A stretch of DNA of 64,000 nt from a virus. This document shows positions 1 to 64,000 of this stretch, piece by piece (positions within the stretch are counted from its first letter, which is position 1; the number at the start of each line of letters is the position of its first letter). The position numbers and the translations under genes are program-made. The stretch lies in IMG/VR virus record IMGVR_UViG_3300045541_000260, positions 1 through 64,000 of that record; one strand, given 5' to 3'. The notes beneath the pieces were generated by a model that saw only the letters and a program-made list of their open reading frames with translations, made no database searches and had not been told where the DNA came from.

Positions 1-570
1 GCCATAGATAATATTCAAATCACGCAATGAATATTTTTCATGCAGTTGTCCATAATCGCCTAGTAATCGTTGCTCTTCAACGTTAACGCCTTGTTCTAAT
101 AACGATTGTATTTTAGCACGACCTTCTTTAATTTGACCTGGCAGTAAAGGAATGAATACTTTTATTTTTTTATTCTGCTCATCGAATAAGTCAATAGCAT
201 AGTTTAGTATAGTTTCATTTTGCCAATAATGATGAGTTATTATTAACTCGTCAACATGTTCAATTACTGCCAATAAATCAAACCAACTGTCGCCGCCGGA
301 TGTTTCTAAAGATACATAGGATTTTTTTGATTTAACTTGTCTAAGAACGATATTAAGGTTGGAAAATTGTAAAGGTTCTCCGCCTTTGAATTTCCAATGT
401 ATTTCTGGTATATTCTGTCGTTGACCGTAGGTCTGTAATTTGTTAACAACAGATAAGTATTCGTCTAAGTTTTTATAGTTGGGATTATTTCGATACTTGC
501 TAGGGCAGTACCAACAGTCATTGGTACACCCGCCACTAAGTTGCCAAATAATTTTAGGGATAATAGTCAT
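1..570 (-). CDS. Radical SAM protein, QueE-like, truncated by window edge
   Basis: Reading the minus strand from ATG at 570 gives an open frame of 190 codons that runs off the window. Residues 15, 19 and 22 form a C-x3-C-x2-C cluster, the radical-SAM 4Fe-4S site, and a K-G-G-E-P-L motif near residue 65 is the usual SAM-contacting GGEP segment. A later L-E-T-S-G stretch recalls the QueE family (7-carboxy-7-deazaguanine synthase). QueC, QueD and a QueG-like gene lie elsewhere in the window, which supports QueE, but the C-terminus is missing and another radical-SAM enzyme is possible. A late promoter box ends 6 nt before the start. Confidence 0.75.
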   Translation of the reverse strand, partial: MTIIPKIIWQLSGGCTNDCWYCPSKYRNNPNYKNLDEYLSVVNKLQTYGQRQNIPEIHWKFKGGEPLQFSNLNIVLRQVKSKKSYVSLETSGGDSWFDLLAVIEHVDELIITHHYWQNETILNYAIDLFDEQNKKIKVFIPLLPGQIKEGRAKIQSLLEQGVNVEEQRLLGDYGQLHEKYSLRDLNIIYG

Positions 571-576
571 TAAATA

Positions 577-584
577 TATTTATA
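577..584 (-). promoter_or_regulatory. T4-like late promoter box
   Basis: Exact TATAAATA on the minus strand, 6 nt before the ATG of the radical-SAM gene at 570. In T4-type late transcription the start site lies about 6 nt after this box, so the mRNA would begin at or next to the AUG. Confidence 0.65.
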
Positions 585-645
585 ATTGGCAATTAACTGA
601 TACTATAACTAGTTATAGAGTATGATAAAAGAACAAGATAGGTGC

Positions 646-653
646 TATAAATA
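646..653 (+). promoter_or_regulatory. T4-like late promoter box
   Basis: Exact TATAAATA, 6 nt before the ATG at 660. It is divergent from the box at 577-584, so the 571-659 gap is a bidirectional late promoter region. Confidence 0.65.
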
Positions 654-659
654 AACAAC

Positions 660-2015
660 ATGGCATTTTTATTATTTTTGACAGCTATAGTCCTTAGCGG
701 TATTGCAGCTTACTATAGCATAATCGGTTTAGTTGCTATCTTCAGTGCCGCAGTTATTCCAGTGGCTGTAATGGGTACAAGTTTGGAAATAGCTAAACTT
801 GTTGTGGCTAGTTGGCTTTATAGATTTTGGAATAACATTCCATTCTTAATGCGAACTTATTTCACCGTGGCGCTAGTAATACTCATGTTAATTACCAGCA
901 TGGGTATTTTTGGATTTTTAAGTAAAGCCCATTTAGATCAAGCTGTGCCCACTGGTGACATTGCAGCTAAACTTGCGCTAATAGATGAAAAGATAAAAAC
1001 CCAACGAGACAATGTCGAATTGTCTAGAAAAGCCTTAGCTCAAATGGATGCTCAGGTTGATGCAAGACTCAGTCGAAGTGACAGCGAGCAAGGTGCCGAA
1101 CGTGCTGTTCAAATTCGTAGACAGCAAACAGCGGAGCGTGCTAAACTACAGCGTGAAATAGCTGAAGCACAAAAAGTCATTGCCAGTTTAAATGAAGAGC
1201 GATCACCAATTGCTGCTGAAGTTAGAAAAGTCGAAGCCGAAGTCGGCCCAATAAAATATATTGCTGCTTTAATTTATGGAGACAATCCTGACGAAAATAC
1301 ATTAGAGCGAGCAGTTCGTTGGTTAATTATCATATTGATATTTGTATTCGATCCATTGGCAGTTTTAATGTTGATTGCAGCAAACCTAACTCAAATTAGA
1401 CAACGAGAACTTGATAAAAATGTTACCATACAGGCCAGCGAACCTGTCAAGGAGGAGCCTAAAAATGATGACGCATATAAAATTATTCCTGACCAAACTG
1501 TCATGCCAATGGTTGTTGAAACAGTATCAGAACCAGAAACACCAGCAGTTAGTGAACCAACTTCTGCAGCCAGCATTGAGCCAGCAGCCCCAGTGGAAAA
1601 AGTGGGAGTAAAAAAGAAAACTGTTAAGAAGCCTGTTAAAAAAATAATCACAAAGGCCAAAAAGCCAGCAGTCAAACCAGTAGCTAAACCAGCAACTAAA
1701 ACAGTTGCTAAGAAAATTTCAACTACAGTTAAAAAGCCTTCTAAAAAAAAGACTGAGATAAAAAGTTCAGAACCCCCAATAATACCAGAAGAAGTTAAAC
1801 CTGAGCCTGTAACTCAGGTGACAGAAGATAAATCAATTAACGAAGGTTTTATTCCTAAAGTAGCTAGTATCGAAGATCAAGTTCAACAAATGATTGCTAC
1901 AGACAATCAACAGGGTCTAGAGCAAATTTATAAACAAATTGTCAAAGAATTAGCTAAAAAGAATAGAAACAAATCAACCCACTGGGGACCAATAAAAAAC
2001 GTAAAAAATGGATGA
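660..2015 (+). CDS. Membrane protein with coiled coil and Lys/Pro/Ala-rich tail
   Basis: A 451-residue protein with no recognised family. It has about three hydrophobic segments in residues 1-90, a charged heptad-like region at about 105-195 rich in Q, E, K and R (probable coiled coil), another membrane segment at about 218-245, and then a low-complexity tail of P, A, K, V and T from about 265. The topology suggests an inner-membrane anchor with a basic tail that could contact nucleic acid or phage particles; that role is inference. The next gene starts inside its last codons. Confidence 0.75.
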   Translation: MAFLLFLTAIVLSGIAAYYSIIGLVAIFSAAVIPVAVMGTSLEIAKLVVASWLYRFWNNIPFLMRTYFTVALVILMLITSMGIFGFLSKAHLDQAVPTGDIAAKLALIDEKIKTQRDNVELSRKALAQMDAQVDARLSRSDSEQGAERAVQIRRQQTAERAKLQREIAEAQKVIASLNEERSPIAAEVRKVEAEVGPIKYIAALIYGDNPDENTLERAVRWLIIILIFVFDPLAVLMLIAANLTQIRQRELDKNVTIQASEPVKEEPKNDDAYKIIPDQTVMPMVVETVSEPETPAVSEPTSAASIEPAAPVEKVGVKKKTVKKPVKKIITKAKKPAVKPVAKPATKTVAKKISTTVKKPSKKKTEIKSSEPPIIPEEVKPEPVTQVTEDKSINEGFIPKVASIEDQVQQMIATDNQQGLEQIYKQIVKELAKKNRNKSTHWGPIKNVKNG

Positions 2016-2427
2016 AGCGCAAAATTACTACATAACACCTCCAACAATCTTCTTCCCAGAAGATGGTATACGAATAACAATACTCGGAACAGACGAGTTA
2101 TGGGCAGAGCAAGTCAGTGACGATTTAGAAACTACATTTAGTACTGTACCGATGACATTTTATCATTTGGATACGGCCTCGGCTGATAATTGGCAATGGA
2201 TTTACCAAATGGCAGAAACTAGTGATTTAATTATGGTTAATGTCGGTGAAGCATCTCCAATCGAAATGAACATAGCTATGTTAAACCTTAGCCCAAAAGT
2301 TTGGTTTTATGTTGATAGAGAAATAGTTGACAAAGACACAAGAATATTGTTAAATACTATTAATGCAAATGTATTTCATGACAGTGAACAACTACATGCA
2401 ATGCTTAGAAATTACGTTGGCGAATGA
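2008..2427 (+). CDS. Hypothetical protein, Rossmann-like
   Basis: A 139-residue protein. It overlaps the upstream gene by 8 nt and its TGA overlaps the clpX start (ATGA), so it is translationally coupled to both. Alternating hydrophobic strands (ITILGT, LIMVNVG, VWFYVD) suggest a small alpha/beta nucleotide-binding-like fold, reminiscent of deoxyribosyltransferase-like phage proteins. I cannot assign a function. Confidence 0.7.
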
Positions 2428-3650
2428 CTGATAAATCCAAACCTTTAATGCGTTGCTCGTTTTGTGAAAAAAGTCAAAACGAAGTTAAAAAGCTTGTAGC
2501 CGGCAGCAGCGGCTATATCTGCGATGAATGTATCGTTCTTTGTAACGAAGTCATCAAGGACGAACAAGCTCCTGCTCGCGAAGCAGATAAGCTACCAACT
2601 CCTAGAGAAATTTTTAATCATTTAGATCAATATGTTATTGGTCAGGAAATGGCTAAAATTACTCTTAGTGTAGCAGTGTATAATCATTATAAAAGGTTAA
2701 CGAACAAGAGCGAAGTTGACATTGAAAAAAGCAACGTTCTGTTTATTGGACCGACGGGTAGTGGCAAAACATTGCTGGCCAAAACTATTGCTAAATTTTT
2801 GGATGTGCCCATTGCTATTACTGATGCTACTAGTCTGACAGAAGCGGGCTATGTGGGCGAAGATGTAGAAAATCTTATACATAAACTTTATCAAGCCGCA
2901 GACCAAAATATCGAGCGATGTGAGCAGGGAATCATTTATATTGACGAAATCGATAAAAAAGGTCGTAAAGGCGAAGGCACTAGTATTACCCGAGATGTGT
3001 CAGGCGAAGGCGTACAGCAAGCTCTGCTAAAAATTATCGAAGGCACAGAATGTCGAGTACCTCAACAGGGCGGCCGCAAACATCCTAATGGCGAAATGTT
3101 AACCATTAACACAAAAAACATTTTGTTCATATTAGGTGGCGCATTTGTTGGCCTAGAGGATGTTATTGATCGCAGAGTTAATACCAAATCTGGAATTGGC
3201 TTTGGCGCTAATCCTGTTAAAGATAAGACAAGTCTAAATCAAGTTATACACGAAGATATCATCAAGTGGGGTATCATTCCTGAGCTTGCTGGCAGAATGC
3301 CCAAGATCGCAGTATTGGAAGAGCTTACTGAAGAACAGTTAGTTCGGGCCATGACTGAACCTAAAAATAGTATTGTTAGTCAATATCAAGCGTTGTTTAA
3401 AATGGACGGTGTAGAATTAGAATTTAATTCCGAGTCATGTCGAGCAATTGCTAGAAATTGTACGGAAGCAAAACTAGGAGCTCGCGGCCTGCGAGCCGAA
3501 ATGGAAAATGCACTTTTACAAACTCAGTTTGTTTTGCCTGACTTAGCCGCAGAGAATGTGACTAAAGTTACAATAACCGAGGAAACCGTAACCCAAGGCA
3601 AAGAACCAATTTTAGTATATGGCAATAAACGAAAAAAAGCACGAGAATAG
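2424..3650 (+). CDS. clpX: ATP-dependent Clp protease ATPase subunit ClpX
   Basis: The 408-residue length is normal for ClpX. It has an N-terminal C4 zinc finger (Cys 11, 14, 33, 36), Walker A GPTGSGKT at 109-116, the GYVG substrate-gripping pore loop at about 142-145, Walker B IYIDEID, and a S-G-I-G-F-G-A stretch matching the IGF loop that docks onto ClpP. All key elements are present, so this should be an active unfoldase able to work with ClpP (the phage encodes its own at 17333). Together with the phage ClpS it would let the phage choose what the host degrades. Start and stop overlap the neighbouring genes. Confidence 0.97.
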
Positions 3651-4158
3651 AATTTTCGCTAACCGCGAAATTCGCAGTAAAGATGTTAGAGTAATTAATT
3701 CGGAGGGAGTTAATCTGGGTGTCCTTCCATACTTTCGTGCGTTATCCATGGCCGAGGATCAGGACTTGGACTTGATCATGATTAACCCTTCTGTACATCC
3801 GCCGGTGTGCAAAATAGGCGACTTGGGTAAGTATAAATATGATTTGCAAAAACGTCAGCGCGAACAGGATCGAAAGCTCAGGGAAAATAGAGTCGAAACT
3901 AAAGAAGTCCAATTGCGTCCAGGCATCGACAAGCATGATTTGGAGATTAAAATCAAGCATATCAAAGAATGGTTGGCCGATGGCGATAAAGTTAAAATTG
4001 TCATTAAATTTAGAGGCAGGGAATTAGCCAATACAGAATCGGCTACTGTACTAATTGATAATATATTAAGTTCTGTTCCCTCTGCCCGTTTAGAAGGTAA
4101 TAGTGAATTGCAAGGTAATAGACTTACCGCAACGTTATTTCAAGGTAAACAAAAATGA
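3619..4158 (+). CDS. infC: Translation initiation factor IF-3
   Basis: A 179-residue protein with the two-domain IF-3 layout: an N-terminal domain opening with [12 protein letters not shown], a basic helical linker (K-R-Q-R-E-Q-D-R-K), and a C-terminal domain with V-Q-L-R-P-G-I-D-x-H-D and [11 protein letters not shown], the usual 30S-binding motifs. IF-3 checks start-codon and initiator-tRNA pairing and prevents subunit joining. The start at 3619 lies 32 nt inside clpX in another frame. rpsU follows with a 4-nt overlap, giving a phage translation-initiation operon. Confidence 0.96.
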
Positions 4159-4391
4159 GTAGACGTCATAATGAACTTATGGGCAGTAAAGTAATAGTCC
4201 AAAATGATAACGTGGACAAAGCTCTACGATTATTCAAAAAGAAAATACAAGACAGCGGCAAGCTAATTGAATTGCGAGAAAAAGAGTTTTACGAAAAACC
4301 CAGTGTAACTCGTCGCAAGACAAAAAATCAACAGACTCGCCGTGCTCAAAAACGACGCGAAGCAGAAGCACTGCCTAAGAAACTATACTAA
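4155..4391 (+). CDS. rpsU: Small ribosomal subunit protein bS21
   Basis: A 78-residue, very basic protein with the S21 pattern: V-x-V-x-x-N-x-x-x-x-x-A-L-R-x-F-K-K at the start, then L-x-E-L-R-x-K-E-F-Y-E-K-P-S-V-x-R-x-K, then an Arg/Lys tail. S21 sits near the anti-Shine-Dalgarno region of the 30S subunit and affects mRNA choice. Phage S21 copies are known in large phages. It starts within the infC stop (ATGA), so the two are coupled. Confidence 0.95.
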   Translation: MSRRHNELMGSKVIVQNDNVDKALRLFKKKIQDSGKLIELREKEFYEKPSVTRRKTKNQQTRRAQKRREAEALPKKLY

Positions 4392-4392
4392 T

Positions 4393-4749
4393 ATGAGTAA
4401 CGAAACTATTACTATAAATGTTTCTAGTGCCGATTATTGGTCAGATATTAATATGAACTCAGGCACTACAACGATATCTACAGATGGCATTACCATATCA
4501 AATGGTGTAGATATTATTAGCATTACAGACAGCGATACCATTACTTTTTCGGGCCTGGATGAATTTGTCAGTGTCACCAAAGCCGAACATAATGAGTTGA
4601 TCGAGCGTGTAAATAAATTGGAAGCTATGTTAGCTGAAGAGGCCGAGCTTCGTGCCAATCATCCCGCACTAAAAATGGCCTACGATGAATACCGTTTGCT
4701 TTTGGTTTTGGCTAAAAAGCATGACGGTGATGACTTGACAGCCGAATGA
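4393..4749 (+). CDS. Hypothetical acidic protein with C-terminal helix
   Basis: ATG at 4393, straight after the rpsU stop, gives 118 residues. The first half is beta-rich and full of T, S, I and D repeats (isoleucine-rich strands). Residues from about 65 on form a likely coiled coil (E-H-N-E-L-I-E-R-V-N-K-L-E). The pattern resembles a small trimerising structural or decoration protein, but I recognise no family. Confidence 0.65.
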   Translation: MSNETITINVSSADYWSDINMNSGTTTISTDGITISNGVDIISITDSDTITFSGLDEFVSVTKAEHNELIERVNKLEAMLAEEAELRANHPALKMAYDEYRLLLVLAKKHDGDDLTAE

Positions 4750-4757
4750 ATTTCTTG

Positions 4758-4765
4758 TATAAATA
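4758..4765 (+). promoter_or_regulatory. T4-like late promoter box for hsp20
   Basis: Exact TATAAATA 79 nt before the hsp20 start. Unlike many late boxes here it leaves room for a leader with hairpins and a Shine-Dalgarno site. Confidence 0.6.
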
Positions 4766-4769
4766 CGAG

Positions 4770-4811
4770 TGTACAGCGCCAGATGGGCTGTACAAATTGG
4801 GCATGATGCCC
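4770..4811 (+). other. Hairpins in hsp20 leader
   Basis: TGTACAGC at 4770-4777 pairs with GCTGTACA at 4787-4794 (8 bp). A second short stem GGGC/GCCC spans 4799-4811. No U-tract follows the first, so this is a structured leader rather than an obvious terminator. A temperature- or stability-control role is only a guess. Confidence 0.45.
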
Positions 4812-4843
4812 CTAGTCATTCTTGCTTAATAAAGGAGAAAACA

Positions 4844-5287
4844 ATGACAAACCAACTTACTCTTCGTAGTATTGATATCCCAACTATCAGCCGCTTTGGC
4901 GTAGGCTTTGAAAGCATGATCGATAATTTGCTTCGTGCTACAAGCCAAACCAGTAACTATCCTCCCTACAACATCATCAAACACAGCGACGATGCTTACT
5001 GCATTGAAGTTGCAGTTGCAGGCTTTAAGGATGGCGAAGTTGATGTTGAAGTTGAGAACAATCAATTAACTATTCGTGGCGAGCAGCGCAGTGATTCCGA
5101 CGAACACACTGGCGAATATATCTACAAGGGCATTAGTGCTCGTAGCTTTGTTCGTACTTTTACTTTGGCAGATCATGTTGAAGTAGCGGGCGCTCTAGTT
5201 CAAGACGGAATTCTTACAGTTCAACTTGAGCGTAAAATTCCTGAAGAAAAGAAGCCTAAGAAGATTGCTATTACTTACGGCAAGTAA
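4844..5287 (+). CDS. Small heat-shock protein, Hsp20/alpha-crystallin family
   Basis: A 147-residue protein starting at ATG 4844 after a strong AAAGGAGAAAAC ribosome site. The central alpha-crystallin domain carries Y-C-I-E-V-A-V-A-G-F, V-D-V-E-V-E-N-N-Q-L-T-I-R-G-E and G-I-S-A-R-S-F-V-R-T-F-T-L, followed by D-G-I-L-T-V-Q-L and a C-terminal E-K-K-P-K-K-I-A-I. It acts as an ATP-independent holdase. Hsp20 genes are common in T4-like marine phages. It sits between S21 and ClpS, in keeping with a protein-quality-control module. Confidence 0.95.
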   Translation: MTNQLTLRSIDIPTISRFGVGFESMIDNLLRATSQTSNYPPYNIIKHSDDAYCIEVAVAGFKDGEVDVEVENNQLTIRGEQRSDSDEHTGEYIYKGISARSFVRTFTLADHVEVAGALVQDGILTVQLERKIPEEKKPKKIAITYGK

Positions 5288-5301
5288 ATCGTAGCAAAGT
5301 T

Positions 5302-5320
5302 GGGGAGCAAACTGCTCCCC
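5302..5320 (+). other. Strong hairpin between hsp20 and clpS
   Basis: GGGGAGCA (5302-5309) pairs perfectly with TGCTCCCC (5313-5320) over a 3-nt loop. No T-run follows, so it may be an mRNA 3-prime stabiliser or a weak terminator. Confidence 0.5.
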
Positions 5321-5323
5321 ACA

Positions 5324-5331
5324 GATAAATA
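5324..5331 (+). promoter_or_regulatory. Late promoter box (GATAAATA) for clpS
   Basis: GATAAATA 16 nt before the clpS ATG at 5348, with TAAGG in between as the ribosome site. Confidence 0.45.
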
Positions 5332-5347
5332 CACGGTAAGGATTGAA

Positions 5348-5656
5348 ATGACACTAATGGCCACAGAAACAAGTCAAACTACCAAGCGAGATGTTGTTAT
5401 TAAAAAGCCCAGCATGTACAAAGTGGTGCTGAATAATGACGACGTTACGCCAGTTGATTTTGTTAGAGATTTACTAAAGGCTGTCTTCCATTACGACGAG
5501 CAGCGAGCCGTGGATTTGACTTTGGAAATCCATGAGCAAGGCCGCGGCATTGCCGGCGTTTATACATTTGAAGTCGCCGAACAAAAGCACAACGAAGCAA
5601 CATATATTGCTAGAACAAATGGGCACCCGCTCAATATTAATCTAGAATCTGAATAA
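5348..5656 (+). CDS. clpS: ClpS adaptor protein
   Basis: About 102 residues from ATG 5348, which has TAAGG just upstream; ATG 5357 is an alternative. The core matches ClpS: Y-K-V-V-L-N-N-D-D-V-T-P-V-D-F-V, an acidic helix, G-x-G-I-A-G-V-Y-T-F-E-V-A-E. In bacteria ClpS delivers N-degron proteins to ClpAP. Here the phage supplies ClpX and ClpP but no ClpA in this window, so it may feed host ClpAP or redirect N-end-rule substrates. Confidence 0.93.
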   Translation: MTLMATETSQTTKRDVVIKKPSMYKVVLNNDDVTPVDFVRDLLKAVFHYDEQRAVDLTLEIHEQGRGIAGVYTFEVAEQKHNEATYIARTNGHPLNINLESE

Positions 5657-5666
5657 TCCCTAAAAA

Positions 5667-6761
5667 ATGCGTATTGAAAATGAAGTTCTGCTGGACTACA
5701 GCGATGTGCTGATTCGTCCTAAGCGTAGCACCTTGGCCAGTCGCCGCGAAGTAGATTTAACCCGTACATTTAAGTTCAAGCACAGTGACTGGGAATGGAC
5801 AGGCGTTCCTATTATGGCGTCTAACATGGATGGCGTTGGCACTCCTGCTATGGCTCGTGCGCTCTATGAGCATAAGATGTTTACCTGTCTAGTAAAGAGT
5901 TTAGAGCGTGACGAATACTCAAAATTAACTGACAGTATTGGTGGCAATTATTTTGCTGTAAGTACCGGAACTAGCGAGCGAGACTTAAATAAGTTAGTCA
6001 GCATACTAGAAGACAATCCCGCTATTCACTTTATTTGTATTGATGTTGCCAACGGCTACAGCGAACATTTTGGTGATTTTGTTGCCGAAGTTCGTAGACT
6101 GTATCCTGATCATACGATTATTGCGGGAAATGTAGTCACTGCTGATATGACACAGGAGTTGATTCTTCGTGGAGCTGATATTGTTAAAGTGGGCATTGGC
6201 CCTGGGAGTGTTTGTACTACTCGTATTCAAACTGGCGTTGGCTATCCACAACTTTCAGCAATCATTGAATGCGCGGACGCTGCTCATGGTCTTGGTGGAC
6301 ACATTATTGCTGACGGCGGTTGTACTTGTCCTGGGGATGTCGCTAAAGCCTTCGGAGCTGGCGCTGATTTTGTAATGCTAGGCGGTATGCTAGCTGGACA
6401 TGATGAAGGCGGCGGCGAGATCGTACAAAAACTCTTTGAAACAGATGAACTTGGCCCAATGGACCTAGGTGATCACTATCCACGCAAAAAGATTAGGGTT
6501 GAAAAATCCGTTCAATTCTACGGCATGAGCAGCGATACTGCTATGGAAAAACATCATGGTGGTGTAGCAGAATATCGCAGCAGTGAAGGTCGTACAGTGA
6601 CTGTTCCTTATCGTGGCCCTGTAAAGCCCACAGTTCTTGACATTTTGGGCGGCATCCGTAGCACTTGCACTTATGTTGGAGCACAGGAACTCAAGCACCT
6701 CAGCAAGTGTACTACTTTTGTTCGTGTGAATAATCAGTTTAACCGAATCTTTGTAAAATAA
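5667..6761 (+). CDS. guaC: GMP reductase
   Basis: A 364-residue protein of the IMPDH/GMP-reductase family. It shows L-D-Y-S-D-V-L-I-x-P-K-R-S-T near the N-terminus, S-N-M-D-G-V-G-T, the catalytic loop [13 protein letters not shown]-x-x-P-G-D-V-A-K-A, and F-Y-G-M-S-S with a mobile flap. The absence of CBS domains and the opening favour GuaC (GMP to IMP, NADPH, releasing ammonia) over IMPDH. It would shift guanine nucleotides towards the IMP/adenine branch. Ribosome site upstream is weak. Confidence 0.93.
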
Positions 6762-6793
6762 GTAGAAATACTGATAGAAATGTTGCGTTGCCA

Positions 6794-6801
6794 TATAAAT
6801 A
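6794..6801 (+). promoter_or_regulatory. T4-like late promoter box
   Basis: Exact TATAAATA about 46 nt before the small gene at 6848. Confidence 0.55.
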
Positions 6802-6847
6802 CATTAGTAGAAACCATGAGTATCTACAGTATCGAAAGGGACGCAAC

Positions 6848-7009
6848 ATGTCTAACAAAATTTTTAAATTATTAGAGCGTTTAGCAGAAATGTTTCCCAA
6901 GCAAGACTATCAGTCTAGATTGGAACAATACATTAAAAGCAAAAACGCTCAAAGCGTGGCTGAAGTTGAAGCTCTTATCAAAGAGTACGATAGAAAGGCT
7001 TGGCAATGA
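6848..7009 (+). CDS. Small protein, DUF3563-like
   Basis: A 53-residue protein with AAGGGACGCAAC before the ATG. Pattern: short amphipathic N-terminus, then Y-x-S-R-L-E-Q-Y-I and S-V-A-E-V-E-A-L-I-K-E-Y-D-R-K. It resembles the short DUF3563 proteins of betaproteobacteria, but the match is from memory and weak. Its TGA overlaps the next ATG. Confidence 0.6.
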   Translation: MSNKIFKLLERLAEMFPKQDYQSRLEQYIKSKNAQSVAEVEALIKEYDRKAWQ

Positions 7010-7125
7010 AAAAACTACTAAATTTCCTTTGGATGATTTTGGAAGAGCACAGCAAAGCACGAGCAGCTATGTATTTGATTAACAGCGGCCACCGCCGCGA
7101 AGCACAACAACTTTTAAGTAAATAA
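7006..7125 (+). CDS. Small protein, 39 aa
   Basis: It starts at an ATGA overlap with the previous stop and encodes 39 residues with an amphipathic start (K-K-L-L-N-F-L-W-M-I-L) and a basic helical end. It is translationally coupled and short, with unknown function. Confidence 0.55.
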   Translation: MKKLLNFLWMILEEHSKARAAMYLINSGHRREAQQLLSK

Positions 7126-7128
7126 AAA

Positions 7129-7206
7129 ATGGAACTATTCGCTATTGCCTTGGTGGCAGTTTTTGCCAAGGCTGTCTTTATTTTTGTCGACGAAATTTTC
7201 GGTTGA
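7129..7206 (+). CDS. Small hydrophobic peptide, 25 aa
   Basis: ATG 7129 just after the previous stop. A 25-residue, almost wholly hydrophobic peptide, a likely single membrane segment. It is supported only by coupling and composition. Confidence 0.4.
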   Translation: MELFAIALVAVFAKAVFIFVDEIFG

Positions 7207-7244
7207 TTAACTACTCACTTAAAAATTGGTTTTCTGTTAAACTG

Positions 7245-7252
7245 TATAAATA
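7245..7252 (+). promoter_or_regulatory. T4-like late promoter box for SprT-like gene
   Basis: Exact TATAAATA 21 nt before ATG 7274, followed by ACAGGAGAACAG as ribosome site. Confidence 0.6.
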
Positions 7253-7273
7253 CTGTTGTACAGGAGAACAGAA

Positions 7274-7705
7274 ATGGCCCGGTCAAAATCTCGCATTCAG
7301 CGTACCAAACTTTTTCGTATGGTGCAAAAGTTTGATGACTTTGACTGTAAGTTCAGGCCTACTATTGCCGACTGTCGCGAAGTCTTTCGCAACATAAACA
7401 GAAACGTTTTCAATAACGAACTCAAGATGCCAAACTTTCGTTTGGTTTACTCCAAAGCCTTTTGGGGAGAATGTGTTGGCGACATAGCAGACAATAACAA
7501 GTGTCTAATCAAAATCAACAAAAGTTTTCTCAGCAAACGATTATTTGTCTATACTCTGGCACATGAAATGGTGCACCAGTGGGAATGGCTTACACATGAA
7601 AACATGACTCATGGGCCTAAGTTTTTCCAGTGGCGCAATGAAATGGCCAAGTATGGCATCGTTTTGTCACGAGCATACCGAATCAAGCATTATAGACTTG
7701 ATTAA
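7274..7705 (+). CDS. SprT-like zinc metallopeptidase
   Basis: A 143-residue protein starting at ATG 7274 after CAGGAG. It carries L-A-H-E-M-V-H-Q-W-E (HExxH zinc site) at about residues 99-108, and a downstream H-G-P-K-F-F-Q-W segment with a third possible ligand. The N-terminal F-x-x-I-N-R-N-V-F-N-N-E-L and the spacing match SprT-like proteases, which act on DNA-protein crosslinks in cells. It could clear bound host proteins from DNA. Confidence 0.88.
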   Translation: MARSKSRIQRTKLFRMVQKFDDFDCKFRPTIADCREVFRNINRNVFNNELKMPNFRLVYSKAFWGECVGDIADNNKCLIKINKSFLSKRLFVYTLAHEMVHQWEWLTHENMTHGPKFFQWRNEMAKYGIVLSRAYRIKHYRLD

Positions 7706-7734
7706 TTGACACAAAATACCTTTATCCTTATAAT
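7706..7734 (+). promoter_or_regulatory. Sigma70-like promoter
   Basis: TTGACA (7706-7711), 17-nt spacer, TATAAT (7729-7734). First of a family of near-identical promoters in the window. Confidence 0.85.
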
Positions 7735-7848
7735 TTAAAAACCGTGTGAAGGCAGTAGCTCTTAGAGCTAATCAATGATGGGGGAGTGGCGTCAATCCGC
7801 CTACTCTTAAACGACAGCAGATGGCGCCCCTTAATCAGATTAACTAAG
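7735..7848 (+). other. Structured leader before deaminase gene
   Basis: About 110 nt of transcribed leader with no good ORF. It contains a stem GAGT-GGCG / CGCC-ACTC (one bulge, loop TCAATC) and flanking GGGG/CCCC. It may be a small RNA or a cis-regulatory leader. No riboswitch class recognised. Confidence 0.4.
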
Positions 7849-8160
7849 ATGGCAACAACCAAACAGAGTATTTCTGCTATTATCTACGACAAGCGGGGAA
7901 AGGTTTTGAGTATAGGATATAACTCCTATATCAAGACTCATCCCTTGCAAGCCGAACATGCCAAGAAGGTAGGCTTAGAAGAAAAAGTTTTTTTGCATGC
8001 CGAAGTTCATGCCATAGTTAGATGCAAAGACTTGAGCAAGGCCCATAGGATTTTTATAAGTCGCTGGAACAAAAGCGGTAATCCCATGTATGCAAAACCC
8101 TGCCCGGTTTGCATTAGTGCTATCAAATCCGCGGGCATAGAAGTCGTAGAGCATACTTAA
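7849..8160 (+). CDS. Cytidine/deoxycytidylate deaminase-like zinc protein
   Basis: ATG 7849 is preferred over upstream in-frame starts inside the structured leader. 103 residues. The zinc-deaminase motifs are H-A-E-V-H-A-I and P-C-P-V-C (HAE and PCxxC). It is shorter than typical dCMP deaminases, so the substrate (nucleotide, nucleic acid or other) is open. A second, longer dCMP-deaminase-like gene is at 60468. Confidence 0.85.
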   Translation: MATTKQSISAIIYDKRGKVLSIGYNSYIKTHPLQAEHAKKVGLEEKVFLHAEVHAIVRCKDLSKAHRIFISRWNKSGNPMYAKPCPVCISAIKSAGIEVVEHT

Positions 8161-8167
8161 CCAAATA

Positions 8168-8196
8168 TTGACACAAAATCGGTTTGGGCATATAAT
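8168..8196 (+). promoter_or_regulatory. Sigma70-like promoter, leaderless geometry
   Basis: TTGACA 8168-8173, 17-nt spacer, TATAAT 8191-8196. Only 6 nt separate the -10 box from the ATG at 8203, so transcription should start at about the AUG. Confidence 0.85.
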
Positions 8197-8202
8197 ACAA
8201 AT

Positions 8203-8517
8203 ATGCTGAAACGTAAGACACGATCCGACCGCAATCACGCAATCTACGCCATTACTAATCTAGTAACCGGCGAATATTATATTGGCGTGACTGTCTGTTC
8301 CGGCAATGTTAACAAGGCTCTCAAAGTTCGTTTTCAAAAGCATGTTCGTCGTGCTGTTACTGAAAACAAGGCTTGGGCTTTGTGTGCTAGCATTCGCAAG
8401 CATGGCGCTGAAAATCATTACTTGCAAATGATTGAACAAGTTCGTGGCAAGTCAGCTGCTCATGCTCGTGAGCGTGAACTTACCCGTGAGCATGCTCCTG
8501 CACTCAACACCCTTTAA
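8203..8517 (+). CDS. GIY-YIG family nuclease-like protein
   Basis: 104 residues. I-Y-A-I-T-N-x-x-T-G-E-Y-Y-I-G-V-T at residues about 13-29 is the GIY-YIG signature, followed by R-F-Q-K-H and a late E-R-E-L. It is a stand-alone catalytic domain without a clear DNA-binding domain, as in small homing or host-DNA-degrading nucleases. The start abuts its promoter, giving a leaderless mRNA. Confidence 0.82.
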   Translation: MLKRKTRSDRNHAIYAITNLVTGEYYIGVTVCSGNVNKALKVRFQKHVRRAVTENKAWALCASIRKHGAENHYLQMIEQVRGKSAAHARERELTREHAPALNTL

Positions 8518-8546
8518 TTGACACAAATTGGTTTCGGCCATATAAT
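8518..8546 (+). promoter_or_regulatory. Sigma70-like promoter
   Basis: TTGACA 8518-8523, 17-nt spacer, TATAAT 8541-8546. It overlaps the end of the GIY-YIG gene and serves 8582 onward. Confidence 0.85.
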
Positions 8547-8581
8547 AGAAACATAGTAAGTTAATTCACAGAGGAACTGTA

Positions 8582-9049
8582 ATGAAGATCGTTATCCAGA
8601 CTCAAGTTCGTGAAAACTACGGTTCAGCTGACCAGCCCTACTGGAAGTGCAAGGGTGGTTCGACTTTCATTGTTCCTGATCTTACGCCTGTACAGGCCGT
8701 CAAGGTCCAAGAGCAAGGTATTCCTACCCTGACTGCTCTGATCGAGTCTCGCAACGACATGTTCGAGGAGTATGTCGTTGGTTTTTCTGTTGTTGACAAC
8801 GACGCTGTTGTCTGCGATCCCTGGGAGACGCCCTACGAGCTCCGTTGGATCGGCAATCGCTGGGTTGCCAATCGCACTGTGGAGAACGGTGAGTACGGCT
8901 ACATGAACTCTGCCGTCGAACGCAAGACCGAAGAGTATGACATGGAGATGGGAGGCGGTGTTGCCAACTATCGTGTCGTATACACGATGCGTAATGGCGA
9001 TGTCATCACCGGCGACCAAGTCGCTGAATATTTCAAACAGGCTGCTTAA
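8582..9049 (+). CDS. Hypothetical early phage protein, 155 aa
   Basis: ATG 8582 after AGAGGAACTG. The protein opens with M-K-I-V-I-Q-T-Q-V-R-E-N-Y-G and has W-K-C-K-G-G; it is a family seen in large phages but of unknown function. Codon use is richer in G and C than the cargo genes further on. It leads a multi-gene early operon. Confidence 0.8.
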   Translation: MKIVIQTQVRENYGSADQPYWKCKGGSTFIVPDLTPVQAVKVQEQGIPTLTALIESRNDMFEEYVVGFSVVDNDAVVCDPWETPYELRWIGNRWVANRTVENGEYGYMNSAVERKTEEYDMEMGGGVANYRVVYTMRNGDVITGDQVAEYFKQAA

Positions 9050-9063
9050 TTAGGAGAAGCAAC

Positions 9064-9534
9064 ATGGCAACTCGTTCTACTATCGCTCTTGAATTTGCCG
9101 ACGGCTCTGTCCAACAAGTGTATTGTCACTGGGATGGCTATCTAGATCACAACGGCAAAATCCTTTATCACCATTATTCGAATCCCTTCATTCTGCGTGA
9201 CTTGATTGACCTTGGTGATGTTTCAAGCCTTAGGCCAATGATTGGTACCAAGCATCCTTTTAGCAAGTTGGATGCTACTATCTCCGATGCTGAGTTTGAC
9301 AACCTCTATGGCAACATGGCTACTTTCTACGGCCGGGATCGTGGTGAGTCGGATGTTAGTGCTCGTTCTTTTAAAGATATCGGCGATTATTTTGTTAATG
9401 CTCAGCGTGAAGAATATGATTACATTTTGCGTAATGTCGAAGGCAATCCGACTTGGTATGTGCGATTCTACTCTGCAGGATATCATTGGATTCCGTTGAC
9501 TGAAGCGTTTGAGCTTGAAAAGGTGGCAGCGTGA
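9064..9534 (+). CDS. Conserved phage protein, 156 aa
   Basis: It starts after TTAGGAGAAGCAAC. The opening M-A-T-R-S-T-I-A and C-H-W-D-G-Y with N-G-K-I-L-x-x-H-Y is a pattern widespread in phage and plasmid proteins of unknown role. Translation is coupled to the next gene through GTGA. Confidence 0.82.
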   Translation: MATRSTIALEFADGSVQQVYCHWDGYLDHNGKILYHHYSNPFILRDLIDLGDVSSLRPMIGTKHPFSKLDATISDAEFDNLYGNMATFYGRDRGESDVSARSFKDIGDYFVNAQREEYDYILRNVEGNPTWYVRFYSAGYHWIPLTEAFELEKVAA

Positions 9535-9854
9535 AATTTGAAAAGCGTTATGACGAACAAGGCCGTGTAGCTGTATTAATCAGCCCGGGCTTTGGTGCAG
9601 GGTGGAGCACTTGGGCCGCATTGGACGAAGCCGAGGCCCTGCTGTTTGACAGTCGTATTGTTGACGCAGTATTGGCCGATCAATCATCTGCTGAGATTAC
9701 TAGTCTAGTCGAAGACTTGGGTTACGATTCTTATCTTGGTGGCGTATCCGGTCTTGAAGTTCATTGGCTTGAGCCAGGAACTCGATTTTACATAAACGAA
9801 TACGATGGTAGCGAAAGTCTTCGTACTTTTGATGATCTTGTTTGGGTGGCTTAA
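9531..9854 (+). CDS. Hypothetical protein, 107 aa, GTG start
   Basis: GTG at 9531 overlaps the previous TGA. The product is acidic, with G-F-G-A-G-W-S-T-W and an E-Y-D-G-S-E-S-L segment. It recalls small phage proteins of the same neighbourhood; no function. Confidence 0.75.
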   Translation: MKFEKRYDEQGRVAVLISPGFGAGWSTWAALDEAEALLFDSRIVDAVLADQSSAEITSLVEDLGYDSYLGGVSGLEVHWLEPGTRFYINEYDGSESLRTFDDLVWVA

Positions 9855-9857
9855 ATC

Positions 9858-10004
9858 ATGTTGACTAAAGTTACAAAATATATGGTAGGCTTCATGGTCA
9901 TCATGACTGCTTTCCTAACTTATATTAATTGGGGAGAAGCCGCAGGCATGGCATGGTTATGTGCCACTAGTGGTTGGCTGGCAGCATTCTTTCGCGAGGA
10001 TTGA
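9858..10004 (+). CDS. Small membrane protein, 48 aa
   Basis: ATG 9858 to TGA 10004. Two hydrophobic stretches (about residues 7-23 and 29-45) separated by N-W-G-E. It is probably a two-pass inner-membrane peptide in the early operon; function unknown. Confidence 0.6.
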   Translation: MLTKVTKYMVGFMVIMTAFLTYINWGEAAGMAWLCATSGWLAAFFRED

Positions 10005-10006
10005 TC

Positions 10007-10360
10007 ATGCCAAAGAAGAAGCAAATCGAGCCTGAACGCAGATATCTTGCCATGTGGGACTGCTATGGCTTGGAAAGTCTCTTTGACATTACCAACCATG
10101 ACCACGATGCTATGATAGCAGGTCTTAAAGGGGAAACCTTTAAGATTCCCTATAACATCAGCATGATGATTATGCGGGCCAAGTTTAACACTCAACGCAG
10201 TTATGAGATCTATGCCTTTACCGCAGATCCCGACATTGACTACGACACTATTGTAGAAATGTTCAAGACCAGTCCACAGGTCATTGTAAACGCTATCCGA
10301 AAGAATGGGCAGATGATTCACAGCGACCATAGTCCCAACCAACAGAAAGTTATTGTATGA
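10007..10360 (+). CDS. Hypothetical protein, 117 aa
   Basis: ATG 10007 lies two nt after the previous stop. Basic start P-K-K-K-Q, then W-D-C-Y-G-L-E-S-L-F-D-I, a pattern of small phage proteins of unknown role. Its stop overlaps the next start (ATGA). Confidence 0.75.
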   Translation: MPKKKQIEPERRYLAMWDCYGLESLFDITNHDHDAMIAGLKGETFKIPYNISMMIMRAKFNTQRSYEIYAFTADPDIDYDTIVEMFKTSPQVIVNAIRKNGQMIHSDHSPNQQKVIV

Positions 10361-10593
10361 CTTACAAAACAATTTACACAGAGGTTGAAGTTGAAGTTAA
10401 CCTCGACGAGTTTGACACAGAAGACCTAGTAGAAGAACTTGAAGCCCGTGGCCACGAGTATAATACTCAAAATGTTGACGGCGAAGAGATGCGTGAACTA
10501 CTAGAGCGTATTTGGATGAACCGCCGATATGGCAAAGACTATCAAACAGAACTGGATCAATTGATCTATGGTGTTCTTGGCCGGATCGCATGA
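10357..10593 (+). CDS. Very acidic small protein, 78 aa
   Basis: Coupled by ATGA overlaps at both ends. The sequence is rich in E and D over the first 45 residues, so it could be a DNA-mimic or binding inhibitor, but nothing proves that. Confidence 0.7.
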   Translation: MTYKTIYTEVEVEVNLDEFDTEDLVEELEARGHEYNTQNVDGEEMRELLERIWMNRRYGKDYQTELDQLIYGVLGRIA

Positions 10594-11057
10594 AAAAGAT
10601 CTATTATGAAAAGCAAGGTCGCAAGTATGTTCCAGTGGCAGAATACGACAGCGATTTTTTTGATAGTTTTCCGAAAGGTAGTCATCTCGTTATGTTCTAT
10701 CCTGGCGGCAGCAGCCGTCGTTTTAACATTGATCCTGCCTATGCTCCTATGATTGCCGCCGGCCGAGTAGCCGAAGATGCTGTTTGTGCCGCTATCTCCC
10801 GAGCCAGCGAAATCCGTCCTACTCGTAAGGCCATGACTGTGGCGGAAAAAGCCGCATGGGAAAACCTTGTTGCTGTGTGGGGAGATGAGGCTCGCAGTCT
10901 TGTTCATCCCAGCAGTCGAGATATTGCTGAAGCAGCCATTATGGCCATGAGTCAAGAAGCTGTCAAGCTCATGGAGCATCCCAGTGTTCGCGAAGCTTAC
11001 GAGCATTTTCTTTTTGTCGCCGCATTAGTTAAGAATGAAAATAAAGAAACTGCCTAA
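10590..11057 (+). CDS. Hypothetical protein, 155 aa
   Basis: ATG 10590 overlaps the previous TGA. It starts M-K-K-I-Y-Y-E-K-Q-G-R-K-Y-V-P-V with F-P-K-G-x-H-L-V, a pattern I have seen only in uncharacterised phage proteins. The C-terminal half is helical. Confidence 0.75.
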   Translation: MKKIYYEKQGRKYVPVAEYDSDFFDSFPKGSHLVMFYPGGSSRRFNIDPAYAPMIAAGRVAEDAVCAAISRASEIRPTRKAMTVAEKAAWENLVAVWGDEARSLVHPSSRDIAEAAIMAMSQEAVKLMEHPSVREAYEHFLFVAALVKNENKETA

Positions 11058-11250
11058 TCGCAGGCGTGTGGTATTAGAGTTTGAAGAATTTTATGTGCGA
11101 GATGATGCTGACAGACTGGCATTAATCGACAGCCTGGCTAATGAATTCAATGCTCGTCGCATGGCTTATAATATGTGGGAGTTTGTAGATTACGCCCAGG
11201 CCGAAGAGTTTGTTTTTATGTATAGGTTAAAATATGAAAATAACCGTTAA
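11035..11250 (+). CDS. Small protein, possible divergent K-W-S family member
   Basis: 71 residues, starting inside the previous gene (23-nt overlap). It ends A-E-E-F-V-F-M-Y-R-L-K-Y before a short tail, matching the shape of the downstream tandem family in which an acidic or Asn/Gln residue precedes a hydrophobic F-x-L-K-W/Y block. Unknown function. Confidence 0.65.
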   Translation: MKIKKLPNRRRVVLEFEEFYVRDDADRLALIDSLANEFNARRMAYNMWEFVDYAQAEEFVFMYRLKYENNR

Positions 11251-11536
11251 GAAAACTGACAGGCGACACAATGCCAGCAATCTGTTCAAGTATTATGTCA
11301 ACATCAAACCCAGCCCAAGCGAATCGTTCAAAGAAGTGGCCGATGCTTTTTATCAGGCTAGAATTTGGTGTTGGGAACAATGGGGACCTAGCCGCGAAGT
11401 AACTGATTGGAGTCTCGGTTCTGAAAATGCCATAGACAAAAATGAGCACTGGGCATGGATCAGTGATCGCTGGCGTCTGCGTCTTTATCTCAAAGACAAA
11501 GATGAGGCTATGTTGTTTACATTAAAGTGGTCATAA
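11234..11536 (+). CDS. K-W-S family small protein
   Basis: 100 residues, overlapping the upstream gene. W-C-W-E-Q-W-G at about residues 45-51, and a C-terminal K-D-K-D-E-A-M-L-F-T-L-K-W-S. The C-terminal block recurs in neighbouring small genes whose middles differ. Unknown function; perhaps an interaction module. Confidence 0.72.
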   Translation: MKITVKKTDRRHNASNLFKYYVNIKPSPSESFKEVADAFYQARIWCWEQWGPSREVTDWSLGSENAIDKNEHWAWISDRWRLRLYLKDKDEAMLFTLKWS

Positions 11537-11537
11537 T

Positions 11538-11741
11538 ATGAACATCGAACATGAAAATACAGTAAGAACACTGGCAGATCGTCCATTAATTCAAAAAAGT
11601 GCTTGGTGTAATTTTGGCTTTCATCTGTGGGAACAATGGAGTAGACCTTATATACCAGAAGGTGGAACTTATAATGTTCAACATAGGTATTGTGCTAACT
11701 GTAATAAACTAGAAGCACGCCGCAGAAAAATTTCTCTATGA
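11538..11741 (+). CDS. Small Cys4-type zinc protein
   Basis: 67 residues with C-N-F-G-F-H-L-W-E-Q-W near residue 23, and Q-H-R-Y-C-A-N-C-N later, giving one Cys plus His and a CxxC pair. This is a recurring phage and bacterial small zinc-binding pattern. ATGA overlap with the next gene. Confidence 0.75.
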   Translation: MNIEHENTVRTLADRPLIQKSAWCNFGFHLWEQWSRPYIPEGGTYNVQHRYCANCNKLEARRRKISL

Positions 11742-12148
11742 TTAAGATATTGCGTCGAGTTCAGGCTGGCTGGAGACTATACAAGTCTCGCCGATTTCTG
11801 GCACGGCATAACTGCGAAACCTGGCGTCAGTATCGCTATCACTATGATCCTGATTACAACTTGCGAGCCACTCGTGTTCAGGATAAGTTTCATGGATATC
11901 CCTATATCTATAGGTTCGCCGACCATACTCATGAAGTATATGATTGGAATGTTCACTTGGATGGCATCTATAGAATCAGTCAATGGTGTGACAGAAATTT
12001 ACAAGACAAGTATAGATTTGAAGCGTTGCGAGTATCTCAGGATTACGCTGGTGAATGGAGTGAAAATGGCATAGGTCACAGTGATTACATTTTCGCTGGA
12101 TTCAAGACCAAGAAAGATTACATGTTGTTTGTGTTGAAATGGTCATGA
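11738..12148 (+). CDS. K-W-S family protein, 136 aa
   Basis: It has a basic N-terminal half rich in R, W and Y, and the family C-terminus K-T-K-K-D-Y-M-L-F-V-L-K-W-S. The stop is embedded in the sequence TGGTCATGA that also starts the next gene. Confidence 0.7.
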   Translation: MIKILRRVQAGWRLYKSRRFLARHNCETWRQYRYHYDPDYNLRATRVQDKFHGYPYIYRFADHTHEVYDWNVHLDGIYRISQWCDRNLQDKYRFEALRVSQDYAGEWSENGIGHSDYIFAGFKTKKDYMLFVLKWS

Positions 12149-12366
12149 AAGATTTGCCCTACGAAGTTATTGTTGATAAGCACATTCATCGAGCTGCCGA
12201 AGCATGGTGTAGACAGCAGTGGGGGACTCGTTGGTCAGCCTTGGATTATCGTGAGGGCACATGGTGTTGTTTCTGGGCTGGCTTTCGCGGTAATAATGCT
12301 GGCAAGTATAGGTATCATTTTCAAAATAAAGAAGATGCTGTGTTGTTTACATTGAAGTGGTCATGA
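12145..12366 (+). CDS. K-W-S family protein, about 73 aa
   Basis: ATG 12145 overlaps the preceding TGA; an in-frame ATG at 12139 is less likely. A-W-C-R-Q-Q-W-G-T-R resembles the W-C-W-E-Q-W-G block at 11234, and the end is N-K-E-D-A-V-L-F-T-L-K-W-S. Confidence 0.7.
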   Translation: MKDLPYEVIVDKHIHRAAEAWCRQQWGTRWSALDYREGTWCCFWAGFRGNNAGKYRYHFQNKEDAVLFTLKWS

Positions 12367-12707
12367 TGATTGAAAAAACTATCAGATTGCGTGATAGACA
12401 AAGGATTCATGTAATAGGTCCGATTTATCCACAAGAACTACATGAATACATGAGTGCGTATAATTCAGACGCCTATGTATATGAATGGGACCATCAACAA
12501 CAAGCGCACTATGCCATGCGAAGATTCATACGAGATAATTATCCTGAATTATCAAAATGGTTAACCGTGAATAATTGTCAGACAACCAATTGGGTAGACC
12601 CCGACATATTCGAAGTGTTACCCAATACTCAAATGAACTTTTCTTGGGGCATTGGCTTCAAGCCCAATGATCCTGTAGAAACTATTTTTGTATTGAGGTG
12701 GACATGA
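12363..12707 (+). CDS. K-W-S family protein, about 114 aa
   Basis: It starts within the TCATGA junction. Middle portion unrelated to its neighbours by eye; C-terminus P-V-E-T-I-F-V-L-R-W-T, a conservative variant of the family end. Confidence 0.68.
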   Translation: MMIEKTIRLRDRQRIHVIGPIYPQELHEYMSAYNSDAYVYEWDHQQQAHYAMRRFIRDNYPELSKWLTVNNCQTTNWVDPDIFEVLPNTQMNFSWGIGFKPNDPVETIFVLRWT

Positions 12708-13045
12708 TGTTCAGTCCTTATTACTATGAGCATTTTGGAGCAAAGGTGAGTTTAAAGTTCATCAACAAGATATGGTGGCTTTTAATGCCTGGCGTCACTG
12801 TTAAAGTAAAGTGGCCTAACGGATGGGTAGTATTACACGAGTCGACGGACGGAAGCCGAGTATCTGTCGATAGTGCTGACCCCAATGACCACTATCGCCC
12901 ATGGATGGAAGCAAATGTTGGCCGTCAAGGTTGGGATTGGGATTGGTGTATGCGAGATAATGATGTTGCCGAAAATCGTCTTACTATTAAGTTTAGGCGT
13001 GCCAAACAGGAATGGGCTATTATTGCGGCCCTAAAGTGGTCATGA
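12704..13045 (+). CDS. K-W-S family protein, about 113 aa
   Basis: ATG 12704 overlaps the previous TGA. Tryptophan-rich middle (W-D-W-D-W-C) and C-terminus A-I-I-A-A-L-K-W-S. Same TGGTCATGA junction to the next gene. Confidence 0.68.
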   Translation: MMFSPYYYEHFGAKVSLKFINKIWWLLMPGVTVKVKWPNGWVVLHESTDGSRVSVDSADPNDHYRPWMEANVGRQGWDWDWCMRDNDVAENRLTIKFRRAKQEWAIIAALKWS

Positions 13046-13275
13046 TTACTGTTACACTTGAAGATAAAAATATCAACGATGTACTAGACATAGTTCATAG
13101 TCTACGCCGAGATGGTTATCAGCAAGGCACAGATTTTGATTTCGCTTACCATCCCAATCCCATTGACTATGACGCAACGGGTATTATTGATTATGAACGC
13201 AAAAAATACACTGAGTTTCATTTTTATGATGAACACCTTGCCATGATGTTCAAACTTCGCTATTCAGGAGAGTAA
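13042..13275 (+). CDS. K-W-S-like family protein, 77 aa
   Basis: ATG 13042 in the overlap with the previous stop. F-H-F-Y-D-E-H-L-A-M-M-F-K-L-R-Y-S closely matches the C-terminus of the gene at 28157 (F-H-F-Y-D-E-H-D-A-A-M-F-A-L-K-W-S), showing that distant members share the block. Confidence 0.7.
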   Translation: MITVTLEDKNINDVLDIVHSLRRDGYQQGTDFDFAYHPNPIDYDATGIIDYERKKYTEFHFYDEHLAMMFKLRYSGE

Positions 13276-13283
13276 ATAGTTAC

Positions 13284-13463
13284 ATGCATATACTTAAAGT
13301 TAATGGGTTCGATAAAACTTTGGAACTAATCGAGTTCTTGGAAAAGAAGCGTTGGAAGTTTGACATTCAACTCAATCATAACATGCCCTTTGGGGATGTG
13401 TACAATGTAGTCATGAATGACCGTCAACAAATGTTTATGGCACAATTAGCAATAGGTGTTTAA
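13284..13463 (+). CDS. Small protein, 59 aa
   Basis: ATG 13284 to TAA 13463, sharing TAATG with the next gene. It looks like a shortened relative of the tandem family (D-R-Q-Q-M-F-M-A-Q-L near the end). Unknown function. Confidence 0.6.
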   Translation: MHILKVNGFDKTLELIEFLEKKRWKFDIQLNHNMPFGDVYNVVMNDRQQMFMAQLAIGV

Positions 13464-14263
13464 TGTTTAGGTGGTTACTTATAGGCTTTTTGGTCTTCTG
13501 TGCTAGTAAAGCCAACGCTGTTAGTTATGGTGTCTATGACCTCACCGATCTACAATATGAACACAGCCGCGGCGTAGATGAAGTTCGCAGTATTGCCAGC
13601 ATTACAAAACTGTTTACTGCTAAGGCAGTTATTGACAGCAGAGTCGACTTAGACGAAAAGATCAAAGTACAGGGTAAGAGTTCTGGTCGTTTTGCCCGTG
13701 GAATTATGATCGAGCGATATGAATTGCTAAGGGCCACACTGATGAGTAGTGATAACTTGGCTGCTGAAAGTTTAGCTCACGCTCATCCTGGCGGCATCAA
13801 ACAGTTTCTTATCGATGTCAATGATGATATCAGTTACATGGGCTTACAAAATACTCGAATCGTTGACAGCACAGGACTATTAGCAGACAACAAAAGCACA
13901 GTAGAAGACCTAAAGAATTTCTTGTTTAGTCTACGCAAATACGAAATCATCAAAACACTTAGTACGGAAAAATTCTATACTTACAAGTATAAAAAAGGTA
14001 AGAAGACAATTACTATCCACATGAAGAATACTAATCCGCAGATGTGGACCTATGATGAGATTGTCTTAACCAAAACAGGATTTACCAGTAAGGCAGGTCG
14101 TTGTCTTGCTATGTTGGTAGAAAAGAACAACATTCTCTATGCCGTAATAACATTGGGCAACAGAGATGTTCGCAGTCGCAGTGCTAAGATTGATGAATTG
14201 TTTCATCAGCACATCTACACTAATCAAAAATCGGTAGAATTTACTTTACCAGAAGAAATATGA
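13463..14263 (+). CDS. D-alanyl-D-alanine carboxypeptidase-like (S11, PBP) protein
   Basis: 266 residues with an N-terminal signal peptide (hydrophobic core, A-x-A about residue 20). Active-site motifs of S11 peptidases in order: S-I-T-K (SxxK) near residue 48, S-S-D-N (SxN) near 94, and T-K-T-G-F-T (KTG) near 210. The enzyme should reach the periplasm and trim or bind peptidoglycan stem peptides. This is unusual for a phage; it could remodel the wall to delay lysis or block superinfection. Confidence 0.9.
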   Translation: MFRWLLIGFLVFCASKANAVSYGVYDLTDLQYEHSRGVDEVRSIASITKLFTAKAVIDSRVDLDEKIKVQGKSSGRFARGIMIERYELLRATLMSSDNLAAESLAHAHPGGIKQFLIDVNDDISYMGLQNTRIVDSTGLLADNKSTVEDLKNFLFSLRKYEIIKTLSTEKFYTYKYKKGKKTITIHMKNTNPQMWTYDEIVLTKTGFTSKAGRCLAMLVEKNNILYAVITLGNRDVRSRSAKIDELFHQHIYTNQKSVEFTLPEEI

Positions 14264-14469
14264 CCTATCCTGTTAAAATAACTTGGGGTTTAAAAGATGA
14301 CGACTATAATATCACTTGGAGTGAAACTTGTGCTCGCATATTAGAGCAGTTTGGGTTGCCTGGAGATAGGTATACTACAGAAATAAATCCTGAATATATG
14401 ATTTTTAATTTTACTACGCAAGAGGATGCCTTGATGGCAACCTTAATGGTAGGCGATCAAGCAAGGTAA
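14260..14469 (+). CDS. Small protein, weak K-W-S-family relative
   Basis: 69 residues, ATGA overlap with the DD-peptidase. W-S-E-T-C-A-R and F-T-T-Q-E-D-A-L-M-A-T-L preserve the family shape, but the K-W-S end is lost. Confidence 0.65.
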   Translation: MTYPVKITWGLKDDDYNITWSETCARILEQFGLPGDRYTTEINPEYMIFNFTTQEDALMATLMVGDQAR

Positions 14470-14473
14470 TAAC

Positions 14474-14803
14474 ATGGACATTTATCATATTTGGTGCGAC
14501 AAAGAAGAAGGCATCGGCGATTTAGAATGGGCTACCAACATGCGTGGCTTTTTACAACATCTTGTAGACGAAAAGAAAATGGCAAGTTTTCGCATTACAA
14601 GATGTAAGATGGGATTTCGCAGTATTGCTGACATGCCCGAGTGGCACATCATGATGGAATTTGAAAACATGGCACAGATGGATGAAGCCTTTAAGCGAGT
14701 TATTCCTCGCGAAGGCGAACTAGAAGCCAAGCATAAGAGTTTCAACCAATTTGTGTCAGGTAACATCCAACACGCCCTGTTCAGGGACTGGCCCGATAAT
14801 TGA
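14474..14803 (+). CDS. Small conserved protein, possibly DUF6614-like
   Basis: 109 residues beginning M-D-I-Y-H-I-W-C-D, with R-I-T-R-C-K-M-G-F and W-H-I-M-M-E-F-E-N-M-A-Q-M-D-E-A-F. This matches my memory of a small bacterial ferredoxin-like-fold family (DUF6614), so it may be host-derived. Function unknown. Confidence 0.7.
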   Translation: MDIYHIWCDKEEGIGDLEWATNMRGFLQHLVDEKKMASFRITRCKMGFRSIADMPEWHIMMEFENMAQMDEAFKRVIPREGELEAKHKSFNQFVSGNIQHALFRDWPDN

Positions 14804-14828
14804 CACAAAATCTCGTTGGTCTTATAAT
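14800..14828 (+). promoter_or_regulatory. Sigma70-like promoter
   Basis: TTGACA 14800-14805, 17-nt spacer, TATAAT 14823-14828, followed by the conserved leader ATCGTAAACAAAACGG. Confidence 0.85.
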
Positions 14829-14858
14829 AACAAAATCGTAAACAAAACGGAGGTCCCG

Positions 14859-15056
14859 ATGGGCTATCGCGTAGTGGGCAAGACAGAAGACATTTTCCAG
14901 GGCTTTGGTCCTCGCAAAGGTCTTGAAGGTCCCTTTTACTACGATGGCAGGATCCTTTACTACGATCCGCGGGAGGGTCAATACTACGACCCCAAGACTG
15001 ACTTCTATGTGGACAGCGACGAGCTGGCCCAAATCATGCGTCTTGCTGGCGATTAA
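14859..15056 (+). CDS. Small Tyr/Asp-rich early protein, 65 aa
   Basis: ATG 14859 after ACGGAGGTCCCG. It has repeated Y-Y-D-P-R/K units in the middle. Single gene under its own promoter. Unknown. Confidence 0.72.
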   Translation: MGYRVVGKTEDIFQGFGPRKGLEGPFYYDGRILYYDPREGQYYDPKTDFYVDSDELAQIMRLAGD

Positions 15057-15085
15057 TTGACACAAAATCGTTTTGGTTATATACT
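15057..15085 (+). promoter_or_regulatory. Sigma70-like promoter
   Basis: TTGACA 15057-15062, 17-nt spacer, TATACT 15080-15085; the -35 overlaps the stop codon region of the upstream gene. Confidence 0.8.
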
Positions 15086-15115
15086 AACACTATCGTAACT
15101 AATTTGGAGCATGTG

Positions 15116-15394
15116 ATGCGTACCAAGACCATCATCGACGGTTTCAAGAACAGCCAGAAGTTCCGCTTCATCCTCAAGGCCAACAGCGGCGAGGAAGTTG
15201 GCTTGACCATGAGCATCCAGCAAATGTCAGATTCCTTTGCTACCCGCGATGCTCGCGTGGCAGTTTGGGAAGCCCTGCTGAAGTTGGCCTACCAGCGTCG
15301 TGAAGCAGACAGAAAAAAGGAACCCAAGCCCTTGAGTATTGTCAATGACGCTACCCGTCAAGGTTTTCGTCAAGTTCAAGTGGACCTCCACTAA
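15116..15394 (+). CDS. Hypothetical early protein, 92 aa
   Basis: ATG 15116 with TTTGGAGC upstream; ATG 15111 is out of frame. Basic at both ends. The next gene begins directly after its TAA. Confidence 0.72.
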   Translation: MRTKTIIDGFKNSQKFRFILKANSGEEVGLTMSIQQMSDSFATRDARVAVWEALLKLAYQRREADRKKEPKPLSIVNDATRQGFRQVQVDLH

Positions 15395-15730
15395 ATGAAC
15401 AGCATGTTTCGTTCAGTTCCTGCCCATTGGGAGGAACAACATTACCCCCAACCTGACCTAGACGAGGATGACATGATCCCTACCGTTAGTCTCAAGTTCT
15501 GTGAGTATGACAAGGCTCGTAAGGTACTCAAACTGGCCAGCGAATACTTCGGCATGCCCCGTGAGTTCTTTGTCAAGAGCCATCACACCGGCAAGGAAGT
15601 TCGCTTCACCGTAGTCAGCGAACACGATGTTCTGTTTGATCAAGATGGTTGGGATGGCGAACAGCAGATTTATCGCCCCACAAGCGATGTGCCCGGTGTG
15701 GATCACATGGTTATCTATCATCAGTGGTAA
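15395..15730 (+). CDS. Hypothetical early protein, 111 aa
   Basis: Starts with ATG immediately after the preceding TAA, so probably re-initiates. No recognised domain; charged with W-D-G-E near the end. Confidence 0.7.
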   Translation: MNSMFRSVPAHWEEQHYPQPDLDEDDMIPTVSLKFCEYDKARKVLKLASEYFGMPREFFVKSHHTGKEVRFTVVSEHDVLFDQDGWDGEQQIYRPTSDVPGVDHMVIYHQW

Positions 15731-15731
15731 A

Positions 15732-15760
15732 TTGACACAAAATCGGTTTGGTACTATAAT
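15732..15760 (+). promoter_or_regulatory. Sigma70-like promoter
   Basis: TTGACA 15732-15737, 17 nt, TATAAT 15755-15760. Spacer and leader are almost identical to the promoters at 16067 and 24217. Confidence 0.88.
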
Positions 15761-15790
15761 AGAGTTATCGTAAACGAAACGGAGCAAGCA

Positions 15791-16066
15791 ATGGACATCA
15801 AGCAAATCAATTCCGCTATTATGTTTGGCAACTTCACGGATGTTGAACTGAACTCCATCATTGACGCTGTCAAGTTCGCTCGAGCAGGCCTCCAACGGCA
15901 AGTCAAGCGAAGCCTGACCCTGGGCACTACGGTTCGTTGGACCAGCACCAAGAACCCACGCGGCGAGCAAGGCACGGTGGCTAAGATTGCTCAAAAGTAT
16001 GTGACGGTTCGCACTGGTTCTGGTATGCTGTGGCGTGTGCCCGCTAACATGCTCGAAGTCATTTAA
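15791..16066 (+). CDS. Small KOW/SH3-like early protein, 91 aa
   Basis: ATG after ACGGAGCAAGCA. The second half, G-T-T-V-R-W-T-S-T-K and G-E-Q-G-T-V-A-K-I, reads like a small beta-barrel (KOW-like) domain as in some phage early proteins. Function unknown. Confidence 0.75.
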   Translation: MDIKQINSAIMFGNFTDVELNSIIDAVKFARAGLQRQVKRSLTLGTTVRWTSTKNPRGEQGTVAKIAQKYVTVRTGSGMLWRVPANMLEVI

Positions 16067-16095
16067 TTGACACAAAATTGGTTTGGTACTATAAT
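16067..16095 (+). promoter_or_regulatory. Sigma70-like promoter
   Basis: TTGACA 16067-16072, 17 nt, TATAAT 16090-16095, then the shared leader GAGTTATCGTAAGC. Confidence 0.88.
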
Positions 16096-16126
16096 AGAGT
16101 TATCGTAAGCAAAACAGGAGCACGAA

Positions 16127-16390
16127 ATGTTCGTAGTTTTCCACAAAGACTTTCCCCATCAAGACAAGCGTTATTTCAAGAGCGAAGCCGGCGCCAAGCG
16201 TAGTGCAACCTGCTCCAATCGTAACGCAGGCAAGACTGTCTATCAAGCAATGGAAGAACTCCTGTTCAACATCAAGCATCCTGTTGGTACTAAGGTCGTC
16301 AAGAACCTGATGACCGGCGAGGATGTTGTAATCGCAGAGGACACACCCTGGTGCTGTAACCCTGCTAGCGAAACCTACTGGAGCATGTAA
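16127..16390 (+). CDS. Hypothetical early protein, 87 aa
   Basis: ATG 16127 after ACAGGAGCACGAA. Phe/His-rich start and a basic first half with S-E-A-G-A-K-R-S-A. No known domain. Confidence 0.72.
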   Translation: MFVVFHKDFPHQDKRYFKSEAGAKRSATCSNRNAGKTVYQAMEELLFNIKHPVGTKVVKNLMTGEDVVIAEDTPWCCNPASETYWSM

Positions 16391-16392
16391 TC

Positions 16393-16887
16393 ATGTTAGT
16401 GAATCCTACTCTTACTACTGAAGAATTTAAGAACATCCATAACGCACTCTGCGACTTGGATTATGTTGCAGAAAGTCTCGAAGATGTGCTCAAGCCTGAA
16501 AAGTTTGTTCGCCTACAAAAGGCCAAGACTGCTATTCGCCTGGCCCTGAAGCGAGCATACGAAGAAGATGATCGACTGTTCCGAGAGCGAAGCGATCTCT
16601 GCGATCATGTCAAGTCCGAATGCCACTTCAACAGCATTTGGAGCATGTACGAAGTGGATGATTTCTACGCAAAGCATCCTTTCACTGATGCCAAGTCTGT
16701 AACCTACATCGACCATTGGGGTGATAACCCTGTCGCGGCTGCTATCCCTGGCGACCGTTGGATTGATCTATGGCGTGCCGCTGACGAATGCATCAGCCTG
16801 TCAGGTGACGATCATCATGTGTTCATCGAGCGGTTCCGTCTGGCGGAAAATAACAACGCTACACTGGTTCTGCACACTGGGAGTTAA
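16393..16887 (+). CDS. Hypothetical protein, 164 aa
   Basis: It begins 2 nt after the previous stop and is largely helical and acidic. No recognised family. It ends just before the membrane protein at 16889. Confidence 0.72.
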   Translation: MLVNPTLTTEEFKNIHNALCDLDYVAESLEDVLKPEKFVRLQKAKTAIRLALKRAYEEDDRLFRERSDLCDHVKSECHFNSIWSMYEVDDFYAKHPFTDAKSVTYIDHWGDNPVAAAIPGDRWIDLWRAADECISLSGDDHHVFIERFRLAENNNATLVLHTGS

Positions 16888-16888
16888 T

Positions 16889-17146
16889 ATGCGTAACTTT
16901 TTGATGTTTATTCAATGGCAGTGGCGTGAATTTGAGTTTTGGCAGAAGTGTTTTGTTTTTGTTTTGCCTGCGGTTATTGCGTCAGTGTTTTTGCCCAAGC
17001 CTTATGATCAATATCTTTATCTAGCAGCCATGTCAGTTGTTTGTGCGTTTGCTACGAAGTGGATCGTATGGGACGGCATCAAGGCAAGCTATGCCAAATA
17101 CAGAAAGCAAAGAGACAACCTGTTCAACGAAATTAGAGGCGACTAA
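16889..17146 (+). CDS. Small membrane protein, 85 aa
   Basis: ATG 16889 with GGGAGTTAAT upstream. Two membrane spans (about residues 20-36 and 41-60) and a basic C-terminal tail. Inner-membrane location likely; unknown role. Confidence 0.7.
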   Translation: MRNFLMFIQWQWREFEFWQKCFVFVLPAVIASVFLPKPYDQYLYLAAMSVVCAFATKWIVWDGIKASYAKYRKQRDNLFNEIRGD

Positions 17147-17152
17147 TAAATA
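17145..17152 (+). promoter_or_regulatory. Late promoter box (AATAAATA)
   Basis: AATAAATA overlapping the stop codon of the upstream gene, 20 nt before ATG 17172 and ahead of clpP. Confidence 0.45.
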
Positions 17153-17171
17153 GTGGTATCGGAACCATGCC

Positions 17172-17336
17172 ATGCTAAAATTTTTCTTCCAACGCAAAAA
17201 AATCAACACTGTTGATATGCCACATAACGAACAGCCTGACCCTTATTTAGAAAAACTTACACAAGAATTGCTCTTGCAAAAAAAGCAAGAATCAGTTAAA
17301 CTTACACAACAACAAAAGGAAAAGGAAGTTAAATGA
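17172..17336 (+). CDS. Small charged protein ahead of clpP, 54 aa
   Basis: ATG 17172, stop overlapping the clpP ATG (ATGA). Gln/Lys/Glu-rich helical tail. Translationally coupled to clpP; unknown. Confidence 0.6.
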
Positions 17337-17920
17337 GTTTGGTTCCAATGGTGCTTGAACGCACTGGTAACAGCGAACGGGCTATGGATCTTTATAGCCG
17401 ACTAATGCGAGATCGTATTATTCTCCTGGAAGGAGAAGTGCATGATCAGATGGCTAACTTGATTGTAGGCCAACTCTTGTTTTTGGAGAGCGAAGATGCT
17501 AGTCGAGATATTACAATGTTTATCAATAGTCCTGGTGGTGTTGTCACAGCCGGCATGGCTATTTACGATACTATGCAGTTTATCAAGCCCGATGTCGCGA
17601 CCTATGTTATGGGGCAGGCCTGCTCGATGGGCAGTCTACTAGCACAAGCAGGTGCCGCAGGTAAACGATACATCCTGCCCAATGCTCGTCACATGATTCA
17701 TCAGCCCTCGGGTGGAGCTGGTGGTCAAGCCACTGACATGGAAATTCAAGTTCGCGAAATTCTTGAGATGAAGCGTAACCTTACTAACATCTATGTTAAG
17801 CATAACAGTCGCGGCAAGACCTACGAGCAACTTCGAACCGATATGGAGCGTGACTATTATATGAGTGCTCAACAAGCTGTTGAGTATGGTTTGGCAGATC
17901 AGGTTATTGAAAAGCGATAA
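17333..17920 (+). CDS. clpP: ATP-dependent Clp protease proteolytic subunit ClpP
   Basis: The 195-residue length is normal. The catalytic triad is visible: Ser98 in G-Q-A-C-S-M-G-S, His123 in M-I-H-Q-P-S-G-G, and Asp174 in M-E-R-D-Y-Y-M-S. The strand [17 protein letters not shown] is intact. With ClpX at 2424 the phage can assemble its own ClpXP. AAAAGGAAAAGG lies upstream. Confidence 0.97.
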
Positions 17921-18246
17921 TGGAAAATTTTGATTGGATTGGCTTTACCTTTTACTTTCTAATTGGATGGGCTATTAGCAAAGCTATTGCTGTATATCTT
18001 GAATCAAGAAATCGACAACTAGAAACTCAAATTCAGGATCTTCAAAATCGAATCGACAACAGAATCATCAACGTGAAGATCGAAAAGCACGGTGAAATTT
18101 TTTATCTCTTTGACAAAAAGAACGATACTTTCGTTGCTCAAGGCTTCAACATGGAAGAACTCCAGAAGCATATTGATGCTAGATTTAAAAACAAAAAAGT
18201 CGTGATTGCCAACCAAGAAGAAATGGCCGCGACAGGTTTGAAGTAA
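17920..18246 (+). CDS. Membrane-anchored small protein, 108 aa
   Basis: It starts in TAATGG at the clpP stop. One N-terminal membrane span (about residues 8-25), then a coiled-coil segment and a basic C-terminus. The coupling to clpP makes it a candidate membrane-located adaptor or substrate, but that is speculation. Confidence 0.7.
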   Translation: MENFDWIGFTFYFLIGWAISKAIAVYLESRNRQLETQIQDLQNRIDNRIINVKIEKHGEIFYLFDKKNDTFVAQGFNMEELQKHIDARFKNKKVVIANQEEMAATGLK

Positions 18247-18254
18247 TTTAGGTG

Positions 18255-18284
18255 TTGACAGCCCGCCTGAATCTTTGTTACAAT
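18255..18284 (+). promoter_or_regulatory. Sigma70-like promoter
   Basis: TTGACA 18255-18260, 18-nt spacer, TACAAT 18279-18284. Spacer differs from the repeated promoter family. Confidence 0.65.
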
Positions 18285-18319
18285 TGGCTGTGTTTTTCAA
18301 CTTTAATTGAGGTAATTAA

Positions 18320-18496
18320 ATGAGTGGTATGACTTGGACTGTGACCTGTGGTAAGTTCCGTAAGACTTTCTATGACTTCCAATCGGCCAAGGCCGAAGCG
18401 GAAAAGGAAAGTTGGCTTCAGGACCGCGCCGCAGAAATCAAGACCAACATGGGCAAGGTTCGCCGTGTCCGCATTCATCAACCTGAGGCCCGCTAA
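18320..18496 (+). CDS. Small basic protein, 58 aa
   Basis: ATG 18320 after TTGAGGTAATTAA; TAA overlaps the next ATG. Helical, rich in K, E and R. Unknown. Confidence 0.65.
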   Translation: MSGMTWTVTCGKFRKTFYDFQSAKAEAEKESWLQDRAAEIKTNMGKVRRVRIHQPEAR

Positions 18497-18717
18497 TGGG
18501 CTACCGTAAGGATTGGGACCTTCATGCCATAAAGCATCAGCTATGGAAGATGTCGCATGAATGTTCCAGTCCTTACAATGATGGCTTTACTCAATTTGAA
18601 GTTAAAAAAGACTTATTGGGTATAAAGTTTCTAGTAGACGACTTGCTGGAAAAAACTCCTAAATTTGCCGGCGAAGAGGAAATCTATCATCAGCGCATGG
18701 TAGACAAACTAAAATGA
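18496..18717 (+). CDS. Hypothetical protein, 73 aa
   Basis: Coupled at both ends (TAATG and ATGA). Several His, Trp and charged residues. A family of small phage proteins without known function. Confidence 0.68.
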   Translation: MGYRKDWDLHAIKHQLWKMSHECSSPYNDGFTQFEVKKDLLGIKFLVDDLLEKTPKFAGEEEIYHQRMVDKLK

Positions 18718-19556
18718 AAATCAAAGTAGTCAGCGATCTACATCTGGAATTTAGTGACATTAATATTCCTAATGCAGAAGATTGCGATGTCCTAATTCTC
18801 AGCGGCGACATTTTAATCGCACAGGATCTGCACGACCATTCAGCGGAAAAGGTCGGCGTTGCGGCCATGATTGAAAGTATGAGTAGCAGGCAAGCCGCTG
18901 CCTTTCGCTTCCGTGACTTTTTGAAGCGTGTTAGTTCTCAATTTCCGCATGTCATCTATGTGGCTGGCAATCACGAATTCTATCATGGCAAGTTTATTGC
19001 CAGCCTTCAGTATCTTCGCGATGAATGCGCTAAGTTTCCCAATATCTACTTTCTAGAGCGAGACACTAAGGTCATCGATGATGTAGTGTTTGTCGGCGGC
19101 ACCCTTTGGACGGATATGAATAAGTATGATCCGTTAACGCTACATGCTGTGGGCGACATGATGAACGATTTTCGAATTGTTCGCCATGATGGGCAAGGCT
19201 ACACTCGACTACGCCCTGCACATGCCGCGGTCAGGCATCGTGAAACTTTGGATTATATTCGTCTTATAGTAGACGAAAATAAGAACCGGCGATGTGTGGT
19301 AGTAACGCACATGGCTCCGAGTTTTCAGAGTATCCACGAAAAATATGCAGACAGCACACTAATGAACGGTGCTTATGCCAGTGACTTGTCAGAGTTTATC
19401 CTTGACAGGCCACAAATCAAGTTGTGGACACATGGCCATGTGCATAATGTAAATGACTATATGATTGGCTCGACTCGTGTAGTTAGTAATCCTCGCGGAT
19501 ATGAAGGCTATGAGGCCGACACTGGTTGGCAAATTAATCATGTAGTAGAGGTATAA
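18714..19556 (+). CDS. Calcineurin-like metallophosphoesterase
   Basis: 280 residues with the full metal-binding series: S-D-L-H-L-E-F, L-S-G-D-I-L, G-N-H-E-F-Y, T-H-M-A-P-S and T-H-G-H-V-H. The fold hydrolyses phosphoesters; the substrate (nucleotide, RNA end, protein) is not shown by sequence. A second, shorter phosphoesterase is at 47262. Confidence 0.92.
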   Translation: MKIKVVSDLHLEFSDINIPNAEDCDVLILSGDILIAQDLHDHSAEKVGVAAMIESMSSRQAAAFRFRDFLKRVSSQFPHVIYVAGNHEFYHGKFIASLQYLRDECAKFPNIYFLERDTKVIDDVVFVGGTLWTDMNKYDPLTLHAVGDMMNDFRIVRHDGQGYTRLRPAHAAVRHRETLDYIRLIVDENKNRRCVVVTHMAPSFQSIHEKYADSTLMNGAYASDLSEFILDRPQIKLWTHGHVHNVNDYMIGSTRVVSNPRGYEGYEADTGWQINHVVEV

Positions 19557-19559
19557 ATT

Positions 19560-19928
19560 ATGCTTTTAATGTTTAAAGAACAATTTAACTGTTGGGTTTG
19601 GACTGCCGAGGAGAATCCAGGATACGAGCTAAGTCCTAGGTATAACACTCAAGTTGAAGCATTGCAATGGCGCGGCGATGTAAGTTTTGAGATTCATCGC
19701 GACTATGCAATGCTAGCTTCGGGACAACGAGTCGTGATTCCTATCAATAGAAATCATGCTCATATGATTTTAGACAATGTTGTAAAATATCTTCAAAAAG
19801 AAGATAGTTACACACCGTCAACGTCAAAGACTATTCCGAATTTCGAATCTACAGCACCGCAAACTCGGACGCAACCGTCATTGATTAATGTAAGTGCTAA
19901 TTTTGATACTCCGGCATTGCCAGGTTAA
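19560..19928 (+). CDS. Hypothetical protein, 122 aa
   Basis: Starts 3 nt after the previous stop; ATG 19569 is an alternative. Compact N-terminal domain (about 80 residues) followed by a Ser/Thr/Pro-rich tail that looks disordered. Unknown. Confidence 0.65.
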   Translation: MLLMFKEQFNCWVWTAEENPGYELSPRYNTQVEALQWRGDVSFEIHRDYAMLASGQRVVIPINRNHAHMILDNVVKYLQKEDSYTPSTSKTIPNFESTAPQTRTQPSLINVSANFDTPALPG

Positions 19929-19940
19929 GAAAGGTAAAAA

Positions 19941-20435
19941 ATGATTACTCTTAAAGAATTTATGGAAGTGGTTAAGTACCGCATCACAGAAGGTAGTGAT
20001 TACTACGGTGATTTTGGATGTCCTGCGTATCATTTTAGTTATTGGAACGGGGACAACGATGAAGGACACAGTGTTTGTATTGTGTTTAATACAGAAAATC
20101 AAACTGTTATTAGTGCCGAAGTCTGTGATTATAAAAACCGTCGTGCTTATCGTTTGATTAATCCTGATTATAAAGATCGAAGTTTTGACGATGAGGCCTG
20201 GGACGATATTAAGTGGACTGAGCTCGAGGCCGATGACGATTGGATTCAGAAAGCTCTAGCCATTATCAATGGAGAAGAATACGATACTCGCGTTACTATT
20301 CCCTTGGATATTAGCAATGATGAGTTCAACGCTATTGCTCACATGGCTCATGAGCATGATATTACATTTAATCAAATGGTAGAAAAAATTCTGTGGGCTG
20401 AAATTAATCGAATCAAAAATCACTTGCCGTCGTAA
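19941..20435 (+). CDS. Hypothetical protein, 164 aa
   Basis: ATG 19941 after AAGAAAGGTAA. Strongly acidic in the middle. C-terminal I-P-L-D-I-S-N-D-E-F-N-A-I-A-H-M-A-H-E-H-D-I-T-F-N-Q-M-V resembles a short ribbon-helix-like segment seen in phage proteins. Its 3-prime end overlaps the convergent 2OG gene by 16 nt. Confidence 0.7.
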   Translation: MITLKEFMEVVKYRITEGSDYYGDFGCPAYHFSYWNGDNDEGHSVCIVFNTENQTVISAEVCDYKNRRAYRLINPDYKDRSFDDEAWDDIKWTELEADDDWIQKALAIINGEEYDTRVTIPLDISNDEFNAIAHMAHEHDITFNQMVEKILWAEINRIKNHLPS

Positions 20436-20971
20436 CGCCAGTGAAAGAAACTATAGATATTGTTTTGTCCCGGGTCACATAAAAGCGTAGTTCTCCAGTG
20501 AGGATTTTTTCTGCCAAAGCAATGGCAAAAATCTCCCGGATATAAGTCGTATGACGAGAATTCTTTCATCCACGCAGACTTATCATACCATGCAGAATTA
20601 TCCCAATCACTGCTTAACGGTTTAGGACTGACATTCAGTGTCCACGGCACATCTCGTTTTAAACCTAAGCTAATAGTAACATCTAAACCTGGCCTGTCGG
20701 TGTGAGTTCTTAAAAAACTTCCGCTTTTGTACATTCTGGTGTAAGTGTTTTCGAACTTGAGACTATTGCCATATATAGGCTTAAGATATTCTTCGAAGCG
20801 TTCAATGTACTTAAGAGTGGTCGGCAAATTATAGTAAGTTTCTGTTAGAGTTAAATCATTGCCGACATTGACATAATCGTTTGTCGGCTCATTATTTCTT
20901 TTTTGACTCATAAAATCAGCTAAAATTTCATCTACTTCGGTCTTACTTAAAAAGTTTTCTACCATTCCCAT
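20420..20971 (-). CDS. 2OG-Fe(II) oxygenase-like protein
   Basis: 183 residues on the minus strand. R-T-H-T-D-R-P-G supplies the H-x-D iron ligands, and a late N-P-H-W-R-T-T supplies the distal His and Arg, so a 2-oxoglutarate/Fe(II) double-stranded beta-helix fold is likely. Substrate unknown. SD AAGGAT before ATG. First of about eleven such genes. Confidence 0.82.
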   Translation of the reverse strand: MGMVENFLSKTEVDEILADFMSQKRNNEPTNDYVNVGNDLTLTETYYNLPTTLKYIERFEEYLKPIYGNSLKFENTYTRMYKSGSFLRTHTDRPGLDVTISLGLKRDVPWTLNVSPKPLSSDWDNSAWYDKSAWMKEFSSYDLYPGDFCHCFGRKNPHWRTTLLCDPGQNNIYSFFHWRYDGK

Positions 20972-21017
20972 ATTTGAATATCCTTATATTAAATACTTAT
21001 GGAATTTACTCGAAATT

Positions 21018-21530
21018 ATGAAGCTAGTCAAAGTACGTAGAGATATTTTAAATTGGATTGAAAATTTTGTCGAACAGCCTGACGCTAAGTTAAATGGCTG
21101 GCCGCCTTGTCCTTTTGCTCGTAAAGCCAGAATTGAAAACAAAGTAGATGTTAGACTGGGCACATCCATCGAAGTCGATCTTTATACTATTAATGATGAA
21201 TGGGATGATAAGTTTGACGTTGTTATCTTTGCGTATGATCCAAATAATTATACACCGGACGAAGTCAGTGAATTAGTCGAAAAAATTAACTATGAATTAT
21301 TGCTGCCCAACGACCTAATGTGTCTTGACGATCACCCCAGCGACCATGAAGAAGTCAGTGGCGTCAGGATGAATCAAGGTCAATATCTATTGCTGATGTG
21401 CCAGCGTTTTGGCAAAGTCAATGAAGCCAGCGATGATCTCAAGCGCCAGGGCTATTATGACTTGTGGACTCGAGATTATTACGATCGTGTTGTAGGCTGG
21501 CGAGAGCAGTATGGATTTGATGACAACTAG
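21018..21530 (+). CDS. Hypothetical protein, 170 aa
   Basis: Contains W-P-P-C-P-F-A-R-K-A near residue 31 and a D-D-H-P-S-D-H-E segment. The W-P-P-C-P-x-A pattern occurs in uncharacterised marine-phage proteins. 3-prime end overlaps the convergent gene by 92 nt. Confidence 0.72.
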   Translation: MKLVKVRRDILNWIENFVEQPDAKLNGWPPCPFARKARIENKVDVRLGTSIEVDLYTINDEWDDKFDVVIFAYDPNNYTPDEVSELVEKINYELLLPNDLMCLDDHPSDHEEVSGVRMNQGQYLLLMCQRFGKVNEASDDLKRQGYYDLWTRDYYDRVVGWREQYGFDDN

Positions 21531-22176
21531 CAATTCGACTGTCTCGTTTGCATAACCAGATGTATTCATCCCGATCCTGGCTCCAAGCACTGCCAGTCCA
21601 CCACTCGAAACCATCTACATCTGCTTTGTAGATGCTGTTCTTTTCATAACCAGGGCCCATGTAGAAATACTGGTAGCCCTGTTTTTTTGCCCAAGCAATT
21701 TCTGATCGCAAACTTTTTAATCCCAAGTGACTGCTGGGATCTCGATAATCCCAAGCGAACAGCACACTTTCGATATTTTTGTCGTCATATCTTCTAAGCT
21801 TAGTCCATGCAGTTAATTCATTGTTGAGATAATATCCTGCAATGATATCTAAATCTAAAAACTCATTAATTTCAAAATATTTGTTATAGTGTTTGTGTTT
21901 GCAGTATAGGCTATAAATTTCGTCTAGTTTTGTTATGGGATAATCATTATCCAGCAAATAGAATTCGTCGTTAAATTTGTAATCGGTGTTGTTTATTATA
22001 ACTCGTGTGCTACGGCTTTGATACCAAACCGGCTGTTTATTTTTTGCTGTAACAAGCCATCCCTGTTCTAATGCTTGGCTGTATTCTTCTGGTTTAACAT
22101 CAATGAGCTCAGGATAATTCAAAATTAGTTCACTTCGACTGTGACACCCAAACTTATTGCTAAATATTATCTGCAT
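21439..22176 (-). CDS. GNAT-fold protein, arginyl/leucyl-tRNA-protein transferase-like
   Basis: 245 residues, minus strand. The C-terminal half has W-D-Y-R-D-P-S-S-H-L-G-L-K-S-L-R-S-E-I-A-W-A and Y-F-Y-M-G-P-G-Y-E, which match the ATE/Aat C-terminal (GNAT-like) domain that moves amino acids from aminoacyl-tRNA to proteins. If active, it could create N-degrons that the phage ClpS would recognise; that link is inference. A late box sits 6 nt before the ATG. Confidence 0.72.
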   Translation of the reverse strand: MQIIFSNKFGCHSRSELILNYPELIDVKPEEYSQALEQGWLVTAKNKQPVWYQSRSTRVIINNTDYKFNDEFYLLDNDYPITKLDEIYSLYCKHKHYNKYFEINEFLDLDIIAGYYLNNELTAWTKLRRYDDKNIESVLFAWDYRDPSSHLGLKSLRSEIAWAKKQGYQYFYMGPGYEKNSIYKADVDGFEWWTGSAWSQDRDEYIWLCKRDSRIASCHQIHTALASLQHDRNNLESTSHNSPGA

Positions 22177-22182
22177 ACTTTA

Positions 22183-22190
22183 TATTTATT
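22183..22190 (-). promoter_or_regulatory. Late promoter box (AATAAATA)
   Basis: AATAAATA on the minus strand ending 6 nt before the ATG at 22176, giving a leaderless geometry. Confidence 0.6.
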
Positions 22191-22199
22191 GGAGAGTTA

Positions 22200-23381
22200 A
22201 TGAAGAAAATACCGAATGTTCACAATAATTGGGATCCATTAAAAGAGATTTGGCTTGGCGATGTATGGCCTTCTCATTTTTATGACGACATTGAAGATCA
22301 AGCTGTTCGTGATATATTTTATCAAATAACCGAGTGGACAAAAGAAGATCTGAATAATATACAAAAAAAGTTTGAAAGCTTTGGTGTTGTTGTTAAACGT
22401 CCCGATGTTTCCGGTCCAAAAGAAAGATATTTAATCAATGCTAACAGACTTCAACAATCAAAAGCGGGTCTAAATCTTCTCAAACCTCCCATTACACCGA
22501 GAGACAGTATTTCGGTTATTGGAAACAAATTGTACTTCAATCCTGAGTATGAGTATCAATGTTACAAAAACTTATTAGATGAATTCGAACCGGAATCAGT
22601 GATCAGATCCGGCCCTTCGGCTGTGGCCGGCCCCGGAGGGGCTAGCTTAGTAAAGCTTGGAAAAGATTTAATTATCGACGAGTTTATACCAAACATCGCA
22701 GATATAAAGCGCAAAAATCCAATCGAGGCTCTGAGGCTAGAAAGACAAAATGCACTAAACTCGTATACAAAATTTCATCATTATAATAAATTACTCGGAA
22801 ACGATTATAGACTGCACTTTGCTACCCAAGGCGGCCACTGTGACGGCTGTTTTATGCCTTTACGATTCGGCCTGTTACTGACCACTGGATATTACAAAGA
22901 TTATGAGTACCTGTTCCCAGACTGGAAAAAAATTAATATTTCGCAGCCAACCTACGCTCACAAGTATATGTATAGGCCGCCCGAATGGCGTTGGAATATA
23001 CCAAGTCTTCAGGCGCCACCGCACTTTAATTCCTACATTGAAAAATACTGTAGTGATTGGATAGGAAATTTTACTGAAACTTATTTCGAAGTTAACATTG
23101 TAATGATCGATGAAAAAAATCTTATCTGCATTGGCACTAACGACAAATTGTTCGATGAATTAGAAAAAGAAGGTATCACTTGTCATGTGGTTCCATTCCG
23201 TACAAGAACATTCTGGGACGGTGGTATGCATTGTATTACATTGGACACTATTAGAGACAGTAAAATTATCGATTATTATCCAGAGCGCGGCAATGTGGGT
23301 ATAAAAAATATCTATTCTCAAAGCTTTGATTACTCAACAGAAAAGTATATGGCAGCATACAGGGAAGCCAATAAACTTTAA
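22200..23381 (+). CDS. Amidinotransferase/guanidino-group-modifying enzyme
   Basis: 393 residues with the alpha/beta-propeller superfamily signatures: G-G-H-C-D-G-C-F near residue 215 and W-D-G-G-M-H-C-I-T-L-D-T near 341, whose Cys would be the catalytic thiol. Overall length fits glycine or inosamine amidinotransferases rather than arginine deiminase. It would act on arginine or a guanidino compound. GGAGAG before ATG. Confidence 0.85.
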   Translation: MKKIPNVHNNWDPLKEIWLGDVWPSHFYDDIEDQAVRDIFYQITEWTKEDLNNIQKKFESFGVVVKRPDVSGPKERYLINANRLQQSKAGLNLLKPPITPRDSISVIGNKLYFNPEYEYQCYKNLLDEFEPESVIRSGPSAVAGPGGASLVKLGKDLIIDEFIPNIADIKRKNPIEALRLERQNALNSYTKFHHYNKLLGNDYRLHFATQGGHCDGCFMPLRFGLLLTTGYYKDYEYLFPDWKKINISQPTYAHKYMYRPPEWRWNIPSLQAPPHFNSYIEKYCSDWIGNFTETYFEVNIVMIDEKNLICIGTNDKLFDELEKEGITCHVVPFRTRTFWDGGMHCITLDTIRDSKIIDYYPERGNVGIKNIYSQSFDYSTEKYMAAYREANKL

Positions 23382-23404
23382 TTTTTGAGCAGTGTTCCAA
23401 TTAA

Positions 23405-23433
23405 TTGACACAAAATAGATTTGATGCTATAGT
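23405..23433 (+). promoter_or_regulatory. Sigma70-like promoter, leaderless geometry
   Basis: TTGACA 23405-23410, 17 nt, TATAGT 23428-23433. The ATG at 23440 follows after 6 nt. Confidence 0.82.
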
Positions 23434-23439
23434 TATAGC

Positions 23440-23838
23440 ATGAAAACTTTGTCCATTCCTGCGGTGGGTAGTCGAGTTCGAGTTACGACTCGTCATAAAG
23501 AAATTTTCTATTGGGCCACGAAACCTTATAGAGAACATCTATATGAAGGCGAAGTTGTCGCTTCTAATAAGTGGGATCAGCCTAATAGTTTTAAACTATT
23601 CACTGGCAATCCGGATTGGCCTGACAGTGTGATTCATGTTGACAATGTGCATGATATCCAATATATCAAGGGCGGCCCCGGCCAGTCCGTTGAATCTAAA
23701 AATAAAACTTGGACCGTAACGGGCAGTCGGGGCGATAAATATGTGATTACCCAAAGCGGCACTAAGTTTACCTGCACTTGCAGTGGTTTTCAATTTCGTC
23801 GCCAATGTAAACATGTTAAGGAGAAGCAAAATGCTTAA
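23440..23838 (+). CDS. SWIM zinc-finger protein
   Basis: 132 residues. C-terminal F-T-C-T-C-S-G-F-Q-F-R-R-Q-C-K-H-V is a complete SWIM finger (C-x-C ... C-x-H), usually a nucleic-acid or protein-binding motif. The N-terminal part is beta-rich and SH3-like. Expressed from an apparently leaderless transcript. Confidence 0.85.
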   Translation: MKTLSIPAVGSRVRVTTRHKEIFYWATKPYREHLYEGEVVASNKWDQPNSFKLFTGNPDWPDSVIHVDNVHDIQYIKGGPGQSVESKNKTWTVTGSRGDKYVITQSGTKFTCTCSGFQFRRQCKHVKEKQNA

Positions 23839-24220
23839 GAAAATTTTATTGGTCGGTGCTGTGGTTGCTTTGACAGGCTGTGCTACACATCAGCAAAGTA
23901 ATGAATTGGCTGGTGCCGCTGTGGGCGGCATTATTGGTAATGCTGTGGGCGGCCGTGGTGGCGCAGTTCTTGGAGCAGGCCTTGGAGCTATGATTGGCCA
24001 CCAGCAACCTACTCAACGTGAGCCACAAGTCATTATCGAGCGTCAAATTGTTCAGGGAGGTATTGTTGAGTCATGCCGACCACGTTATCATCGCGATATC
24101 ACTCAGTGCGAAGAGAAAAATCTCCGAGATCCCAACTACACCCAGCAAATGTTCAATGCCTGTGTTGCACAAGCAAAATATCGTTATCAAAACTGTATCC
24201 GAGACATTCGCTTAAATTGA
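23831..24220 (+). CDS. Glycine-zipper lipoprotein
   Basis: ATG 23831 after AAGGAGAAGC. A signal peptide ends in the lipobox L-T-G-C at about residue 17, followed by a glycine-zipper membrane segment (A-V-G-G-I-I-G-N-A-V-G-G). The Cys-containing tail may be periplasmic. Similar lipoproteins are outer-membrane proteins in Gram-negative bacteria. In a phage it could alter the envelope or exclude superinfection. Confidence 0.88.
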   Translation: MLKKILLVGAVVALTGCATHQQSNELAGAAVGGIIGNAVGGRGGAVLGAGLGAMIGHQQPTQREPQVIIERQIVQGGIVESCRPRYHRDITQCEEKNLRDPNYTQQMFNACVAQAKYRYQNCIRDIRLN

Positions 24221-24245
24221 CACAAAATCGGTTTGGTAATATAAT
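24217..24245 (+). promoter_or_regulatory. Sigma70-like promoter
   Basis: TTGACA 24217-24222 overlapping the lipoprotein stop codon, 17 nt, TATAAT 24240-24245, with the shared leader AACTATCGTAAATG. Confidence 0.88.
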
Positions 24246-24272
24246 AGAACTATCGTAAATGAAAGGGCTGTT

Positions 24273-24980
24273 ATGTATTTCCAAACCAGCTATTCGCGGC
24301 TTCCCGCCAAACGCATTGTGAAGTCTACTGTCACTTATCCCGTTGATCTTGCCTGGGCCGCTGTGGCTGCGGCGGATCGTGTAAACGGCAGCAAGTATGT
24401 CAACGACCAGACTTACTTTGCCCACGACGAGCCCAAGCTCAAGACTAACAAGGTCTTGGCGTACGAATTCCTTGACAAGCCCGAAACTCTCACTGACGAG
24501 GATCATACTCGCGGCCAAGAACTAGCCGACCACTTCAAGGGTCTGCTGTTTGCCGCTCTGGGCAAGCCCCTGCAGGGTTTCCTAGAGACTGTCAATAAGA
24601 TCAACACCATGGAGAATGTAGGCCGCTTCGAAGTGGCCTGCATGGCTGCTCTGCCCCGTACCTATCGCACGGACTGCGAGCGTAAGGTTCGTGACGAGCA
24701 AATGATGGCATGGGCCGTGGACAGCGACTACATCGGTGCTGAAGGTAGCCGCCAGATTTTGAATGTGCGTGTTGTAGAGACTTTTTACAGCCAAAAATTT
24801 ATGAGTCTGATTGTCACCGCCAAGCGTGGCAAGGACATTGTCAAGTTTTTTACCAGCAAGCCTGCTGAACTGTTTGTCAAGAATACCGACATTACCGTCA
24901 AGGGCACTGTCAAGCGGAACTCAGTAAACGACCGCACCGGTGCCAAGGAAAGTTGGCTGAACCGCGTTACGGTGATTTAA
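24273..24980 (+). CDS. Hypothetical early protein, 235 aa
   Basis: The ribosome site GGGCTGTT is weak. G/C-rich codons like other promoter-proximal genes. The C-terminal third (T-V-K-G-T-V-K-R-N ... L-N-R-V-T-V) resembles OB-like beta strands, so nucleic-acid binding is possible but unproven. Confidence 0.75.
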   Translation: MYFQTSYSRLPAKRIVKSTVTYPVDLAWAAVAAADRVNGSKYVNDQTYFAHDEPKLKTNKVLAYEFLDKPETLTDEDHTRGQELADHFKGLLFAALGKPLQGFLETVNKINTMENVGRFEVACMAALPRTYRTDCERKVRDEQMMAWAVDSDYIGAEGSRQILNVRVVETFYSQKFMSLIVTAKRGKDIVKFFTSKPAELFVKNTDITVKGTVKRNSVNDRTGAKESWLNRVTVI

Positions 24981-24981
24981 T

Positions 24982-25383
24982 ATGTTGACAGAAACTGCTA
25001 CTGATAATCGTGCTCAATTGATCAGTGATGCCATTGCTTTCATGCAAAGCATTGTTCGTCATTACGGCGAAGACAAGGGCATGGCCATGTGGGAACGAAT
25101 GGCAGACTTTTGCGATCCTGCTCTCAAAGGAGAAGTGTTCATTGCCATGCTGACTGGGCAGTTCTCGGGTCGTATTACCCTTCATGGTGTTAGTGTTGGT
25201 GCCAATGCTGTAGCCTGTATCAAGGCAATTCGATCAGTGGATCGTCGGCGTTTGGGCTTGAAGGAAGCCAAGGACATGTATGACGGCTTGAAATTTAGCA
25301 GTAAGTCTGCTATAATAGAAGTCGAAAGCAACCTGCGCGGCCGCGCCGCACAAGAACTTCGTGCCGCAGGATTTGAACTATGA
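24982..25383 (+). CDS. Protein with ribosomal L7/L12 C-terminal-like domain
   Basis: 133 residues. From about residue 65, A-C-I-K-A-I-R-S-V-D-R-R-R-L-G-L-K-E-A-K-D and a late A-A-Q-E-L-R-A-A-G-F-E-L follow the L7/L12 C-terminal pattern (I-K-x-V-R-x-x-T-G-L-G-L-K-E-A-K-D), the part of the ribosome stalk that recruits translation factors. The L12 N-terminal dimer domain is not evident. It could interact with factors or the ribosome. Confidence 0.75.
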   Translation: MLTETATDNRAQLISDAIAFMQSIVRHYGEDKGMAMWERMADFCDPALKGEVFIAMLTGQFSGRITLHGVSVGANAVACIKAIRSVDRRRLGLKEAKDMYDGLKFSSKSAIIEVESNLRGRAAQELRAAGFEL

Positions 25384-25559
25384 TCAAACCCAGTGATGAT
25401 AAAAACTTGACGCTAGACGAAATGTTGGATTGTTTTCGTAATCCTACTTCGGACAAGCGAAGCATTGCTGAACTAGATGATGTCATCGATGAAATCATTG
25501 ACCGCAATCCTGAATGGGTTGAGCGAATTATGAAGATTGTCGAGGAGCGTAGATCATGA
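25380..25559 (+). CDS. Small acidic protein, 59 aa
   Basis: ATGA overlaps at both ends. Helical with D-D-V-I-D-E-I-I-D-R-N-P-E-W-V-E-R-I. Unknown. Confidence 0.65.
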   Translation: MIKPSDDKNLTLDEMLDCFRNPTSDKRSIAELDDVIDEIIDRNPEWVERIMKIVEERRS

Positions 25560-25807
25560 ACGAACGAATTTTAGAACTTGCTGACAAAGCTGGTGCCGAT
25601 ATTTGGGACAATCAAGCCTCAGCCGGCAGTTACTTCAACATTGAAAAATTCGCCGAGTTAATTATCAAAGAATGTGCTAGAGTTGCTAGGGCAACACCTG
25701 CTCCTAACTTCCACGAGCATTTGAAACAACAATTAGGGCATACTTGGGATATGGCCTCTAGTGAAGCCGGGCGTGAGATTGTAAAACATTTCGGAATTGA
25801 ATCTTGA
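25556..25807 (+). CDS. Conserved phage small protein, 83 aa
   Basis: M-N-E-R-I-L-E-L-A-D-K-A-G and F-A-E-L-I-I-K-E-C-A-R-V with V-K-H-F-G-I-E at the end. This is a widespread small phage family of unknown function; the gene at 26618 is a paralogue. Confidence 0.78.
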   Translation: MNERILELADKAGADIWDNQASAGSYFNIEKFAELIIKECARVARATPAPNFHEHLKQQLGHTWDMASSEAGREIVKHFGIES

Positions 25808-25932
25808 AAACTGTATTGGCCTGGATTGGCGGCTTTGGAATTTTTCTCGCAGTTTTAGGCATGCTAGGGATTGGCAACTTTGTTGTAATGTACAGTCCAG
25901 ACAAAATTACTTGTACTAAGGAAAGCGAATGA
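25804..25932 (+). CDS. Small membrane peptide, 42 aa, TTG start
   Basis: TTG at 25804 overlaps the previous TGA (TTGA) and the stop overlaps the next ATG. Hydrophobic over residues 4-30. Coupling supports the TTG start. Confidence 0.5.
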   Translation: MKTVLAWIGGFGIFLAVLGMLGIGNFVVMYSPDKITCTKESE

Positions 25933-26258
25933 AAATCGGTGAACTTTACGAACACATTGGCAGAATGGTAACTTACGGTGATAAAGATGCCACAGTAGTA
26001 ATTCAGATCAAACTGCCATACTCTACTGTAGGGGGAAGCCCTTTTGTCAAGGTAAAGAACGCCCATATGGGGTTCGATTGGGATGCTGGTAAATTCTTTA
26101 TCGTACCAGAAGAAGATGTTACTCCCAGCGACCGTGACTTTGCTAAACAGATGCGGGAAATGCAGGAACGGGCAGGCTGGGCAGACTACGAGAATCGCAA
26201 TCTTAAAGCCGAGATCCGTCAGTTGAAAAAGAAACTTCAGGAGCAAAAAGGTGAATGA
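25929..26258 (+). CDS. Hypothetical protein with C-terminal coiled coil, 109 aa
   Basis: Coupled by ATGA. Globular first 70 residues, then charged R-E-M-Q-E-R and an R-Q-L-K-K-K-L-Q-E-Q-K tail likely to form a coiled coil. Unknown. Confidence 0.7.
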   Translation: MKIGELYEHIGRMVTYGDKDATVVIQIKLPYSTVGGSPFVKVKNAHMGFDWDAGKFFIVPEEDVTPSDRDFAKQMREMQERAGWADYENRNLKAEIRQLKKKLQEQKGE

Positions 26259-26475
26259 TCCCGTTCGTCAAGCATTTGAAGAAGTGTGCTATCCAAACTT
26301 TGGAACGGCACATGGTCTACGCCGCAAGCCCACAGGGGAATATGTCAGTGACGCACTAGAAGATCACTGGCAGACTTTCCAAGAAGGTTGGGAAGAAGCA
26401 ATGAATTATTTGAAACAAAAAGACAATCTGTGTTATACTGATATCGTTAGCACGGGTGGACTGGATCCACGATGA
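26251..26475 (+). CDS. Small protein, 74 aa, GTG start
   Basis: GTG 26251 inside the previous gene. V-R-Q-A-F-E-E-V, Y-x-x-x-x-x-x-D-H-W-Q-T-F-Q-E-G-W-E-E-A is a common pattern in small phage proteins of unknown role. Confidence 0.68.
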   Translation: MNDPVRQAFEEVCYPNFGTAHGLRRKPTGEYVSDALEDHWQTFQEGWEEAMNYLKQKDNLCYTDIVSTGGLDPR

Positions 26476-26621
26476 GCAATCTTTGGTTTAATATTCGTTT
26501 TGGAACTTATCACTGGCAGTGGGGTCCGAACGGTATGACTTGGCGTAAGAATTCTTATTGGGTTGAAAATCCATACAGCAAGTGGTTTGTCATTTATTGT
26601 ATTTTTGGACGACATCTATGA
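26472..26621 (+). CDS. Small Trp-rich protein, 49 aa
   Basis: ATGA overlaps at both ends. Seven tryptophans, including W-F-N-I-R-F-G and Y-H-W-Q-W-G. Unknown. Confidence 0.55.
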   Translation: MSNLWFNIRFGTYHWQWGPNGMTWRKNSYWVENPYSKWFVIYCIFGRHL

Positions 26622-26836
26622 ACGAACTTCTAAAAGAACTACTTCCCAATCCATGGGCAGTTGATTATCAGGAGCCACATGATGGTCGTGGATTCGATCT
26701 TTACGATGAAAAGAAAATGATCGAATATGGGCACAGGATTATCAGGGAATGTGCTCGAATGCTAGATAGCGATGACACCAGTTATCCCTACGACAGTTTC
26801 GGCGATAAACTTAAAAAACATTTTGGAGTTGAATAA
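26618..26836 (+). CDS. Small protein, paralogue of 25556 gene, 72 aa
   Basis: ATG 26618 in the TGA overlap. I-I-R-E-C-A-R-M and L-K-K-H-F-G-V-E match the 25556 gene. Duplicated early gene. Confidence 0.72.
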   Translation: MNELLKELLPNPWAVDYQEPHDGRGFDLYDEKKMIEYGHRIIRECARMLDSDDTSYPYDSFGDKLKKHFGVE

Positions 26837-26931
26837 TGATTCGAATTCACTGGCGTGAATGGCCTGCGTATATCGCATGGCGTGTTAGGAAGTTTGTTAA
26901 ATCACTTAAACTGGGAGTAAAATATGAGTAA
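26836..26931 (+). CDS. Small basic peptide, 31 aa
   Basis: ATG 26836 overlapping TAATG; stop 8 nt past the next start. W-R-E-W-P-A-Y-I-A-W-R-V-R-K. Supported by coupling only. Confidence 0.4.
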   Translation: MIRIHWREWPAYIAWRVRKFVKSLKLGVKYE

Positions 26932-27097
26932 ATTTTTCGAATGGTTTGGTCGTAATCGTCGGCCCGTGGGCTATACAATTGGCGGCCTAAATTTGCTGGC
27001 TGCGGTCAACTACTATTTTCAAGGTCAAACAGGCATGGCTGTGCTGTGGACTGTGATTGGTGCGTTCCTAATTTGGGATGCCGCAGAATACAAATAA
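26924..27097 (+). CDS. Small membrane protein, 57 aa
   Basis: ATG 26924 after TGGGAGTAAAAT. Two hydrophobic segments (about 17-32, 36-51). Unknown. Confidence 0.6.
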   Translation: MSKFFEWFGRNRRPVGYTIGGLNLLAAVNYYFQGQTGMAVLWTVIGAFLIWDAAEYK

Positions 27098-27113
27098 CCC
27101 CCGAGAGAAATAA

Positions 27114-27686
27114 ATGCCTAACTGGTGCGATAACACGCTCACTCTTACACACGATGATCCTAAAATGATTCATCGTGCGGTAAAAGCCTTTGGTCAAGGA
27201 AAACTACTTAACGAGTTTATCCCTGTGCCTGAGGATCTATTGGAAACTATGTCTGGTAGTTACGGCGACGACGTCAAACAGGCAGAACTAGAAGCTCGGC
27301 AGGAGCATAATCGGCAGACTTATGGCTATGCTACTTGGTATGATTTTTGTGTTAACGAGTGGGGCACCAAGTGGGATGTTGGCAGCGACGATGGTTCGGC
27401 TCACCAATTAGACAAGAACAATGTTAAGTTTTATTTTCAAAGTGCATGGGCACCTCCTACTGATGCTTACAGAAAGTTAGAAGATTTAGGATTCAGCATT
27501 AATGCTTTTTACTATGAGCCCGGTGCTGCCTTTGCTGGCTGTTACTATGACGGTGAAGATGATTCTTATGACCTTAGCAGCCTTACTTCTAGCAAAGTTG
27601 CGGAATTGATACCTGCAGAATTAGATGAAGAATTTAACATCGTTGAACAAATGGCCGAGTGGGAAGCTGAACAGGAAGATGAGTGA
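27114..27686 (+). CDS. Api92/YubB-like protein (DUF1281)
   Basis: 190 residues beginning M-P-N-W-C-D-N-T-L-T-L, with F-N-E-F-like I-P-V-P-E-D, W-Y-D-F-C-V-N-E-W-G-T-K-W-D and F-Q-S-A-W-A-P-P. This is the conserved signature of the Api92-like/YubB family found on phages and plasmids. Biochemical role unknown. Acidic tail. Confidence 0.9.
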   Translation: MPNWCDNTLTLTHDDPKMIHRAVKAFGQGKLLNEFIPVPEDLLETMSGSYGDDVKQAELEARQEHNRQTYGYATWYDFCVNEWGTKWDVGSDDGSAHQLDKNNVKFYFQSAWAPPTDAYRKLEDLGFSINAFYYEPGAAFAGCYYDGEDDSYDLSSLTSSKVAELIPAELDEEFNIVEQMAEWEAEQEDE

Positions 27687-27960
27687 CAGCCCTTCACGCC
27701 GTCGCTTTCGCACTTACATTCGAGATGGTTGGCATATTGTAGATGTGCCCCGCAAGAATCTCTACGACTATACACGGTCCAAAGATTGGGGCAATTCTAA
27801 ACATTATAAAGAAATTAGAACTTGGTGTGAGCAGCAGTTTGTCGACGGTAATTGGGATAGTAGAATCTTCTCTAGTGCAGGATCGTCTAAGCCAGGAGTC
27901 AAGCAGTTTGCCTTTAAGCATCAAGAAGATCTTTTAATGTTTATGTTGATGTGGTCATGA
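27679..27960 (+). CDS. K-W-S family protein, 93 aa
   Basis: It starts inside the previous gene. Arg-rich N-terminus; ends H-Q-E-D-L-L-M-F-M-L-M-W-S, and the stop/start junction is again TGGTCATGA. Fourteen kb from the main tandem array. Confidence 0.7.
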   Translation: MSDSPSRRRFRTYIRDGWHIVDVPRKNLYDYTRSKDWGNSKHYKEIRTWCEQQFVDGNWDSRIFSSAGSSKPGVKQFAFKHQEDLLMFMLMWS

Positions 27961-28160
27961 AAGTCACACTACCTTGGGATCCTGAATGGAAGCCGTTAGA
28001 ATGGGCTAAGGAAAATTGTCCAAGCTATATTATCAGTCTCGAAAATCGAGAAAAAAACAGATTAGTTGTTGTTAATGGTGGTTGGATCAAAGAATATTAC
28101 ATAGACTATTTTTTTAGCGATGAAAAAGATGCTACAATATTTGCCTTGAGGTGGTCATGA
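27957..28160 (+). CDS. K-W-S family protein, 67 aa
   Basis: ATG in the TGGTCATGA junction. W-A-K-E-N-C-P-S-Y-I-I matches W-A-K-E-H-C-S-S-Y-I-T of the next gene. Ends D-A-T-I-F-A-L-R-W-S. Confidence 0.7.
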   Translation: MKVTLPWDPEWKPLEWAKENCPSYIISLENREKNRLVVVNGGWIKEYYIDYFFSDEKDATIFALRWS

Positions 28161-28366
28161 CAGCAATTGTTGTTAACGTTGACGGACAAAATGTTGATCT
28201 AGCACTAGACTGGGCTAAAGAGCATTGTTCGAGTTATATCACTAACACTGGAAAGATTGAAGGTGCGTGGAGTGATGACACGGGATACCGATCAGCCAGG
28301 ATTGTGTATGAATTTCATTTTTACGATGAGCACGATGCTGCCATGTTTGCTTTGAAGTGGTCATGA
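28157..28366 (+). CDS. K-W-S family protein, 69 aa
   Basis: Paralogue of the preceding gene over the first 40 residues, with C-terminus F-H-F-Y-D-E-H-D-A-A-M-F-A-L-K-W-S. The junction TGGTCATGA starts tilS. Confidence 0.7.
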   Translation: MTAIVVNVDGQNVDLALDWAKEHCSSYITNTGKIEGAWSDDTGYRSARIVYEFHFYDEHDAAMFALKWS

Positions 28367-28977
28367 TTAAACTATTAGGTGATCTGCCCGAACAACCTAC
28401 GATTGCCCTTAGCGGCGGCGTGGATAGTATGGCTGTGGCTGATTTTATCGCAAGATCCAGAAGTGTGCGGGCAGCGTTTTTCCACCACGGAACTCCTGCT
28501 AGCCATAAAGGGTTTGAACTGGTCTCCGCATACTGTCAAAAGCGTGGATGGCCATTAGCACTAGGTCGTATTAGCAGTCCAAAAGGTAAAGTTGAGAGTC
28601 CCGAAGAGTTTTGGCGTAATCAGCGTTATTACTGGTTGGATACATTAGGTGCAGGTGTTATCACTGCACATCATCTTGACGACTGTGTAGAAACTTACTT
28701 GTGGTCAATGATGCATGGTACAGCCAAGACTATTCCTTATCGTCGCAATAAAGTAATTCGTCCGTTTCTTCTTACTCCTAAAAGTGAACTAGTAGATTGG
28801 GCCTCAAGAAACAATGTTCCTTGGGTAGAGGATGACAGCAATAAAGATTTAAGTTACACTAGAAACTATGTCAGACACGAACTCGTGCCTAAGGCGTTGC
28901 ATGTGAATCCTGGCTTGCACAAGGTAGTGGCAAGAAAAGTGGAAGAATACAACGACAGCATTGAAATCAATATTTGA
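28363..28977 (+). CDS. tilS: tRNA(Ile)-lysidine synthase, short form
   Basis: 204 residues: only the N-terminal catalytic domain of TilS. PP-loop S-G-G-V-D-S-M at about 19-25, H-H-L-D-D-C-V-E-T at about 108, and R-N-Y-V-R-H-E-L-V-P matching the R-N-x-(L/V)-R-H motif. TilS adds lysine to C34 of tRNA-Ile(CAU) so it reads AUA. Two non-initiator CAU tRNAs lie at 30010 and 35504, obvious candidate substrates. Bacterial TilS is about twice as long, but short forms exist. Confidence 0.88.
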   Translation: MIKLLGDLPEQPTIALSGGVDSMAVADFIARSRSVRAAFFHHGTPASHKGFELVSAYCQKRGWPLALGRISSPKGKVESPEEFWRNQRYYWLDTLGAGVITAHHLDDCVETYLWSMMHGTAKTIPYRRNKVIRPFLLTPKSELVDWASRNNVPWVEDDSNKDLSYTRNYVRHELVPKALHVNPGLHKVVARKVEEYNDSIEINI

Positions 28978-28980
28978 AGA

Positions 28981-28987
28981 TTAAATA
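28981..28987 (+). promoter_or_regulatory. Late promoter box (TTAAATA)
   Basis: TTAAATA ends 5 nt before ATG 28993; no ribosome site fits between. Confidence 0.45.
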
Positions 28988-28992
28988 CATTC

Positions 28993-29604
28993 ATGGATTA
29001 TATTGTGGTCGACGATCTAATACCTAAGATCGAGCAAAGAAATATCGAAATAGCAGTATTAGAAAAATCAGACATGGAGTGGCATTATTCTCCATATTCT
29101 ACTTACTCTGATATAAAATTAGTCGACCAGTTTCGAAAAAATGATCCCAATATATTTGTTGATGCAGGTGGCTCATTTTCGCATGTAATTTACTTCAACA
29201 ACCTCAATGGACGCGAAATAAAAAGTCCATTCTATAATAGTTTCAAAATGATTCCAACTTTCATTGAAAAGAAGTTTAATGTTCAAGTAAATCAGCTGTT
29301 GAAAATGAATATCATGCTTACTATGCCGGATTTCAGATCTGAACATAAATATGGACTTCCGCATGTTGATTTTACTGACTTTCCTGGCGGCAAGACTATA
29401 GTTTATTATATTAACAATAGCTCGGGGGACACAATTTTATTCAATGAAAAGTTCGAGTCTGAATTTGATACTTCCACTAAAACTATCGGATCACAGGTGT
29501 CACCTAAGCGTGGCCGTGCTGTAATGTTTGATAACCGGCAATATCATGCAGCCAGTAGATCAACAACAAATCATCGAGCAATCATAAACATAAATTTTAT
29601 TTGA
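28993..29604 (+). CDS. 2OG-Fe(II) oxygenase-like protein
   Basis: 203 residues. L-P-H-V-D-F gives the H-x-D ligands, Q-Y-H-A-A-S the distal His, and H-R-A-I-I-N-I-N-F the 2OG-binding Arg. It shares the ending and K-R/Q-G-R-A-(V/I)-(M/I)-F-D block with the gene at 30190. AT-rich codons, unlike the early genes before it. Substrate unknown. Confidence 0.85.
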   Translation: MDYIVVDDLIPKIEQRNIEIAVLEKSDMEWHYSPYSTYSDIKLVDQFRKNDPNIFVDAGGSFSHVIYFNNLNGREIKSPFYNSFKMIPTFIEKKFNVQVNQLLKMNIMLTMPDFRSEHKYGLPHVDFTDFPGGKTIVYYINNSSGDTILFNEKFESEFDTSTKTIGSQVSPKRGRAVMFDNRQYHAASRSTTNHRAIININFI

Positions 29605-29629
29605 CACAAATAGATAAACTGTATATAAT
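29601..29629 (+). promoter_or_regulatory. Sigma70-like promoter of the tRNA cluster
   Basis: TTGACA 29601-29606, 17 nt, TATAAT 29624-29629. No ORF follows; the first tRNA starts at 29676. Confidence 0.85.
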
Positions 29630-29658
29630 AGATACTTAGACAGTTAGCAATAACTAAA

Positions 29659-29670
29659 CGCTCTTTAAGA
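29659..29670 (+). promoter_or_regulatory. boxA-like antitermination sequence
   Basis: CGCTCTTTAAGA matches the bacterial rRNA boxA consensus (YGCTCTTTAACA) except one base. A small TTAG/CTAA stem just upstream could be boxB-like. It lies between the promoter and the first tRNA, where rRNA operons carry theirs. Confidence 0.55.
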
Positions 29671-29675
29671 ATTTA

Positions 29676-29762
29676 GCCCGAGTGGTGAAATAGGTAGACA
29701 CAAGAGACTTAAAATCTCTCGCTCTAACAGGCGTGCCGGTTCGAGTCCGGCCTCGGGCACCA
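29676..29762 (+). tRNA. tRNA-Leu (TAA)
   Basis: Complete class II tRNA with GCCCGAG/CTCGGGC acceptor, anticodon TAA in the loop CTTAAAA, long variable arm, GGTTCGAGTCC T-arm and encoded ACCA. Confidence 0.95.
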
Positions 29763-29777
29763 CATAAATATAGATTT

Positions 29778-29862
29778 GCCCTGGTGGTGGAATTGGTAGA
29801 CACGCTGGTCTTAGAAGCCAGTGCTTAATCGCGTGACGGTTCGAGTCCGTCCTGGGGCACCA
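29778..29862 (+). tRNA. tRNA-Leu (TAG)
   Basis: Class II tRNA, anticodon TAG, acceptor GCCCTGG/CTGGGGC with wobble pairs, CCA encoded. It reads CUA and perhaps other CUN codons. Confidence 0.94.
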
Positions 29863-30002
29863 TATAAAAGTGTTATCAAGGTATCGTGTATGGACGCATA
29901 CACTATGCGGGCCCAATCGGCCGGAGACGGGTCCTGAGATAACTGCATCGGCTGTGGCACGGAACGACCGTACGCCTAAATTTGCACGATAGCACTTTTA
30001 TA
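29863..30002 (+). ncRNA. Structured RNA element E1 between tRNAs
   Basis: 140 nt bounded by a 15-bp stem (29863-29877 with 29988-30002, one T-G). Inside: a perfect 7-bp hairpin GTGTATG/CATACAC (29886-29903) with loop GACG, a GGGCCC/GGGTCC helix, and nested GGC and ACGG hairpins. No ORF. No known RNA class recognised. Confidence 0.55.
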
Positions 30003-30009
30003 TGGTAAT

Positions 30010-30086
30010 GCCTCTGTAGCTCAATTGGTCAGAGCAGCGGACTCATAATCCGTTGGTTAGGGGTTCGAGTCCCTTCGGAGGCACCA
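30010..30086 (+). tRNA. tRNA with CAT anticodon (Ile2 or elongator Met)
   Basis: Complete tRNA, acceptor GCCTCTG pairing with the 3-prime strand, anticodon loop CTCATAA, ACCA encoded. With phage TilS present it may be tRNA-Ile2 (lysidine at C34); the sequence alone cannot separate Ile2 from Met. Confidence 0.9.
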
Positions 30087-30093
30087 GAGTTTT

Positions 30094-30183
30094 GGAGCGT
30101 GGGCCGGATGGTAAGGCAGCGGATTGCTAATCCGTACAACGTTTAACGACGTTGATAGGGTTCGACTCCCTAACGCTCCGCCA
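30094..30183 (+). tRNA. tRNA-Ser (GCT)
   Basis: Class II tRNA with anticodon GCT, long variable arm (ACGTTTAACGACGT), G73 and CCA. The next ORF starts 7 nt downstream. Confidence 0.94.
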
Positions 30184-30189
30184 AGAAAT

Positions 30190-30813
30190 ATGAACGATTC
30201 GGTACTAGTCATTGACGATTTTTTTGACAAGGAAAAACAAAAATCTCTACAAAGGATTATGGAAATAGATCCGGATATCATCTGGGTTTATGTTCTTAAA
30301 ACTGTAGCATATAATCATTCTACAACAATTAATCAACTGAGAGTTCTAGATAAAAATATCTATCATCCAGGTTTTGGTGTGTTGGTACATCAAGTCTTGG
30401 AAAGAGAAAAAATTTTAAGTGCTGAGTATTATAATGATTTTTTTGCTGATTTACCAAGCCGCATAGAATCTAAAACCGACATTTCAGTAAACAAACTTCT
30501 GAGAGTGAGATTTAATATGTCATTTCCCATGAGACAATCTGTTGTCGGTTATGATTTACCTCATTCAGATTCTACTGAAAAAAATGTTATGACTTTCTTG
30601 TATTATGTAAACGATTCGGATGGTCCTACTACTCTGTTTGATCAACACGATTCCGTTGACGAAAGTTGTCTTTTCGACGAACTAACCATACACAAAAAAA
30701 TCGATCCAAAACAAGGAAGAGCAATTATTTTTGATTCTAATCGTTTACATGCTGGGGCTTGGCCCAGTCAAAATAAACGATTTGTTATAAACGCAACATT
30801 TTTAGCAGATTAA
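30190..30813 (+). CDS. 2OG-Fe(II) oxygenase-like protein
   Basis: ATG 30190 just after tRNA-Ser; a longer frame upstream would run through the tRNA. 207 residues: L-P-H-S-D-S (H-x-D), R-L-H-A-G-A (distal His), K-R-F-V-I-N-A-T-F (Arg). Paralogue of the 28993 gene. Confidence 0.85.
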   Translation: MNDSVLVIDDFFDKEKQKSLQRIMEIDPDIIWVYVLKTVAYNHSTTINQLRVLDKNIYHPGFGVLVHQVLEREKILSAEYYNDFFADLPSRIESKTDISVNKLLRVRFNMSFPMRQSVVGYDLPHSDSTEKNVMTFLYYVNDSDGPTTLFDQHDSVDESCLFDELTIHKKIDPKQGRAIIFDSNRLHAGAWPSQNKRFVINATFLAD

Positions 30814-30815
30814 AT

Positions 30816-30890
30816 CTGGCCATAGTATAATGGATAATACAGCGGCCTTCTAAGCCGTCAATCCAGGTTCGATTCCTGGTGGCCGGACCA
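30816..30890 (+). tRNA. tRNA-Arg (TCT)
   Basis: Complete, acceptor CTGGCCA/TGGCCGG, anticodon TCT in CTTCTAA, T-arm CCAGGTTCGATTCCTGG, ACCA. It starts 2 nt after the preceding stop codon. Confidence 0.94.
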
Positions 30891-30956
30891 GAAATTTTTT
30901 AGTGTTTGTTCAAAATTTATTGACAACAAGACTAAATAATCTTACAATTTAATTCT

Positions 30957-31032
30957 GCTGGATTAGCTCAGTTGGTAGAGCACCCGCCTTGTAAGCGGAA
31001 GGTCGTCAGTTCGAACCCGACATCCAGCACCA
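30957..31032 (+). tRNA. tRNA-Thr (TGT)
   Basis: Complete, GCTGGAT/ATCCAGC acceptor, anticodon loop CTTGTAA, ACCA. A TTGACA ... TACAAT-like promoter precedes it at about 30920-30948. Confidence 0.93.
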
Positions 31033-31236
31033 AACACTGGGTTTACACTTTTACCTTAGAAAAAGTGGGCGATTGTCAGAGCCATACTGACAGGGCGAGA
31101 CTGTTCTTAGCCCCAAGGCCCGCTAACATGGGCGACTTGAGAAACACAGTCGGGCAGAGGTGACGCTGACCTAGAATTAAATGTCAACGGACAGGGTAAC
31201 AACTCAGTTCGGGGCCGAGTGGTGCCGGTAGCCGAA
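31033..31236 (+). ncRNA. Highly structured non-coding region
   Basis: No convincing ORF in about 200 nt. Clear stems: CACTTTT/AAAAGTG, TGTCAG/CTGACA, GACTGT/ACAGTC closing a sub-domain, GCCC/GGGC, and TTCGG/CCGAA around GGC/GCC. Such stem density suggests one or two processed RNAs. Not RNase P, tmRNA or 6S by their core motifs. Confidence 0.45.
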
Positions 31237-31322
31237 CATTTTATTGAAGCATATTCTAACTAATAAAGATTGCGATCGGGGTTGGTTAACAATCAGCACC
31301 TTGGGTGTGTTTCAATAAAATG
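31237..31322 (+). ncRNA. Long-stem RNA element E2 (family member)
   Basis: The outer strands CATTTTATTGAAGCATATT and GTGTGTTTCAATAAAATG pair over about 17 bp. Inner hairpin GATTG/CAATC. It shares the TTGAAGCA ... TGTGTTTCAA stem with E4 and E5. Confidence 0.55.
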
Positions 31323-31349
31323 AATTTTCCAGCAATAGTCCAGAGACTG

Positions 31350-31378
31350 TTGACACAAAAGATAAATAACACTATAAT
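31350..31378 (+). promoter_or_regulatory. Sigma70-like promoter, leaderless geometry
   Basis: TTGACA 31350-31355, 17 nt, TATAAT 31373-31378; ATG 31386 follows after 7 nt. Confidence 0.82.
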
Positions 31379-31385
31379 AGGACAT

Positions 31386-31484
31386 ATGATGAACACATTT
31401 GTTAATTATTGCGAACAGTATGAGCAAGATCATAAATGGTCACGCTCTCCTATTGGCAGTAATTTCCAGGAGGGTTCGGCATAA
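31386..31484 (+). CDS. Short peptide ORF, 32 aa
   Basis: ATG-ATG start directly at the predicted transcription start; 32 residues (N-Y-C-E-Q-Y-E-Q-D-H-K-W-S). It sits between a strong promoter and an intrinsic terminator, so the transcript could instead be a small RNA. Confidence 0.5.
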   Translation: MMNTFVNYCEQYEQDHKWSRSPIGSNFQEGSA

Positions 31485-31512
31485 TCCTATAGTCATATTA
31501 TAAGATTATCTG

Positions 31513-31547
31513 AACCCTGGAATTAAAAACTCCAGGGTTTTTGTTTT
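31513..31547 (+). terminator. Rho-independent terminator
   Basis: AACCCTGGA pairs with TCCAGGGTT (9 bp), loop ATTAAAAAC, then TTTGTTTTT. Confidence 0.85.
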
Positions 31548-31556
31548 TATAAGGAT

Positions 31557-31721
31557 ATGAAGCAAGTAAAATTTAAAGACATAAAACATACTGATTGGTC
31601 AAAGCATAGTTCGCTAACAGCTGAACAGCGTAATCAATTGATTCGTGAAAAGTTGGAACGAGCTAGACTTTGGCATGCAGTATTAAACACGCGAAAGAAT
31701 GGTCACCACGCCATTTGTTAG
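31557..31721 (+). CDS. Small basic protein, 54 aa
   Basis: ATG after ATAAGGAT. Basic and helical (E-K-L-E-R-A-R-L-W-H-A-V-L). Unknown. Confidence 0.6.
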   Translation: MKQVKFKDIKHTDWSKHSSLTAEQRNQLIREKLERARLWHAVLNTRKNGHHAIC

Positions 31722-31841
31722 TATCGCAAAGTGTGTATAGGGAACGCGACCCTGCTGGGCACTTAAAACATCTGGCTATTAATGAGGGCGTCCTAGGGGA
31801 TGAGAAGTTTCGGGCGATAACCGAAATGGTAAAAACCTAGC
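31722..31841 (+). other. Structured intergenic RNA, no ORF
   Basis: Contains AAGTG/CACTT around AGGG/CCCT, then CCTAGG pairing with CCTAG across a 45-nt segment. It adjoins element E3 and may be part of the same transcript. Confidence 0.35.
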
Positions 31842-31918
31842 GTAGTAAAGCACATTAGACGAATGGATACAATCTGTAGGCATACAGAAGAAACAGAGCG
31901 GCTAGTGTGCTTTACTAC
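31842..31918 (+). ncRNA. Long-stem RNA element E3 (family member)
   Basis: A 17-nt stem GTAGTAAAGCACATTAG pairs with CTAGTGTGCTTTACTAC (one mismatch or wobble). Inner 5-bp hairpin TCTGT/ACAGA with a 6-nt loop. Shares AAGCACATTA ... TAGTGTG with E4 and E5. Confidence 0.6.
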
Positions 31919-31939
31919 ACGCATTTGATGTATTGCATT

Positions 31940-31947
31940 AATAAATA
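31940..31947 (+). promoter_or_regulatory. Late promoter box (AATAAATA)
   Basis: AATAAATA ends 5 nt before ATG 31953, with no ribosome site in the gap. Confidence 0.6.
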
Positions 31948-31952
31948 ATTTA

Positions 31953-32681
31953 ATGAGTATGATACTAAGAAAATTATGTGCGTTAAACAAGGATCAAATT
32001 AATTTTTATGGCACGGAGCTGGGCATTGATAGTAGACAATATCAAATCACTTGTTTCGGCGAAGCTTTAAAACATTTTGATAATTATCCTTATAGCATTG
32101 AATATAAATGCAATAATCGCGGGTTTCGTGGCCCAGATTGGCCTACTGACGTTCAAGAACTCAATGATGCTATATGGTGTATAGGCGATAGCTTTACTTT
32201 TGGCGTCGGGGTTCCTTACGAACATACTTGGCCTTATATACTGCGAGAAAAAACGGGTCGCAGAACTATTAATACTTCGGCTAATGGAGTAGGAAATACA
32301 TGGCTCGTTGAAATTGCCAATGAATTGTTTACCGAAATAGAACCAAAAATTATGGTACTTCATTGGTCTTATACTCACAGACGAAAAAGACATCTATGGG
32401 ATTATGCACATTATCAAAATACAACCATAGAAGAAGATGCCGATTTACTAATTTCTTGTATTAGAGAAATTGAAAATAATCGGCGAAATGTTAAAATTAT
32501 ACATAGTTTCATTCCAAAATTTCATGGAGATTGCCAGGCTCTTTATCAAAGGATCCGCAACGAATTTCCTGACATTAACTCTATTCCCTATATTGAGCCA
32601 ATTGATTACGGCAGAGACAGTCATCATTATGATAAACTGACTGCTGAAAAATTTGTTGACAATATCATTGAATTACTTTAA
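31953..32681 (+). CDS. SGNH/GDSL hydrolase-like protein
   Basis: 242 residues. W-C-I-G-D-S-F-T-F-G-V-G at about 71-82 is SGNH block I with the nucleophile Ser. A late D-S-H-H-Y-D may carry the Asp/His pair. Such enzymes remove acyl groups from sugars or lipids. AT-rich cargo gene behind a late box. A related protein lies at 36712. Confidence 0.82.
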   Translation: MSMILRKLCALNKDQINFYGTELGIDSRQYQITCFGEALKHFDNYPYSIEYKCNNRGFRGPDWPTDVQELNDAIWCIGDSFTFGVGVPYEHTWPYILREKTGRRTINTSANGVGNTWLVEIANELFTEIEPKIMVLHWSYTHRRKRHLWDYAHYQNTTIEEDADLLISCIREIENNRRNVKIIHSFIPKFHGDCQALYQRIRNEFPDINSIPYIEPIDYGRDSHHYDKLTAEKFVDNIIELL

Positions 32682-32709
32682 AATACATCAAGTGCGTTAG
32701 AAATTATTT

Positions 32710-32785
32710 GCTCGGTTCGTCTATCGGTTTAGGACGCTAGCCTTTCACGCTGGAAAGACGGGTTCGATTCCCGTACCGAGTACCA
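32710..32785 (+). tRNA. tRNA-Glu (TTC)
   Basis: Acceptor GCTCGGT/ACCGAGT, typical Glu D-arm TTCGTCTATCGG, anticodon TTC, T-arm GGGTTCGATTCCC, ACCA. Confidence 0.93.
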
Positions 32786-32795
32786 AATAAATGAA

Positions 32796-33293
32796 ATGAG
32801 ATTTGTAAAAAAAATTCCAAACTTTTTTAGCATTGATGAATGCCAGACAGCAATCTCATGTCATGATGATTCATATTATCAAGATCATGGTAATCTTATC
32901 GGCGGTTCTCTATCAAGTTTTAACTTTTTTAAAGATAAGGATCGCAATGAGTTTCATGAACTGTTAGATGAGAAATTAAATTTTAGCAATAGGATACTTG
33001 AACTTATCAAGTTCCCGGGAGCTATTTCGCATGTTTGGCTTAACATACAGCCTAAAAATTCTGTTTTAACCCCGCATATCCATTCACACAACAATTGTAT
33101 AATGTCGGGTAGTTTGTATTTAAAAGTTGATAGCAGTAGTAGTGCAATTAAATTTTCTCATGTCGAGAAATACATTGTTAAACCAGAATTAGGAATGCTG
33201 TTGGTATTTCCAAGTTGGTTAGTACATGGGGGTTATGGAGACAATTTATCAGATGAAAGAATAGTATTAAGTTTTAATGTTGTAAAAAATTGA
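32796..33293 (+). CDS. 2OG-Fe(II) oxygenase, PF13759-like
   Basis: 165 residues. P-H-I-H-S-H-N-N, S-G-S-L-Y-L-K-V, and L-G-M-L-L-V-F-P-S-W-L-V-H-G-G-Y with R-I-V-L-S-F-N-V match the small putative 2OG oxygenases common in cyanophages. His ligands and Arg present. Substrate unknown. Confidence 0.85.
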   Translation: MRFVKKIPNFFSIDECQTAISCHDDSYYQDHGNLIGGSLSSFNFFKDKDRNEFHELLDEKLNFSNRILELIKFPGAISHVWLNIQPKNSVLTPHIHSHNNCIMSGSLYLKVDSSSSAIKFSHVEKYIVKPELGMLLVFPSWLVHGGYGDNLSDERIVLSFNVVKN

Positions 33294-33294
33294 T

Positions 33295-33376
33295 ACCATA
33301 TTGAAGCACATTATCAAAGTGGGTTCGATTCCCCGCCATTGATCCGGTTGCTGGTGCTAGTGTGTTTCAATATGGT
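33295..33376 (+). ncRNA. Long-stem RNA element E4 with T-arm-like hairpin
   Basis: The outer stem ACCATATTGAAGCACATTA pairs with CTAGTGTGTTTCAATATGGT. Inside, ATCAA/TTGAT flank GTGGG-TTCGATT-CCCGC, an exact tRNA T-loop sequence, followed by CCGG/CTGG. No ORF; starts 2 nt after a stop codon. Confidence 0.62.
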
Positions 33377-33422
33377 AAGAGAGTAATTAACTTTTACTGT
33401 AGTCGGAAGTCATGACTCCGAT

Positions 33423-33483
33423 GACCCGTGGTAGTTTAATGGCAAAATGAGAGAGACACAGGTTCGAGCCCTGTCTGGATCCC
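33423..33483 (+). pseudogene. tRNA-like remnant lacking an anticodon arm
   Basis: A clear D-arm-like GTAGTTTAATGGC and a perfect T-arm ACAGG-TTCGAGC-CCTGT, but only about 10 nt between them, so no anticodon stem. The acceptor strands pair poorly and no CCA is encoded. Confidence 0.5.
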
Positions 33484-33490
33484 TAACTAA

Positions 33491-33559
33491 GGAACCGGTA
33501 GCATAGTTGGACAATGCGCGGACAGATGGCAGTTTCGAAACCTGCCCCACAATGGGTCG
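33491..33559 (+). pseudogene. Second tRNA-like remnant
   Basis: D-arm GCAT-AGTTGGACA-ATGC, then T-arm-like GGCAG-TTTCGAAAC-CTGCC with a wide loop, and no anticodon arm between them. Adjacent to element E5. Confidence 0.45.
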
Positions 33560-33659
33560 CTATATTGAAGCACATTAGATCGACTAAGGAAGGTCAGGGA
33601 GAAGTGAAATTCTCGTAGGGAGTAGGAGTCGAGTCCTACAATAGTGTGTTTCAATATGG
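33560..33659 (+). ncRNA. Long-stem RNA element E5 with tRNA-like cloverleaf
   Basis: The outer stem TATATTGAAGCACAT pairs with GTGTGTTTCAATATG. TA then links to D-arm-like GATC/GGTC, then an anticodon-like arm GAGAA/TTCTC with a 6-nt loop GTGAAA, then a T-arm-like GTAGG/CCTAC. The acceptor stem is thus more than twice tRNA length. Confidence 0.6.
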
Positions 33660-33663
33660 TTAA

Positions 33664-33883
33664 ACCATAAGAATGACAATTTGATGTCAGCAAGAGAAAG
33701 TCACTGTTGTAAGTAGCTGGCCAGCCAAAGCGACAGTAAAGCAGTGAGGGGCGCAATACCCTAGCAAAAATAGAAGCACTGGACAAGTATCTCAAGTGAC
33801 TTACCGACTCCCGTCCGGACTAGTGCAATCGGGTGAATGGTGCCAATAAGGTGGTGGCACATTCAAGTTGTCATCCTTATGGT
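33664..33883 (+). ncRNA. Large structured RNA element E6
   Basis: 220 nt enclosed by a stem of about 23 bp (ACCATAAGAATGACAATTTG with CAAGTTGTCATCCTTATGGT). Inner helices: TCACTG/CAGTGA, AGGG/CCCT, CCCG/CGGG, GTGCCA/TGGCAC, and the palindrome GCTGGCCAGC. It ends 8 nt before tRNA-Tyr. No ORF. Confidence 0.6.
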
Positions 33884-33891
33884 AAAGTTTT

Positions 33892-33976
33892 GGAGAACGA
33901 GAAGCATTGGTGACTTCAGGAGACTGTAAATCTTCCGCCTCCGGCATACGGGGTTCGAATCCCTGGTTCTCCACCA
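33892..33976 (+). tRNA. tRNA-Tyr (GTA)
   Basis: Class II tRNA, GGAGAAC/GTTCTCC acceptor, anticodon GTA in CTGTAAA, long variable arm, ACCA. Confidence 0.93.
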
Positions 33977-33982
33977 AGTTTA

Positions 33983-34057
33983 GGTCTCAAGGTGTTCATG
34001 GACGCACACATGCCTGTCACGCATGAGGAGGGGGATCGTTACCCCCTGGGACCGCCA
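33983..34057 (+). tRNA. tRNA-Asp (GTC)
   Basis: GGTCTCA/TGGGACC acceptor, anticodon GTC in CTGTCAC, G73 CCA. The T-loop is unusual: GGGGG-ATCGTTA-CCCCC instead of TTCRANY. Confidence 0.88.
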
Positions 34058-34060
34058 ATT

Positions 34061-34098
34061 TGGAAGCGTAACTCAGTTGGTTAGAGTATCGGACTTTA
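34061..34098 (+). pseudogene. 5-prime half of a tRNA (Lys-type) cut by homing gene
   Basis: TGGAAGCG, then TA-ACTC-AGTTGGTTA-GAGT (full D-arm) and ATCGGACTTT, the start of an anticodon arm of Lys(TTT) type. The sequence then changes into the leader of the endonuclease gene. Confidence 0.7.
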
Positions 34099-34129
34099 TT
34101 TGATAAATAAGTATAAAGGAGTTACAATT

Positions 34130-34759
34130 ATGCTTACTTGTCAATTTTGTAATAAAGAGTGTAAAAATAAAAATAGTCATATAAATCACGAGAGAACTTG
34201 CCCTTCTAATATAAACAGAGTTTATAAAAATGGAATGTTAGGTAAAAAAGGATCTAACCATTGGCTCAAAGCAAGGAGTGAAGGAACAGAATATGTTTTA
34301 TCAGAAGAAACTAGACAAAAAATGTCTGTCGCAAGTTCTAGTAGGACACATTCTGATAAAACAAAAAAAATATTGTCAGAGATAAGAAAGAAATTTTTAG
34401 AGGAAAATCCAGATAAGATTCCGTATCTATTAAATCATTCTTCAAAAATTTCTTATCCTGAGCAATATTTTTTAGAGTGTTTTTCGAACATAACCAAAAA
34501 TAAAGAATTTCAATATCCAATACACAGATTTTTAGTTGACTTTGCTAATCCTAAAGAAAAAGTATATCTTGAAATTGACGGCGAACAACATTATGTTGAT
34601 AAAAGAATTGTTGCTCACGATACAATACGCAGTAAAAAATTAACTGAATTGGGCTGGACGGGAATTAGAATTCGTTGGGCTCATTTTCAAAAATTAACAG
34701 ATGATGAAAAAAAGCAAAAGATAAATGAAATACGGTCCATGATGAAATGGTTATCATAG
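34130..34759 (+). CDS. Vsr-like (EDxHD) homing endonuclease inserted in tRNA-Lys
   Basis: ATG 34130 after AAAGGAG; 209 residues. N-terminal zinc-finger-like C-Q-F-C ... H-I-N-H-E-R-T-C, NUMOD3-like E-T-R-Q-K-M-S-V-A, then a Vsr/DUF559-type nuclease core: F-L-V-D-F-A, Y-L-E-I-D-G-E-Q-H-Y, D-x-I-R-S-K-K-L-x-x-L-G-W, I-R-I-R-W. Stop codon directly abuts the tRNA 3-prime half. A late-type GATAAATA lies 22 nt before the start. Confidence 0.88.
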   Translation: MLTCQFCNKECKNKNSHINHERTCPSNINRVYKNGMLGKKGSNHWLKARSEGTEYVLSEETRQKMSVASSSRTHSDKTKKILSEIRKKFLEENPDKIPYLLNHSSKISYPEQYFLECFSNITKNKEFQYPIHRFLVDFANPKEKVYLEIDGEQHYVDKRIVAHDTIRSKKLTELGWTGIRIRWAHFQKLTDDEKKQKINEIRSMMKWLS

Positions 34760-34807
34760 TTGACTTTTAATCAATCTTTCCCGGTTCGAGTCCGGGTGGA
34801 CCGACCA
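34760..34807 (+). pseudogene. 3-prime half of tRNA-Lys (TTT)
   Basis: Complete anticodon arm TTGA-CTTTTAA-TCAA, T-arm CCCGG-TTCGAGT-CCGGG, acceptor strand TGGACCG and ACCA, but no matching 5-prime acceptor or D-arm. The 5-prime half at 34061 does not pair with it, so no intact tRNA-Lys can be formed. Confidence 0.75.
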
Positions 34808-34833
34808 ATTATAAACTAAGTGTAAATTGTAAC

Positions 34834-35196
34834 ATGAAATTCACTATCGACGAACAATATATCTGCGATGTTCAAGTTAGGCAAGAATACGATTTCATCA
34901 AAGATCGTAACAATCCCACGCCCGAAGAACTTATCAAGGTCCTGCAGGGCCACGATAAAGCCGTTACTACATATAACAAAGACCACGATGAATTCACTAA
35001 GTTGCGTAACCAACTTGAAGCACTAGGTTACATTAAGTGCGAGCGCAGCTGGTGGAATGGTGATGTAGTGTTGAAACCATTTGTGCTTAACGATATTAAA
35101 TTTCGAAAGAATGATAGATTTCTTTGTGCCGCGGCAATGAAGACTGCCTTAACGGTTGCAAAACAAACAGGAAGAAAGTATAATCCTAGATACTAA
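34834..35196 (+). CDS. Hypothetical protein, 120 aa
   Basis: ATG 34834. Mixed charged protein with basic C-terminus (K-Q-T-G-R-K-Y-N-P-R). No family recognised. It sits between tRNA genes. Confidence 0.7.
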   Translation: MKFTIDEQYICDVQVRQEYDFIKDRNNPTPEELIKVLQGHDKAVTTYNKDHDEFTKLRNQLEALGYIKCERSWWNGDVVLKPFVLNDIKFRKNDRFLCAAAMKTALTVAKQTGRKYNPRY

Positions 35197-35211
35197 CTTA
35201 AAGGAACTATA

Positions 35212-35394
35212 ATGTTGAAACCCGGACCCAATTTTAAGATGACTAAGGCCAACAAGTATACTGTGGCAAAAATTCTCGACCCGCATCGTCGTGGAGAAAT
35301 CAAGCGCGGCCTTATCGATGCTCAATTGGCCAGCGAAATTAGAGTCAAGTCTAACAAAGAAGATCGCAAGTCAGGCCCACCAGCTGCTCAGTAA
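35212..35394 (+). CDS. Small basic protein, 60 aa
   Basis: AAAGGAACTATA precedes the ATG. Basic, with D-P-H-R-R-G-E-I-K-R; occurs in the style of phage proteins of unknown role. Confidence 0.7.
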   Translation: MLKPGPNFKMTKANKYTVAKILDPHRRGEIKRGLIDAQLASEIRVKSNKEDRKSGPPAAQ

Positions 35395-35400
35395 TTTGAT

Positions 35401-35484
35401 GTATCGGTGGCCGAGTGGTTGAAGGCAACGGATTGCAAATCCGTCTCGAAAGACTCGTCGGTTCGAATCCGACCCGATACTCCA
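35401..35484 (+). tRNA. tRNA-Cys (GCA) with class II (Ser-like) body
   Basis: GTATCGG/CCGATAC acceptor, anticodon GCA, U73 as in Cys tRNAs, TCCA. The D-arm GCCGAGTGGTTGAAGGC and the variable stem TCT-CGAA-AGA are typical of tRNA-Ser, not bacterial tRNA-Cys. Confidence 0.88.
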
Positions 35485-35503
35485 GAATTCACATTATAAA
35501 TAT

Positions 35504-35578
35504 GGTGATGTAGCACAGCGGTAGTGCAACGCCTTCATACGGCGTGGGTCGTAAGTTCGAATCTTACCATCACCACCA
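35504..35578 (+). tRNA. tRNA with CAT anticodon (Met or Ile2)
   Basis: GGTGATG/CATCACC acceptor, anticodon stem ACGCC/GGCGT, loop TTCATAC, ACCA. It lacks the C1-A72 initiator feature. Confidence 0.9.
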
Positions 35579-35587
35579 AAGTGTTTA

Positions 35588-35664
35588 GCCTCAATAGCTC
35601 AGTTGGTTAGAGCACCGTCTTGATAAGGCGGGGGTCCATAGTTCAAATCTATGTTGAGGCACCA
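35588..35664 (+). tRNA. tRNA-Ile (GAT)
   Basis: GCCTCAA/TTGAGGC acceptor, anticodon GAT in CTTGATAA, T-loop TTCAAAT, ACCA. Confidence 0.94.
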
Positions 35665-35673
35665 AAAATCTAT

Positions 35674-35749
35674 TCCCCGATAGCTCAGTCGGTAGAGCAG
35701 CAGACTGTTAATCTGTTGGTCCGTGGTTCGAACCCACGTCGGGGAGCCA
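35674..35749 (+). tRNA. tRNA-Asn (GTT)
   Basis: TCCCCGA/TCGGGGA acceptor, anticodon GTT in CTGTTAA, G73 CCA. Confidence 0.94.
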
Positions 35750-35768
35750 AATATAAAAGGAGTTTACT

Positions 35769-36125
35769 GTGAGTCATTTTGGTTATCATTTAATGTTAGA
35801 TTGTAGCGGTTGCGAAAGAATTGACAGCCGAGAAAATATCTACAACTTTACAAAAGATCTAATTAAACGAATTGATATGACGGCTCATGGTGAACCCATT
35901 ATTGAATATCTTTTACCAGGCGACCCCAAGCAGGGTTTCAGCTTAATGCAGTTGATTACTACCAGTAACATTGCTGGACATTTTATGGAACTTGATGGCA
36001 CCGCCTACTTTGATGTGTTCAGTTGCAAGACTTTTGATGCTAAGGTAGTTGAGCAAGTGGTGCAAGAATATTTTAATCCTAAGCGTATGCGTGTTAACTT
36101 TATAACAAGACATGCAGATGTTTAA
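35769..36125 (+). CDS. speD: S-adenosylmethionine decarboxylase-family (SpeD) protein
   Basis: GTG 35769 after AAAAGGAG; 118 residues. F-G-Y-H-L-M-L-D-C-S-G-C near the N-terminus, G-H-F-M-E-L-D-G-T-A-Y-F-D-V-F-S-C-K-T-F-D and a final F-I-T-R-H match bacterial class 1b AdoMetDC. At the self-cleavage site, where E-S-H is usual, it reads T-T-S-N, so the processing Glu and His are replaced. It may cleave differently or act on another amino acid. Polyamine-related. Confidence 0.82.
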   Translation: MSHFGYHLMLDCSGCERIDSRENIYNFTKDLIKRIDMTAHGEPIIEYLLPGDPKQGFSLMQLITTSNIAGHFMELDGTAYFDVFSCKTFDAKVVEQVVQEYFNPKRMRVNFITRHADV

Positions 36126-36141
36126 AAAATTAAAGGACGCT

Positions 36142-36687
36142 ATGTCTAAAAAACCTGCTTACTATGTAAGACAGGAAATTAGTGTTCCTATATATAAATT
36201 TAATATACAAAAAGAAGTATCAAACGATAGCATTTTAGAAAGAGCGTCGGCACTTAGGAAAGATAATTCAGAGTCTAACCGTAAGAAGTTAATTATCAAT
36301 AGCTATCAAACGGATTATATGACAGACAAAGAATCATTTAGTGATTTGGCTCAAGTCATCGAATCAAAAGCACAACTTATTACAGGTAAAAAATATAAAA
36401 TTTTACATTATTGGTTTGTGTTTTACAATAAAGGTGGCTCGCAAAAGTTACATAATCATGTGCTACCTAATACGCTCAATGAGCTTCCACTATCGGCAGT
36501 CTATTACCCTACAGTGGGGAATAATACTGCACCGATCATTTTCAAAACATTAGAAAAAAATTCCAATGATCTGTTAATTCCAGTGGAGAAAGGCACTTTG
36601 CTAATTTTTCATAGCGAGTTGTTACATTATGTTCCTGAATCAATATCAGATGATTTGCGTGTAGTGTTTTCTTGCAATTTGCAATAA
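36142..36687 (+). CDS. 2OG-Fe(II) oxygenase, PF13759-like
   Basis: ATG 36142 has AAAGGA 6 nt upstream; ATGs at 36112 and 36118 are alternatives. About 181 residues. L-H-N-H-V near the iron site, A-V-Y-Y-P, then G-T-L-L-I-F-H-S-E-L-L-H-Y-V-P and L-R-V-V-F-S-C-N. Substrate unknown. Confidence 0.82.
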   Translation: MSKKPAYYVRQEISVPIYKFNIQKEVSNDSILERASALRKDNSESNRKKLIINSYQTDYMTDKESFSDLAQVIESKAQLITGKKYKILHYWFVFYNKGGSQKLHNHVLPNTLNELPLSAVYYPTVGNNTAPIIFKTLEKNSNDLLIPVEKGTLLIFHSELLHYVPESISDDLRVVFSCNLQ

Positions 36688-36711
36688 AGAAATTATCTAC
36701 TAAACTTCATG

Positions 36712-37434
36712 TTATATTTGTGATAAAATATGTCGAGCAAAGAAAAAATTATGATTAGTGCCAAGGTGTGACAAGTCCCGTGCATAATCGCCTTTATCGG
36801 CCCTTTCTAGCCAGTAATCGTTTGAATAGATAAATTTAATATTTTTGTCAGCACATAGCGATTTTATGGCATAATAATTTTTTTCATAATTCATTTTAGT
36901 GTTAGTGATGTCCGATACATAATCTTTTAAATAAGGTTCAGAATTTACATTTACATCTTTTAATTGAATACTTTTAAGTCTCCTGTCTGTTTTATTCAAT
37001 TGAACAGCTAACTCTAATCTGCCCGGTGGCGGCTCGTTATAAACTACCATTTTTGGTTTTATAAGTTCTAAAAAGCCGTAACATAATCGAAAGCATAGAT
37101 CGGGTGATCCGGCACCTTGTCCTAGGTTAACACATTTTAAATTTAGATTTTTGGCAACAATACTAGCCCATGTTTCTTCGACGGGTAATCCAATACCAAT
37201 AGTGTTGCTACAACCTAAAAACATAATTGAAGGCTCTTCGGTAAATTCTTCGCAGCGAAAGCCCAATGAATTAAACTTGTAGGATATTTTTTTGTCGATC
37301 CACCCGTACTTTTTTAAGTCAGCAAATCGGTGTTCTAGATGTTCGATAAATCTATCATGAGTATCCATCGGTAGCCAATCTAGTTCCTGATTGGCAAACT
37401 GTTTATATATAGAAGAAAAATTAATTTGATTCAT
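36712..37434 (-). CDS. SGNH-fold protein with altered block I
   Basis: 240 residues. I-M-F-L-G-C-S-N-T-I-G-I-G aligns with SGNH block I, but GDS has become GCS; Ser is kept. Block III-like N-E-P-P-P and a late D-L-S-H-L-G support the fold. Shares layout with 31953. Late box 5 nt upstream. Confidence 0.72.
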   Translation of the reverse strand: MNQINFSSIYKQFANQELDWLPMDTHDRFIEHLEHRFADLKKYGWIDKKISYKFNSLGFRCEEFTEEPSIMFLGCSNTIGIGLPVEETWASIVAKNLNLKCVNLGQGAGSPDLCFRLCYGFLELIKPKMVVYNEPPPGRLELAVQLNKTDRRLKSIQLKDVNVNSEPYLKDYVSDITNTKMNYEKNYYAIKSLCADKNIKFIYSNDYWLERADKGDYARDLSHLGTNHNFFFARHILSQI

Positions 37435-37439
37435 GAAAA

Positions 37440-37447
37440 TATTTATG
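37440..37447 (-). promoter_or_regulatory. Late promoter box (CATAAATA)
   Basis: CATAAATA on the minus strand ends 5 nt before ATG 37434. Its first base overlaps the 5-prime end of tRNA-His on the other strand. Confidence 0.6.
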
Positions 37448-37522
37448 GTGAGGATAGTGTAACGGTTCGCACGGCTGTCTGTGAAACAGCAAGACAGGGT
37501 TCAACTCCCGTCCATCACCCCA
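37447..37522 (+). tRNA. tRNA-His (GTG)
   Basis: Anticodon GTG in CTGTGAA; C73 with an extra 5-prime G as in His tRNAs; CCA encoded. The acceptor and T-arm have mismatches, so function is less sure. Confidence 0.78.
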
Positions 37523-37523
37523 A

Positions 37524-37599
37524 GCCGATGTAGCTCAGCTGGTAGAGCAGCGGATTGAAAATCCGTGTGTCACTGGTTCGATCCCAGTCTTCGGCACCA
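37524..37599 (+). tRNA. tRNA-Phe (GAA)
   Basis: GCCGATG acceptor, anticodon GAA in TTGAAAA, T-loop TTCGATC, ACCA. Confidence 0.94.
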
Positions 37600-37606
37600 A
37601 TTCAGT

Positions 37607-37682
37607 TGGGGGTTAGCTCAATTGGTAGAGCAGCGGGTTTTGATCCCGTTGGTTGGAGGTTCGAGTCCTCTACCCCTTGCCA
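37607..37682 (+). tRNA. tRNA-Gln (TTG)
   Basis: Weak first acceptor pair typical of Gln (U1), anticodon TTG in TTTTGAT, T-arm GGAGGTTCGAGTCCTC, G73 CCA. Confidence 0.92.
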
Positions 37683-37684
37683 GT

Positions 37685-37957
37685 TTACTTGTATCCTAAA
37701 CGATTTAGAATATTGATTGCTCTTGTTCTTAATCGTTCAGTGAATTCGCTTTCTGTAAGCACACCTTTAGATAGGTTGCATTTACGGCAAGTTACTTGTA
37801 GATTACTATAAACAGTTAGCCCGCCTTTCGATTCGGGAATAACATGATCTAAATGCACTTCAGCATTAGTTAAATCTTCATCGCAATACACACAGCGAAG
37901 TCCATCTCGTTCAACGACTTGTCTGCGAAGATTTAATGGTATTCGATCCTTTTTCAC
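37685..37957 (-). CDS. HNH endonuclease
   Basis: GTG start at 37957, fixed by a late box exactly 5 nt upstream; the longer frame would run through tRNA-Trp. 90 residues: R-C-V-Y-C, H-L-D-H-V-I-P-E-S-K-G-G, N-L-Q-V-T-C-R-K-C-N form the complete Cys4 HNH fold. Likely a free-standing homing or DNA-nicking nuclease among tRNAs. Confidence 0.9.
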   Translation of the reverse strand: MKKDRIPLNLRRQVVERDGLRCVYCDEDLTNAEVHLDHVIPESKGGLTVYSNLQVTCRKCNLSKGVLTESEFTERLRTRAINILNRLGYK

Positions 37958-37962
37958 AACGA

Positions 37963-37970
37963 TATTTATT
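37963..37970 (-). promoter_or_regulatory. Late promoter box (AATAAATA)
   Basis: Minus-strand AATAAATA ending 5 nt before the GTG start of the HNH gene. Confidence 0.6.
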
Positions 37971-37984
37971 TTTTGGTAATTAAT

Positions 37985-38058
37985 ATCTCCCTGGTGTAAT
38001 GGCAGCATGTGGGTCTCCAAAACCCTTGGTCGCGGTTCGAGTCCGTGGGGAGGTGCCA
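37985..38058 (+). tRNA. tRNA-Trp (CCA)
   Basis: ATCTCCC/GGGAGGT acceptor, anticodon CCA in CTCCAAA, T-arm GCGG-TTCGAGT-CCGT, G73 CCA. Confidence 0.92.
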
Positions 38059-38061
38059 ATT

Positions 38062-38069
38062 CATAAATA
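38062..38069 (+). promoter_or_regulatory. Late promoter box (CATAAATA)
   Basis: CATAAATA ends 5 nt before ATG 38075 and starts 4 nt after tRNA-Trp. Confidence 0.6.
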
Positions 38070-38074
38070 CAGGC

Positions 38075-39199
38075 ATGGATAAAAAGTATTTTGTTTTTGA
38101 ACCATGGCGAGCTGGTTTAGGTAATGTTATTATGAGTTATGAGTGTGCATTAGCATTAGCTCATATTACAAATAGAACATTAATAATGCCACCTACTGTT
38201 CATTTAGGTCATATTTCTAACGGCATTAAAGAACAAAATCCTAGATATTGGGATTTGTTTGACGAAGCAATAACGAAACAAGAATTTGACATTGTTGAAT
38301 ATTTCGATCATGACGAATTCAAAGACAAATACAAAGAACTACAAACAGGAATAAGTTGGATCGAACACGTAGATAAATTATTTCCTGACAGTTATTCTTG
38401 GACTACCACGGACAACATTTATCAAGCAACAGGGTCAAATATTTGCTTTGTCAACGACATTGATGGTTTGAAAGACTCCAATGACTTCGAAACATTTTCA
38501 GCAGGTCGTCGAATCATTGATGTTAATAGACCAGAAAAGTATTTGATTTTTAAACATAATCTTTTTCAGAATTTCTGGTCAATGATTTATCCAGGGCCAG
38601 CATCAGAACGTAACAGATTAAAGAAGAAAATAAATTCATCAGTTAAGTACAATAAAAAATACTACGACTTGTTTGAAAAATCGCCAATGCGTAATATAAG
38701 CAACTACAATGCTGTTCATATTCGTCGCAATGATTTTTTCGTACAGTTTTCTTATGCATTGACAACTGTAGATCAAAGCGACAAGTTAGTTGATCAATTG
38801 TTACGAGTGTTTAACCCCGGTGTTCCTTTGTATATTACCACAGACGAAAAAAACTTAGAATTCTTTGATAGTGTTAAAAAAGTATACAAAGAAGTGTATA
38901 TTAGCACTGCTATGCACAAGGATTTAGATGATCTTGAAATAGCAATATTAGATCAAATTATTTGTAGTCGTGCTGATATATTTTATGGCACTCAAAATTC
39001 TACGTATAGTCGTAGAATCAACATCATGCGCGGCCTTGATAATAGATCAGCGCATGACAACATGGGAATTAATAATTTAGACAAGCCCGGTATAGAATGT
39101 GGATATTTTCCGTGGTTAGAACGCCACGATAAAGAATGGAGTTGGAATGCCAGCGCATACTTACAATGGACACTGGAAAATGAGCCATACGATTGCTAA
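38075..39199 (+). CDS. O-fucosyltransferase-like glycosyltransferase
   Basis: 374 residues. R-A-G-L-G-N-V-I-M-S at the N-terminus; N-A-V-H-I-R-R-N-D-F, the H-x-R-R-x-D donor-phosphate motif of GDP-fucose O-fucosyltransferases; and a late F-Y-G-T-Q-N-S-T-Y-S-R-R-I. The family is mainly eukaryotic and marine-microbial. Could decorate glycans or a phage protein, perhaps using a GDP-sugar from the GME-like epimerase at 47897. Confidence 0.82.
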   Translation: MDKKYFVFEPWRAGLGNVIMSYECALALAHITNRTLIMPPTVHLGHISNGIKEQNPRYWDLFDEAITKQEFDIVEYFDHDEFKDKYKELQTGISWIEHVDKLFPDSYSWTTTDNIYQATGSNICFVNDIDGLKDSNDFETFSAGRRIIDVNRPEKYLIFKHNLFQNFWSMIYPGPASERNRLKKKINSSVKYNKKYYDLFEKSPMRNISNYNAVHIRRNDFFVQFSYALTTVDQSDKLVDQLLRVFNPGVPLYITTDEKNLEFFDSVKKVYKEVYISTAMHKDLDDLEIAILDQIICSRADIFYGTQNSTYSRRINIMRGLDNRSAHDNMGINNLDKPGIECGYFPWLERHDKEWSWNASAYLQWTLENEPYDC

Positions 39200-39208
39200 A
39201 TAAATTAT

Positions 39209-39772
39209 ATGAATAAAAACTTTCGAATAATCGATGATGCACTGCCCAATCCTTTCGAAGTAAAAGAATTTTTAAAGTCACTGACACATTTTACAACAGA
39301 AACTTATAAAATTGATGGCTTGGCCTATGGCGACAATTCTCAAAGACCAGATGGTTATTGGAGAGGATTCAGATCGGTTAATGTTTATAACAAAGATAGA
39401 GTGAATACAGAATTAACGTTGAAGTATCTCTTAAAGAAAGTTTTCCATATGGACTGTTCTTTTAACAGCGCAGAAGCATACTCACATTTTACCACGGACA
39501 GAATGCATAAAGAAATTCCTCCGGCTAGTCGTTGGCATCCAGATAATGTTGAGTGTGCAGGAGTTCTTTACTTAAATGAAAACCCACCGAAACATTCAGG
39601 AACATTTATTAATGTTAATGGCGAAATAATTGAAGTTGAAAATAAATTTAACCGATTGGTAGTTTACCATGGCGGATTGCACCACGCTCCTGGAGTATTA
39701 TTTGGAGAAGATGCCAGCAATGCCAGACATACATATTCTATATTCATTAAAGATATAAAGTTTAACAAATAA
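39209..39772 (+). CDS. 2OG-Fe(II) oxygenase-like protein (DUF6445-like)
   Basis: 187 residues. R-W-H-P-D-N gives H-x-D, H-G-G-L-H-H-A-P the distal His, R-H-T-Y-S-I-F the Arg. CTAAATA sits 6 nt before the ATG. Substrate unknown. Confidence 0.8.
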   Translation: MNKNFRIIDDALPNPFEVKEFLKSLTHFTTETYKIDGLAYGDNSQRPDGYWRGFRSVNVYNKDRVNTELTLKYLLKKVFHMDCSFNSAEAYSHFTTDRMHKEIPPASRWHPDNVECAGVLYLNENPPKHSGTFINVNGEIIEVENKFNRLVVYHGGLHHAPGVLFGEDASNARHTYSIFIKDIKFNK

Positions 39773-39776
39773 AAAT

Positions 39777-39852
39777 GCGGGTGTAGCTCAGTTGGTAGAG
39801 CACTTCCTTGCCAAGGAAGATGTCGACAGTTCGAACCTGTTCACCCGCTCCA
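39777..39852 (+). tRNA. tRNA-Gly (GCC)
   Basis: GCGGGTG acceptor, anticodon GCC in TTGCCAA, U73 CCA. Confidence 0.94.
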
Positions 39853-39860
39853 ACAATTCC

Positions 39861-39952
39861 GGAAGTGTGGCAGAGCCCGGTTTATTGCAACAGTCTTGAA
39901 AACTGTCGAAGGTTAAAATCTTCCGTGAGTTCGAATCTCACCACTTCCGCCA
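39861..39952 (+). tRNA. tRNA-Ser (TGA)
   Basis: Class II tRNA, GGAAGTG acceptor, anticodon TGA, long variable arm, G73 CCA. Confidence 0.93.
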
Positions 39953-39964
39953 TGTCATTAAATT

Positions 39965-40594
39965 ATGAACACAGTTAATATTGGACCTTGCTCAATTGAT
40001 ATCCACGAACGTGCCGGTATAGTCATGAGTGGAGGCGCTGACAGTAGCGTATTACTTTTCATCATGATGAAATATTCCCAAAGCCCTGTTAATGTTTATA
40101 CATTAGCTAGTAAGGAAAAATTCTTTTCGTCGGCACAGATTAGTGCTAACGTAATTAAAAAATGTATGGAATTAACAGGCAAGAGCATTAATCAACATAA
40201 TGTAATTTATGCTGATAAACAAAATAACGAATTAGTGTTCAAGCATCCATGGAGAGACTTAAAGTCTAGAGATATATCAATTGTTTATACTGGTTTGACT
40301 AAATTGCCGCCCATTGAAGTATATTCGAAATTTAAGAACCCTACAGAAGACAGTGTGTTTGAGGAGCGAAATCCCAGCGTAACTTATAATGAATATTCGG
40401 GAAATAAAAAAATCTATATGCCCTTTTATAATCTGGATAAAAAACAAATACATGAAATTTATCGAAATTTTGACCTAGAACACAGCCTATTCCCACTGAC
40501 AAGAAGTTGCGAAAGTTTAGTACAAAATACAGGTCATTGCGGTACATGTTGGTGGTGTGAAGAGCGCCAATGGGCTTTTGGTAGATTAGAGTAA
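39965..40594 (+). CDS. queC: 7-cyano-7-deazaguanine synthase (QueC-like)
   Basis: 209 residues. PP-loop S-G-G-A-D-S-S near residue 22 and the C-terminal zinc cluster C-E-S-L ... H-C-G-T-C-W-W-C-E-E-R, as in QueC, which converts CDG to preQ0 with ATP and ammonia. With QueD at 63315 it points to 7-deazaguanine synthesis for tRNA or DNA modification. Sequence is divergent in the middle. Confidence 0.82.
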   Translation: MNTVNIGPCSIDIHERAGIVMSGGADSSVLLFIMMKYSQSPVNVYTLASKEKFFSSAQISANVIKKCMELTGKSINQHNVIYADKQNNELVFKHPWRDLKSRDISIVYTGLTKLPPIEVYSKFKNPTEDSVFEERNPSVTYNEYSGNKKIYMPFYNLDKKQIHEIYRNFDLEHSLFPLTRSCESLVQNTGHCGTCWWCEERQWAFGRLE

Positions 40595-40597
40595 ACT

Positions 40598-40674
40598 CGG
40601 CCCTTAACTCAGTTGGATAGAGTGCCTGTCTTCGAAACAGGAAGTCGTGGGTTCGAATCCTGCAGGGCCGGCCA
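40598..40674 (+). tRNA. tRNA-Arg (TCG)
   Basis: CGGCCCT/AGGGCCG acceptor, anticodon TCG in CTTCGAA, G73 CCA. Confidence 0.93.
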
Positions 40675-40695
40675 ATACTAAATAATAGAGTAAGC

Positions 40696-41475
40696 ATGGA
40701 AATTAAAATTATGACCACTCTATCAGACGCAACTTATCTACAACCGCACAATAAAAATTTATGGGAAATATTTTCCATGGATGACTATTTTACGGACAAT
40801 AATAAAGACAATTTTCTTGTATTAGATTTTGGCTGTAATCAATGTAATTTTCTTACTTCTGCTTACAGAAACACCAAACAGCCCAGACGTTTTGGCCCAA
40901 AGAATTACATAGGTTTAGATTCAAATCTTAATTCAGTTAACACTGCCAAGGAAAAGTATCCTTTAACAGCTAATAAGATACTTCACTATGACAAATATCA
41001 TAGAAGTTATAATCCCACTGGCATTCCTGGGCTTTTAGCCAGCAATTACATAAACACTAAAGTTGATCTGGTCGTCGCTTATAGCGTTTTTACTCATTCA
41101 AGTATTAATGAAACTCGTGAGATTCTTGACGATTTAAAAACTCTACTAAAGCCCGGTGGCTCAATTGTGTTTAGTTTATGGACATCCGAGTCTTTGGAGG
41201 GATTCTATAATTACAGTTCGGCAAATCGTAATATCGAAAAAACACCAGAACGATATCAAGAACTAGTTGCTAAACCTTTCAACCAGGTTATGTATTGGAT
41301 AGACCATAATTATTCTTTAGTTGATTCCAATGAAGTAGAAACTGGCCCGGTGAATTCTTTTAGCACATTCTACAAGGATGTTAATGCGATATTAAATATA
41401 TTTCCCGACTTTGAATACTTGGGCAAACCCAGTCTGCCCAAGCAATATCAGCAGTTGTTCAAGCTGTCAGCTTGA
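40696..41475 (+). CDS. Class I SAM-dependent methyltransferase
   Basis: 259 residues. V-L-D-F-G-C-N-Q-C-N-F (motif I), Y-I-G-L-D-S (motif II), L-V-V-A-Y-S-V-F-T-H (motif IV), L-L-K-P-G-G-S-I-V-F-S. Substrate unknown. ATG 40711 is an alternative start. Confidence 0.82.
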   Translation: MEIKIMTTLSDATYLQPHNKNLWEIFSMDDYFTDNNKDNFLVLDFGCNQCNFLTSAYRNTKQPRRFGPKNYIGLDSNLNSVNTAKEKYPLTANKILHYDKYHRSYNPTGIPGLLASNYINTKVDLVVAYSVFTHSSINETREILDDLKTLLKPGGSIVFSLWTSESLEGFYNYSSANRNIEKTPERYQELVAKPFNQVMYWIDHNYSLVDSNEVETGPVNSFSTFYKDVNAILNIFPDFEYLGKPSLPKQYQQLFKLSA

Positions 41476-42195
41476 TAAAATATCATTGACTTCATTTATG
41501 AAACTGTCATAATCCCGTTGACAAGTTTCATAATTAAAATGCCTGGCGAAAGCTTCTTCGAATTTTGGCTTCAGGCTGTGATAATTATTCACTAAGATAG
41601 AATAATCTCTATCAATGATTTTTGTTCGAGCTTTTTCGGATATGTCTTCTGTTAAATCCATTTCAGAATTATACAGTTGAAAAGGCAAGCCGTTGTCAAT
41701 GACATATTTTTTAATTCTCATATAACCTGCAATGTCTCCGGTAATAAGTGTTGTGGCCTGATGAGTAATGTCAAATTTTTGATTTCGAAATTCGGCGAAC
41801 CTGTCGGCGGGGTTTGATTTTAATTGATTAAAAATTCTACTGTAATAAGCTACAACATAACTACACAGTTGATGAAAGTAATCATGACGTTCAATCAAAT
41901 ATAAAAAATCATAGTTTTCCAGTCTCATGCGTTCAGGCCTGATGTTTTCATCACCCACAAACTTTCCGGGAAGGTCTGAATTTAAACTAAAGTTTTGTCC
42001 TAAAATTTTAACTAAAAAGTGATCATGATCTCGAAACAGTTCTTCGGTGATCTGATCTCTGTCAGTTTTTTTCAATGCTGTAATATTTCGGCTATAAAAT
42101 TCCCAAAGATATTCTAGCTCCGGATGCGTTTCGGATAGAAAAGTAGTTAATGCGCTACTTCTAGTTCGAGCAGCTGATATAACTGCAATTTTCAT
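41467..42195 (-). CDS. Sulfotransferase-like protein
   Basis: 242 residues, minus strand. The N-terminal A-V-I-S-A-A-R-T-R-S-S-A-L resembles the PAPS 5-prime-phosphosulfate loop of Stf0-like sulfotransferases, followed by F-L-Y-L-I-E-R-H-D. A distant family member at best. AAGGGGAATC before ATG. It overlaps the methyltransferase end by 9 nt. Confidence 0.65.
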   Translation of the reverse strand: MKIAVISAARTRSSALTTFLSETHPELEYLWEFYSRNITALKKTDRDQITEELFRDHDHFLVKILGQNFSLNSDLPGKFVGDENIRPERMRLENYDFLYLIERHDYFHQLCSYVVAYYSRIFNQLKSNPADRFAEFRNQKFDITHQATTLITGDIAGYMRIKKYVIDNGLPFQLYNSEMDLTEDISEKARTKIIDRDYSILVNNYHSLKPKFEEAFARHFNYETCQRDYDSFINEVNDILSS

Positions 42196-42249
42196 TGATT
42201 CCCCTTAAAATTTTATTGACAAGCATTGCACATTGACAATTTTCATCGA

Positions 42250-42278
42250 TTGATTTTTGTCTATAAATTTAATATAAT
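42250..42278 (+). promoter_or_regulatory. Sigma70-like promoter
   Basis: TTGATT 42250-42255, 17 nt, TATAAT 42273-42278; an additional TTGACA lies upstream at about 42222. Confidence 0.7.
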
Positions 42279-42309
42279 AGTCTATTTATGAATAACGAAA
42301 GGAGAAATC

Positions 42310-42489
42310 ATGGACCTTAAATTCAAACGTTTTGAACCAATTACTCCTGATGCTAAAATCAAAATTAATGAACTGCTAAAACGTGGCGGTGCTATAGTTG
42401 CAGAAAAGCGCGAGTTCATTGATATTGAACGACTTCAAAGCATTGCCAGAATCGACCAGAAAGGTCGTGTAGAATGGCGTCAAAAATAA
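42310..42489 (+). CDS. Small basic protein, 59 aa
   Basis: ATG 42310 after AAAGGAGAAATC. Balanced basic protein ending R-V-E-W-R-Q-K. The stop codon is one nt before tRNA-Arg. Unknown. Confidence 0.7.
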   Translation: MDLKFKRFEPITPDAKIKINELLKRGGAIVAEKREFIDIERLQSIARIDQKGRVEWRQK

Positions 42490-42490
42490 T

Positions 42491-42565
42491 ACCACTGTAG
42501 TTCAACGGATAGAATACTTGGCTACGAACTAAGAGACGGAGGTTCGATTCCTTCCAGTGGTGCCA
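42491..42565 (+). tRNA. tRNA-Arg (ACG)
   Basis: ACCACTG/CAGTGGT acceptor, anticodon ACG (A34 to inosine expected), G73 CCA. Confidence 0.93.
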
Positions 42566-42567
42566 CT

Positions 42568-42774
42568 TTATTTGCTAGTTTGTTCATTGAGTTCTTTAGC
42601 ACTGCGTATTATTTTAAGTATATGATATGGCTCTTCTTCAACTATCATATGACCCCAGCTTAGTTCCAGTCTGGTACAGCCCGCAGGCGTTAGTTCCATG
42701 GCATATATCTCACTGAATCTAACCAGTGTAGGACCTACGCCAACACGGCATAGAGATATAAACTCGATTTCCAT
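42568..42774 (-). CDS. Hypothetical protein, 68 aa
   Basis: Last gene of a three-gene minus-strand operon (43252 to 42568), 2 nt after its neighbour. Beta-rich. Unknown. Confidence 0.65.
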   Translation of the reverse strand: MEIEFISLCRVGVGPTLVRFSEIYAMELTPAGCTRLELSWGHMIVEEEPYHILKIIRSAKELNEQTSK

Positions 42775-42776
42775 GA

Positions 42777-42974
42777 TTAACGATTTTTTAATTCGATTCT
42801 GATGGGAAATGTTCCAGGTGGAATATTGAATTGATCCATTAAGCCTGCGTCTCGTTCAGTGATAAGCATTTGTATTACAGGAGTGGGATCATATGCTGTG
42901 GTGTTGCCAATAGTTTCTACTGGCCAATCCTTATAGAACTGATTGTTTATGTAGATTTTAAGTATTCTGGTCAT
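42777..42974 (-). CDS. Hypothetical protein, 65 aa
   Basis: ATGA overlap with the upstream gene of the operon. W-P-V-E-T and D-P-T-P-V-I-Q-M-L. Unknown. Confidence 0.65.
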   Translation of the reverse strand: MTRILKIYINNQFYKDWPVETIGNTTAYDPTPVIQMLITERDAGLMDQFNIPPGTFPIRIELKNR

Positions 42975-43252
42975 TGGCTTTCCCCGACGCCGCCCCAGCC
43001 TGTTTTAGCTCGAATGGCAAATGCCAGTTCACGCATACGACCAAATTCAGGACTGCCTTTGCTATGCGGACCGCTAGCTTTGAGTGCTCGGTAGGCTTTG
43101 CGTAAATCTTCTAAACTTTTCCCAGCATACTTTCCTTTTTCGCTAGGACTTACCTTTGTGGGTGTTCCCCATTTTTCATCTAATTCTAATTGGGCAAATT
43201 CATTGGCTTCTTCAATGATATCTATATATTTTCTTAACAGTTCACTACTCAT
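42971..43252 (-). CDS. Conserved phage protein, 93 aa
   Basis: AAGGAGACCGCT before the ATG. S-G-P-H-S-K-G-S-P-E-F-G-R-M-R-E-L-A-F-A-I-R-A-K-x-G-W-G is a motif repeated in large-phage proteins of unknown role. Leads the minus-strand operon. Confidence 0.75.
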   Translation of the reverse strand: MSSELLRKYIDIIEEANEFAQLELDEKWGTPTKVSPSEKGKYAGKSLEDLRKAYRALKASGPHSKGSPEFGRMRELAFAIRAKTGWGGVGESQ

Positions 43253-43376
43253 AGCGGTCTCCTTATTTTTACTTACAAGCCCTTATGTTACCAAGTTTAC
43301 TACTAGAGCATAAATCATACTAAAGTAGTACAGTATTAACACTGATTGGTATTGGTTTTGCAGACTAAATTAGTAG

Positions 43377-43405
43377 TTGATATTATCAAAAGCATTTGCT
43401 ATAAT
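43377..43405 (+). promoter_or_regulatory. Sigma70-like promoter, leaderless geometry
   Basis: TTGATA 43377-43382, 17 nt, TATAAT 43400-43405; ATG 43412 follows after 6 nt. Confidence 0.75.
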
Positions 43406-43411
43406 AATCGT

Positions 43412-44347
43412 ATGAGCACCATATCTTTTAATGCTATTCAAAAATTGTTCGACGACAAGTACTGGGATGTTGGATATTTGTCATCGGATGCAGTTAATCA
43501 GTGCTTGAATTCTCCCATTAAATTTAAGGCCCATCCGGTTGGCGAAGATTTCTCTAACAAACTTTATCCGCCAAAACAGATTACCAATGGTATCATTTTA
43601 GCCAAATATGGCTATTCATGGGATTACATTCTTTATGAAGATGCAGCCGCAATTCTAGCTGATGCTGGTTTTAAAAACTGGAATTTGATTTACACCAATT
43701 ATAAAACAGCAGCCATACTGGGCGGCATTGGTGTCAGAGCCAGGAACTCTTTAGTCTATAACTACAAATTCGGCTTTGACTGCCATTATGTTGCAGTCAT
43801 GTTCGACGATGAAATTGTCGATGTTCCTGATTATTTTAGAGTAAACACTAATCTCTGGCATCGTTGTCAGGACTGCGACGACTGTATTCGTGCTTGCCCT
43901 GCGGGTGCAATACACGGGACTAAAGAACCTTTTTGGCTAGATGCCGCAGCTTGTGATAACTTTATTGGCTTCGGAAACGAAAGCAGGCCTGACATTCCAT
44001 CTATTAAAGATTTTTGGCATAAAAATGTTAGGCCCGATATCTCAGCTGATGAAGTCCGAGAGATTAAATCGGTTAATGATCTTAAACAAAAATATAATAA
44101 AGCAGGTTTTCCGTGGGGCAATGGTTATACTTACGACGGTCATAATCTAAAAAAAGATGGAAAACCGGTGCCTGTGGAATTTTGCAAAGAGTGTATTTCG
44201 CAACCCAGATGTAGCAAGTGGAACGGTAAATATCCTTATAACGAACAACTGCCGGAGGTTCCAGTGTATAAACCTAAGAATAACATGCTGACTAAATTGA
44301 TAGCTAAAAACAAATCGATTTTTAATACCAGTGATGACGATGCATGA
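43412..44347 (+). CDS. Epoxyqueuosine reductase-like (QueG-like) iron-sulfur protein
   Basis: 311 residues from ATG 43412; the longer frame would include the promoter. K-T-A-A-I-L-G-G-I-G-V-R-A-R-N-S-L matches the QueG K-x-A-A-x-x-G-L-G-x-x-G-K-N-S-L cobalamin-side motif. Cys 152, 155, 158, 162 (C-x2-C-x2-C-x3-C-P) bind one 4Fe-4S cluster; later F-C-K-E-C ... C may hold a second. It might reduce epoxyqueuosine, or be another corrinoid reductase. Confidence 0.75.
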   Translation: MSTISFNAIQKLFDDKYWDVGYLSSDAVNQCLNSPIKFKAHPVGEDFSNKLYPPKQITNGIILAKYGYSWDYILYEDAAAILADAGFKNWNLIYTNYKTAAILGGIGVRARNSLVYNYKFGFDCHYVAVMFDDEIVDVPDYFRVNTNLWHRCQDCDDCIRACPAGAIHGTKEPFWLDAAACDNFIGFGNESRPDIPSIKDFWHKNVRPDISADEVREIKSVNDLKQKYNKAGFPWGNGYTYDGHNLKKDGKPVPVEFCKECISQPRCSKWNGKYPYNEQLPEVPVYKPKNNMLTKLIAKNKSIFNTSDDDA

Positions 44348-44810
44348 ACAATGGATAGATAAGGTTGAAGGATTGACTTTTAGACATCAATATTTGTTGT
44401 CGGAATTTCAAAACAACATCATTAAAGAATTAAAGTCTGTACACTACGCGCATAAAGTTTTAGTTCAAAAAAAATATCATCTCGTCAATAACGGCATAGA
44501 GTCGCCGATTATAGATTATCTTCCCGAAGTTCAAATAGCTATTAACAAAGTTTCTAAGTTGATGGATTTTAATTTTGTCACTTATAGATGCATAGAGCCA
44601 TATACGGCATACGGTTGGCACAGAGATGCTGGTGGAATATGTTATCATATTCCGTTAAAGACCAATCCAGGCTGTTGGTTTGTTTACGAAAACAAATCGT
44701 TTCATATGCCAGCAGATGGAAGTTTATACAGAGTTGTCAACGGACAATACCACACATTTGTTAATTCGGGTGATAGTCAACGAATTCATATTACCTTTGA
44801 AAGGATCTAA
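44331..44810 (+). CDS. Aspartyl/asparaginyl beta-hydroxylase-like oxygenase
   Basis: 159 residues. G-W-H-R-D-A-G-G gives H-x-D, F-H-M-P-A-D-G-S-L-Y-R-V-V and Q-Y-H-T-F-V-N-S-G give the distal His, R-I-H-I-T-F the Arg. Shares H-M-P-A-D-G-S with 56622. Starts 17 nt inside the QueG-like gene; ATG 44340 is an alternative. Confidence 0.8.
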   Translation: MMTMHEQWIDKVEGLTFRHQYLLSEFQNNIIKELKSVHYAHKVLVQKKYHLVNNGIESPIIDYLPEVQIAINKVSKLMDFNFVTYRCIEPYTAYGWHRDAGGICYHIPLKTNPGCWFVYENKSFHMPADGSLYRVVNGQYHTFVNSGDSQRIHITFERI

Positions 44811-44813
44811 ATT

Positions 44814-46022
44814 ATGGAAAAAAAGAAAATTGCAGTTGTTGGCCGTGGCACTGCCGGTGTTATGGCTATGGCAGACGTAGTTAATAGATTCGGCACTAGT
44901 GCTGAATTAGAATGGCATTTTGACAGCAACATAAAACCTCAGGCAGTAGGAGAAGGCAGCACATTGTTGGTGGCCAAATCATTATTTAAAAATCTAGGTT
45001 TTTCGCATCATGATCTAGATCACATCGACGGAACTTTTAAACACGGTATTAGAAAAATGAATTGGTCGCCGGATAATCTGGACTTTTTCCATGAATTTCC
45101 TGCCCCAAACGTTTCGTATCATTTTAATGCTGTTGCATTACAAAATTATGTTTATGGTTTATTAAAAGATAAAGTAAAAGTTTTTGATCATAATATCACT
45201 TATGATCAAATTGATGCTAGTTATGTCATTGATTGTTCTGGAAAGCCCAATGACTGGAGCTTGTTTGATGAACCTCAATATATACCAGTTAATGCTGCTT
45301 ATGTAACACAGTGCTATTGGGATCTGCCAAGATTTTTTCATACACTGACTATTGCACGGCCATACGGCTGGGTGTTTGGCATCCCACTTAAAAATCGATG
45401 CAGTATTGGCTATATGTTCAACGATAATATTACATCAGTAGAGGAAGTAAAAGAAGATGTCAAACATGTGTTTGAACAATTTAATCTAACACCCAGCACT
45501 ACAACTAATGAACTGCATTTTAAGAATTATGCTCGAAAAACTAATTTTCTTAAGGGTGTAGCATTTAACGGCAATGCCAGTTTCTTTTTAGAACCCATAG
45601 AAGCATCGACTTTAACTGGAGTAGAGTATATTAATGATTGGGCCTGTTCATTGATAAAAAATCCAATAGAAATTCATAAATTCAATGGTATGTATAAAAA
45701 GAGAAATGAGAACATCGAAAGAATGATTATGTTACATTATTTTGCTGGATCAATTTTTAAAACTGATTTCTGGGATTTTGCTTACGAACGAGCACGCCGA
45801 TGTTTAGAAATTGCAGTTAATGACGATCCGAATTGGCAATTAATCTATGAAGTTAGTAAAACATCTGATCCAAAGGATCCAGCAAAATACATGCCACTGT
45901 TAATGGAAAAAAAATGGCCAGGCCTATTATTCGAAGATTGGACAGATTGGAGTTATCATGAAAATCTTTCTCATCGAGGCATGAATCTTTACGATAAGAT
46001 TGACGCTTTAAAAAGAAAATAA
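44814..46022 (+). CDS. Flavin-dependent (tryptophan-type) halogenase 1
   Basis: 402 residues. FAD site G-R-G-T-A-G at about 10-15; G-E-G-S-T; D-G-T-F-K-H-G-I carrying the Lys that aligns with the catalytic Lys; G-W-V-F-G-I-P-L replacing the usual W-x-W-x-I-P (second Trp is Phe); F-F-L-E-P-I-E-A-S-T. Cyanophage relatives are known as viral halogenases. Tandem paralogue follows after 2 nt. Needs reduced FAD; no flavin reductase seen. Confidence 0.87.
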   Translation: MEKKKIAVVGRGTAGVMAMADVVNRFGTSAELEWHFDSNIKPQAVGEGSTLLVAKSLFKNLGFSHHDLDHIDGTFKHGIRKMNWSPDNLDFFHEFPAPNVSYHFNAVALQNYVYGLLKDKVKVFDHNITYDQIDASYVIDCSGKPNDWSLFDEPQYIPVNAAYVTQCYWDLPRFFHTLTIARPYGWVFGIPLKNRCSIGYMFNDNITSVEEVKEDVKHVFEQFNLTPSTTTNELHFKNYARKTNFLKGVAFNGNASFFLEPIEASTLTGVEYINDWACSLIKNPIEIHKFNGMYKKRNENIERMIMLHYFAGSIFKTDFWDFAYERARRCLEIAVNDDPNWQLIYEVSKTSDPKDPAKYMPLLMEKKWPGLLFEDWTDWSYHENLSHRGMNLYDKIDALKRK

Positions 46023-46024
46023 TC

Positions 46025-47233
46025 ATGAATTCCAAGAAAGTTGTTGTATTGGGCAAGGGCACTGCTGGTGTTCTTACTATGGCCAATTTTCTTAAAGAAA
46101 AAGAAGCTAATCCTAATTTAGAGCTCGAATGGCATTTTGACTCTGACATCAAACCTCAGGCTGTTGGCGAGGGCAGTCCTTTAAACATTCCCAAAGAACT
46201 ATTTCGGACAGTGGGTCTTTTTACGCATGACTTAGCTAATGTAGACGGAACATTCAAACATGGCATTAGAAAAATTAATTGGCAAGGCCAAGCAGACTTT
46301 TTCCATGAATTTCCGCCAGGCGAAGTAGGCTATCATTTTAATGCAACTGCACTGCAAAAATATATCTTTGATAAAATTAAAGACCAAGTCAAAATTGTTG
46401 ACGCCAACGCAACCTCCGATAAAATTGATGCTAGTTATGTAATAGACTGCTCAGGAACCCCTAAGGATTCTGAATCAATTGATCTGGTCAAATACATACC
46501 AGTCAATGCTGCTTATGTAACACAGTGCTATTGGGATATGCCAAGATTCGCTTATACATTAGCTATAGCTAGACCCTATGGTTGGGTGTTTGGCATTCCA
46601 TTGGTAAATCGATGCAGTATTGGCTATATGTTCAATGATACTATTTCCTCTATAGAGGAAGTAAAAGAAGATGTCAAACATGTGTTTGAACAATTTAATC
46701 TAACACCCAGCACTACAACTAATGAACTGCATTTTAAGAATTACATAAGAAAAGAAAATTATACTTCTCGTGTAGCTTATAATGGAAATGCCAGCTTCTT
46801 TTTAGAACCAATGGAAGCCACAAGTCTATCAACAATGTTATTTGTTAATACCCAGGCCAAGTCGTGTGTTCTAAATCCACTTACTGTTCGTAGATCTAAT
46901 ATGCTTTACAAAGATAGATTAACAAGAACAGAAAGAATGATTATGTTGCATTATTTTGCGGGATCTGTCTTTAAGACAGATTTTTGGGAATTTGCGGAAG
47001 AACGCGGCAGAAAATGCATCGAGGACGCAGTAAAAGATGAAAACTGGTTGAAATGGTATAATGCCAGCAAAAAAATCATTTATAACGGAGATTCTTCTCG
47101 TGTAAATGAAGAAATGATGAGATCTGGATATATTATTGGTGGTGGCGATGAATGGAGCCCATGGAATTTGCATATCAACATCTCGCACATGGGACTGAAC
47201 ATCTACGATCGAGTAGATGCTATGATTAAATAA
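46025..47233 (+). CDS. Flavin-dependent halogenase 2 (paralogue)
   Basis: 402 residues, same motifs: G-K-G-T-A-G, D-G-T-F-K-H-G-I, G-W-V-F-G-I-P-L, F-F-L-E-P-M-E-A-T-S. An 89-bp stretch (46655-46743) is identical to 45441-45529 in halogenase 1 although flanking codons differ. The pair may take different substrates. Confidence 0.87.
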   Translation: MNSKKVVVLGKGTAGVLTMANFLKEKEANPNLELEWHFDSDIKPQAVGEGSPLNIPKELFRTVGLFTHDLANVDGTFKHGIRKINWQGQADFFHEFPPGEVGYHFNATALQKYIFDKIKDQVKIVDANATSDKIDASYVIDCSGTPKDSESIDLVKYIPVNAAYVTQCYWDMPRFAYTLAIARPYGWVFGIPLVNRCSIGYMFNDTISSIEEVKEDVKHVFEQFNLTPSTTTNELHFKNYIRKENYTSRVAYNGNASFFLEPMEATSLSTMLFVNTQAKSCVLNPLTVRRSNMLYKDRLTRTERMIMLHYFAGSVFKTDFWEFAEERGRKCIEDAVKDENWLKWYNASKKIIYNGDSSRVNEEMMRSGYIIGGGDEWSPWNLHINISHMGLNIYDRVDAMIK

Positions 47234-47261
47234 AATTTTTAATAATTAAGGAGGAGGCAAT

Positions 47262-47846
47262 ATGCCCGCAGTTTGGTTAGTAAGTGACACTCATTTCGGT
47301 CACGAAAAAACCTGCACTGTGTTCAAACGCGAAGATGGCACGCCTCTTCGTCCGTTTAGCAGCGCAGAAGAAATGGATGAATACATGATCAAGGCCTGGA
47401 ACGAAAGAGTTAGGCCCAAAGACAAAGTCTATCACTTAGGCGATGTTGTTATTAACCGCAAAGCTTTAAACACACTTCGTAGACTCAACGGGGATAAAGT
47501 TCTAATCAAAGGCAACCATGATATCTTTAATCTTAGTGATTACACAGAGCATTTTAGAGATATTCGTGCTTACCATGTTATGAATGGACTAATTCTTAGC
47601 CATGTGCCTGTTCATGAAGAAAGTCTGGCTCGCTTCGGTGCTAACGTTCACGGACACTTACATGCTAACAGAGTTATGAAGGTCAAGCACAAAGGTGCTG
47701 CACCCGAGATTGATCCTCGTTATCATTGCGTTTGTGTTGAACAAACCGACTTTGCTCCTATTCTGTTTGAGGATCTGCTCAAGCGTATTCAAGCAGAAGG
47801 TGGCACAGTGGGTTTTCGCAACGGCAACGCCGCTGTAGTAATGTAA
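47262..47846 (+). CDS. Metallophosphoesterase
   Basis: AAGGAGGAGGC before ATG, among the strongest ribosome sites here. 194 residues: S-D-T-H-F-G-H, L-G-D-V-V, G-N-H-D, L-S-H-V-P-V-H, V-H-G-H-L-H. Resembles small bacterial phosphoesterases of the YfcE/ligase-associated type. More G/C-rich codons than its AT-rich neighbours. Confidence 0.9.
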   Translation: MPAVWLVSDTHFGHEKTCTVFKREDGTPLRPFSSAEEMDEYMIKAWNERVRPKDKVYHLGDVVINRKALNTLRRLNGDKVLIKGNHDIFNLSDYTEHFRDIRAYHVMNGLILSHVPVHEESLARFGANVHGHLHANRVMKVKHKGAAPEIDPRYHCVCVEQTDFAPILFEDLLKRIQAEGGTVGFRNGNAAVVM

Positions 47847-47852
47847 AAAGAA

Positions 47853-47898
47853 ATTTCGGTAGATAAGTATAAGGTAATAGGATACTATCTACCGAAAT
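47853..47898 (+). promoter_or_regulatory. Hairpin pairing with the GME start codon
   Basis: ATTTCGGTAGATA (47853-47865) pairs perfectly with TATCTACCGAAAT (47886-47898), plus GTAT/ATAC inside; loop AAGGTAATAGG shows the ribosome-site-like bases. The AT of the ATG at 47897 is in the stem. Confidence 0.65.
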
Positions 47899-48883
47899 GA
47901 AAAAAGTTTTAGTTTGTGGTGCCGGGGGGTTCATTGGCACTCATCTGGTTACTAGTCTAAAAAAAGCTGGACATTATGTCATCGGCGCGGATTTAAAATA
48001 TCCATCATATTCGACGTCGGATGCCGATGAATTTCATATTGCCGACCTGCGAAATCAACAAACAGTTGAACGTTTGCTTACCAGCGATATAGATGAAATT
48101 TATCAGCTAGCTGCTGATATGGGCGGCGCCGGATATATTTTTACAGGCGACAATGATGCAGATATAATGCATAACAGCGCACAGATCAATCTCAATATTT
48201 GCAGTGAGATGATGCGTAAGAATATCAAAAAAGTATTTTACACTAGCAGCGCCTGCATTTATCCTGCTTATAATCAGACTGATCCTGATAATCCCTTACT
48301 CAGCGAGGACAGTGCGTATCCTGCTGCACCCGACAGTGAGTACGGGTGGGAAAAGCTATTCAGCGAAAGACTTTATCTTGCCTATGCAAGAAATCATGGC
48401 TTAAGAGTTCGCATTGCACGATTGCACAATGTATATGGTCCTTTAGGTGCGTGGAATAATGGCCGCGAAAAAGCGCCAGCGGCTCTGTGCCGTAAGGTTG
48501 CCATGGCACAAAATGTAGATAGCATTGATGTTTGGGGTCCGGGAAAACAAACACGAAGCTTCCTATATGTGGATGAATGTGTTGAGGGCATACATAGAAT
48601 AATGGCCAGCGACTGTGATTTTCCCTTAAATCTTGGCAGTGAGGAAATGATCAGCATTAACAACCTTGTATTGCTTATAGCTAAAATAGCTGGAAAATCA
48701 ATAAAAATTAATAATATTCCTGGCCCGCTAGGAGTTCTAGGTCGTAATAGTCATAACAAATTAATTTACGAAACCATCGGTTGGCGGCCAGAAGAAAACC
48801 TCGAAGCAGGCTTACGCAACACATATACATGGATTTCAAATCAACTCAAATCTGGCAAAATTGATTATCAGAAATTGTCGTAA
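47897..48883 (+). CDS. GDP-mannose 3,5-epimerase-like SDR enzyme
   Basis: 328 residues. G-A-G-G-F-I-G NAD site; L-A-A-D-M-G-G-A-G-Y-I; S-S-A-C-I-Y-P; Y-G-W-E-K (catalytic Tyr/Lys); H-N-V-Y-G-P-L-G-A-W; G-R-E-K-A-P-A-A-L-C-R-K; I-P-G-P-L-G-V-L-G-R-N-S. These closely follow plant GDP-mannose 3,5-epimerase (GDP-mannose to GDP-L-galactose). Could supply GDP-sugar to a glycosyltransferase. Confidence 0.92.
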   Translation: MKKVLVCGAGGFIGTHLVTSLKKAGHYVIGADLKYPSYSTSDADEFHIADLRNQQTVERLLTSDIDEIYQLAADMGGAGYIFTGDNDADIMHNSAQINLNICSEMMRKNIKKVFYTSSACIYPAYNQTDPDNPLLSEDSAYPAAPDSEYGWEKLFSERLYLAYARNHGLRVRIARLHNVYGPLGAWNNGREKAPAALCRKVAMAQNVDSIDVWGPGKQTRSFLYVDECVEGIHRIMASDCDFPLNLGSEEMISINNLVLLIAKIAGKSIKINNIPGPLGVLGRNSHNKLIYETIGWRPEENLEAGLRNTYTWISNQLKSGKIDYQKLS

Positions 48884-48895
48884 TAGGGCAAGTAG

Positions 48896-48903
48896 CATAA
48901 ATA
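48896..48903 (+). promoter_or_regulatory. Late promoter box (CATAAATA)
   Basis: CATAAATA 22 nt before ATG 48926, with TAGGAGATT between. Confidence 0.55.
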
Positions 48904-48925
48904 TAATTAACTAGGAGATTAGACG

Positions 48926-49168
48926 ATGCTTGACAAGTTAAAAGCTAAAATGGCAGAAAAAATTGAAAAAACTAGAGAAATAATGGAGTTGCCGGCAGCG
49001 CCAGAATCTGTTCGTGCAGAGCGTTTAGCAATCTGTCGAAGCTGCGAGGAATTACGAGCTAGCGAATTCTGCAAAATGTGTAACTGTTACATGCCAGCAA
49101 AAGTTTTTATCGCCGGTGTTTCTTGCCCAGCCAAAAAATGGTTAGCAGTGCAGTCAGCAAAAAATTAA
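48926..49168 (+). CDS. Small Cys-rich zinc protein, 80 aa
   Basis: N-terminal helix, then C-R-S-C-E-E-L and F-C-K-M-C-N-C-Y-M-P-A-K, then S-C-P-A-K-K-W: a zinc-ribbon-like pattern found in T4-like marine phages. Unknown role. Confidence 0.78.
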   Translation: MLDKLKAKMAEKIEKTREIMELPAAPESVRAERLAICRSCEELRASEFCKMCNCYMPAKVFIAGVSCPAKKWLAVQSAKN

Positions 49169-49187
49169 ATAACTGGAGAAATAATAA

Positions 49188-50837
49188 ATGAAATTTTTAA
49201 TCGACTTCAAAGATAATAGTTCCGATGCGGACATTTCTGCTTACTTGCAAAGCTTTTCGGCAACTGTTGAAAAAACTTTCAACAAGTTTACCAAGACTTA
49301 TTTAATTGAGTCACCGGTGACTCCACCAACTTCTTCAATTGTTGATATTGTTATCAATGACGATACCGAAACAGTAAGCCTGCTAAACACTACAGTATAT
49401 CTGGATCAAAATTTCGGAAGTCTTGTAACAAATGGCACCATCCCTCTAATTAATTTAGATACCAGTGACGAAAACAATTGGTGGAAATTATATAGTTTTT
49501 TACGACCAGAGTTAGATGTTGCAACATATTCTTTAAATCGTCGTGGCAACGGCAACATTGTTTATGTATTGGACAGTGGTTGTAACGTTAACCATGCAGA
49601 ATTTAATGGATCTACAGTTACAAACTTGTGGAGCTTTAATAACGACTTCACTGATACAAACGGCCATGGCACTGCTATTTCGGCAGTGATTGCAGGTCAA
49701 ACTTGCGGTATGACCGATGCTGCTGTAAAGAATGTGAAAATTTTCCACGATGGTGTAAGTACAAAGCAAAGTGATTTAGTATCTGCACTAGATGTTATCT
49801 ATAATGATTTTATTAACACTACCATTCCTGGTTATTTTATTGTAAATGCCAGCTGGGCAATTCCTAAAAATACTTTCATCGAAAGTAAGATTCGTGCAAT
49901 GATAGATGTTGGTATTATTTTCGTAGCAGCAGCAGGAAACAACGGTGTCCCAATCGAAAATGTTACTCCGGCATCTATGCTTGATGTATTAACTGTTGGA
50001 AGTTATAACAAGGATCTGATGCCTAGTAATTTTAGTAATTATTCCGGTGGCAGCGATATATCTTATACTACTGGAGAAACAAATTACGGTGCATTAGACG
50101 GTTGGGCGCCAGGAGAAGAAATAAGGATTCCTACATTAAACGGAGCATATGGATTAGCAGCCGGAACCAGTATGTCTGCAGCAATTCAATCGGCTGCACT
50201 AGCTTATAATCTTTCTCACTCTAACTTTCCGAAAACATACGACAGAACTATATATGGATTTGCCAAAGAACATTCGTTCCTCAGATCTGATATGTTAGAT
50301 TTAAGCGATCCAAAATATGTCGACTCAGTAAACAAATTAACCACATTTGTTGACAATCTGTCTCAGAAGGTCATTAAAGATACCATACCAAAGGATTATA
50401 GATTGACTCCTGGGTTTCTATTAAACTTAATGGAGTTTGCTAATCCAAAACTTATTGAAAGAGTAGAATTCTTACAAAGCTTACCATATGGTATTGAATT
50501 ACTTCCTCAGGGTGAGTTTTCCGGTCAAGTGCCATCAAATTTAAATCAAAGATATGTTCAACATATCATTCCAACTCGAGCAATTTATCGAGACGGAACA
50601 ATAGATGAATTTGATTTAACTTTCCATATCATGGCAGCTGATTGGAATAGCGAAGTCGACTCTACTGGCGACCCTGATTTAGATATTAAACTACAATTCA
50701 CTTATTATTGTTTCCAGCACGGTGACTGTATTTACAATGAGCATACTTGTATCGCTAACTGCGGTTCTGCCTGGTGTAACCAAGGTAGCCAATATTGTCC
50801 AAAAGGTGCATTTGGTTGCTTCTGTGATGGATTCTAA
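49188..50837 (+). CDS. Subtilisin-like serine protease (S8) with Cys-rich tail
   Basis: 549 residues. Triad motifs: V-L-D-S-G (Asp, about 126), N-G-H-G-T-A (His, about 160), G-T-S-M-S-A-A (Ser, about 330); oxyanion A-A-A-G-N-N-G. No signal peptide. An N-terminal stretch of about 100 residues may be a propeptide. The last 45 residues hold ten Cys in a knot-like pattern. May process virion or host proteins. Confidence 0.92.
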   Translation: MKFLIDFKDNSSDADISAYLQSFSATVEKTFNKFTKTYLIESPVTPPTSSIVDIVINDDTETVSLLNTTVYLDQNFGSLVTNGTIPLINLDTSDENNWWKLYSFLRPELDVATYSLNRRGNGNIVYVLDSGCNVNHAEFNGSTVTNLWSFNNDFTDTNGHGTAISAVIAGQTCGMTDAAVKNVKIFHDGVSTKQSDLVSALDVIYNDFINTTIPGYFIVNASWAIPKNTFIESKIRAMIDVGIIFVAAAGNNGVPIENVTPASMLDVLTVGSYNKDLMPSNFSNYSGGSDISYTTGETNYGALDGWAPGEEIRIPTLNGAYGLAAGTSMSAAIQSAALAYNLSHSNFPKTYDRTIYGFAKEHSFLRSDMLDLSDPKYVDSVNKLTTFVDNLSQKVIKDTIPKDYRLTPGFLLNLMEFANPKLIERVEFLQSLPYGIELLPQGEFSGQVPSNLNQRYVQHIIPTRAIYRDGTIDEFDLTFHIMAADWNSEVDSTGDPDLDIKLQFTYYCFQHGDCIYNEHTCIANCGSAWCNQGSQYCPKGAFGCFCDGF

Positions 50838-50846
50838 AAATTTTAA

Positions 50847-51734
50847 ATGTCGTGGTTTAAAATTGAAAACAATGTAATTGATTTTCGATCTAAGAATAAA
50901 TTTATCAATAGCATTGATGCGGCCGAGTTAACAATAAAGGGGATAGTAAAAAACTATCCCCCACCTTATCGACTAATGGTCAGTGGCGGTGTTGATAGTC
51001 AGGCAATGCTATGGGCTTGGAAACAATTTGGAAAAGACTATATTCCCACTAGTGTAGTTTATAGCAACAACTATAACGAACACGACTTAGTCACCCTTAA
51101 AGAATTTGCTCTCAGAGAGAATATTTCGATTGAATATATCGAGTTTGATCCTATAAGTTTTTATCAAAATAAATTTGAAGATATAGCCAATCGATTTCGT
51201 TGCACTAGCCCCCAATTTGCAACTCATTTGGGATTCATCGAAAACTTGAACGGCACAAAAATTTTTAGCGGCGATCGTTTATTGTATGGACGAGCTATTG
51301 TTCATCATAATAATTTGTGTGTATATCGCGCTGCTCAGGAATGGGACATTGTTCCATATTTTTTTATTCACACTCCCGAACTTGCGTATAGTTTGTGGTA
51401 CGATAAGAAAAGTCGCCTGAGCGGACAAACTCGCGAAGAAATGTATATAGAAAAAGTAAATGATTGGCAAGACAGTGGATTTCCAGTAATTCCTCAGCTT
51501 GAAAAATATACAGGTTTTGAAAAAATAAAAGAATATTATCAGCAAAATTTCAGACATGTTCTTACTCCATTGGTTAGATTAAAATACACACACTATACAA
51601 CAATGGAGCCAGTTATATATGATGTGCTATTTCGACATCCTTACGAAAAGAAATTTGGCACACCTTCTTTTAAACATATTTTAAATGTAATCGGCGGCAA
51701 TGCAGATGATTATATTGCAATTGAACACGTATAA
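50847..51734 (+). CDS. PP-loop ATPase, asparagine-synthase-like
   Basis: 295 residues. L-M-V-S-G-G-V-D-S-Q-A (PP-loop) near residue 43; later S-G-D-R-L. It resembles stand-alone adenylating domains of the Asn-synthase/ThiI/QueC superfamily. No glutaminase domain. It could activate a carboxyl or tRNA base; substrate unknown. Follows the subtilase by 9 nt. Confidence 0.75.
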   Translation: MSWFKIENNVIDFRSKNKFINSIDAAELTIKGIVKNYPPPYRLMVSGGVDSQAMLWAWKQFGKDYIPTSVVYSNNYNEHDLVTLKEFALRENISIEYIEFDPISFYQNKFEDIANRFRCTSPQFATHLGFIENLNGTKIFSGDRLLYGRAIVHHNNLCVYRAAQEWDIVPYFFIHTPELAYSLWYDKKSRLSGQTREEMYIEKVNDWQDSGFPVIPQLEKYTGFEKIKEYYQQNFRHVLTPLVRLKYTHYTTMEPVIYDVLFRHPYEKKFGTPSFKHILNVIGGNADDYIAIEHV

Positions 51735-51748
51735 TCAGTTTACTACCA

Positions 51749-52288
51749 ATGGCAATAGTACATCATGTCAAAAAAATTTTATTCATTCATATACCAAAAA
51801 ATGCAGGTGCAAGCATTAGCAAGTGGTTACTGGAATATGGAGCCGTTAAAGTAGATAGCATAAGACACAGCTCGTTACAAGTTAGTGATTTTAAAAACAG
51901 TTATTATAGTTTTTGTGTTATAAGAAATCCATGGGACAGAATAGTTAGTTTGTATCATTATGCCATGAAAGTTAATAATGAAACTATTGATTTTAATAAA
52001 TGGCTTAAGAAAAATTATCATTTTAGTCGACACTGGTATTCAGTTTCGACTTGCCAAGTCGAATGGATACAACACGAACCTAATTTGATTATTCGTTACG
52101 AAAATTTAGGCAACGAGTTTGAAGTAATCCGTAGTAAGTTTAATTCAACTATGCCTTTGCCAACAATTAATAAAACTGTGCATCAACATTATTCAACTTA
52201 CTATGACGATTGGAGTAAAAATTTTGTCGGCGAGCTTTATCTTAAAGACATCGAGCGATTTAATTATCAGTTCACTGCAAATAAATAA
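51749..52288 (+). CDS. Sulfotransferase family protein
   Basis: 179 residues. F-I-H-I-P-K-N-A-G-A-S-I-S (PAPS 5-prime loop) and V-I-R-N-P-W-D-R-I-V-S-L-Y (3-prime loop) are both intact, as in glycan sulfotransferases (Sulfotransfer_2). Likely sulfates a sugar. AT-rich. Confidence 0.87.
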   Translation: MAIVHHVKKILFIHIPKNAGASISKWLLEYGAVKVDSIRHSSLQVSDFKNSYYSFCVIRNPWDRIVSLYHYAMKVNNETIDFNKWLKKNYHFSRHWYSVSTCQVEWIQHEPNLIIRYENLGNEFEVIRSKFNSTMPLPTINKTVHQHYSTYYDDWSKNFVGELYLKDIERFNYQFTANK

Positions 52289-52291
52289 TTT

Positions 52292-52370
52292 CGCGGAGTA
52301 GAGGAGCCCAGTCGTCCTCGCCAGTCTCATAAGCTGGAGATCGCAGGTGCGAATCCTGCCTCCGCAACCA
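52292..52370 (+). tRNA. Initiator-like tRNA-fMet (CAT)
   Basis: The acceptor starts CGCGGAG opposite CTCCGCA, leaving C1 opposite A72, the initiator hallmark. A11-U24 in the D-stem matches initiators. Anticodon loop CTCATAA, AACCA. The three G-C pairs of the usual anticodon stem are absent (CCAGT/GCTGG), and the T-loop is TGCGAAT. Confidence 0.85.
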
Positions 52371-52426
52371 AATCGGTAAAACAAAATATAGATTTTAATT
52401 TATAATGTCTATATAATACAGATAAT

Positions 52427-52501
52427 GCGGGTGTAACTCAGTGGTAGAGTGTCAGCCTTCCAAGCTGTTCGTCGCAGGTTCGATCCCTGTCACCCGCTCC
52501 A
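52427..52501 (+). tRNA. tRNA-Gly (TCC)
   Basis: GCGGGTG acceptor, anticodon TCC in CTTCCAA, U73 CCA. A TATAAT lies just upstream. Confidence 0.93.
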
Positions 52502-52507
52502 ATAACA

Positions 52508-53023
52508 ATGAAAGTATCTATCACAGGACATACTCGTGGCATCGGCCGCCAGCTATACAATTATTTTTCCAAAGACAGTAATGTAGTTGGATTTAGCAAG
52601 TCAACAGGATACAATATTTCTAGTAATCATGATCGTTTGCGTATTGTCGACGAGTCTGTAGACTGTGATGTTTTTGTAAACAATGCTTACAGCGATCAGT
52701 ATCCCGATTCGCAATTAGAATTATTAAAGCTGATTCACAGTCGATGGGCCAGCACTGATAAAATTATTATTAATATATCCAGCAGATTTACCGAAGGCGA
52801 TAATGTATACGCTAAATCTAAAAAAGATTTGGATAACTTTTGTTTGACACATTCGCGAGATTCAGTGTATATTATTAACTTGAAGCCAGGCTTAACAGAT
52901 ACTCTTAGAGTAAGCAATCAGTCTGGCAACAAAATGCATACCAAAGACATTATTAGTACATTAGATTTTATTTTGGTAAACAAAAATAATTTTCGAGTGC
53001 ATAATATCAGTTTTGGATTATAA
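52508..53023 (+). CDS. Short-chain dehydrogenase/reductase
   Basis: 171 residues. T-G-H-T-R-G-I-G-R-Q (NAD(P) loop), I-N-I-S-S and Y-A-K-S-K (catalytic Ser/Tyr/Lys), L-K-P-G-L-T-D-T. Compact SDR, shorter than usual. Substrate unknown. ATG lies 6 nt after tRNA-Gly. Confidence 0.85.
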   Translation: MKVSITGHTRGIGRQLYNYFSKDSNVVGFSKSTGYNISSNHDRLRIVDESVDCDVFVNNAYSDQYPDSQLELLKLIHSRWASTDKIIINISSRFTEGDNVYAKSKKDLDNFCLTHSRDSVYIINLKPGLTDTLRVSNQSGNKMHTKDIISTLDFILVNKNNFRVHNISFGL

Positions 53024-53034
53024 ATAAAATCATC

Positions 53035-53110
53035 GGGGGATTAGCTCAGCTGGGAGAGCAGTAGCTTTGCAAGCTAAAGGTCATCGGTTCGATCCCGTTA
53101 TCCTCCACCA
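53035..53110 (+). tRNA. tRNA-Ala (TGC)
   Basis: GGGGGAT/ATCCTCC acceptor, including the G3 region; anticodon TGC in TTTGCAA, ACCA. Confidence 0.93.
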
Positions 53111-53117
53111 ATAAAAC

Positions 53118-53813
53118 ATGGCAATAGAACTCGTCGATTTGATTTACAGAAAGAAAAATGCTTTGACAAAAGATGAAGCATATTTTCTTATCGAAGAATA
53201 TCAAAGACTGGACAATACGCATCAATTGGAACATTGTCCGCATGCTATAACAGGCATAGATACTTTTTCGTCTTTTAAGCGTGTAGAATTAACGCAAGGA
53301 ACAGAAGCGTTCGATTTAGTATTCAAGGCCAATGAAAATCTTATAAATGAATATTTGGATTACCTAGACGGCTTTGAGATGTTTCATACTCTTATAAGAA
53401 CGACCATGACTTATAGTCATATGTATAGACTGCTCAAGTATGAAAAAGGAGCTAAAATACATCCTCATACTGATCATAGCCCTTTTATCTACGGCAGTGC
53501 AACATTTAATTTAAACGACAATTATACTGGCGGAGATTTTGTCTTTTGGAGAGGGAAACACAGAGTAAAGCTCGAAGCCTGCGAAGCAATGATTTGGCCT
53601 GCAGATCATTTCTGGATACATGAAGTTGAAGAAATTACTTCGGGAGTGAGATATTCAACCAATAGCTTTTTACAAAGTGTTGCTGATCCGCTAAGAGAAG
53701 CAGCAATGAATTTTGTTGAAAAGAAAATAGAACAATCAAAATTAATACCAATTCAACGAGAATACGAAAAAACACATAGATATAAGATTAAAAAACCGCA
53801 AACAAATAACTAA
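53118..53813 (+). CDS. 2OG-Fe(II) oxygenase, prolyl-hydroxylase-like
   Basis: 231 residues. I-H-P-H-T-D-H-S gives H-x-D, W-I-H-E-V-E-E the distal His, R-Y-S-T-N-S the Arg; G-G-D-F-V-F matches the P4H-type core. Substrate unknown. Starts 7 nt after tRNA-Ala. Confidence 0.85.
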   Translation: MAIELVDLIYRKKNALTKDEAYFLIEEYQRLDNTHQLEHCPHAITGIDTFSSFKRVELTQGTEAFDLVFKANENLINEYLDYLDGFEMFHTLIRTTMTYSHMYRLLKYEKGAKIHPHTDHSPFIYGSATFNLNDNYTGGDFVFWRGKHRVKLEACEAMIWPADHFWIHEVEEITSGVRYSTNSFLQSVADPLREAAMNFVEKKIEQSKLIPIQREYEKTHRYKIKKPQTNN

Positions 53814-53827
53814 GAAAGGAGACCACG

Positions 53828-53995
53828 ATGGCAGAAGCAGGAAAAGGCAGTAAACCAAGACCGTACAGTGTTAGTCATGATGAATGGTCTCAGCGATGGG
53901 ACGCAATATTTGGTCGCGATTTAGAAAACAAAAAAGAAGACAGCGAAAAGAAAGAAGAGGCAGAGGATGTTGTATCTGATCAAAGAAGCAGCTGA
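53828..53995 (+). CDS. Small charged protein, 55 aa
   Basis: AAAGGAGACCACG before ATG. Lys/Glu-rich tail. The 3-prime end overlaps the GNAT gene by 29 nt. Confidence 0.6.
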   Translation: MAEAGKGSKPRPYSVSHDEWSQRWDAIFGRDLENKKEDSEKKEEAEDVVSDQRSS

Positions 53996-54404
53996 TAATC
54001 TTATTAAGTTTCTAACCGAAGATCCAGTACGGCCGCACATTCCGCAATGTGATCGCATTGGAGAAAACAAGGACATTTTTGTATTGAGAGAGGACGACAA
54101 GGTTAATGCTATTACTTGTGTCAGCTATCAAAGCTCTGTTCCGGAAAATGAATCTGGATTATTTGAAAAATGCAATGAACCCAATGTTGCCGTTTTTTAC
54201 ACAATCTGGAGTTATCAGCCCGGAGCAGGTAGACAATTAATTTTAGATAGTGTAAAATATATACAAGAAACAAATAAAAACATCACTAGGTTCGTAACAC
54301 TTAGCCCAAAAACAGAAATGGCTAAGAGGTTTCATCTTAAGAATGGTGCAGTTATTTTTAGAGAGAACGAAGAGTCGGTCAATTACGAATACCAGGAAGT
54401 TTAG
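53967..54404 (+). CDS. GNAT-like acetyltransferase
   Basis: 145 residues. F-Y-T-I-W-S-Y-Q-P-G-A-G-R-Q-L-I is the acetyl-CoA loop, and R-F-H-L-K-N-G-A-V-I-F the C-terminal strand. The family is common in large marine phages. Its stop codon falls inside tRNA-Val. Confidence 0.8.
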   Translation: MLYLIKEAADNLIKFLTEDPVRPHIPQCDRIGENKDIFVLREDDKVNAITCVSYQSSVPENESGLFEKCNEPNVAVFYTIWSYQPGAGRQLILDSVKYIQETNKNITRFVTLSPKTEMAKRFHLKNGAVIFRENEESVNYEYQEV

Positions 54405-54470
54405 CTCAGTTGGTAGAGCGTCGCCCTTACAAGGCGAATGTCGGCGGTTCGAACCCGTCAACTTCCACCA
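54395..54470 (+). tRNA. tRNA-Val (TAC)
   Basis: GGAAGTT/AACTTCC acceptor, anticodon TAC in CTTACAA, ACCA. The first 10 nt overlap the GNAT gene, whose TAG is made from the U8-A9-G10 bases. Confidence 0.93.
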
Positions 54471-54479
54471 AATTTTACA

Positions 54480-55100
54480 ATGAAGAGAAACAAAATACTT
54501 GCAACGGAGTTTTATGAATTTCAATGCCCTGAAGATTTGTTTAATTTAGTTTTAGCCGAGATTCCAACTTTACAGTTTAACAAAGATCCATCGAATTACA
54601 GCACTGGGTATTATTACAACGAAGAACTTTTTTCTTGGTTCAACGAATGTTTAGATGTAGTTGCCAAAGAGTTGTTAGCAGAAAATCTAAAGTTTGAAAT
54701 TTCAAACTGCTGGCTTAATAAAGCATATAAGTCACAAAAAACTCCCCTGCATCTTCATCCACAGTCCATACTAAGTTCAGTTATGTATTTTGCAGACAGT
54801 GAAAGTGGTAGAACTATTTTTAAATCTCTGAATCCATGGTACAAAGTTCAAAATGAACATTTTTTGCACTTGACAAACGACAGAAGAAAGTTATACAATA
54901 CTGATGAAATAAAACCCCAAGCAGGAAAATTAGTACTTTTTCCCAGCACAGTGTTTCATGAAGTTAGTGTTTATACAGGAAATGATCCAAGATACACATT
55001 ATCGTTTAATGCGTTTGTAACCGGTGAATTCCATGATCCGAATCATAATGCTGTAACAGATTATTTGAATATTAAAACTTTATTTCCTTATAATAAATAG
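54480..55100 (+). CDS. 2OG-Fe(II) oxygenase, PF13759-like
   Basis: ATG 54480, just after tRNA-Val. 206 residues: P-L-H-L-H-P-Q-S, S-V-M-Y-F, L-V-L-F-P-S-T-V-F-H-E-V, R-Y-T-L-S-F-N-A-F. Iron ligands and Arg present. Substrate unknown. Confidence 0.85.
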   Translation: MKRNKILATEFYEFQCPEDLFNLVLAEIPTLQFNKDPSNYSTGYYYNEELFSWFNECLDVVAKELLAENLKFEISNCWLNKAYKSQKTPLHLHPQSILSSVMYFADSESGRTIFKSLNPWYKVQNEHFLHLTNDRRKLYNTDEIKPQAGKLVLFPSTVFHEVSVYTGNDPRYTLSFNAFVTGEFHDPNHNAVTDYLNIKTLFPYNK

Positions 55101-55109
55101 ATTACAAAT

Positions 55110-55187
55110 CGGGGTGTAGCGCAGTCTGGTTAGCGCATCTGCTTTGGGAGCAGAGGGTCGTGAGTTCGAATCCCACCACCCCGACCA
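55110..55187 (+). tRNA. tRNA-Pro (TGG)
   Basis: CGGGGTG/CACCCCG acceptor, anticodon TGG in TTTGGGA, ACCA. Last tRNA of the array in this window. Confidence 0.94.
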
Positions 55188-55201
55188 TTTATATAAAGAC
55201 T

Positions 55202-55411
55202 ATGATTAAAGTCAACGATTGGGTAGAAGTATTACAAGAAAATTTACGACCTTACAAGCCAACAGCTTCTGTAGCACACTTTGGCCGGGTAGTAAAGACT
55301 AGCAAAACCAGTTCCCAAGTAGTTATAGAGGTGTGGGGACGACACGATTCTTTTACTAACTATTTTCCGTTGAAGTTTAATAATAGTCGTTTACGAGTTG
55401 TAGGAGCATAA
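55202..55411 (+). CDS. Small SH3-like protein, 69 aa
   Basis: ATG 55202 (the longer frame would include tRNA-Pro). Beta-rich, W-V-E-V-L, G-R-V-V-K-T and V-V-I-E-V-W. Possibly a small barrel; unknown function. Confidence 0.7.
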   Translation: MIKVNDWVEVLQENLRPYKPTASVAHFGRVVKTSKTSSQVVIEVWGRHDSFTNYFPLKFNNSRLRVVGA

Positions 55412-55413
55412 TT

Positions 55414-55566
55414 ATGCCATTATACGAAACTACCGTTCGTACACCACAGGGCGAAGAAAAGAAACAAGTCTACGCTAGTACGCCGCAGGAAGCCAAAAAA
55501 CTTTTTGAACAACTATATGGCGGTCCAAGAGCAGTTCCTTATATTCCCAAAGTCGTTCCTAGTTAA
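55414..55566 (+). CDS. Small protein, 50 aa
   Basis: TAGGAGCATAATT before ATG. Y-A-S-T-P-Q-E-A-K-K-L-F-E-Q-L-Y-G and a Pro-rich tail, a pattern recurring in marine phages. Unknown. Confidence 0.65.
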   Translation: MPLYETTVRTPQGEEKKQVYASTPQEAKKLFEQLYGGPRAVPYIPKVVPS

Positions 55567-55567
55567 A

Positions 55568-56158
55568 ATGAACCTCAGTAAAAGCCCGCAGCGTCATAGT
55601 TTTCAAAAAGAACGGTACCTAGAACGCTGTCAAAAAGAGGGTAAAGAACCTAGTCATGATTATCTTGCTATGTTCGATGACATCATTGACGAAGAAGAAA
55701 AAAAGTTTACCGATCCTGCCAGCCGTGAAAACAGCATGGAGTGGGATCTGCGGACTACAGACTGGATTCTAGACAAAGTTCGAGCCAGCGAGTCTTACGC
55801 ACAGAACCTTTATGCGGCTATGTGTAATAACGATTTTAGAAAACTCGCTCAACATACTCATGAAGATATGGTTCGAGCCTTGGCCGATAACTTGCCCACT
55901 TGGGGTTGTAGTTGGCGCTATGCTGGCGGTATCATTGCCGACATGCGTCGGGAGGGTGATTATATTGATTGGTACTGTAGCGGTATTAGAGACAGAGATC
56001 CACCCATCGATGAAGAAGAGCAAAAGTGGACAGAAGAACAAAAACTAAAATGGGAAACTATCTATAAAAACTACGTGGCAGAAAGTTTTGTAACGGATGA
56101 GATTCGCCAAGACTTGCACAAGTTAGGTTGGGAAGTTTTAGAAGACGATTCACAGTAA
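55568..56158 (+). CDS. Hypothetical protein, 196 aa
   Basis: ATG 55568 right after the previous stop. Highly charged, helical; contains W-S-W-R-Y-A-G-G-I-I-A-D-M-R-like segment. Short overlap with the convergent GNAT gene. Confidence 0.72.
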   Translation: MNLSKSPQRHSFQKERYLERCQKEGKEPSHDYLAMFDDIIDEEEKKFTDPASRENSMEWDLRTTDWILDKVRASESYAQNLYAAMCNNDFRKLAQHTHEDMVRALADNLPTWGCSWRYAGGIIADMRREGDYIDWYCSGIRDRDPPIDEEEQKWTEEQKLKWETIYKNYVAESFVTDEIRQDLHKLGWEVLEDDSQ

Positions 56159-56590
56159 TTTTTTACAGTAAGCATTGACATCCAATTCACTGTCATGCCA
56201 TTCACTTGCTAATTCAAAGCCAGCTGCCGCATAAGTGCGCCAGCTGCTTTTTTTTGGGTAACTCCAGATAAAATCACAACCTTCTTCGTTGGCTTGACTA
56301 ATTGTGGCCAATAGCAATTTTCGACCTATACCAAGATTTCTATATTCGGGCATTACATATAGTCCTCGACTACGATAAGAGTTGTCATGACAACGATGGC
56401 CGCTGTTTACTGCTATGATGTTATTGTCATCTAAATAGCCAAAAAATGTCGCCGGGTACTGCTTGTTTTTAATATCATAGCCGCCAAGAAATATCATCGA
56501 ACTATGACTTTCAATTGGACTGGTTCTTGTGGGCCAAAGATTATTTTTCCAAATTGTAAAGATATCTTCGTAGGATATTTTAGTGATCAT
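56150..56590 (-). CDS. GNAT acetyltransferase
   Basis: Start at 56590 fixed by a late box 5 nt upstream. 146 residues: L-Y-V-M-P-E-Y-R-N-L-G-I-G-R-K-L-L-L (motif A, acetyl-CoA) and A-A-A-G-F-E-L. Substrate unknown. Confidence 0.85.
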   Translation of the reverse strand: MITKISYEDIFTIWKNNLWPTRTSPIESHSSMIFLGGYDIKNKQYPATFFGYLDDNNIIAVNSGHRCHDNSYRSRGLYVMPEYRNLGIGRKLLLATISQANEEGCDFIWSYPKKSSWRTYAAAGFELASEWHDSELDVNAYCKKLL

Positions 56591-56595
56591 GATTT

Positions 56596-56603
56596 TATTT
56601 ATG
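56596..56603 (-). promoter_or_regulatory. Late promoter box (CATAAATA)
   Basis: Minus strand, ending 5 nt before ATG 56590. Divergent with the box at 56609-56616. Confidence 0.6.
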
Positions 56604-56608
56604 GGGTG

Positions 56609-56616
56609 AATAAATA
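56609..56616 (+). promoter_or_regulatory. Late promoter box (AATAAATA)
   Basis: AATAAATA ending 5 nt before ATG 56622. Confidence 0.6.
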
Positions 56617-56621
56617 TATTC

Positions 56622-57179
56622 ATGGCAAGGTTTAAACAGCATAAGAAAAACTTTCCTGGCTTTCATTACATTGAAAAAGAAGTGTTTGATGCCATTAGTC
56701 GAAGCGGTAATTGGCTATACGAAGACATCGGATCTAACGAATCTAACCAGATCATGATACAGTGCATGGATCATGAAAAAGAAGATTGGTTCACTGGCAC
56801 GGGAACTGCTCCATTTAATGACAGCACACGTTGGTCTCGACAGTTTTGTTGTCTTCAACCCAGCCTAAAAGGAACAGCCATTGAAGATTATATTCATTGG
56901 TTGGAATTACCAATTTATAGGACAAGAATCATGGTCATGAGACCGAAAACAGCATACAGTGTTCATTTTGATAGTAGCCCTCGAATTCATTTGCCTGTTA
57001 CAACAAACAAGCATTGTTTCTTTATTTTTAAAGATCTAGCCGAGCTAATTCATATGCCAGCAGATGGCAGCTCTTATGCAGTAGACACTAGAGAAACGCA
57101 TTCATTTATGAATGGCGGGGATGACATCAGAATACATATTGTATCTGCAATTGATAATAATATATGGGAACAAATATGA
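56622..57179 (+). CDS. Aspartyl/asparaginyl beta-hydroxylase-like oxygenase
   Basis: 185 residues. S-V-H-F-D-S-S (H-x-D), [17 protein letters not shown] (distal His), R-I-H-I-V (Arg). Paralogue of the 44331 gene. Stop overlaps the IscA start. Confidence 0.82.
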
Positions 57180-57499
57180 TTACTATTACCGATATGGCAA
57201 ACGCCAAAGTCTCGGAGATAATTGCCGAAGAAAATAATCTAAATTTAAAACTGCGAGTATTTGTTCAGGGAGGCGGCTGTAGTGGCATGCAGTATGGATT
57301 CATGTTTGACGAAGAAACTAACGAAGACGATTTTGTTATCGAACTTAGCGGCATGGTCTATCTAGTTGATTCGTTGAGTATGCAATACTTAGAAGGCGCC
57401 ACGATAGATTACAAAGAATCCTTCGAAGGTAACAGCTTTGTAATCAGCAATCCTAACGCCGAAACAACTTGTGGCTGTGGATCTAGTTTTAGCGTATAA
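57176..57499 (+). CDS. A-type iron-sulfur carrier (IscA/ErpA)
   Basis: 107 residues. The three conserved Cys: G-G-G-C-S-G-M-Q-Y and C-G-C-G-S-S-F. Conserved G-x-x-Y-x-x-D-S. Carries Fe-S clusters to apoproteins such as ferredoxins and radical-SAM enzymes, both present in the window. ATGA-coupled to the oxygenase. Confidence 0.94.
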
Positions 57500-57500
57500 T

Positions 57501-57857
57501 ATGAAACTGTTTACTGATACTTTTAAACTCTATGCTTATAAAAATCGTGACAGATGCGATCTAAGTATTAGATTAAATGATTCGATGGTCATGACTTTTA
57601 AACTCACACATGAAGAGTTTAGAAAAATAATAACCGAATATACTACCAACGATCCAGCAAATGATCGTTATGGAGTTCAATTCACCAGTCAAGCTGGCCA
57701 GTTTTGGTTTGTTATGAACAAGCAACACTTTCAAGCGGTCAGAATTACAATCGGCAATCATGGAGTTGATTTTAATTTTAGAATAAATTATACTGACTGG
57801 GATCTACTCAAAGTTGAGTATGAAAATCAAATGTCTAACATAATGCCATGGGATTAG
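57501..57857 (+). CDS. Hypothetical protein, 118 aa
   Basis: ATG 57501, 1 nt after the IscA stop. Beta-rich with no recognised motif. Overlaps the next gene by 10 nt. Confidence 0.68.
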   Translation: MKLFTDTFKLYAYKNRDRCDLSIRLNDSMVMTFKLTHEEFRKIITEYTTNDPANDRYGVQFTSQAGQFWFVMNKQHFQAVRITIGNHGVDFNFRINYTDWDLLKVEYENQMSNIMPWD

Positions 57858-58102
57858 TTAGTAAAATTACCGAAGCAGTTATCTACGAAAGCCCGGATGG
57901 TGGCGAAACCATTTATGTTCGTAAGAGTGGAGAACCTCCCAATATGCGCCAACTACACAGCGAAAGCGATGTTGCCATGGCCTTGCGTAAGAAAGTTCAT
58001 GATGAGGAACTTTGGTCAAATATACGCCTAGCTGCAAAGTCCAATCCTACACTACAGCGGGCCCTAGACGAAGCCATAATGATTTATAACTTGTCAAAAT
58101 AA
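57848..58102 (+). CDS. Small conserved phage protein, 84 aa
   Basis: K-I-T-E-A-V-I-Y-E-S-P-D-G-G-E-T-I-Y-V-R-K opening is a widespread T4-like marine-phage pattern; helical C-terminal half. Unknown function. Confidence 0.75.
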   Translation: MGLVSKITEAVIYESPDGGETIYVRKSGEPPNMRQLHSESDVAMALRKKVHDEELWSNIRLAAKSNPTLQRALDEAIMIYNLSK

Positions 58103-58131
58103 TTGACACAAAATACACAATCCATTATAAT
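58103..58131 (+). promoter_or_regulatory. Sigma70-like promoter
   Basis: TTGACA 58103-58108, 17 nt, TATAAT 58126-58131. TTGACACAAAAT start as in the other family members. Confidence 0.85.
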
Positions 58132-58164
58132 TACAGCATCATTACCTATAACCATGGAGTTTGT

Positions 58165-58557
58165 ATGACTATGCATTTGGAAGGTCCTTGGCTTAGCACT
58201 ACTGGCAAGCGTCGGGGCAAACAGAAGTTTCGTACAGCCGCAGAAGCCCGTAAAGCTCGTGAGCTAGCTGAACAGTGGGAAGCAAAGCAAAGGGAGTGGG
58301 CCAATTTTAAACCCTTTAGCGGGCAATCTAGCAAGTCTGTGAAGCCTGTACAAAAACACAGTAGTCAGTCTGTTACCCGAGATGCCAGCAAGATTCCCAG
58401 TCTTAATGGCGGCATTGACATGACTCCTGCTTTTAAAACTCCGGAAAAGGTTTATACTGGTACTAAGATAATTGGCATTGGCACCATGCACAAGAGCAAT
58501 GCCGTACCTATCTTCAGCGACGACGAAGCAAAAGAAATTTCCAGTATGCGTAGGTAA
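58165..58557 (+). CDS. Conserved hypothetical protein, 130 aa
   Basis: ATG after CATGGAGTTTGT. Basic N-terminus (G-K-R-R-G-K-Q-K-F-R-T-A-A-E-A-R) and G-T-K-I-I-G-I-G-T-M-H-K-S-N-A-V-P-I-F, a pattern seen in several large phages. Unknown. Confidence 0.78.
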   Translation: MTMHLEGPWLSTTGKRRGKQKFRTAAEARKARELAEQWEAKQREWANFKPFSGQSSKSVKPVQKHSSQSVTRDASKIPSLNGGIDMTPAFKTPEKVYTGTKIIGIGTMHKSNAVPIFSDDEAKEISSMRR

Positions 58558-58567
58558 ATATTGCATT

Positions 58568-58747
58568 ATGTTATTACCTATGTCGAAATGGGTGCTACAC
58601 TGCACCAACCCCGAATGCGGATACTTTGCTGAACAACATACATTTGAGCCCGATGTAATTTGTAAACGGTGCGGCAGTTTCGTTGAAGTCAACGAAAAAA
58701 TAACTTTTAAGGAACAAGAAGAAAACAATGACCTACGTAGTAACTGA
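58568..58747 (+). CDS. Small zinc-ribbon protein, 59 aa
   Basis: ATG 58568 or 58580. C-T-N-P-E-C-G-Y-F and C-K-R-C-G form a Cys4 ribbon. Overlaps the ferredoxin start by 20 nt. Confidence 0.65.
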
Positions 58748-59051
58748 AAATTGTATCAAGTGTAAATACACTGATTGTGTTACTGTTTGCCCAGTCGATT
58801 GCTTTGTGGAAGGTCCAAACTTTTTGGCTATCAATCCCGACGAATGTATCGACTGTGCAGTTTGCGTTCCAGAATGTCCGGCTAATGCCATCTACGCTGA
58901 CAACGATTTGCCCGAAGATCAAAAAGTCTTTTTGCAGATTAACGCAGACTTAGCCAAAGCATGGAAACCAATTACAAAACGCAAAGAACCTCTGCCAGAT
59001 GCAGATACTTGGAAAGACAAGCCCAACAAGCGAGATCTACTAGAAAGGTAA
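58728..59051 (+). CDS. fdxA: Ferredoxin, FdxA type (7Fe-8S-like)
   Basis: 107 residues, as for proteobacterial Fdx[20 protein letters not shown] and [12 protein letters not shown], followed by the long C-terminal loop with W-K-P-I-T. It could feed electrons to radical-SAM, QueG-like or other redox enzymes. Confidence 0.94.
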
Positions 59052-59055
59052 TAAA

Positions 59056-59730
59056 ATGTACGCAACAATGACCTATCGTTCTGCCAGTGAAATTAACAGC
59101 GCCATGGGCCGTGTTTATGGCCATATGAGTCTGGCAGTAATTACTTCGATGATTGTCAGTTACTTCGTCGGAACAACACCAGCCTTGCTGGAATTTTTCT
59201 TTACAGGCATAATGAAATGGATTGTAATTTTTGCACCATTGGTTGCTATTTTTGCCATAGCATTTCTCATGGAGAAGGTTGGTAAAGCGGGTGCTCAATT
59301 AATGTTGCATGGATTTGCCGCACTAATGGGACTGAGTTTTGCTACCATTTTTGCTGTATATCAAATGGGATCCATTGTGTCGGCATTTATGGGTTCGGCA
59401 ATCCTATTTGGAGTAATGAGTTTTTATGGATACTTTACTAAAAGGGATCTTACTAGCGTTGGCCAGTTTATGTTCGTTGGCCTTATTGCTATTATTATTG
59501 CCAGTATTGTTAATATCTTTATTGGCAGTAGCGTTTTTGCCACTGTCATTAGTGCATTGGCTATTATCATCTTCCTCGGACTGACTGCTTATGACACACA
59601 AAAGATTCGCGAAGAAGTCAGCGTAGAAACAGATGGTGTTGCTGAAGTTCGCGGAGCATTAACTCTATACATGGACTTTATTAACTTGTTTATCAACTTA
59701 TTGCAAATTTTTGGTGGAAGAAAAGAATGA
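59056..59730 (+). CDS. Bax inhibitor-1 family membrane protein
   Basis: 224 residues with about seven hydrophobic spans, A-M-G-R-V-Y-G-H-M, and a late L-T-A-Y-D-T-Q-K-I-R with L-Y-M-D-F-I-N-L-F. This matches YccA/YbhL-type BI-1. YccA inhibits FtsH in bacteria, so a phage copy might protect phage membrane proteins; that is inference. Confidence 0.92.
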   Translation: MYATMTYRSASEINSAMGRVYGHMSLAVITSMIVSYFVGTTPALLEFFFTGIMKWIVIFAPLVAIFAIAFLMEKVGKAGAQLMLHGFAALMGLSFATIFAVYQMGSIVSAFMGSAILFGVMSFYGYFTKRDLTSVGQFMFVGLIAIIIASIVNIFIGSSVFATVISALAIIIFLGLTAYDTQKIREEVSVETDGVAEVRGALTLYMDFINLFINLLQIFGGRKE

Positions 59731-60242
59731 GTATTCCCAGCGCAATTATTCCCGGATGTAAACTAAATGTAGGAATTTTATTTTTCATTGATGAAACTGG
59801 TGTTCATAATCATATAACTGTCAATGAAATATTCCAAGAAGGACTAATAGTTGTTTTCGGGGGTCCTGCTCCTTTTAGTAGACTAGATACCGAACAGGCG
59901 ATTCAATACGAAAAAGCCGGCCAAGAATTAAAATCGCTAGGTATTGACAGAATCATCGGATTATACTGTCAAGATGCTTTTGTAATGAAGCAGTTTGCCA
60001 ATCATGTCGAAAATTCCGCCGGCTGCTCCGATGTAGAATATTATGCCGATGGAGATGGAATATTTTTACTGTCTTATAATCTAGGCCACGATTTTACTAA
60101 TTATGGTTTAAGTATGCGTAGTGAGCGTTGGTGCGCGGTAGTCGAGAATGGGGTGGTGGTTTGGTCTGATCATGACGACTATTCCGAAATTGATAAAACT
60201 CATGTTAATAAAGTTATAGAATGGATAAAAACATCGAGCTAG
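59727..60242 (+). CDS. Peroxiredoxin-5-like protein without peroxidatic Cys
   Basis: 171 residues. I-V-V-F-G-G-P-A-P-F-S-R-L-D aligns with the Prx5 V-x-F-x-x-P-G-A-F-T-P-T-C, but Cys is Asp/absent. Y-x-x-x-x-x-x-L-K-S-L-G-I-D-R-I-I-G-L-Y-C-Q-D-A-F-V-M-K-Q-F keeps the rest of the fold. Perhaps non-enzymatic. Confidence 0.75.
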   Translation: MSIPSAIIPGCKLNVGILFFIDETGVHNHITVNEIFQEGLIVVFGGPAPFSRLDTEQAIQYEKAGQELKSLGIDRIIGLYCQDAFVMKQFANHVENSAGCSDVEYYADGDGIFLLSYNLGHDFTNYGLSMRSERWCAVVENGVVVWSDHDDYSEIDKTHVNKVIEWIKTSS

Positions 60243-60484
60243 TTCATTTAGTAGAATTAGTAGAAGAAATTGCCAGCGAAGATCCCATTGACTGGGCATT
60301 GCTAAGTGTAGACGAAAAAACGGCTACATATCTCATTGCTAATAATTTATTAGAGCAGTACACTTCTGTGTGGCAAACAATGCCAGAATATGATAGAAAT
60401 TTAATCATGCTGGCCACAATTACCAAATTAGTAGTTGAAAACTTTGCACTAAATCTTCGAATTCAAAGTGAAAACAAAATTTAA
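60221..60484 (+). CDS. Hypothetical protein, 87 aa
   Basis: Acidic and helical, overlaps its neighbours by 22 and 17 nt, so probably translated as part of the same operon. Unknown. Confidence 0.62.
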   Translation: MDKNIELVHLVELVEEIASEDPIDWALLSVDEKTATYLIANNLLEQYTSVWQTMPEYDRNLIMLATITKLVVENFALNLRIQSENKI

Positions 60485-60983
60485 AGAGCTTTACATTGAT
60501 ATAGCTCGTCGTGTGGCGGAACTAAGCTATGCACAAAGACTTAAGGTAGGCGCTATAGTAGTCAAGGACGACCGCATCATCAGCATGGGCTATAATGGCA
60601 TGCCAGCTGGTTGGGACAACGAGTGCGAAGATAAAGAATGGTGCAGTGCGGGCGGCTGGCTAAGTCCCGAAGAAATCGAAGAAGGCTGGCCTTATACGGG
60701 AAGATATGTCGATTCCGGCGGCCATGTCATTGAAGGTCGCTATCGTTTAAAAACTAAACCCGAAGTGCTTCATGCCGAATCAAATGCTATTGCGAAATTA
60801 GCCAAGAGTAATGACAGTGGCGATGGCGCCGATTTATTTGTTACTCACAGTCCTTGTATCCAGTGTGCCAAGCTAATTTATCAGTCAGGTATTCGTCGTG
60901 TTTTTTATAGTGAAAACTATCGCGATGATGATGGCATCAGATTCCTTAAGCAAAGCGATGTAGAAGTAGTCAAAGTCGAATAG
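60468..60983 (+). CDS. dCMP deaminase
   Basis: GTG 60468; 171 residues. K-V-G-A-I-V-V-K-D-x-R-I-I-S-M-G-Y-N-G-M-P, H-A-E-S-N-A-I (zinc, Glu) and P-C-I-Q-C-A-K. A normal phage dCMP/ComE-type deaminase supplying dUMP for dTTP. Confidence 0.92.
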   Translation: MKTKFKELYIDIARRVAELSYAQRLKVGAIVVKDDRIISMGYNGMPAGWDNECEDKEWCSAGGWLSPEEIEEGWPYTGRYVDSGGHVIEGRYRLKTKPEVLHAESNAIAKLAKSNDSGDGADLFVTHSPCIQCAKLIYQSGIRRVFYSENYRDDDGIRFLKQSDVEVVKVE

Positions 60984-60984
60984 C

Positions 60985-61599
60985 ATGGAAAATATTTCTT
61001 ATCAGATACACAAATTTGATCAACAAACTGCTATTGCTGAGTTTGATATTACTGATATCGATAACGCCAAATTAGTAGAACTAATTGATGAGTATAAAAA
61101 TAATCACAAAAGTATTGAGTCAAATGTTAATGCTTGGCATTATGGTTGGTTGGTTCATTTAGATTCTCGATTTGATTTCTTAACATCAGCAATTGAAAAA
61201 TGTACAAAAATTTTCTTAAAAGAAATCTATGCCGGCCAAAATGTGCCTGTACTGTACGAATCGTGGATTATCGATTATAAGTCACTTGATTTTACCAAAG
61301 AGCACAGTCATTTTCCTGCCACGTTGGCCTGTAGCTACTATATAGAAACTGACAATGATAGTTCACCGGCTATTGTATTTCCACATCTAAAAAAAGATTC
61401 TCAAGACATTAGTTTTGAATTTATTCCTAGTACAGGAAAATTAATAATTTTTCCAGGACATTTACTGCATAAGGTAAAACCAATGTTGCCAAGTCGCCAT
61501 AAAACAAGAAAGGTATTTGCGGCAAACATCGCATGTTTTAACGAAGCTTTTGTCAAAACAATCAATGCCACCCAAGTACTAACAAAATACGTAGAGTAA
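60985..61599 (+). CDS. 2OG-Fe(II) oxygenase, PF13759-like
   Basis: 204 residues. T-K-E-H-S-H-F-P, A-C-S-Y-Y, L-I-I-F-P-G-H-L-L-H-K-V and T-R-K-V-F-A-A-N. Iron ligands are less exact than in the others. Eleventh oxygenase-like gene. Confidence 0.8.
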   Translation: MENISYQIHKFDQQTAIAEFDITDIDNAKLVELIDEYKNNHKSIESNVNAWHYGWLVHLDSRFDFLTSAIEKCTKIFLKEIYAGQNVPVLYESWIIDYKSLDFTKEHSHFPATLACSYYIETDNDSSPAIVFPHLKKDSQDISFEFIPSTGKLIIFPGHLLHKVKPMLPSRHKTRKVFAANIACFNEAFVKTINATQVLTKYVE

Positions 61600-61623
61600 A
61601 AATAATTTGACAAGGACAGAATA

Positions 61624-61803
61624 ATGACTAGTTTAGAGAATACTAACCGGTGGATTCTTGACGTTCAAGAAGATCCTGCTACTGAAGAACTGTTTTTACA
61701 ATTTCCACCTGACATGCTAGAAGTCACTGGATGGCAGGAAGGCGATGTCCTTGAATGGCACGACAACAAAGACGGTTCCTGGACTCTTAAAAAGAAACAA
61801 TAA
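61624..61803 (+). CDS. Small AbrB-like protein, 59 aa
   Basis: ATG after GACAAGGACAGAATA. F-P-P-D-M-L-E-V-T-G-W-Q-E-G-D-V-L-E-W and G-S-W-T-L-K-K look like a SpoVT/AbrB swapped-hairpin segment. TAATG overlap with the exonuclease. Confidence 0.65.
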   Translation: MTSLENTNRWILDVQEDPATEELFLQFPPDMLEVTGWQEGDVLEWHDNKDGSWTLKKKQ

Positions 61804-62366
61804 TGGATATTATGTTAGACATCGAGACGTTGGCAACAACGCCAGATGCTGTAATTATTACACTAGGCGCTATTAGGTTTGATCCTTTTGCCGACGACCG
61901 CGAAAGCTTCGAGGGTGACAAGATCATCATGGATACCTTTTATCGCCGCATTGATCCTGCCAGTTACGAAGGTATTCGACACAACATTGACGATGGTACA
62001 TTGGCTTGGTGGGGACGACAAGTGCCCGAAGTTCGGCACGAAGCCTTTACTGATGACGATCGTCATCCCATACAAGAAGTTATGCGTGATTTTCATGTAT
62101 GGTGCAAGAGCTTTGATAATATATGGGCAAATGGACCGGTGTTTGATATTGTAATGTTAGAACATGTTAACAGAGAACTCAAGCGTGGCTTTCCTTGGAA
62201 GTATTGGCAAGTGCGTGATGCCAGAACTGTTTATAGTCTAGTAGAACACGAACGCCCTAATCCCAGACTGCATCATGCTGCATGGGACTGCTGGAGTCAA
62301 ATTGTGGCCTTGCAAAGTTGTTTTAGAAATCTAAATATAACACGATATCCGGAGCGTAACAAGTGA
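61803..62366 (+). CDS. DnaQ-like 3-prime to 5-prime exonuclease (DexA-like)
   Basis: 187 residues. M-L-D-I-E-T-L (DxE, Exo I), F-D-I-V-M-L (Exo II), H-H-A-A-W-D (Exo III H-x4-D). Similar to T4 DexA-type exonucleases that degrade single-stranded or host DNA. Confidence 0.88.
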   Translation: MDIMLDIETLATTPDAVIITLGAIRFDPFADDRESFEGDKIIMDTFYRRIDPASYEGIRHNIDDGTLAWWGRQVPEVRHEAFTDDDRHPIQEVMRDFHVWCKSFDNIWANGPVFDIVMLEHVNRELKRGFPWKYWQVRDARTVYSLVEHERPNPRLHHAAWDCWSQIVALQSCFRNLNITRYPERNK

Positions 62367-63208
62367 GTGAAAGTAGCGGCGTAAGAGAAGTATTGTTTGG
62401 TCTCGAAGAATACTTAAAATTTAGAAATAACGAAGAACATGTAAAATTCATCAGAGATTTCGTTAAAATTCTAGACAGTGAAGATAGAGAAAAAGCACTA
62501 TTAGAATACTGCATTAAAAACTTATCATCTGTTGACAACAAAGATAAAATATTTCGCAGCATTTTTGATTATAAGAAAAAAGTCGACGGCGATGATATAT
62601 ATGATGCATTTAGTCGCAGCCAAATTAAAAGTAAGATTTGGCTTGTCGATGAATTAGAAAGTGTTAGGCAAAAATTACCCGATCCTGTGTACAAGCAGGT
62701 CGCGGTATTTGCAGGTTGGTATGGACAGATAAAAAGCATCTATGATAAAAGGATAACTTATCGAAAGATGCGTATAGTCGAAATGGATCGAAATGCATGT
62801 GAAACCAGCGACTATATTTTTAATCTGTCTGAATTAGAAAATTACAAAGTTAAAAGTGTAAATGCTGATATCAATAATTTAACTCTACATAAAAACGGTT
62901 ATGAGTGGGACGTAGAAAACTTTCGCGAAGGTACCAAATACAGCGAAAAGTTTTTGCCTGATTTAATTATCAATACCAGTGCCGAACATATGAAAGAAGA
63001 TTGGTTCTTTCAAATTAAGTTTAAAGAACTGGAAAGTAATCCAATCGTAGCTATCCAAAGTAATAATCTTTTTGATATTCCGGAACATATCAATTGTGTT
63101 CACAGCATAGAGCACATGAAAAAGAAATTTCCCATGCGCGAAATACTTTATGAAGGTGAACTTCAATTAAAAGGATACAAGCGAGTAATGCTTATCGGAA
63201 GGCCTTGA
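62363..63208 (+). CDS. Methyltransferase-like conserved phage protein
   Basis: GTG 62363 in the exonuclease stop. 281 residues. A-V-F-A-G-W-Y-G, then a D-L-I-I-N-T-S-A-E-H-M block and Q-S-N-N-L-F with E-H-I-N-C-V. This resembles a SAM-methyltransferase-like family of T4-like marine phages; key SAM motif weak. Confidence 0.65.
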   Translation: MSESSGVREVLFGLEEYLKFRNNEEHVKFIRDFVKILDSEDREKALLEYCIKNLSSVDNKDKIFRSIFDYKKKVDGDDIYDAFSRSQIKSKIWLVDELESVRQKLPDPVYKQVAVFAGWYGQIKSIYDKRITYRKMRIVEMDRNACETSDYIFNLSELENYKVKSVNADINNLTLHKNGYEWDVENFREGTKYSEKFLPDLIINTSAEHMKEDWFFQIKFKELESNPIVAIQSNNLFDIPEHINCVHSIEHMKKKFPMREILYEGELQLKGYKRVMLIGRP

Positions 63209-63210
63209 CA

Positions 63211-63297
63211 ATGCTGGCTAATAAATATATACTTGCTGTTTATAGAGGCCTTGACGCTCATCCCTCTCTAAATATTCTGCGTGTCATTGCTATTTGA
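63211..63297 (+). other. Leader of queD with possible pseudoknot
   Basis: AGAGG pairs with CCTCT and the loop ACGC can pair with the downstream GCGT, giving an H-type pseudoknot shape like preQ1-I riboswitches. The region can also encode a 28-residue peptide (ATG 63211). An AATAAATATA late-type box lies inside. Confidence 0.35.
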
Positions 63298-63314
63298 TGT
63301 AAGGAGAAATAACA

Positions 63315-63818
63315 ATGGCAAATTTACCTCGAACTTATAAATGGACCAGTACCAAAGAGTACCACGATGCTTTTCCTTGTGCTTATCGCCAGTGGAGAGC
63401 CGATAGTCATTGTAATCTAATTCACGGTTACAGCTTTTCGATGAAGTTCTATTTTGGCACAGACGATTTGGATGTGCGTAATTGGGCTGCTGATTATGGC
63501 GGTCTTAAAGAACTTAAACGAGTCTTAGAAGACCAGTTTGACCATACGCTAATTGTAGCACAGGATGATCCGGAACTAGAGACATTCAAACTGCTACAAG
63601 AAAAGAAAATGGCTAAGATTGTAGTGCTACCTCGCTTGGGTTGTGAAGGCCTTGCGGATCAGCTTTACAAATATGTCAATGGCGTTTATATTCCTGAAAT
63701 GTGGGGACCAGGTGAAGCAGAACGCTTGTGGTGCTATCGCGTAGAAGTACGCGAAACACAGGCTAATATGGCTTATCGCGAAGGTCATCGCGAGTGGAAT
63801 GAAGATTTGTTTGCCTAA
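63315..63818 (+). CDS. queD: 6-carboxy-tetrahydropterin synthase (QueD-like)
   Basis: AAGGAGAAATAAC before ATG. 167 residues: S-H-C-N-L-I-H-G-Y-S-F-S carries zinc His ligands, and the D-H-T-L-I / C-E-G motifs (F-D-H-T-L, L-G-C-E-G-L-A) match QueD/PTPS. Converts dihydroneopterin triphosphate to CPH4, first step after FolE. Pairs with QueC. Confidence 0.87.
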   Translation: MANLPRTYKWTSTKEYHDAFPCAYRQWRADSHCNLIHGYSFSMKFYFGTDDLDVRNWAADYGGLKELKRVLEDQFDHTLIVAQDDPELETFKLLQEKKMAKIVVLPRLGCEGLADQLYKYVNGVYIPEMWGPGEAERLWCYRVEVRETQANMAYREGHREWNEDLFA

Positions 63819-63862
63819 ACTAATTTAGCCAAAAGACATTATCTACTAGTATAATTACTGAT

Positions 63863-63894
63863 GTAGAGCACTAAGTATTTACAAGATGCTCTAC
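63863..63894 (+). other. 8-bp hairpin before terminal gene
   Basis: GTAGAGCA pairs with TGCTCTAC across a 16-nt loop; T5 follows 9 nt later. Could be a weak terminator or leader element. Confidence 0.45.
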
Positions 63895-63909
63895 TAGTTG
63901 AGGTTTTTA

Positions 63910-64000
63910 ATGTCAGGTTGTTTTACTTGTTTGAATTGCGGAAAAGTTAATACAGTTAAAGGTCATAGTTATACCAACAAATACTGTAACAACAGTTGCC
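63910..64000 (+). CDS. Zinc-finger protein, truncated by window end
   Basis: Open frame from ATG 63910 off the window: C-F-T-C-L-N-C-G ... H-S-Y-T-N-K-Y-C-N-N-S-C in 30 residues. The Cys pattern resembles the N-terminus of HNH-type homing nucleases; identity uncertain. Confidence 0.6.
   Translation, partial: MSGCFTCLNCGKVNTVKGHSYTNKYCNNSC

Follow-up and report, generated by a model that had tools for sequence, protein, structure and literature searches.

Bacterial initiator tRNA-fMet is marked for formylation by an unpaired C1/A72, the pairs G2-C71, C3-G70 and G4-C69, and A73 (PMC9976931), and A11-U24 is a secondary initiator determinant (PMC4611024). That phages can encode initiator tRNAs is already known, and many tRNA-rich phages do so. 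Examples, located mostly within tRNA arrays, occur in phi92, phAPEC8, Bas62, pf16, CcrPW and the KVP40-like Vibrio phages, and the records of CcrPW and Bas62 annotate a tRNA-fMet. The initiators of this group retain G18 and T55 and belong to phages without IF-3. A wastewater huge phage, 1-SewaA, has been described with a full tRNA set that includes fMet tRNAs, the stem being undescribed in the source (PMC10747093). Phage IF-3 is also known (PMC7162821; PMC7824862), and the jumbo phages Atu_ph07 and Phosso contain a ClpX-IF-3 gene pair together with an initiator-type tRNA, as does the phage examined here.

It has been inferred from one host setting that phages generally avoid encoding tRNA-fMet (PMC10264068). 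BLAST searches returned 356 phage records with the tRNA described below as query and 411 with E. coli tRNA-fMet, in overlapping lists that include some partial or elongator matches, and these matches qualify that inference.

Identity and architecture of the tRNA

The window analysed was a stretch of 64,000 nucleotides (IMG/VR record IMGVR_UViG_3300045541_000260, positions 1 to 64,000), taken from a virus record of 69,928 bases that is classified as a linear fragment. ARAGORN identified a tRNA-Met(CAU) of 79 nt, with the CCA encoded, at exactly 52292-52370. The sequence reached the gathering score of the Rfam tRNA family RF00005, weakly (35.6 bits, E 9.3e-4), and folded as a cloverleaf with an energy of -29.8 kcal/mol and a z of -2.5. 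In standard numbering the 5' half reads CGCGGAG-TA-GAGG-AGCCCAGTCGT-CCTC-G-CCAGT-CTCATAA-GCTGG, and the 3' half after the anticodon stem reads AGATC-GCAGG-TGCGAAT-CCTGC-CTCCGCA-A-CCA. The coordinates of these and the other features are given in Table 1.

Table 1. Features of the putative initiator tRNA and of related genes, in window coordinates
Feature	Position	Strand	Evidence
Initiator-type tRNA (predicted), CAU anticodon, 79 nt, CCA encoded	52292..52370	+	ARAGORN; Rfam RF00005; fold
5' acceptor strand CGCGGAG: C1 unpaired, then G2, C3, G4 (formylation determinants)	52292..52298	+	sequence; PMC9976931
D arm GAGG / 11-nt loop AGCCCAGTCGT / CCTC; A11-U24; A18 (52310) replaces G18	52301..52319	+	sequence
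Anticodon arm CCAGT-CTCATAA-GCTGG: A29-U41, G30-C40, U31 (52325)·G39 (52333)	52321..52337	+	sequence, comparison set
T loop TGCGAAT: G55 (52349) replaces T55, covaries with A18	52348..52354	+	sequence set, tree
3' acceptor strand CTCCGCA with A72, then A73	52360..52367	+	sequence
Translation initiation factor IF-3 (infC), 179 aa, directly after ClpX	3619..4158	+	Pfam, NCBIfam, PHROGs; PDB alignment
Second CAU tRNA, probably tRNA-Ile2 from its E. coli-like sequence	30010..30086	+	ARAGORN, sequence
Third CAU tRNA, probably elongator tRNA-Met	35504..35578	+	ARAGORN, sequence
TilS tRNA(Ile) lysidine synthetase	28357..28977	+	TIGR02432 112 bits, cut-off 93.6

All of the published formylation determinants are present, with C1/A72 unpaired, the pairs G2-C71, C3-G70 and G4-C69, and A73. 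A purine at position 11 faces a pyrimidine at 24 (A11-U24) and the anticodon is CAU; together with G30-C40 and R29-Y41, the latter being A29-U41 in many Pseudomonadota, these are shared with bacterial initiators. The original prediction of an initiator-type tRNA with C1 opposite A72 and with A11-U24 was supported by these features and, judged from its sequence, this is a real tRNA with every bacterial initiator marker that can be checked. It differs from bacterial tRNA-fMet in its U31·G39 pair, 11-nt D loop, A18 and G55. The 11-nt D loop is common to the initiators of phi92 and pf16 and several complete-phage initiators carry G39, although the phi92 group differs in having U32, U38 and other 1/72 mismatches.

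The anticodon stem consists of C27-G43, C28-G42, A29-U41, G30-C40 and U31·G39. It had been proposed that the stem lacks three G-C pairs normally inspected by IF-3. The first part of this holds for 31-39, which is odd, but G30-C40 is kept and A29-U41 is a common Pseudomonadota form, pair 29-41 of the cellular Pseudomonadota initiators being either G-C or A-U. The strict triplet of G-C pairs at 29-41, 30-40 and 31-39, which this tRNA lacks, is an unreliable initiator test because cellular initiators often have A-U at 29-41. As to the second part, IF-3 makes no inspection of the stem itself; the contacts come from 16S rRNA, of which A1339 touches pair 30-40 and G1338 touches pair 29-41 of the initiator (PMC11497404). 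Both contacted pairs have the expected form (G30-C40 and R29-Y41) and 31-39 is not gripped by the ribosome, so that only 31-39 departs from cellular usage. On its remaining features the tRNA would be classed as a variant initiator and not as a standard member of tRNA-fMet. A natural C30-G40 pair was observed in the initiator tRNAs of four other loci (L060, L077, L179, L181). This is the M1 change, which is reported to lower initiation and relax start-codon choice in E. coli (PMC11497404), and these initiators appear to be better candidates for altered initiation than the tRNA of the window.

Nearly all tRNAs have G18 and T55. Their replacement here by A18 and G55 was overlooked in the original prediction. 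Among the unique initiators of the comparison set described below, A18 occurs with G55 in 13 of 13 and G18 with T55 in 90 of 90, the lone remaining row (L129) being misaligned because of an extra base. The same direction is seen in three independent pairs on supported branches of the tree, a number too small for a significance test. The covariation indicates that the odd loops are maintained and not decayed, and argues that A18-G55 keeps the contact between the D loop and the T loop and that the tRNA is kept functional. The swap would also abolish the usual substrate for pseudouridine-55. No description of the covariation was found in the literature searched, most subscription papers lying outside its scope. 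The combination of U31·G39, A18 and G55 recurs in two 79-nt initiators from IMG/VR viral contigs (L142 and L145), which are 93% identical to the window tRNA over 72 columns; they differ in having G29-C41, and their contigs, of 6-8 kb, are too short to judge IF-3.

Distribution of the U31·G39 pair

A search of 2.9 million viral contigs with the U31·G39 initiator pattern gave 28 matching contigs, while 84,980 cellular species genomes gave 2 matches. One of the two is a prophage, with 2,678 bases identical to a viral locus (L053) and phage genes. The other lies on a contig of Candidatus Portnoybacteria that also has a recombinase gene (L148, 2792-2865), combines U31·G39 with A18/G55 and is the sole possible cellular case. 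As a control, a general initiator pattern matched 63 of 150 Pseudomonadota genomes, with 0 in the reverse control, and among the matches listed all had G30-C40 and G31-C39 except the prophage sequence. G30-C40 was retained in every U31·G39 relative found.

The comparison set contained 104 unique well-parsed initiators drawn from viral contigs, together with that of the window and those of a small number of retrieved phage and genome loci. Those with a D stem base 13 other than C were termed phage-type (52 unique), the remaining 52 having C13. Pair 31-39 of the phage-type initiators is G-C in 32, U·G in 16, C-G in 2, U-A in 1 and G·U in 1, and that of the C13 initiators is G-C in 49. The pair is therefore altered in 20 of the 52 unique phage-type initiators, 18 of these 20 having G39, and C39 is kept in the other 32. 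Pairs 29-41 and 30-40 are mostly conserved across the set and 31-39 is variable. A tree of the initiators was built omitting columns 31, 39, 18 and 55. Its resolution was weak, as 72 columns would lead one to expect, and it required at least 4 changes for G39 on supported branches, with 13 on the best tree.

The U31·G39 pair recurs as a signature of phages and is almost confined to them. Phage initiators have been altered repeatedly at one stem pair with the two gripped pairs mostly kept. A description of the recurrent G39 was not found in the literature searchable here.

Phage IF-3 and the altered stem

The original prediction noted that the phage makes its own IF-3 and suggested a matched, altered initiation by the two components. 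The IF-3 gene was confirmed, its product containing IF3_N and IF3_C domains and scoring 157 bits against the NCBIfam infC cut-off of 60. The protein is intact and typical, and has arginine at the residue aligned with R131 of E. coli. The substitution R131P in IF-3 relaxes initiator selection, and Mycoplasma provides a precedent for coevolution of initiator and IF-3. An AUU start for the phage IF-3 (the ATT after the ClpX stop) was considered and rejected, as relatives share the ATG but not the ATT. In a mechanical set of 85 ORFs of at least 100 aa, 57 had ATG starts with nothing odd among the start codons, and 54 had an early start preceded by a Shine-Dalgarno-like motif.

Pfam IF3_C was detected in 0 of the 28 U31·G39 viral records, many of which are fragments, although the longest reaches 290 kb. 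Among 20 other initiator-bearing viral records it was detected in 1; that record (L019) has G31-C39. IF-3 was likewise absent from all 15 of the complete phages examined that carry an initiator-type tRNA (phi92, nt-1, pf16, CcrPW, Nappy, Aeh1, JIPh_Kp127, phAPEC8, RHph_TM3_3_3, phiM12, JohannJBalmer, phi-ST2, Lak-B4, S-CRM01 and Wakanda). Pair 31-39 is altered in 11 of these 15, with G39 in all 11, a fraction biased by the choice of the phages for their similarity to the window tRNA or to E. coli tRNA-fMet. Sampling bias notwithstanding, the conclusion stands that IF-3 is dispensable for an altered 31-39.

The proposed survey of infC phages for this tRNA was carried out on 15 IF-3-bearing records beyond the window, comprising 14 from a phage collection and the L019 record. 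Initiators were present in 8 of the 15. Pair 31-39 is altered in Phosso (U-A), Atu_ph07 (C-G) and LR756500 (C-G), and is G31-C39 in the L019 record, SNUABM_44, LR756511, LR756501 and LR756504. The tRNA loops of Atu_ph07 and Phosso are both normal, unlike those of the window tRNA. No initiator was seen in the IF-3 records of 121Q, Munch, XaC1, Hallingskeid, RaK2, Vibrio 2.275.O and an Acinetobacter contig. Counting the window (U·G), nine IF-3 phages have an initiator: pair 31-39 is altered in 4 of the 9 and is G31-C39 in the other 5.

A phage-specific initiation in which the altered stem depends on phage IF-3 or is favoured by it would be consistent with the presence of both genes on one record, with the altered pairs of the complete jumbo phages Phosso and Atu_ph07 and with the Mycoplasma precedent. 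The surveys argue against it, as IF-3 is missing from both the U31·G39 contigs and the complete initiator-bearing phages and IF-3 phages have G31-C39 about as often as an altered pair, so that the altered stem does not follow IF-3 and there is no association in the direction required of a matched pair. In addition R131 is conserved, the 16S rRNA contacts fall on normal pairs, and IF-3 travels with Clp genes, in the order ClpX-IF-3 in the window phage, Phosso and Atu_ph07 and IF-3-ClpS in 121Q, Munch and XaC1. A matched pair is accordingly unsupported and regarded as highly improbable. The IF-3/Clp neighbourhood is conserved between the window (2424-4158 and 5300-5656) and jumbo-phage loci L188, L189, L190, L195 and L208. 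The window phage also encodes ClpP, at 17333, and in Vibrio phage 2.275.O (L211) a ribosomal protein S21 gene lies directly 3' of IF-3.

Possible function and neighbouring genes

The sequence features suggest that the tRNA probably acts as a working initiator for the host pathway when host tRNA is short, with nuclease escape as the likeliest origin of G39. Host MetRS would charge the tRNA at its CAU anticodon, host formyltransferase would formylate it because C1/A72 is unpaired, and host IF2 would deliver it to the P-site, where the 30S head would grip the retained G30-C40 and A29-U41. The phage initiator could in this way sustain initiation when host initiator tRNA is scarce or destroyed. As the 30S head does not grip 31-39, this pair would be free to change.

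The A38|C39 bond of initiator tRNA is where the VapC toxins of Shigella and Salmonella cleave (PMC4105405), and the alteration of phage tRNAs at nuclease sites is an established hypothesis (PMC10264068). The change from C39 to G39 lies at this cleavage site, replacing the base 3' of the cut bond, and may protect the tRNA; its position makes escape from VapC-like nucleases the most likely reason for it. In the initiators of phi92, phAPEC8 and Bas62 both bases flanking the cut are changed, to T38 and G39. Escape would not be universal, as 32 of the 52 unique phage-type initiators retain C39. Taken alone, the step from G39 to nuclease escape is tentative, and it is no more than possible that phage initiators repeatedly gained G39, with the ribosome-gripped pairs kept, in order to evade such nucleases. 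If true, phages would have a nuclease-proof route of initiation, contradicting the view that they avoid tRNA-fMet. The natural phage variation separates gripped from ungripped positions and so offers a direct test of nuclease escape.

The main rival to escape is a purposeless drift of 31-39 in phage initiators, the pair being untouched by the 30S head. This agrees with the variation of 31-39 beside the mostly conserved 29-41 and 30-40 and with a structure that has contacts only at the latter two pairs (PMC11497404), and relaxed constraint could explain part of the change. Drift from G-C should however first give G·U or A-U, yet G39, in a U·G or C-G pair, is found in 18 of the 20 altered unique phage-type sequences, G·U in one and A-U in none; altered 31-39 is also almost absent from cellular initiators. 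The near-absence of G·U and the absence of A-U weaken drift, which we consider plausible at somewhat less than an even chance. Use as a Met elongator or an initiator-derived decoy could be suggested by phage relatives that have lost the C1/A72 mismatch, with U1-A72 in nt-1, Aeh1 and CcrPW, but the window tRNA retains the unpaired C1/A72 and the other formylation determinants and the phage already has two other CAU tRNAs, making such a role highly improbable. A decaying pseudogene, or a host tRNA acquired at an integration site, would fit the low Rfam score and the many other viral-contig matches that lie at contig ends in the manner of attachment sites. The tRNA is, however, internal with more tRNA genes downstream, all of its stems pair, the CCA is encoded, A18 and G55 covary and its closest relatives are phage tRNAs, so that this origin is extremely unlikely. 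Some initiator-derived phage tRNAs (L155, L196, L198, L202) have U1 facing A72, and in some cases U73, and are possibly drifting toward elongator use or weaker formylation.

The 27 tRNA genes that ARAGORN detected in the window make up a full phage set in which each of the 20 amino acids is represented. Of the three distinct CAU tRNAs, one is likely to be Ile2, another elongator Met and the third the initiator. The gene for TilS, which would convert the Ile2 CAU tRNA, is located just upstream of the Ile2-like gene, so that the phage may be self-sufficient in decoding AUA. Several 2OG-Fe oxygenase-like genes lie among the tRNA genes (29676-55187), and the same region contains two tandem tryptophan-halogenase-like genes at 44814 and 46025 and a subtilisin-like protease at 49188.
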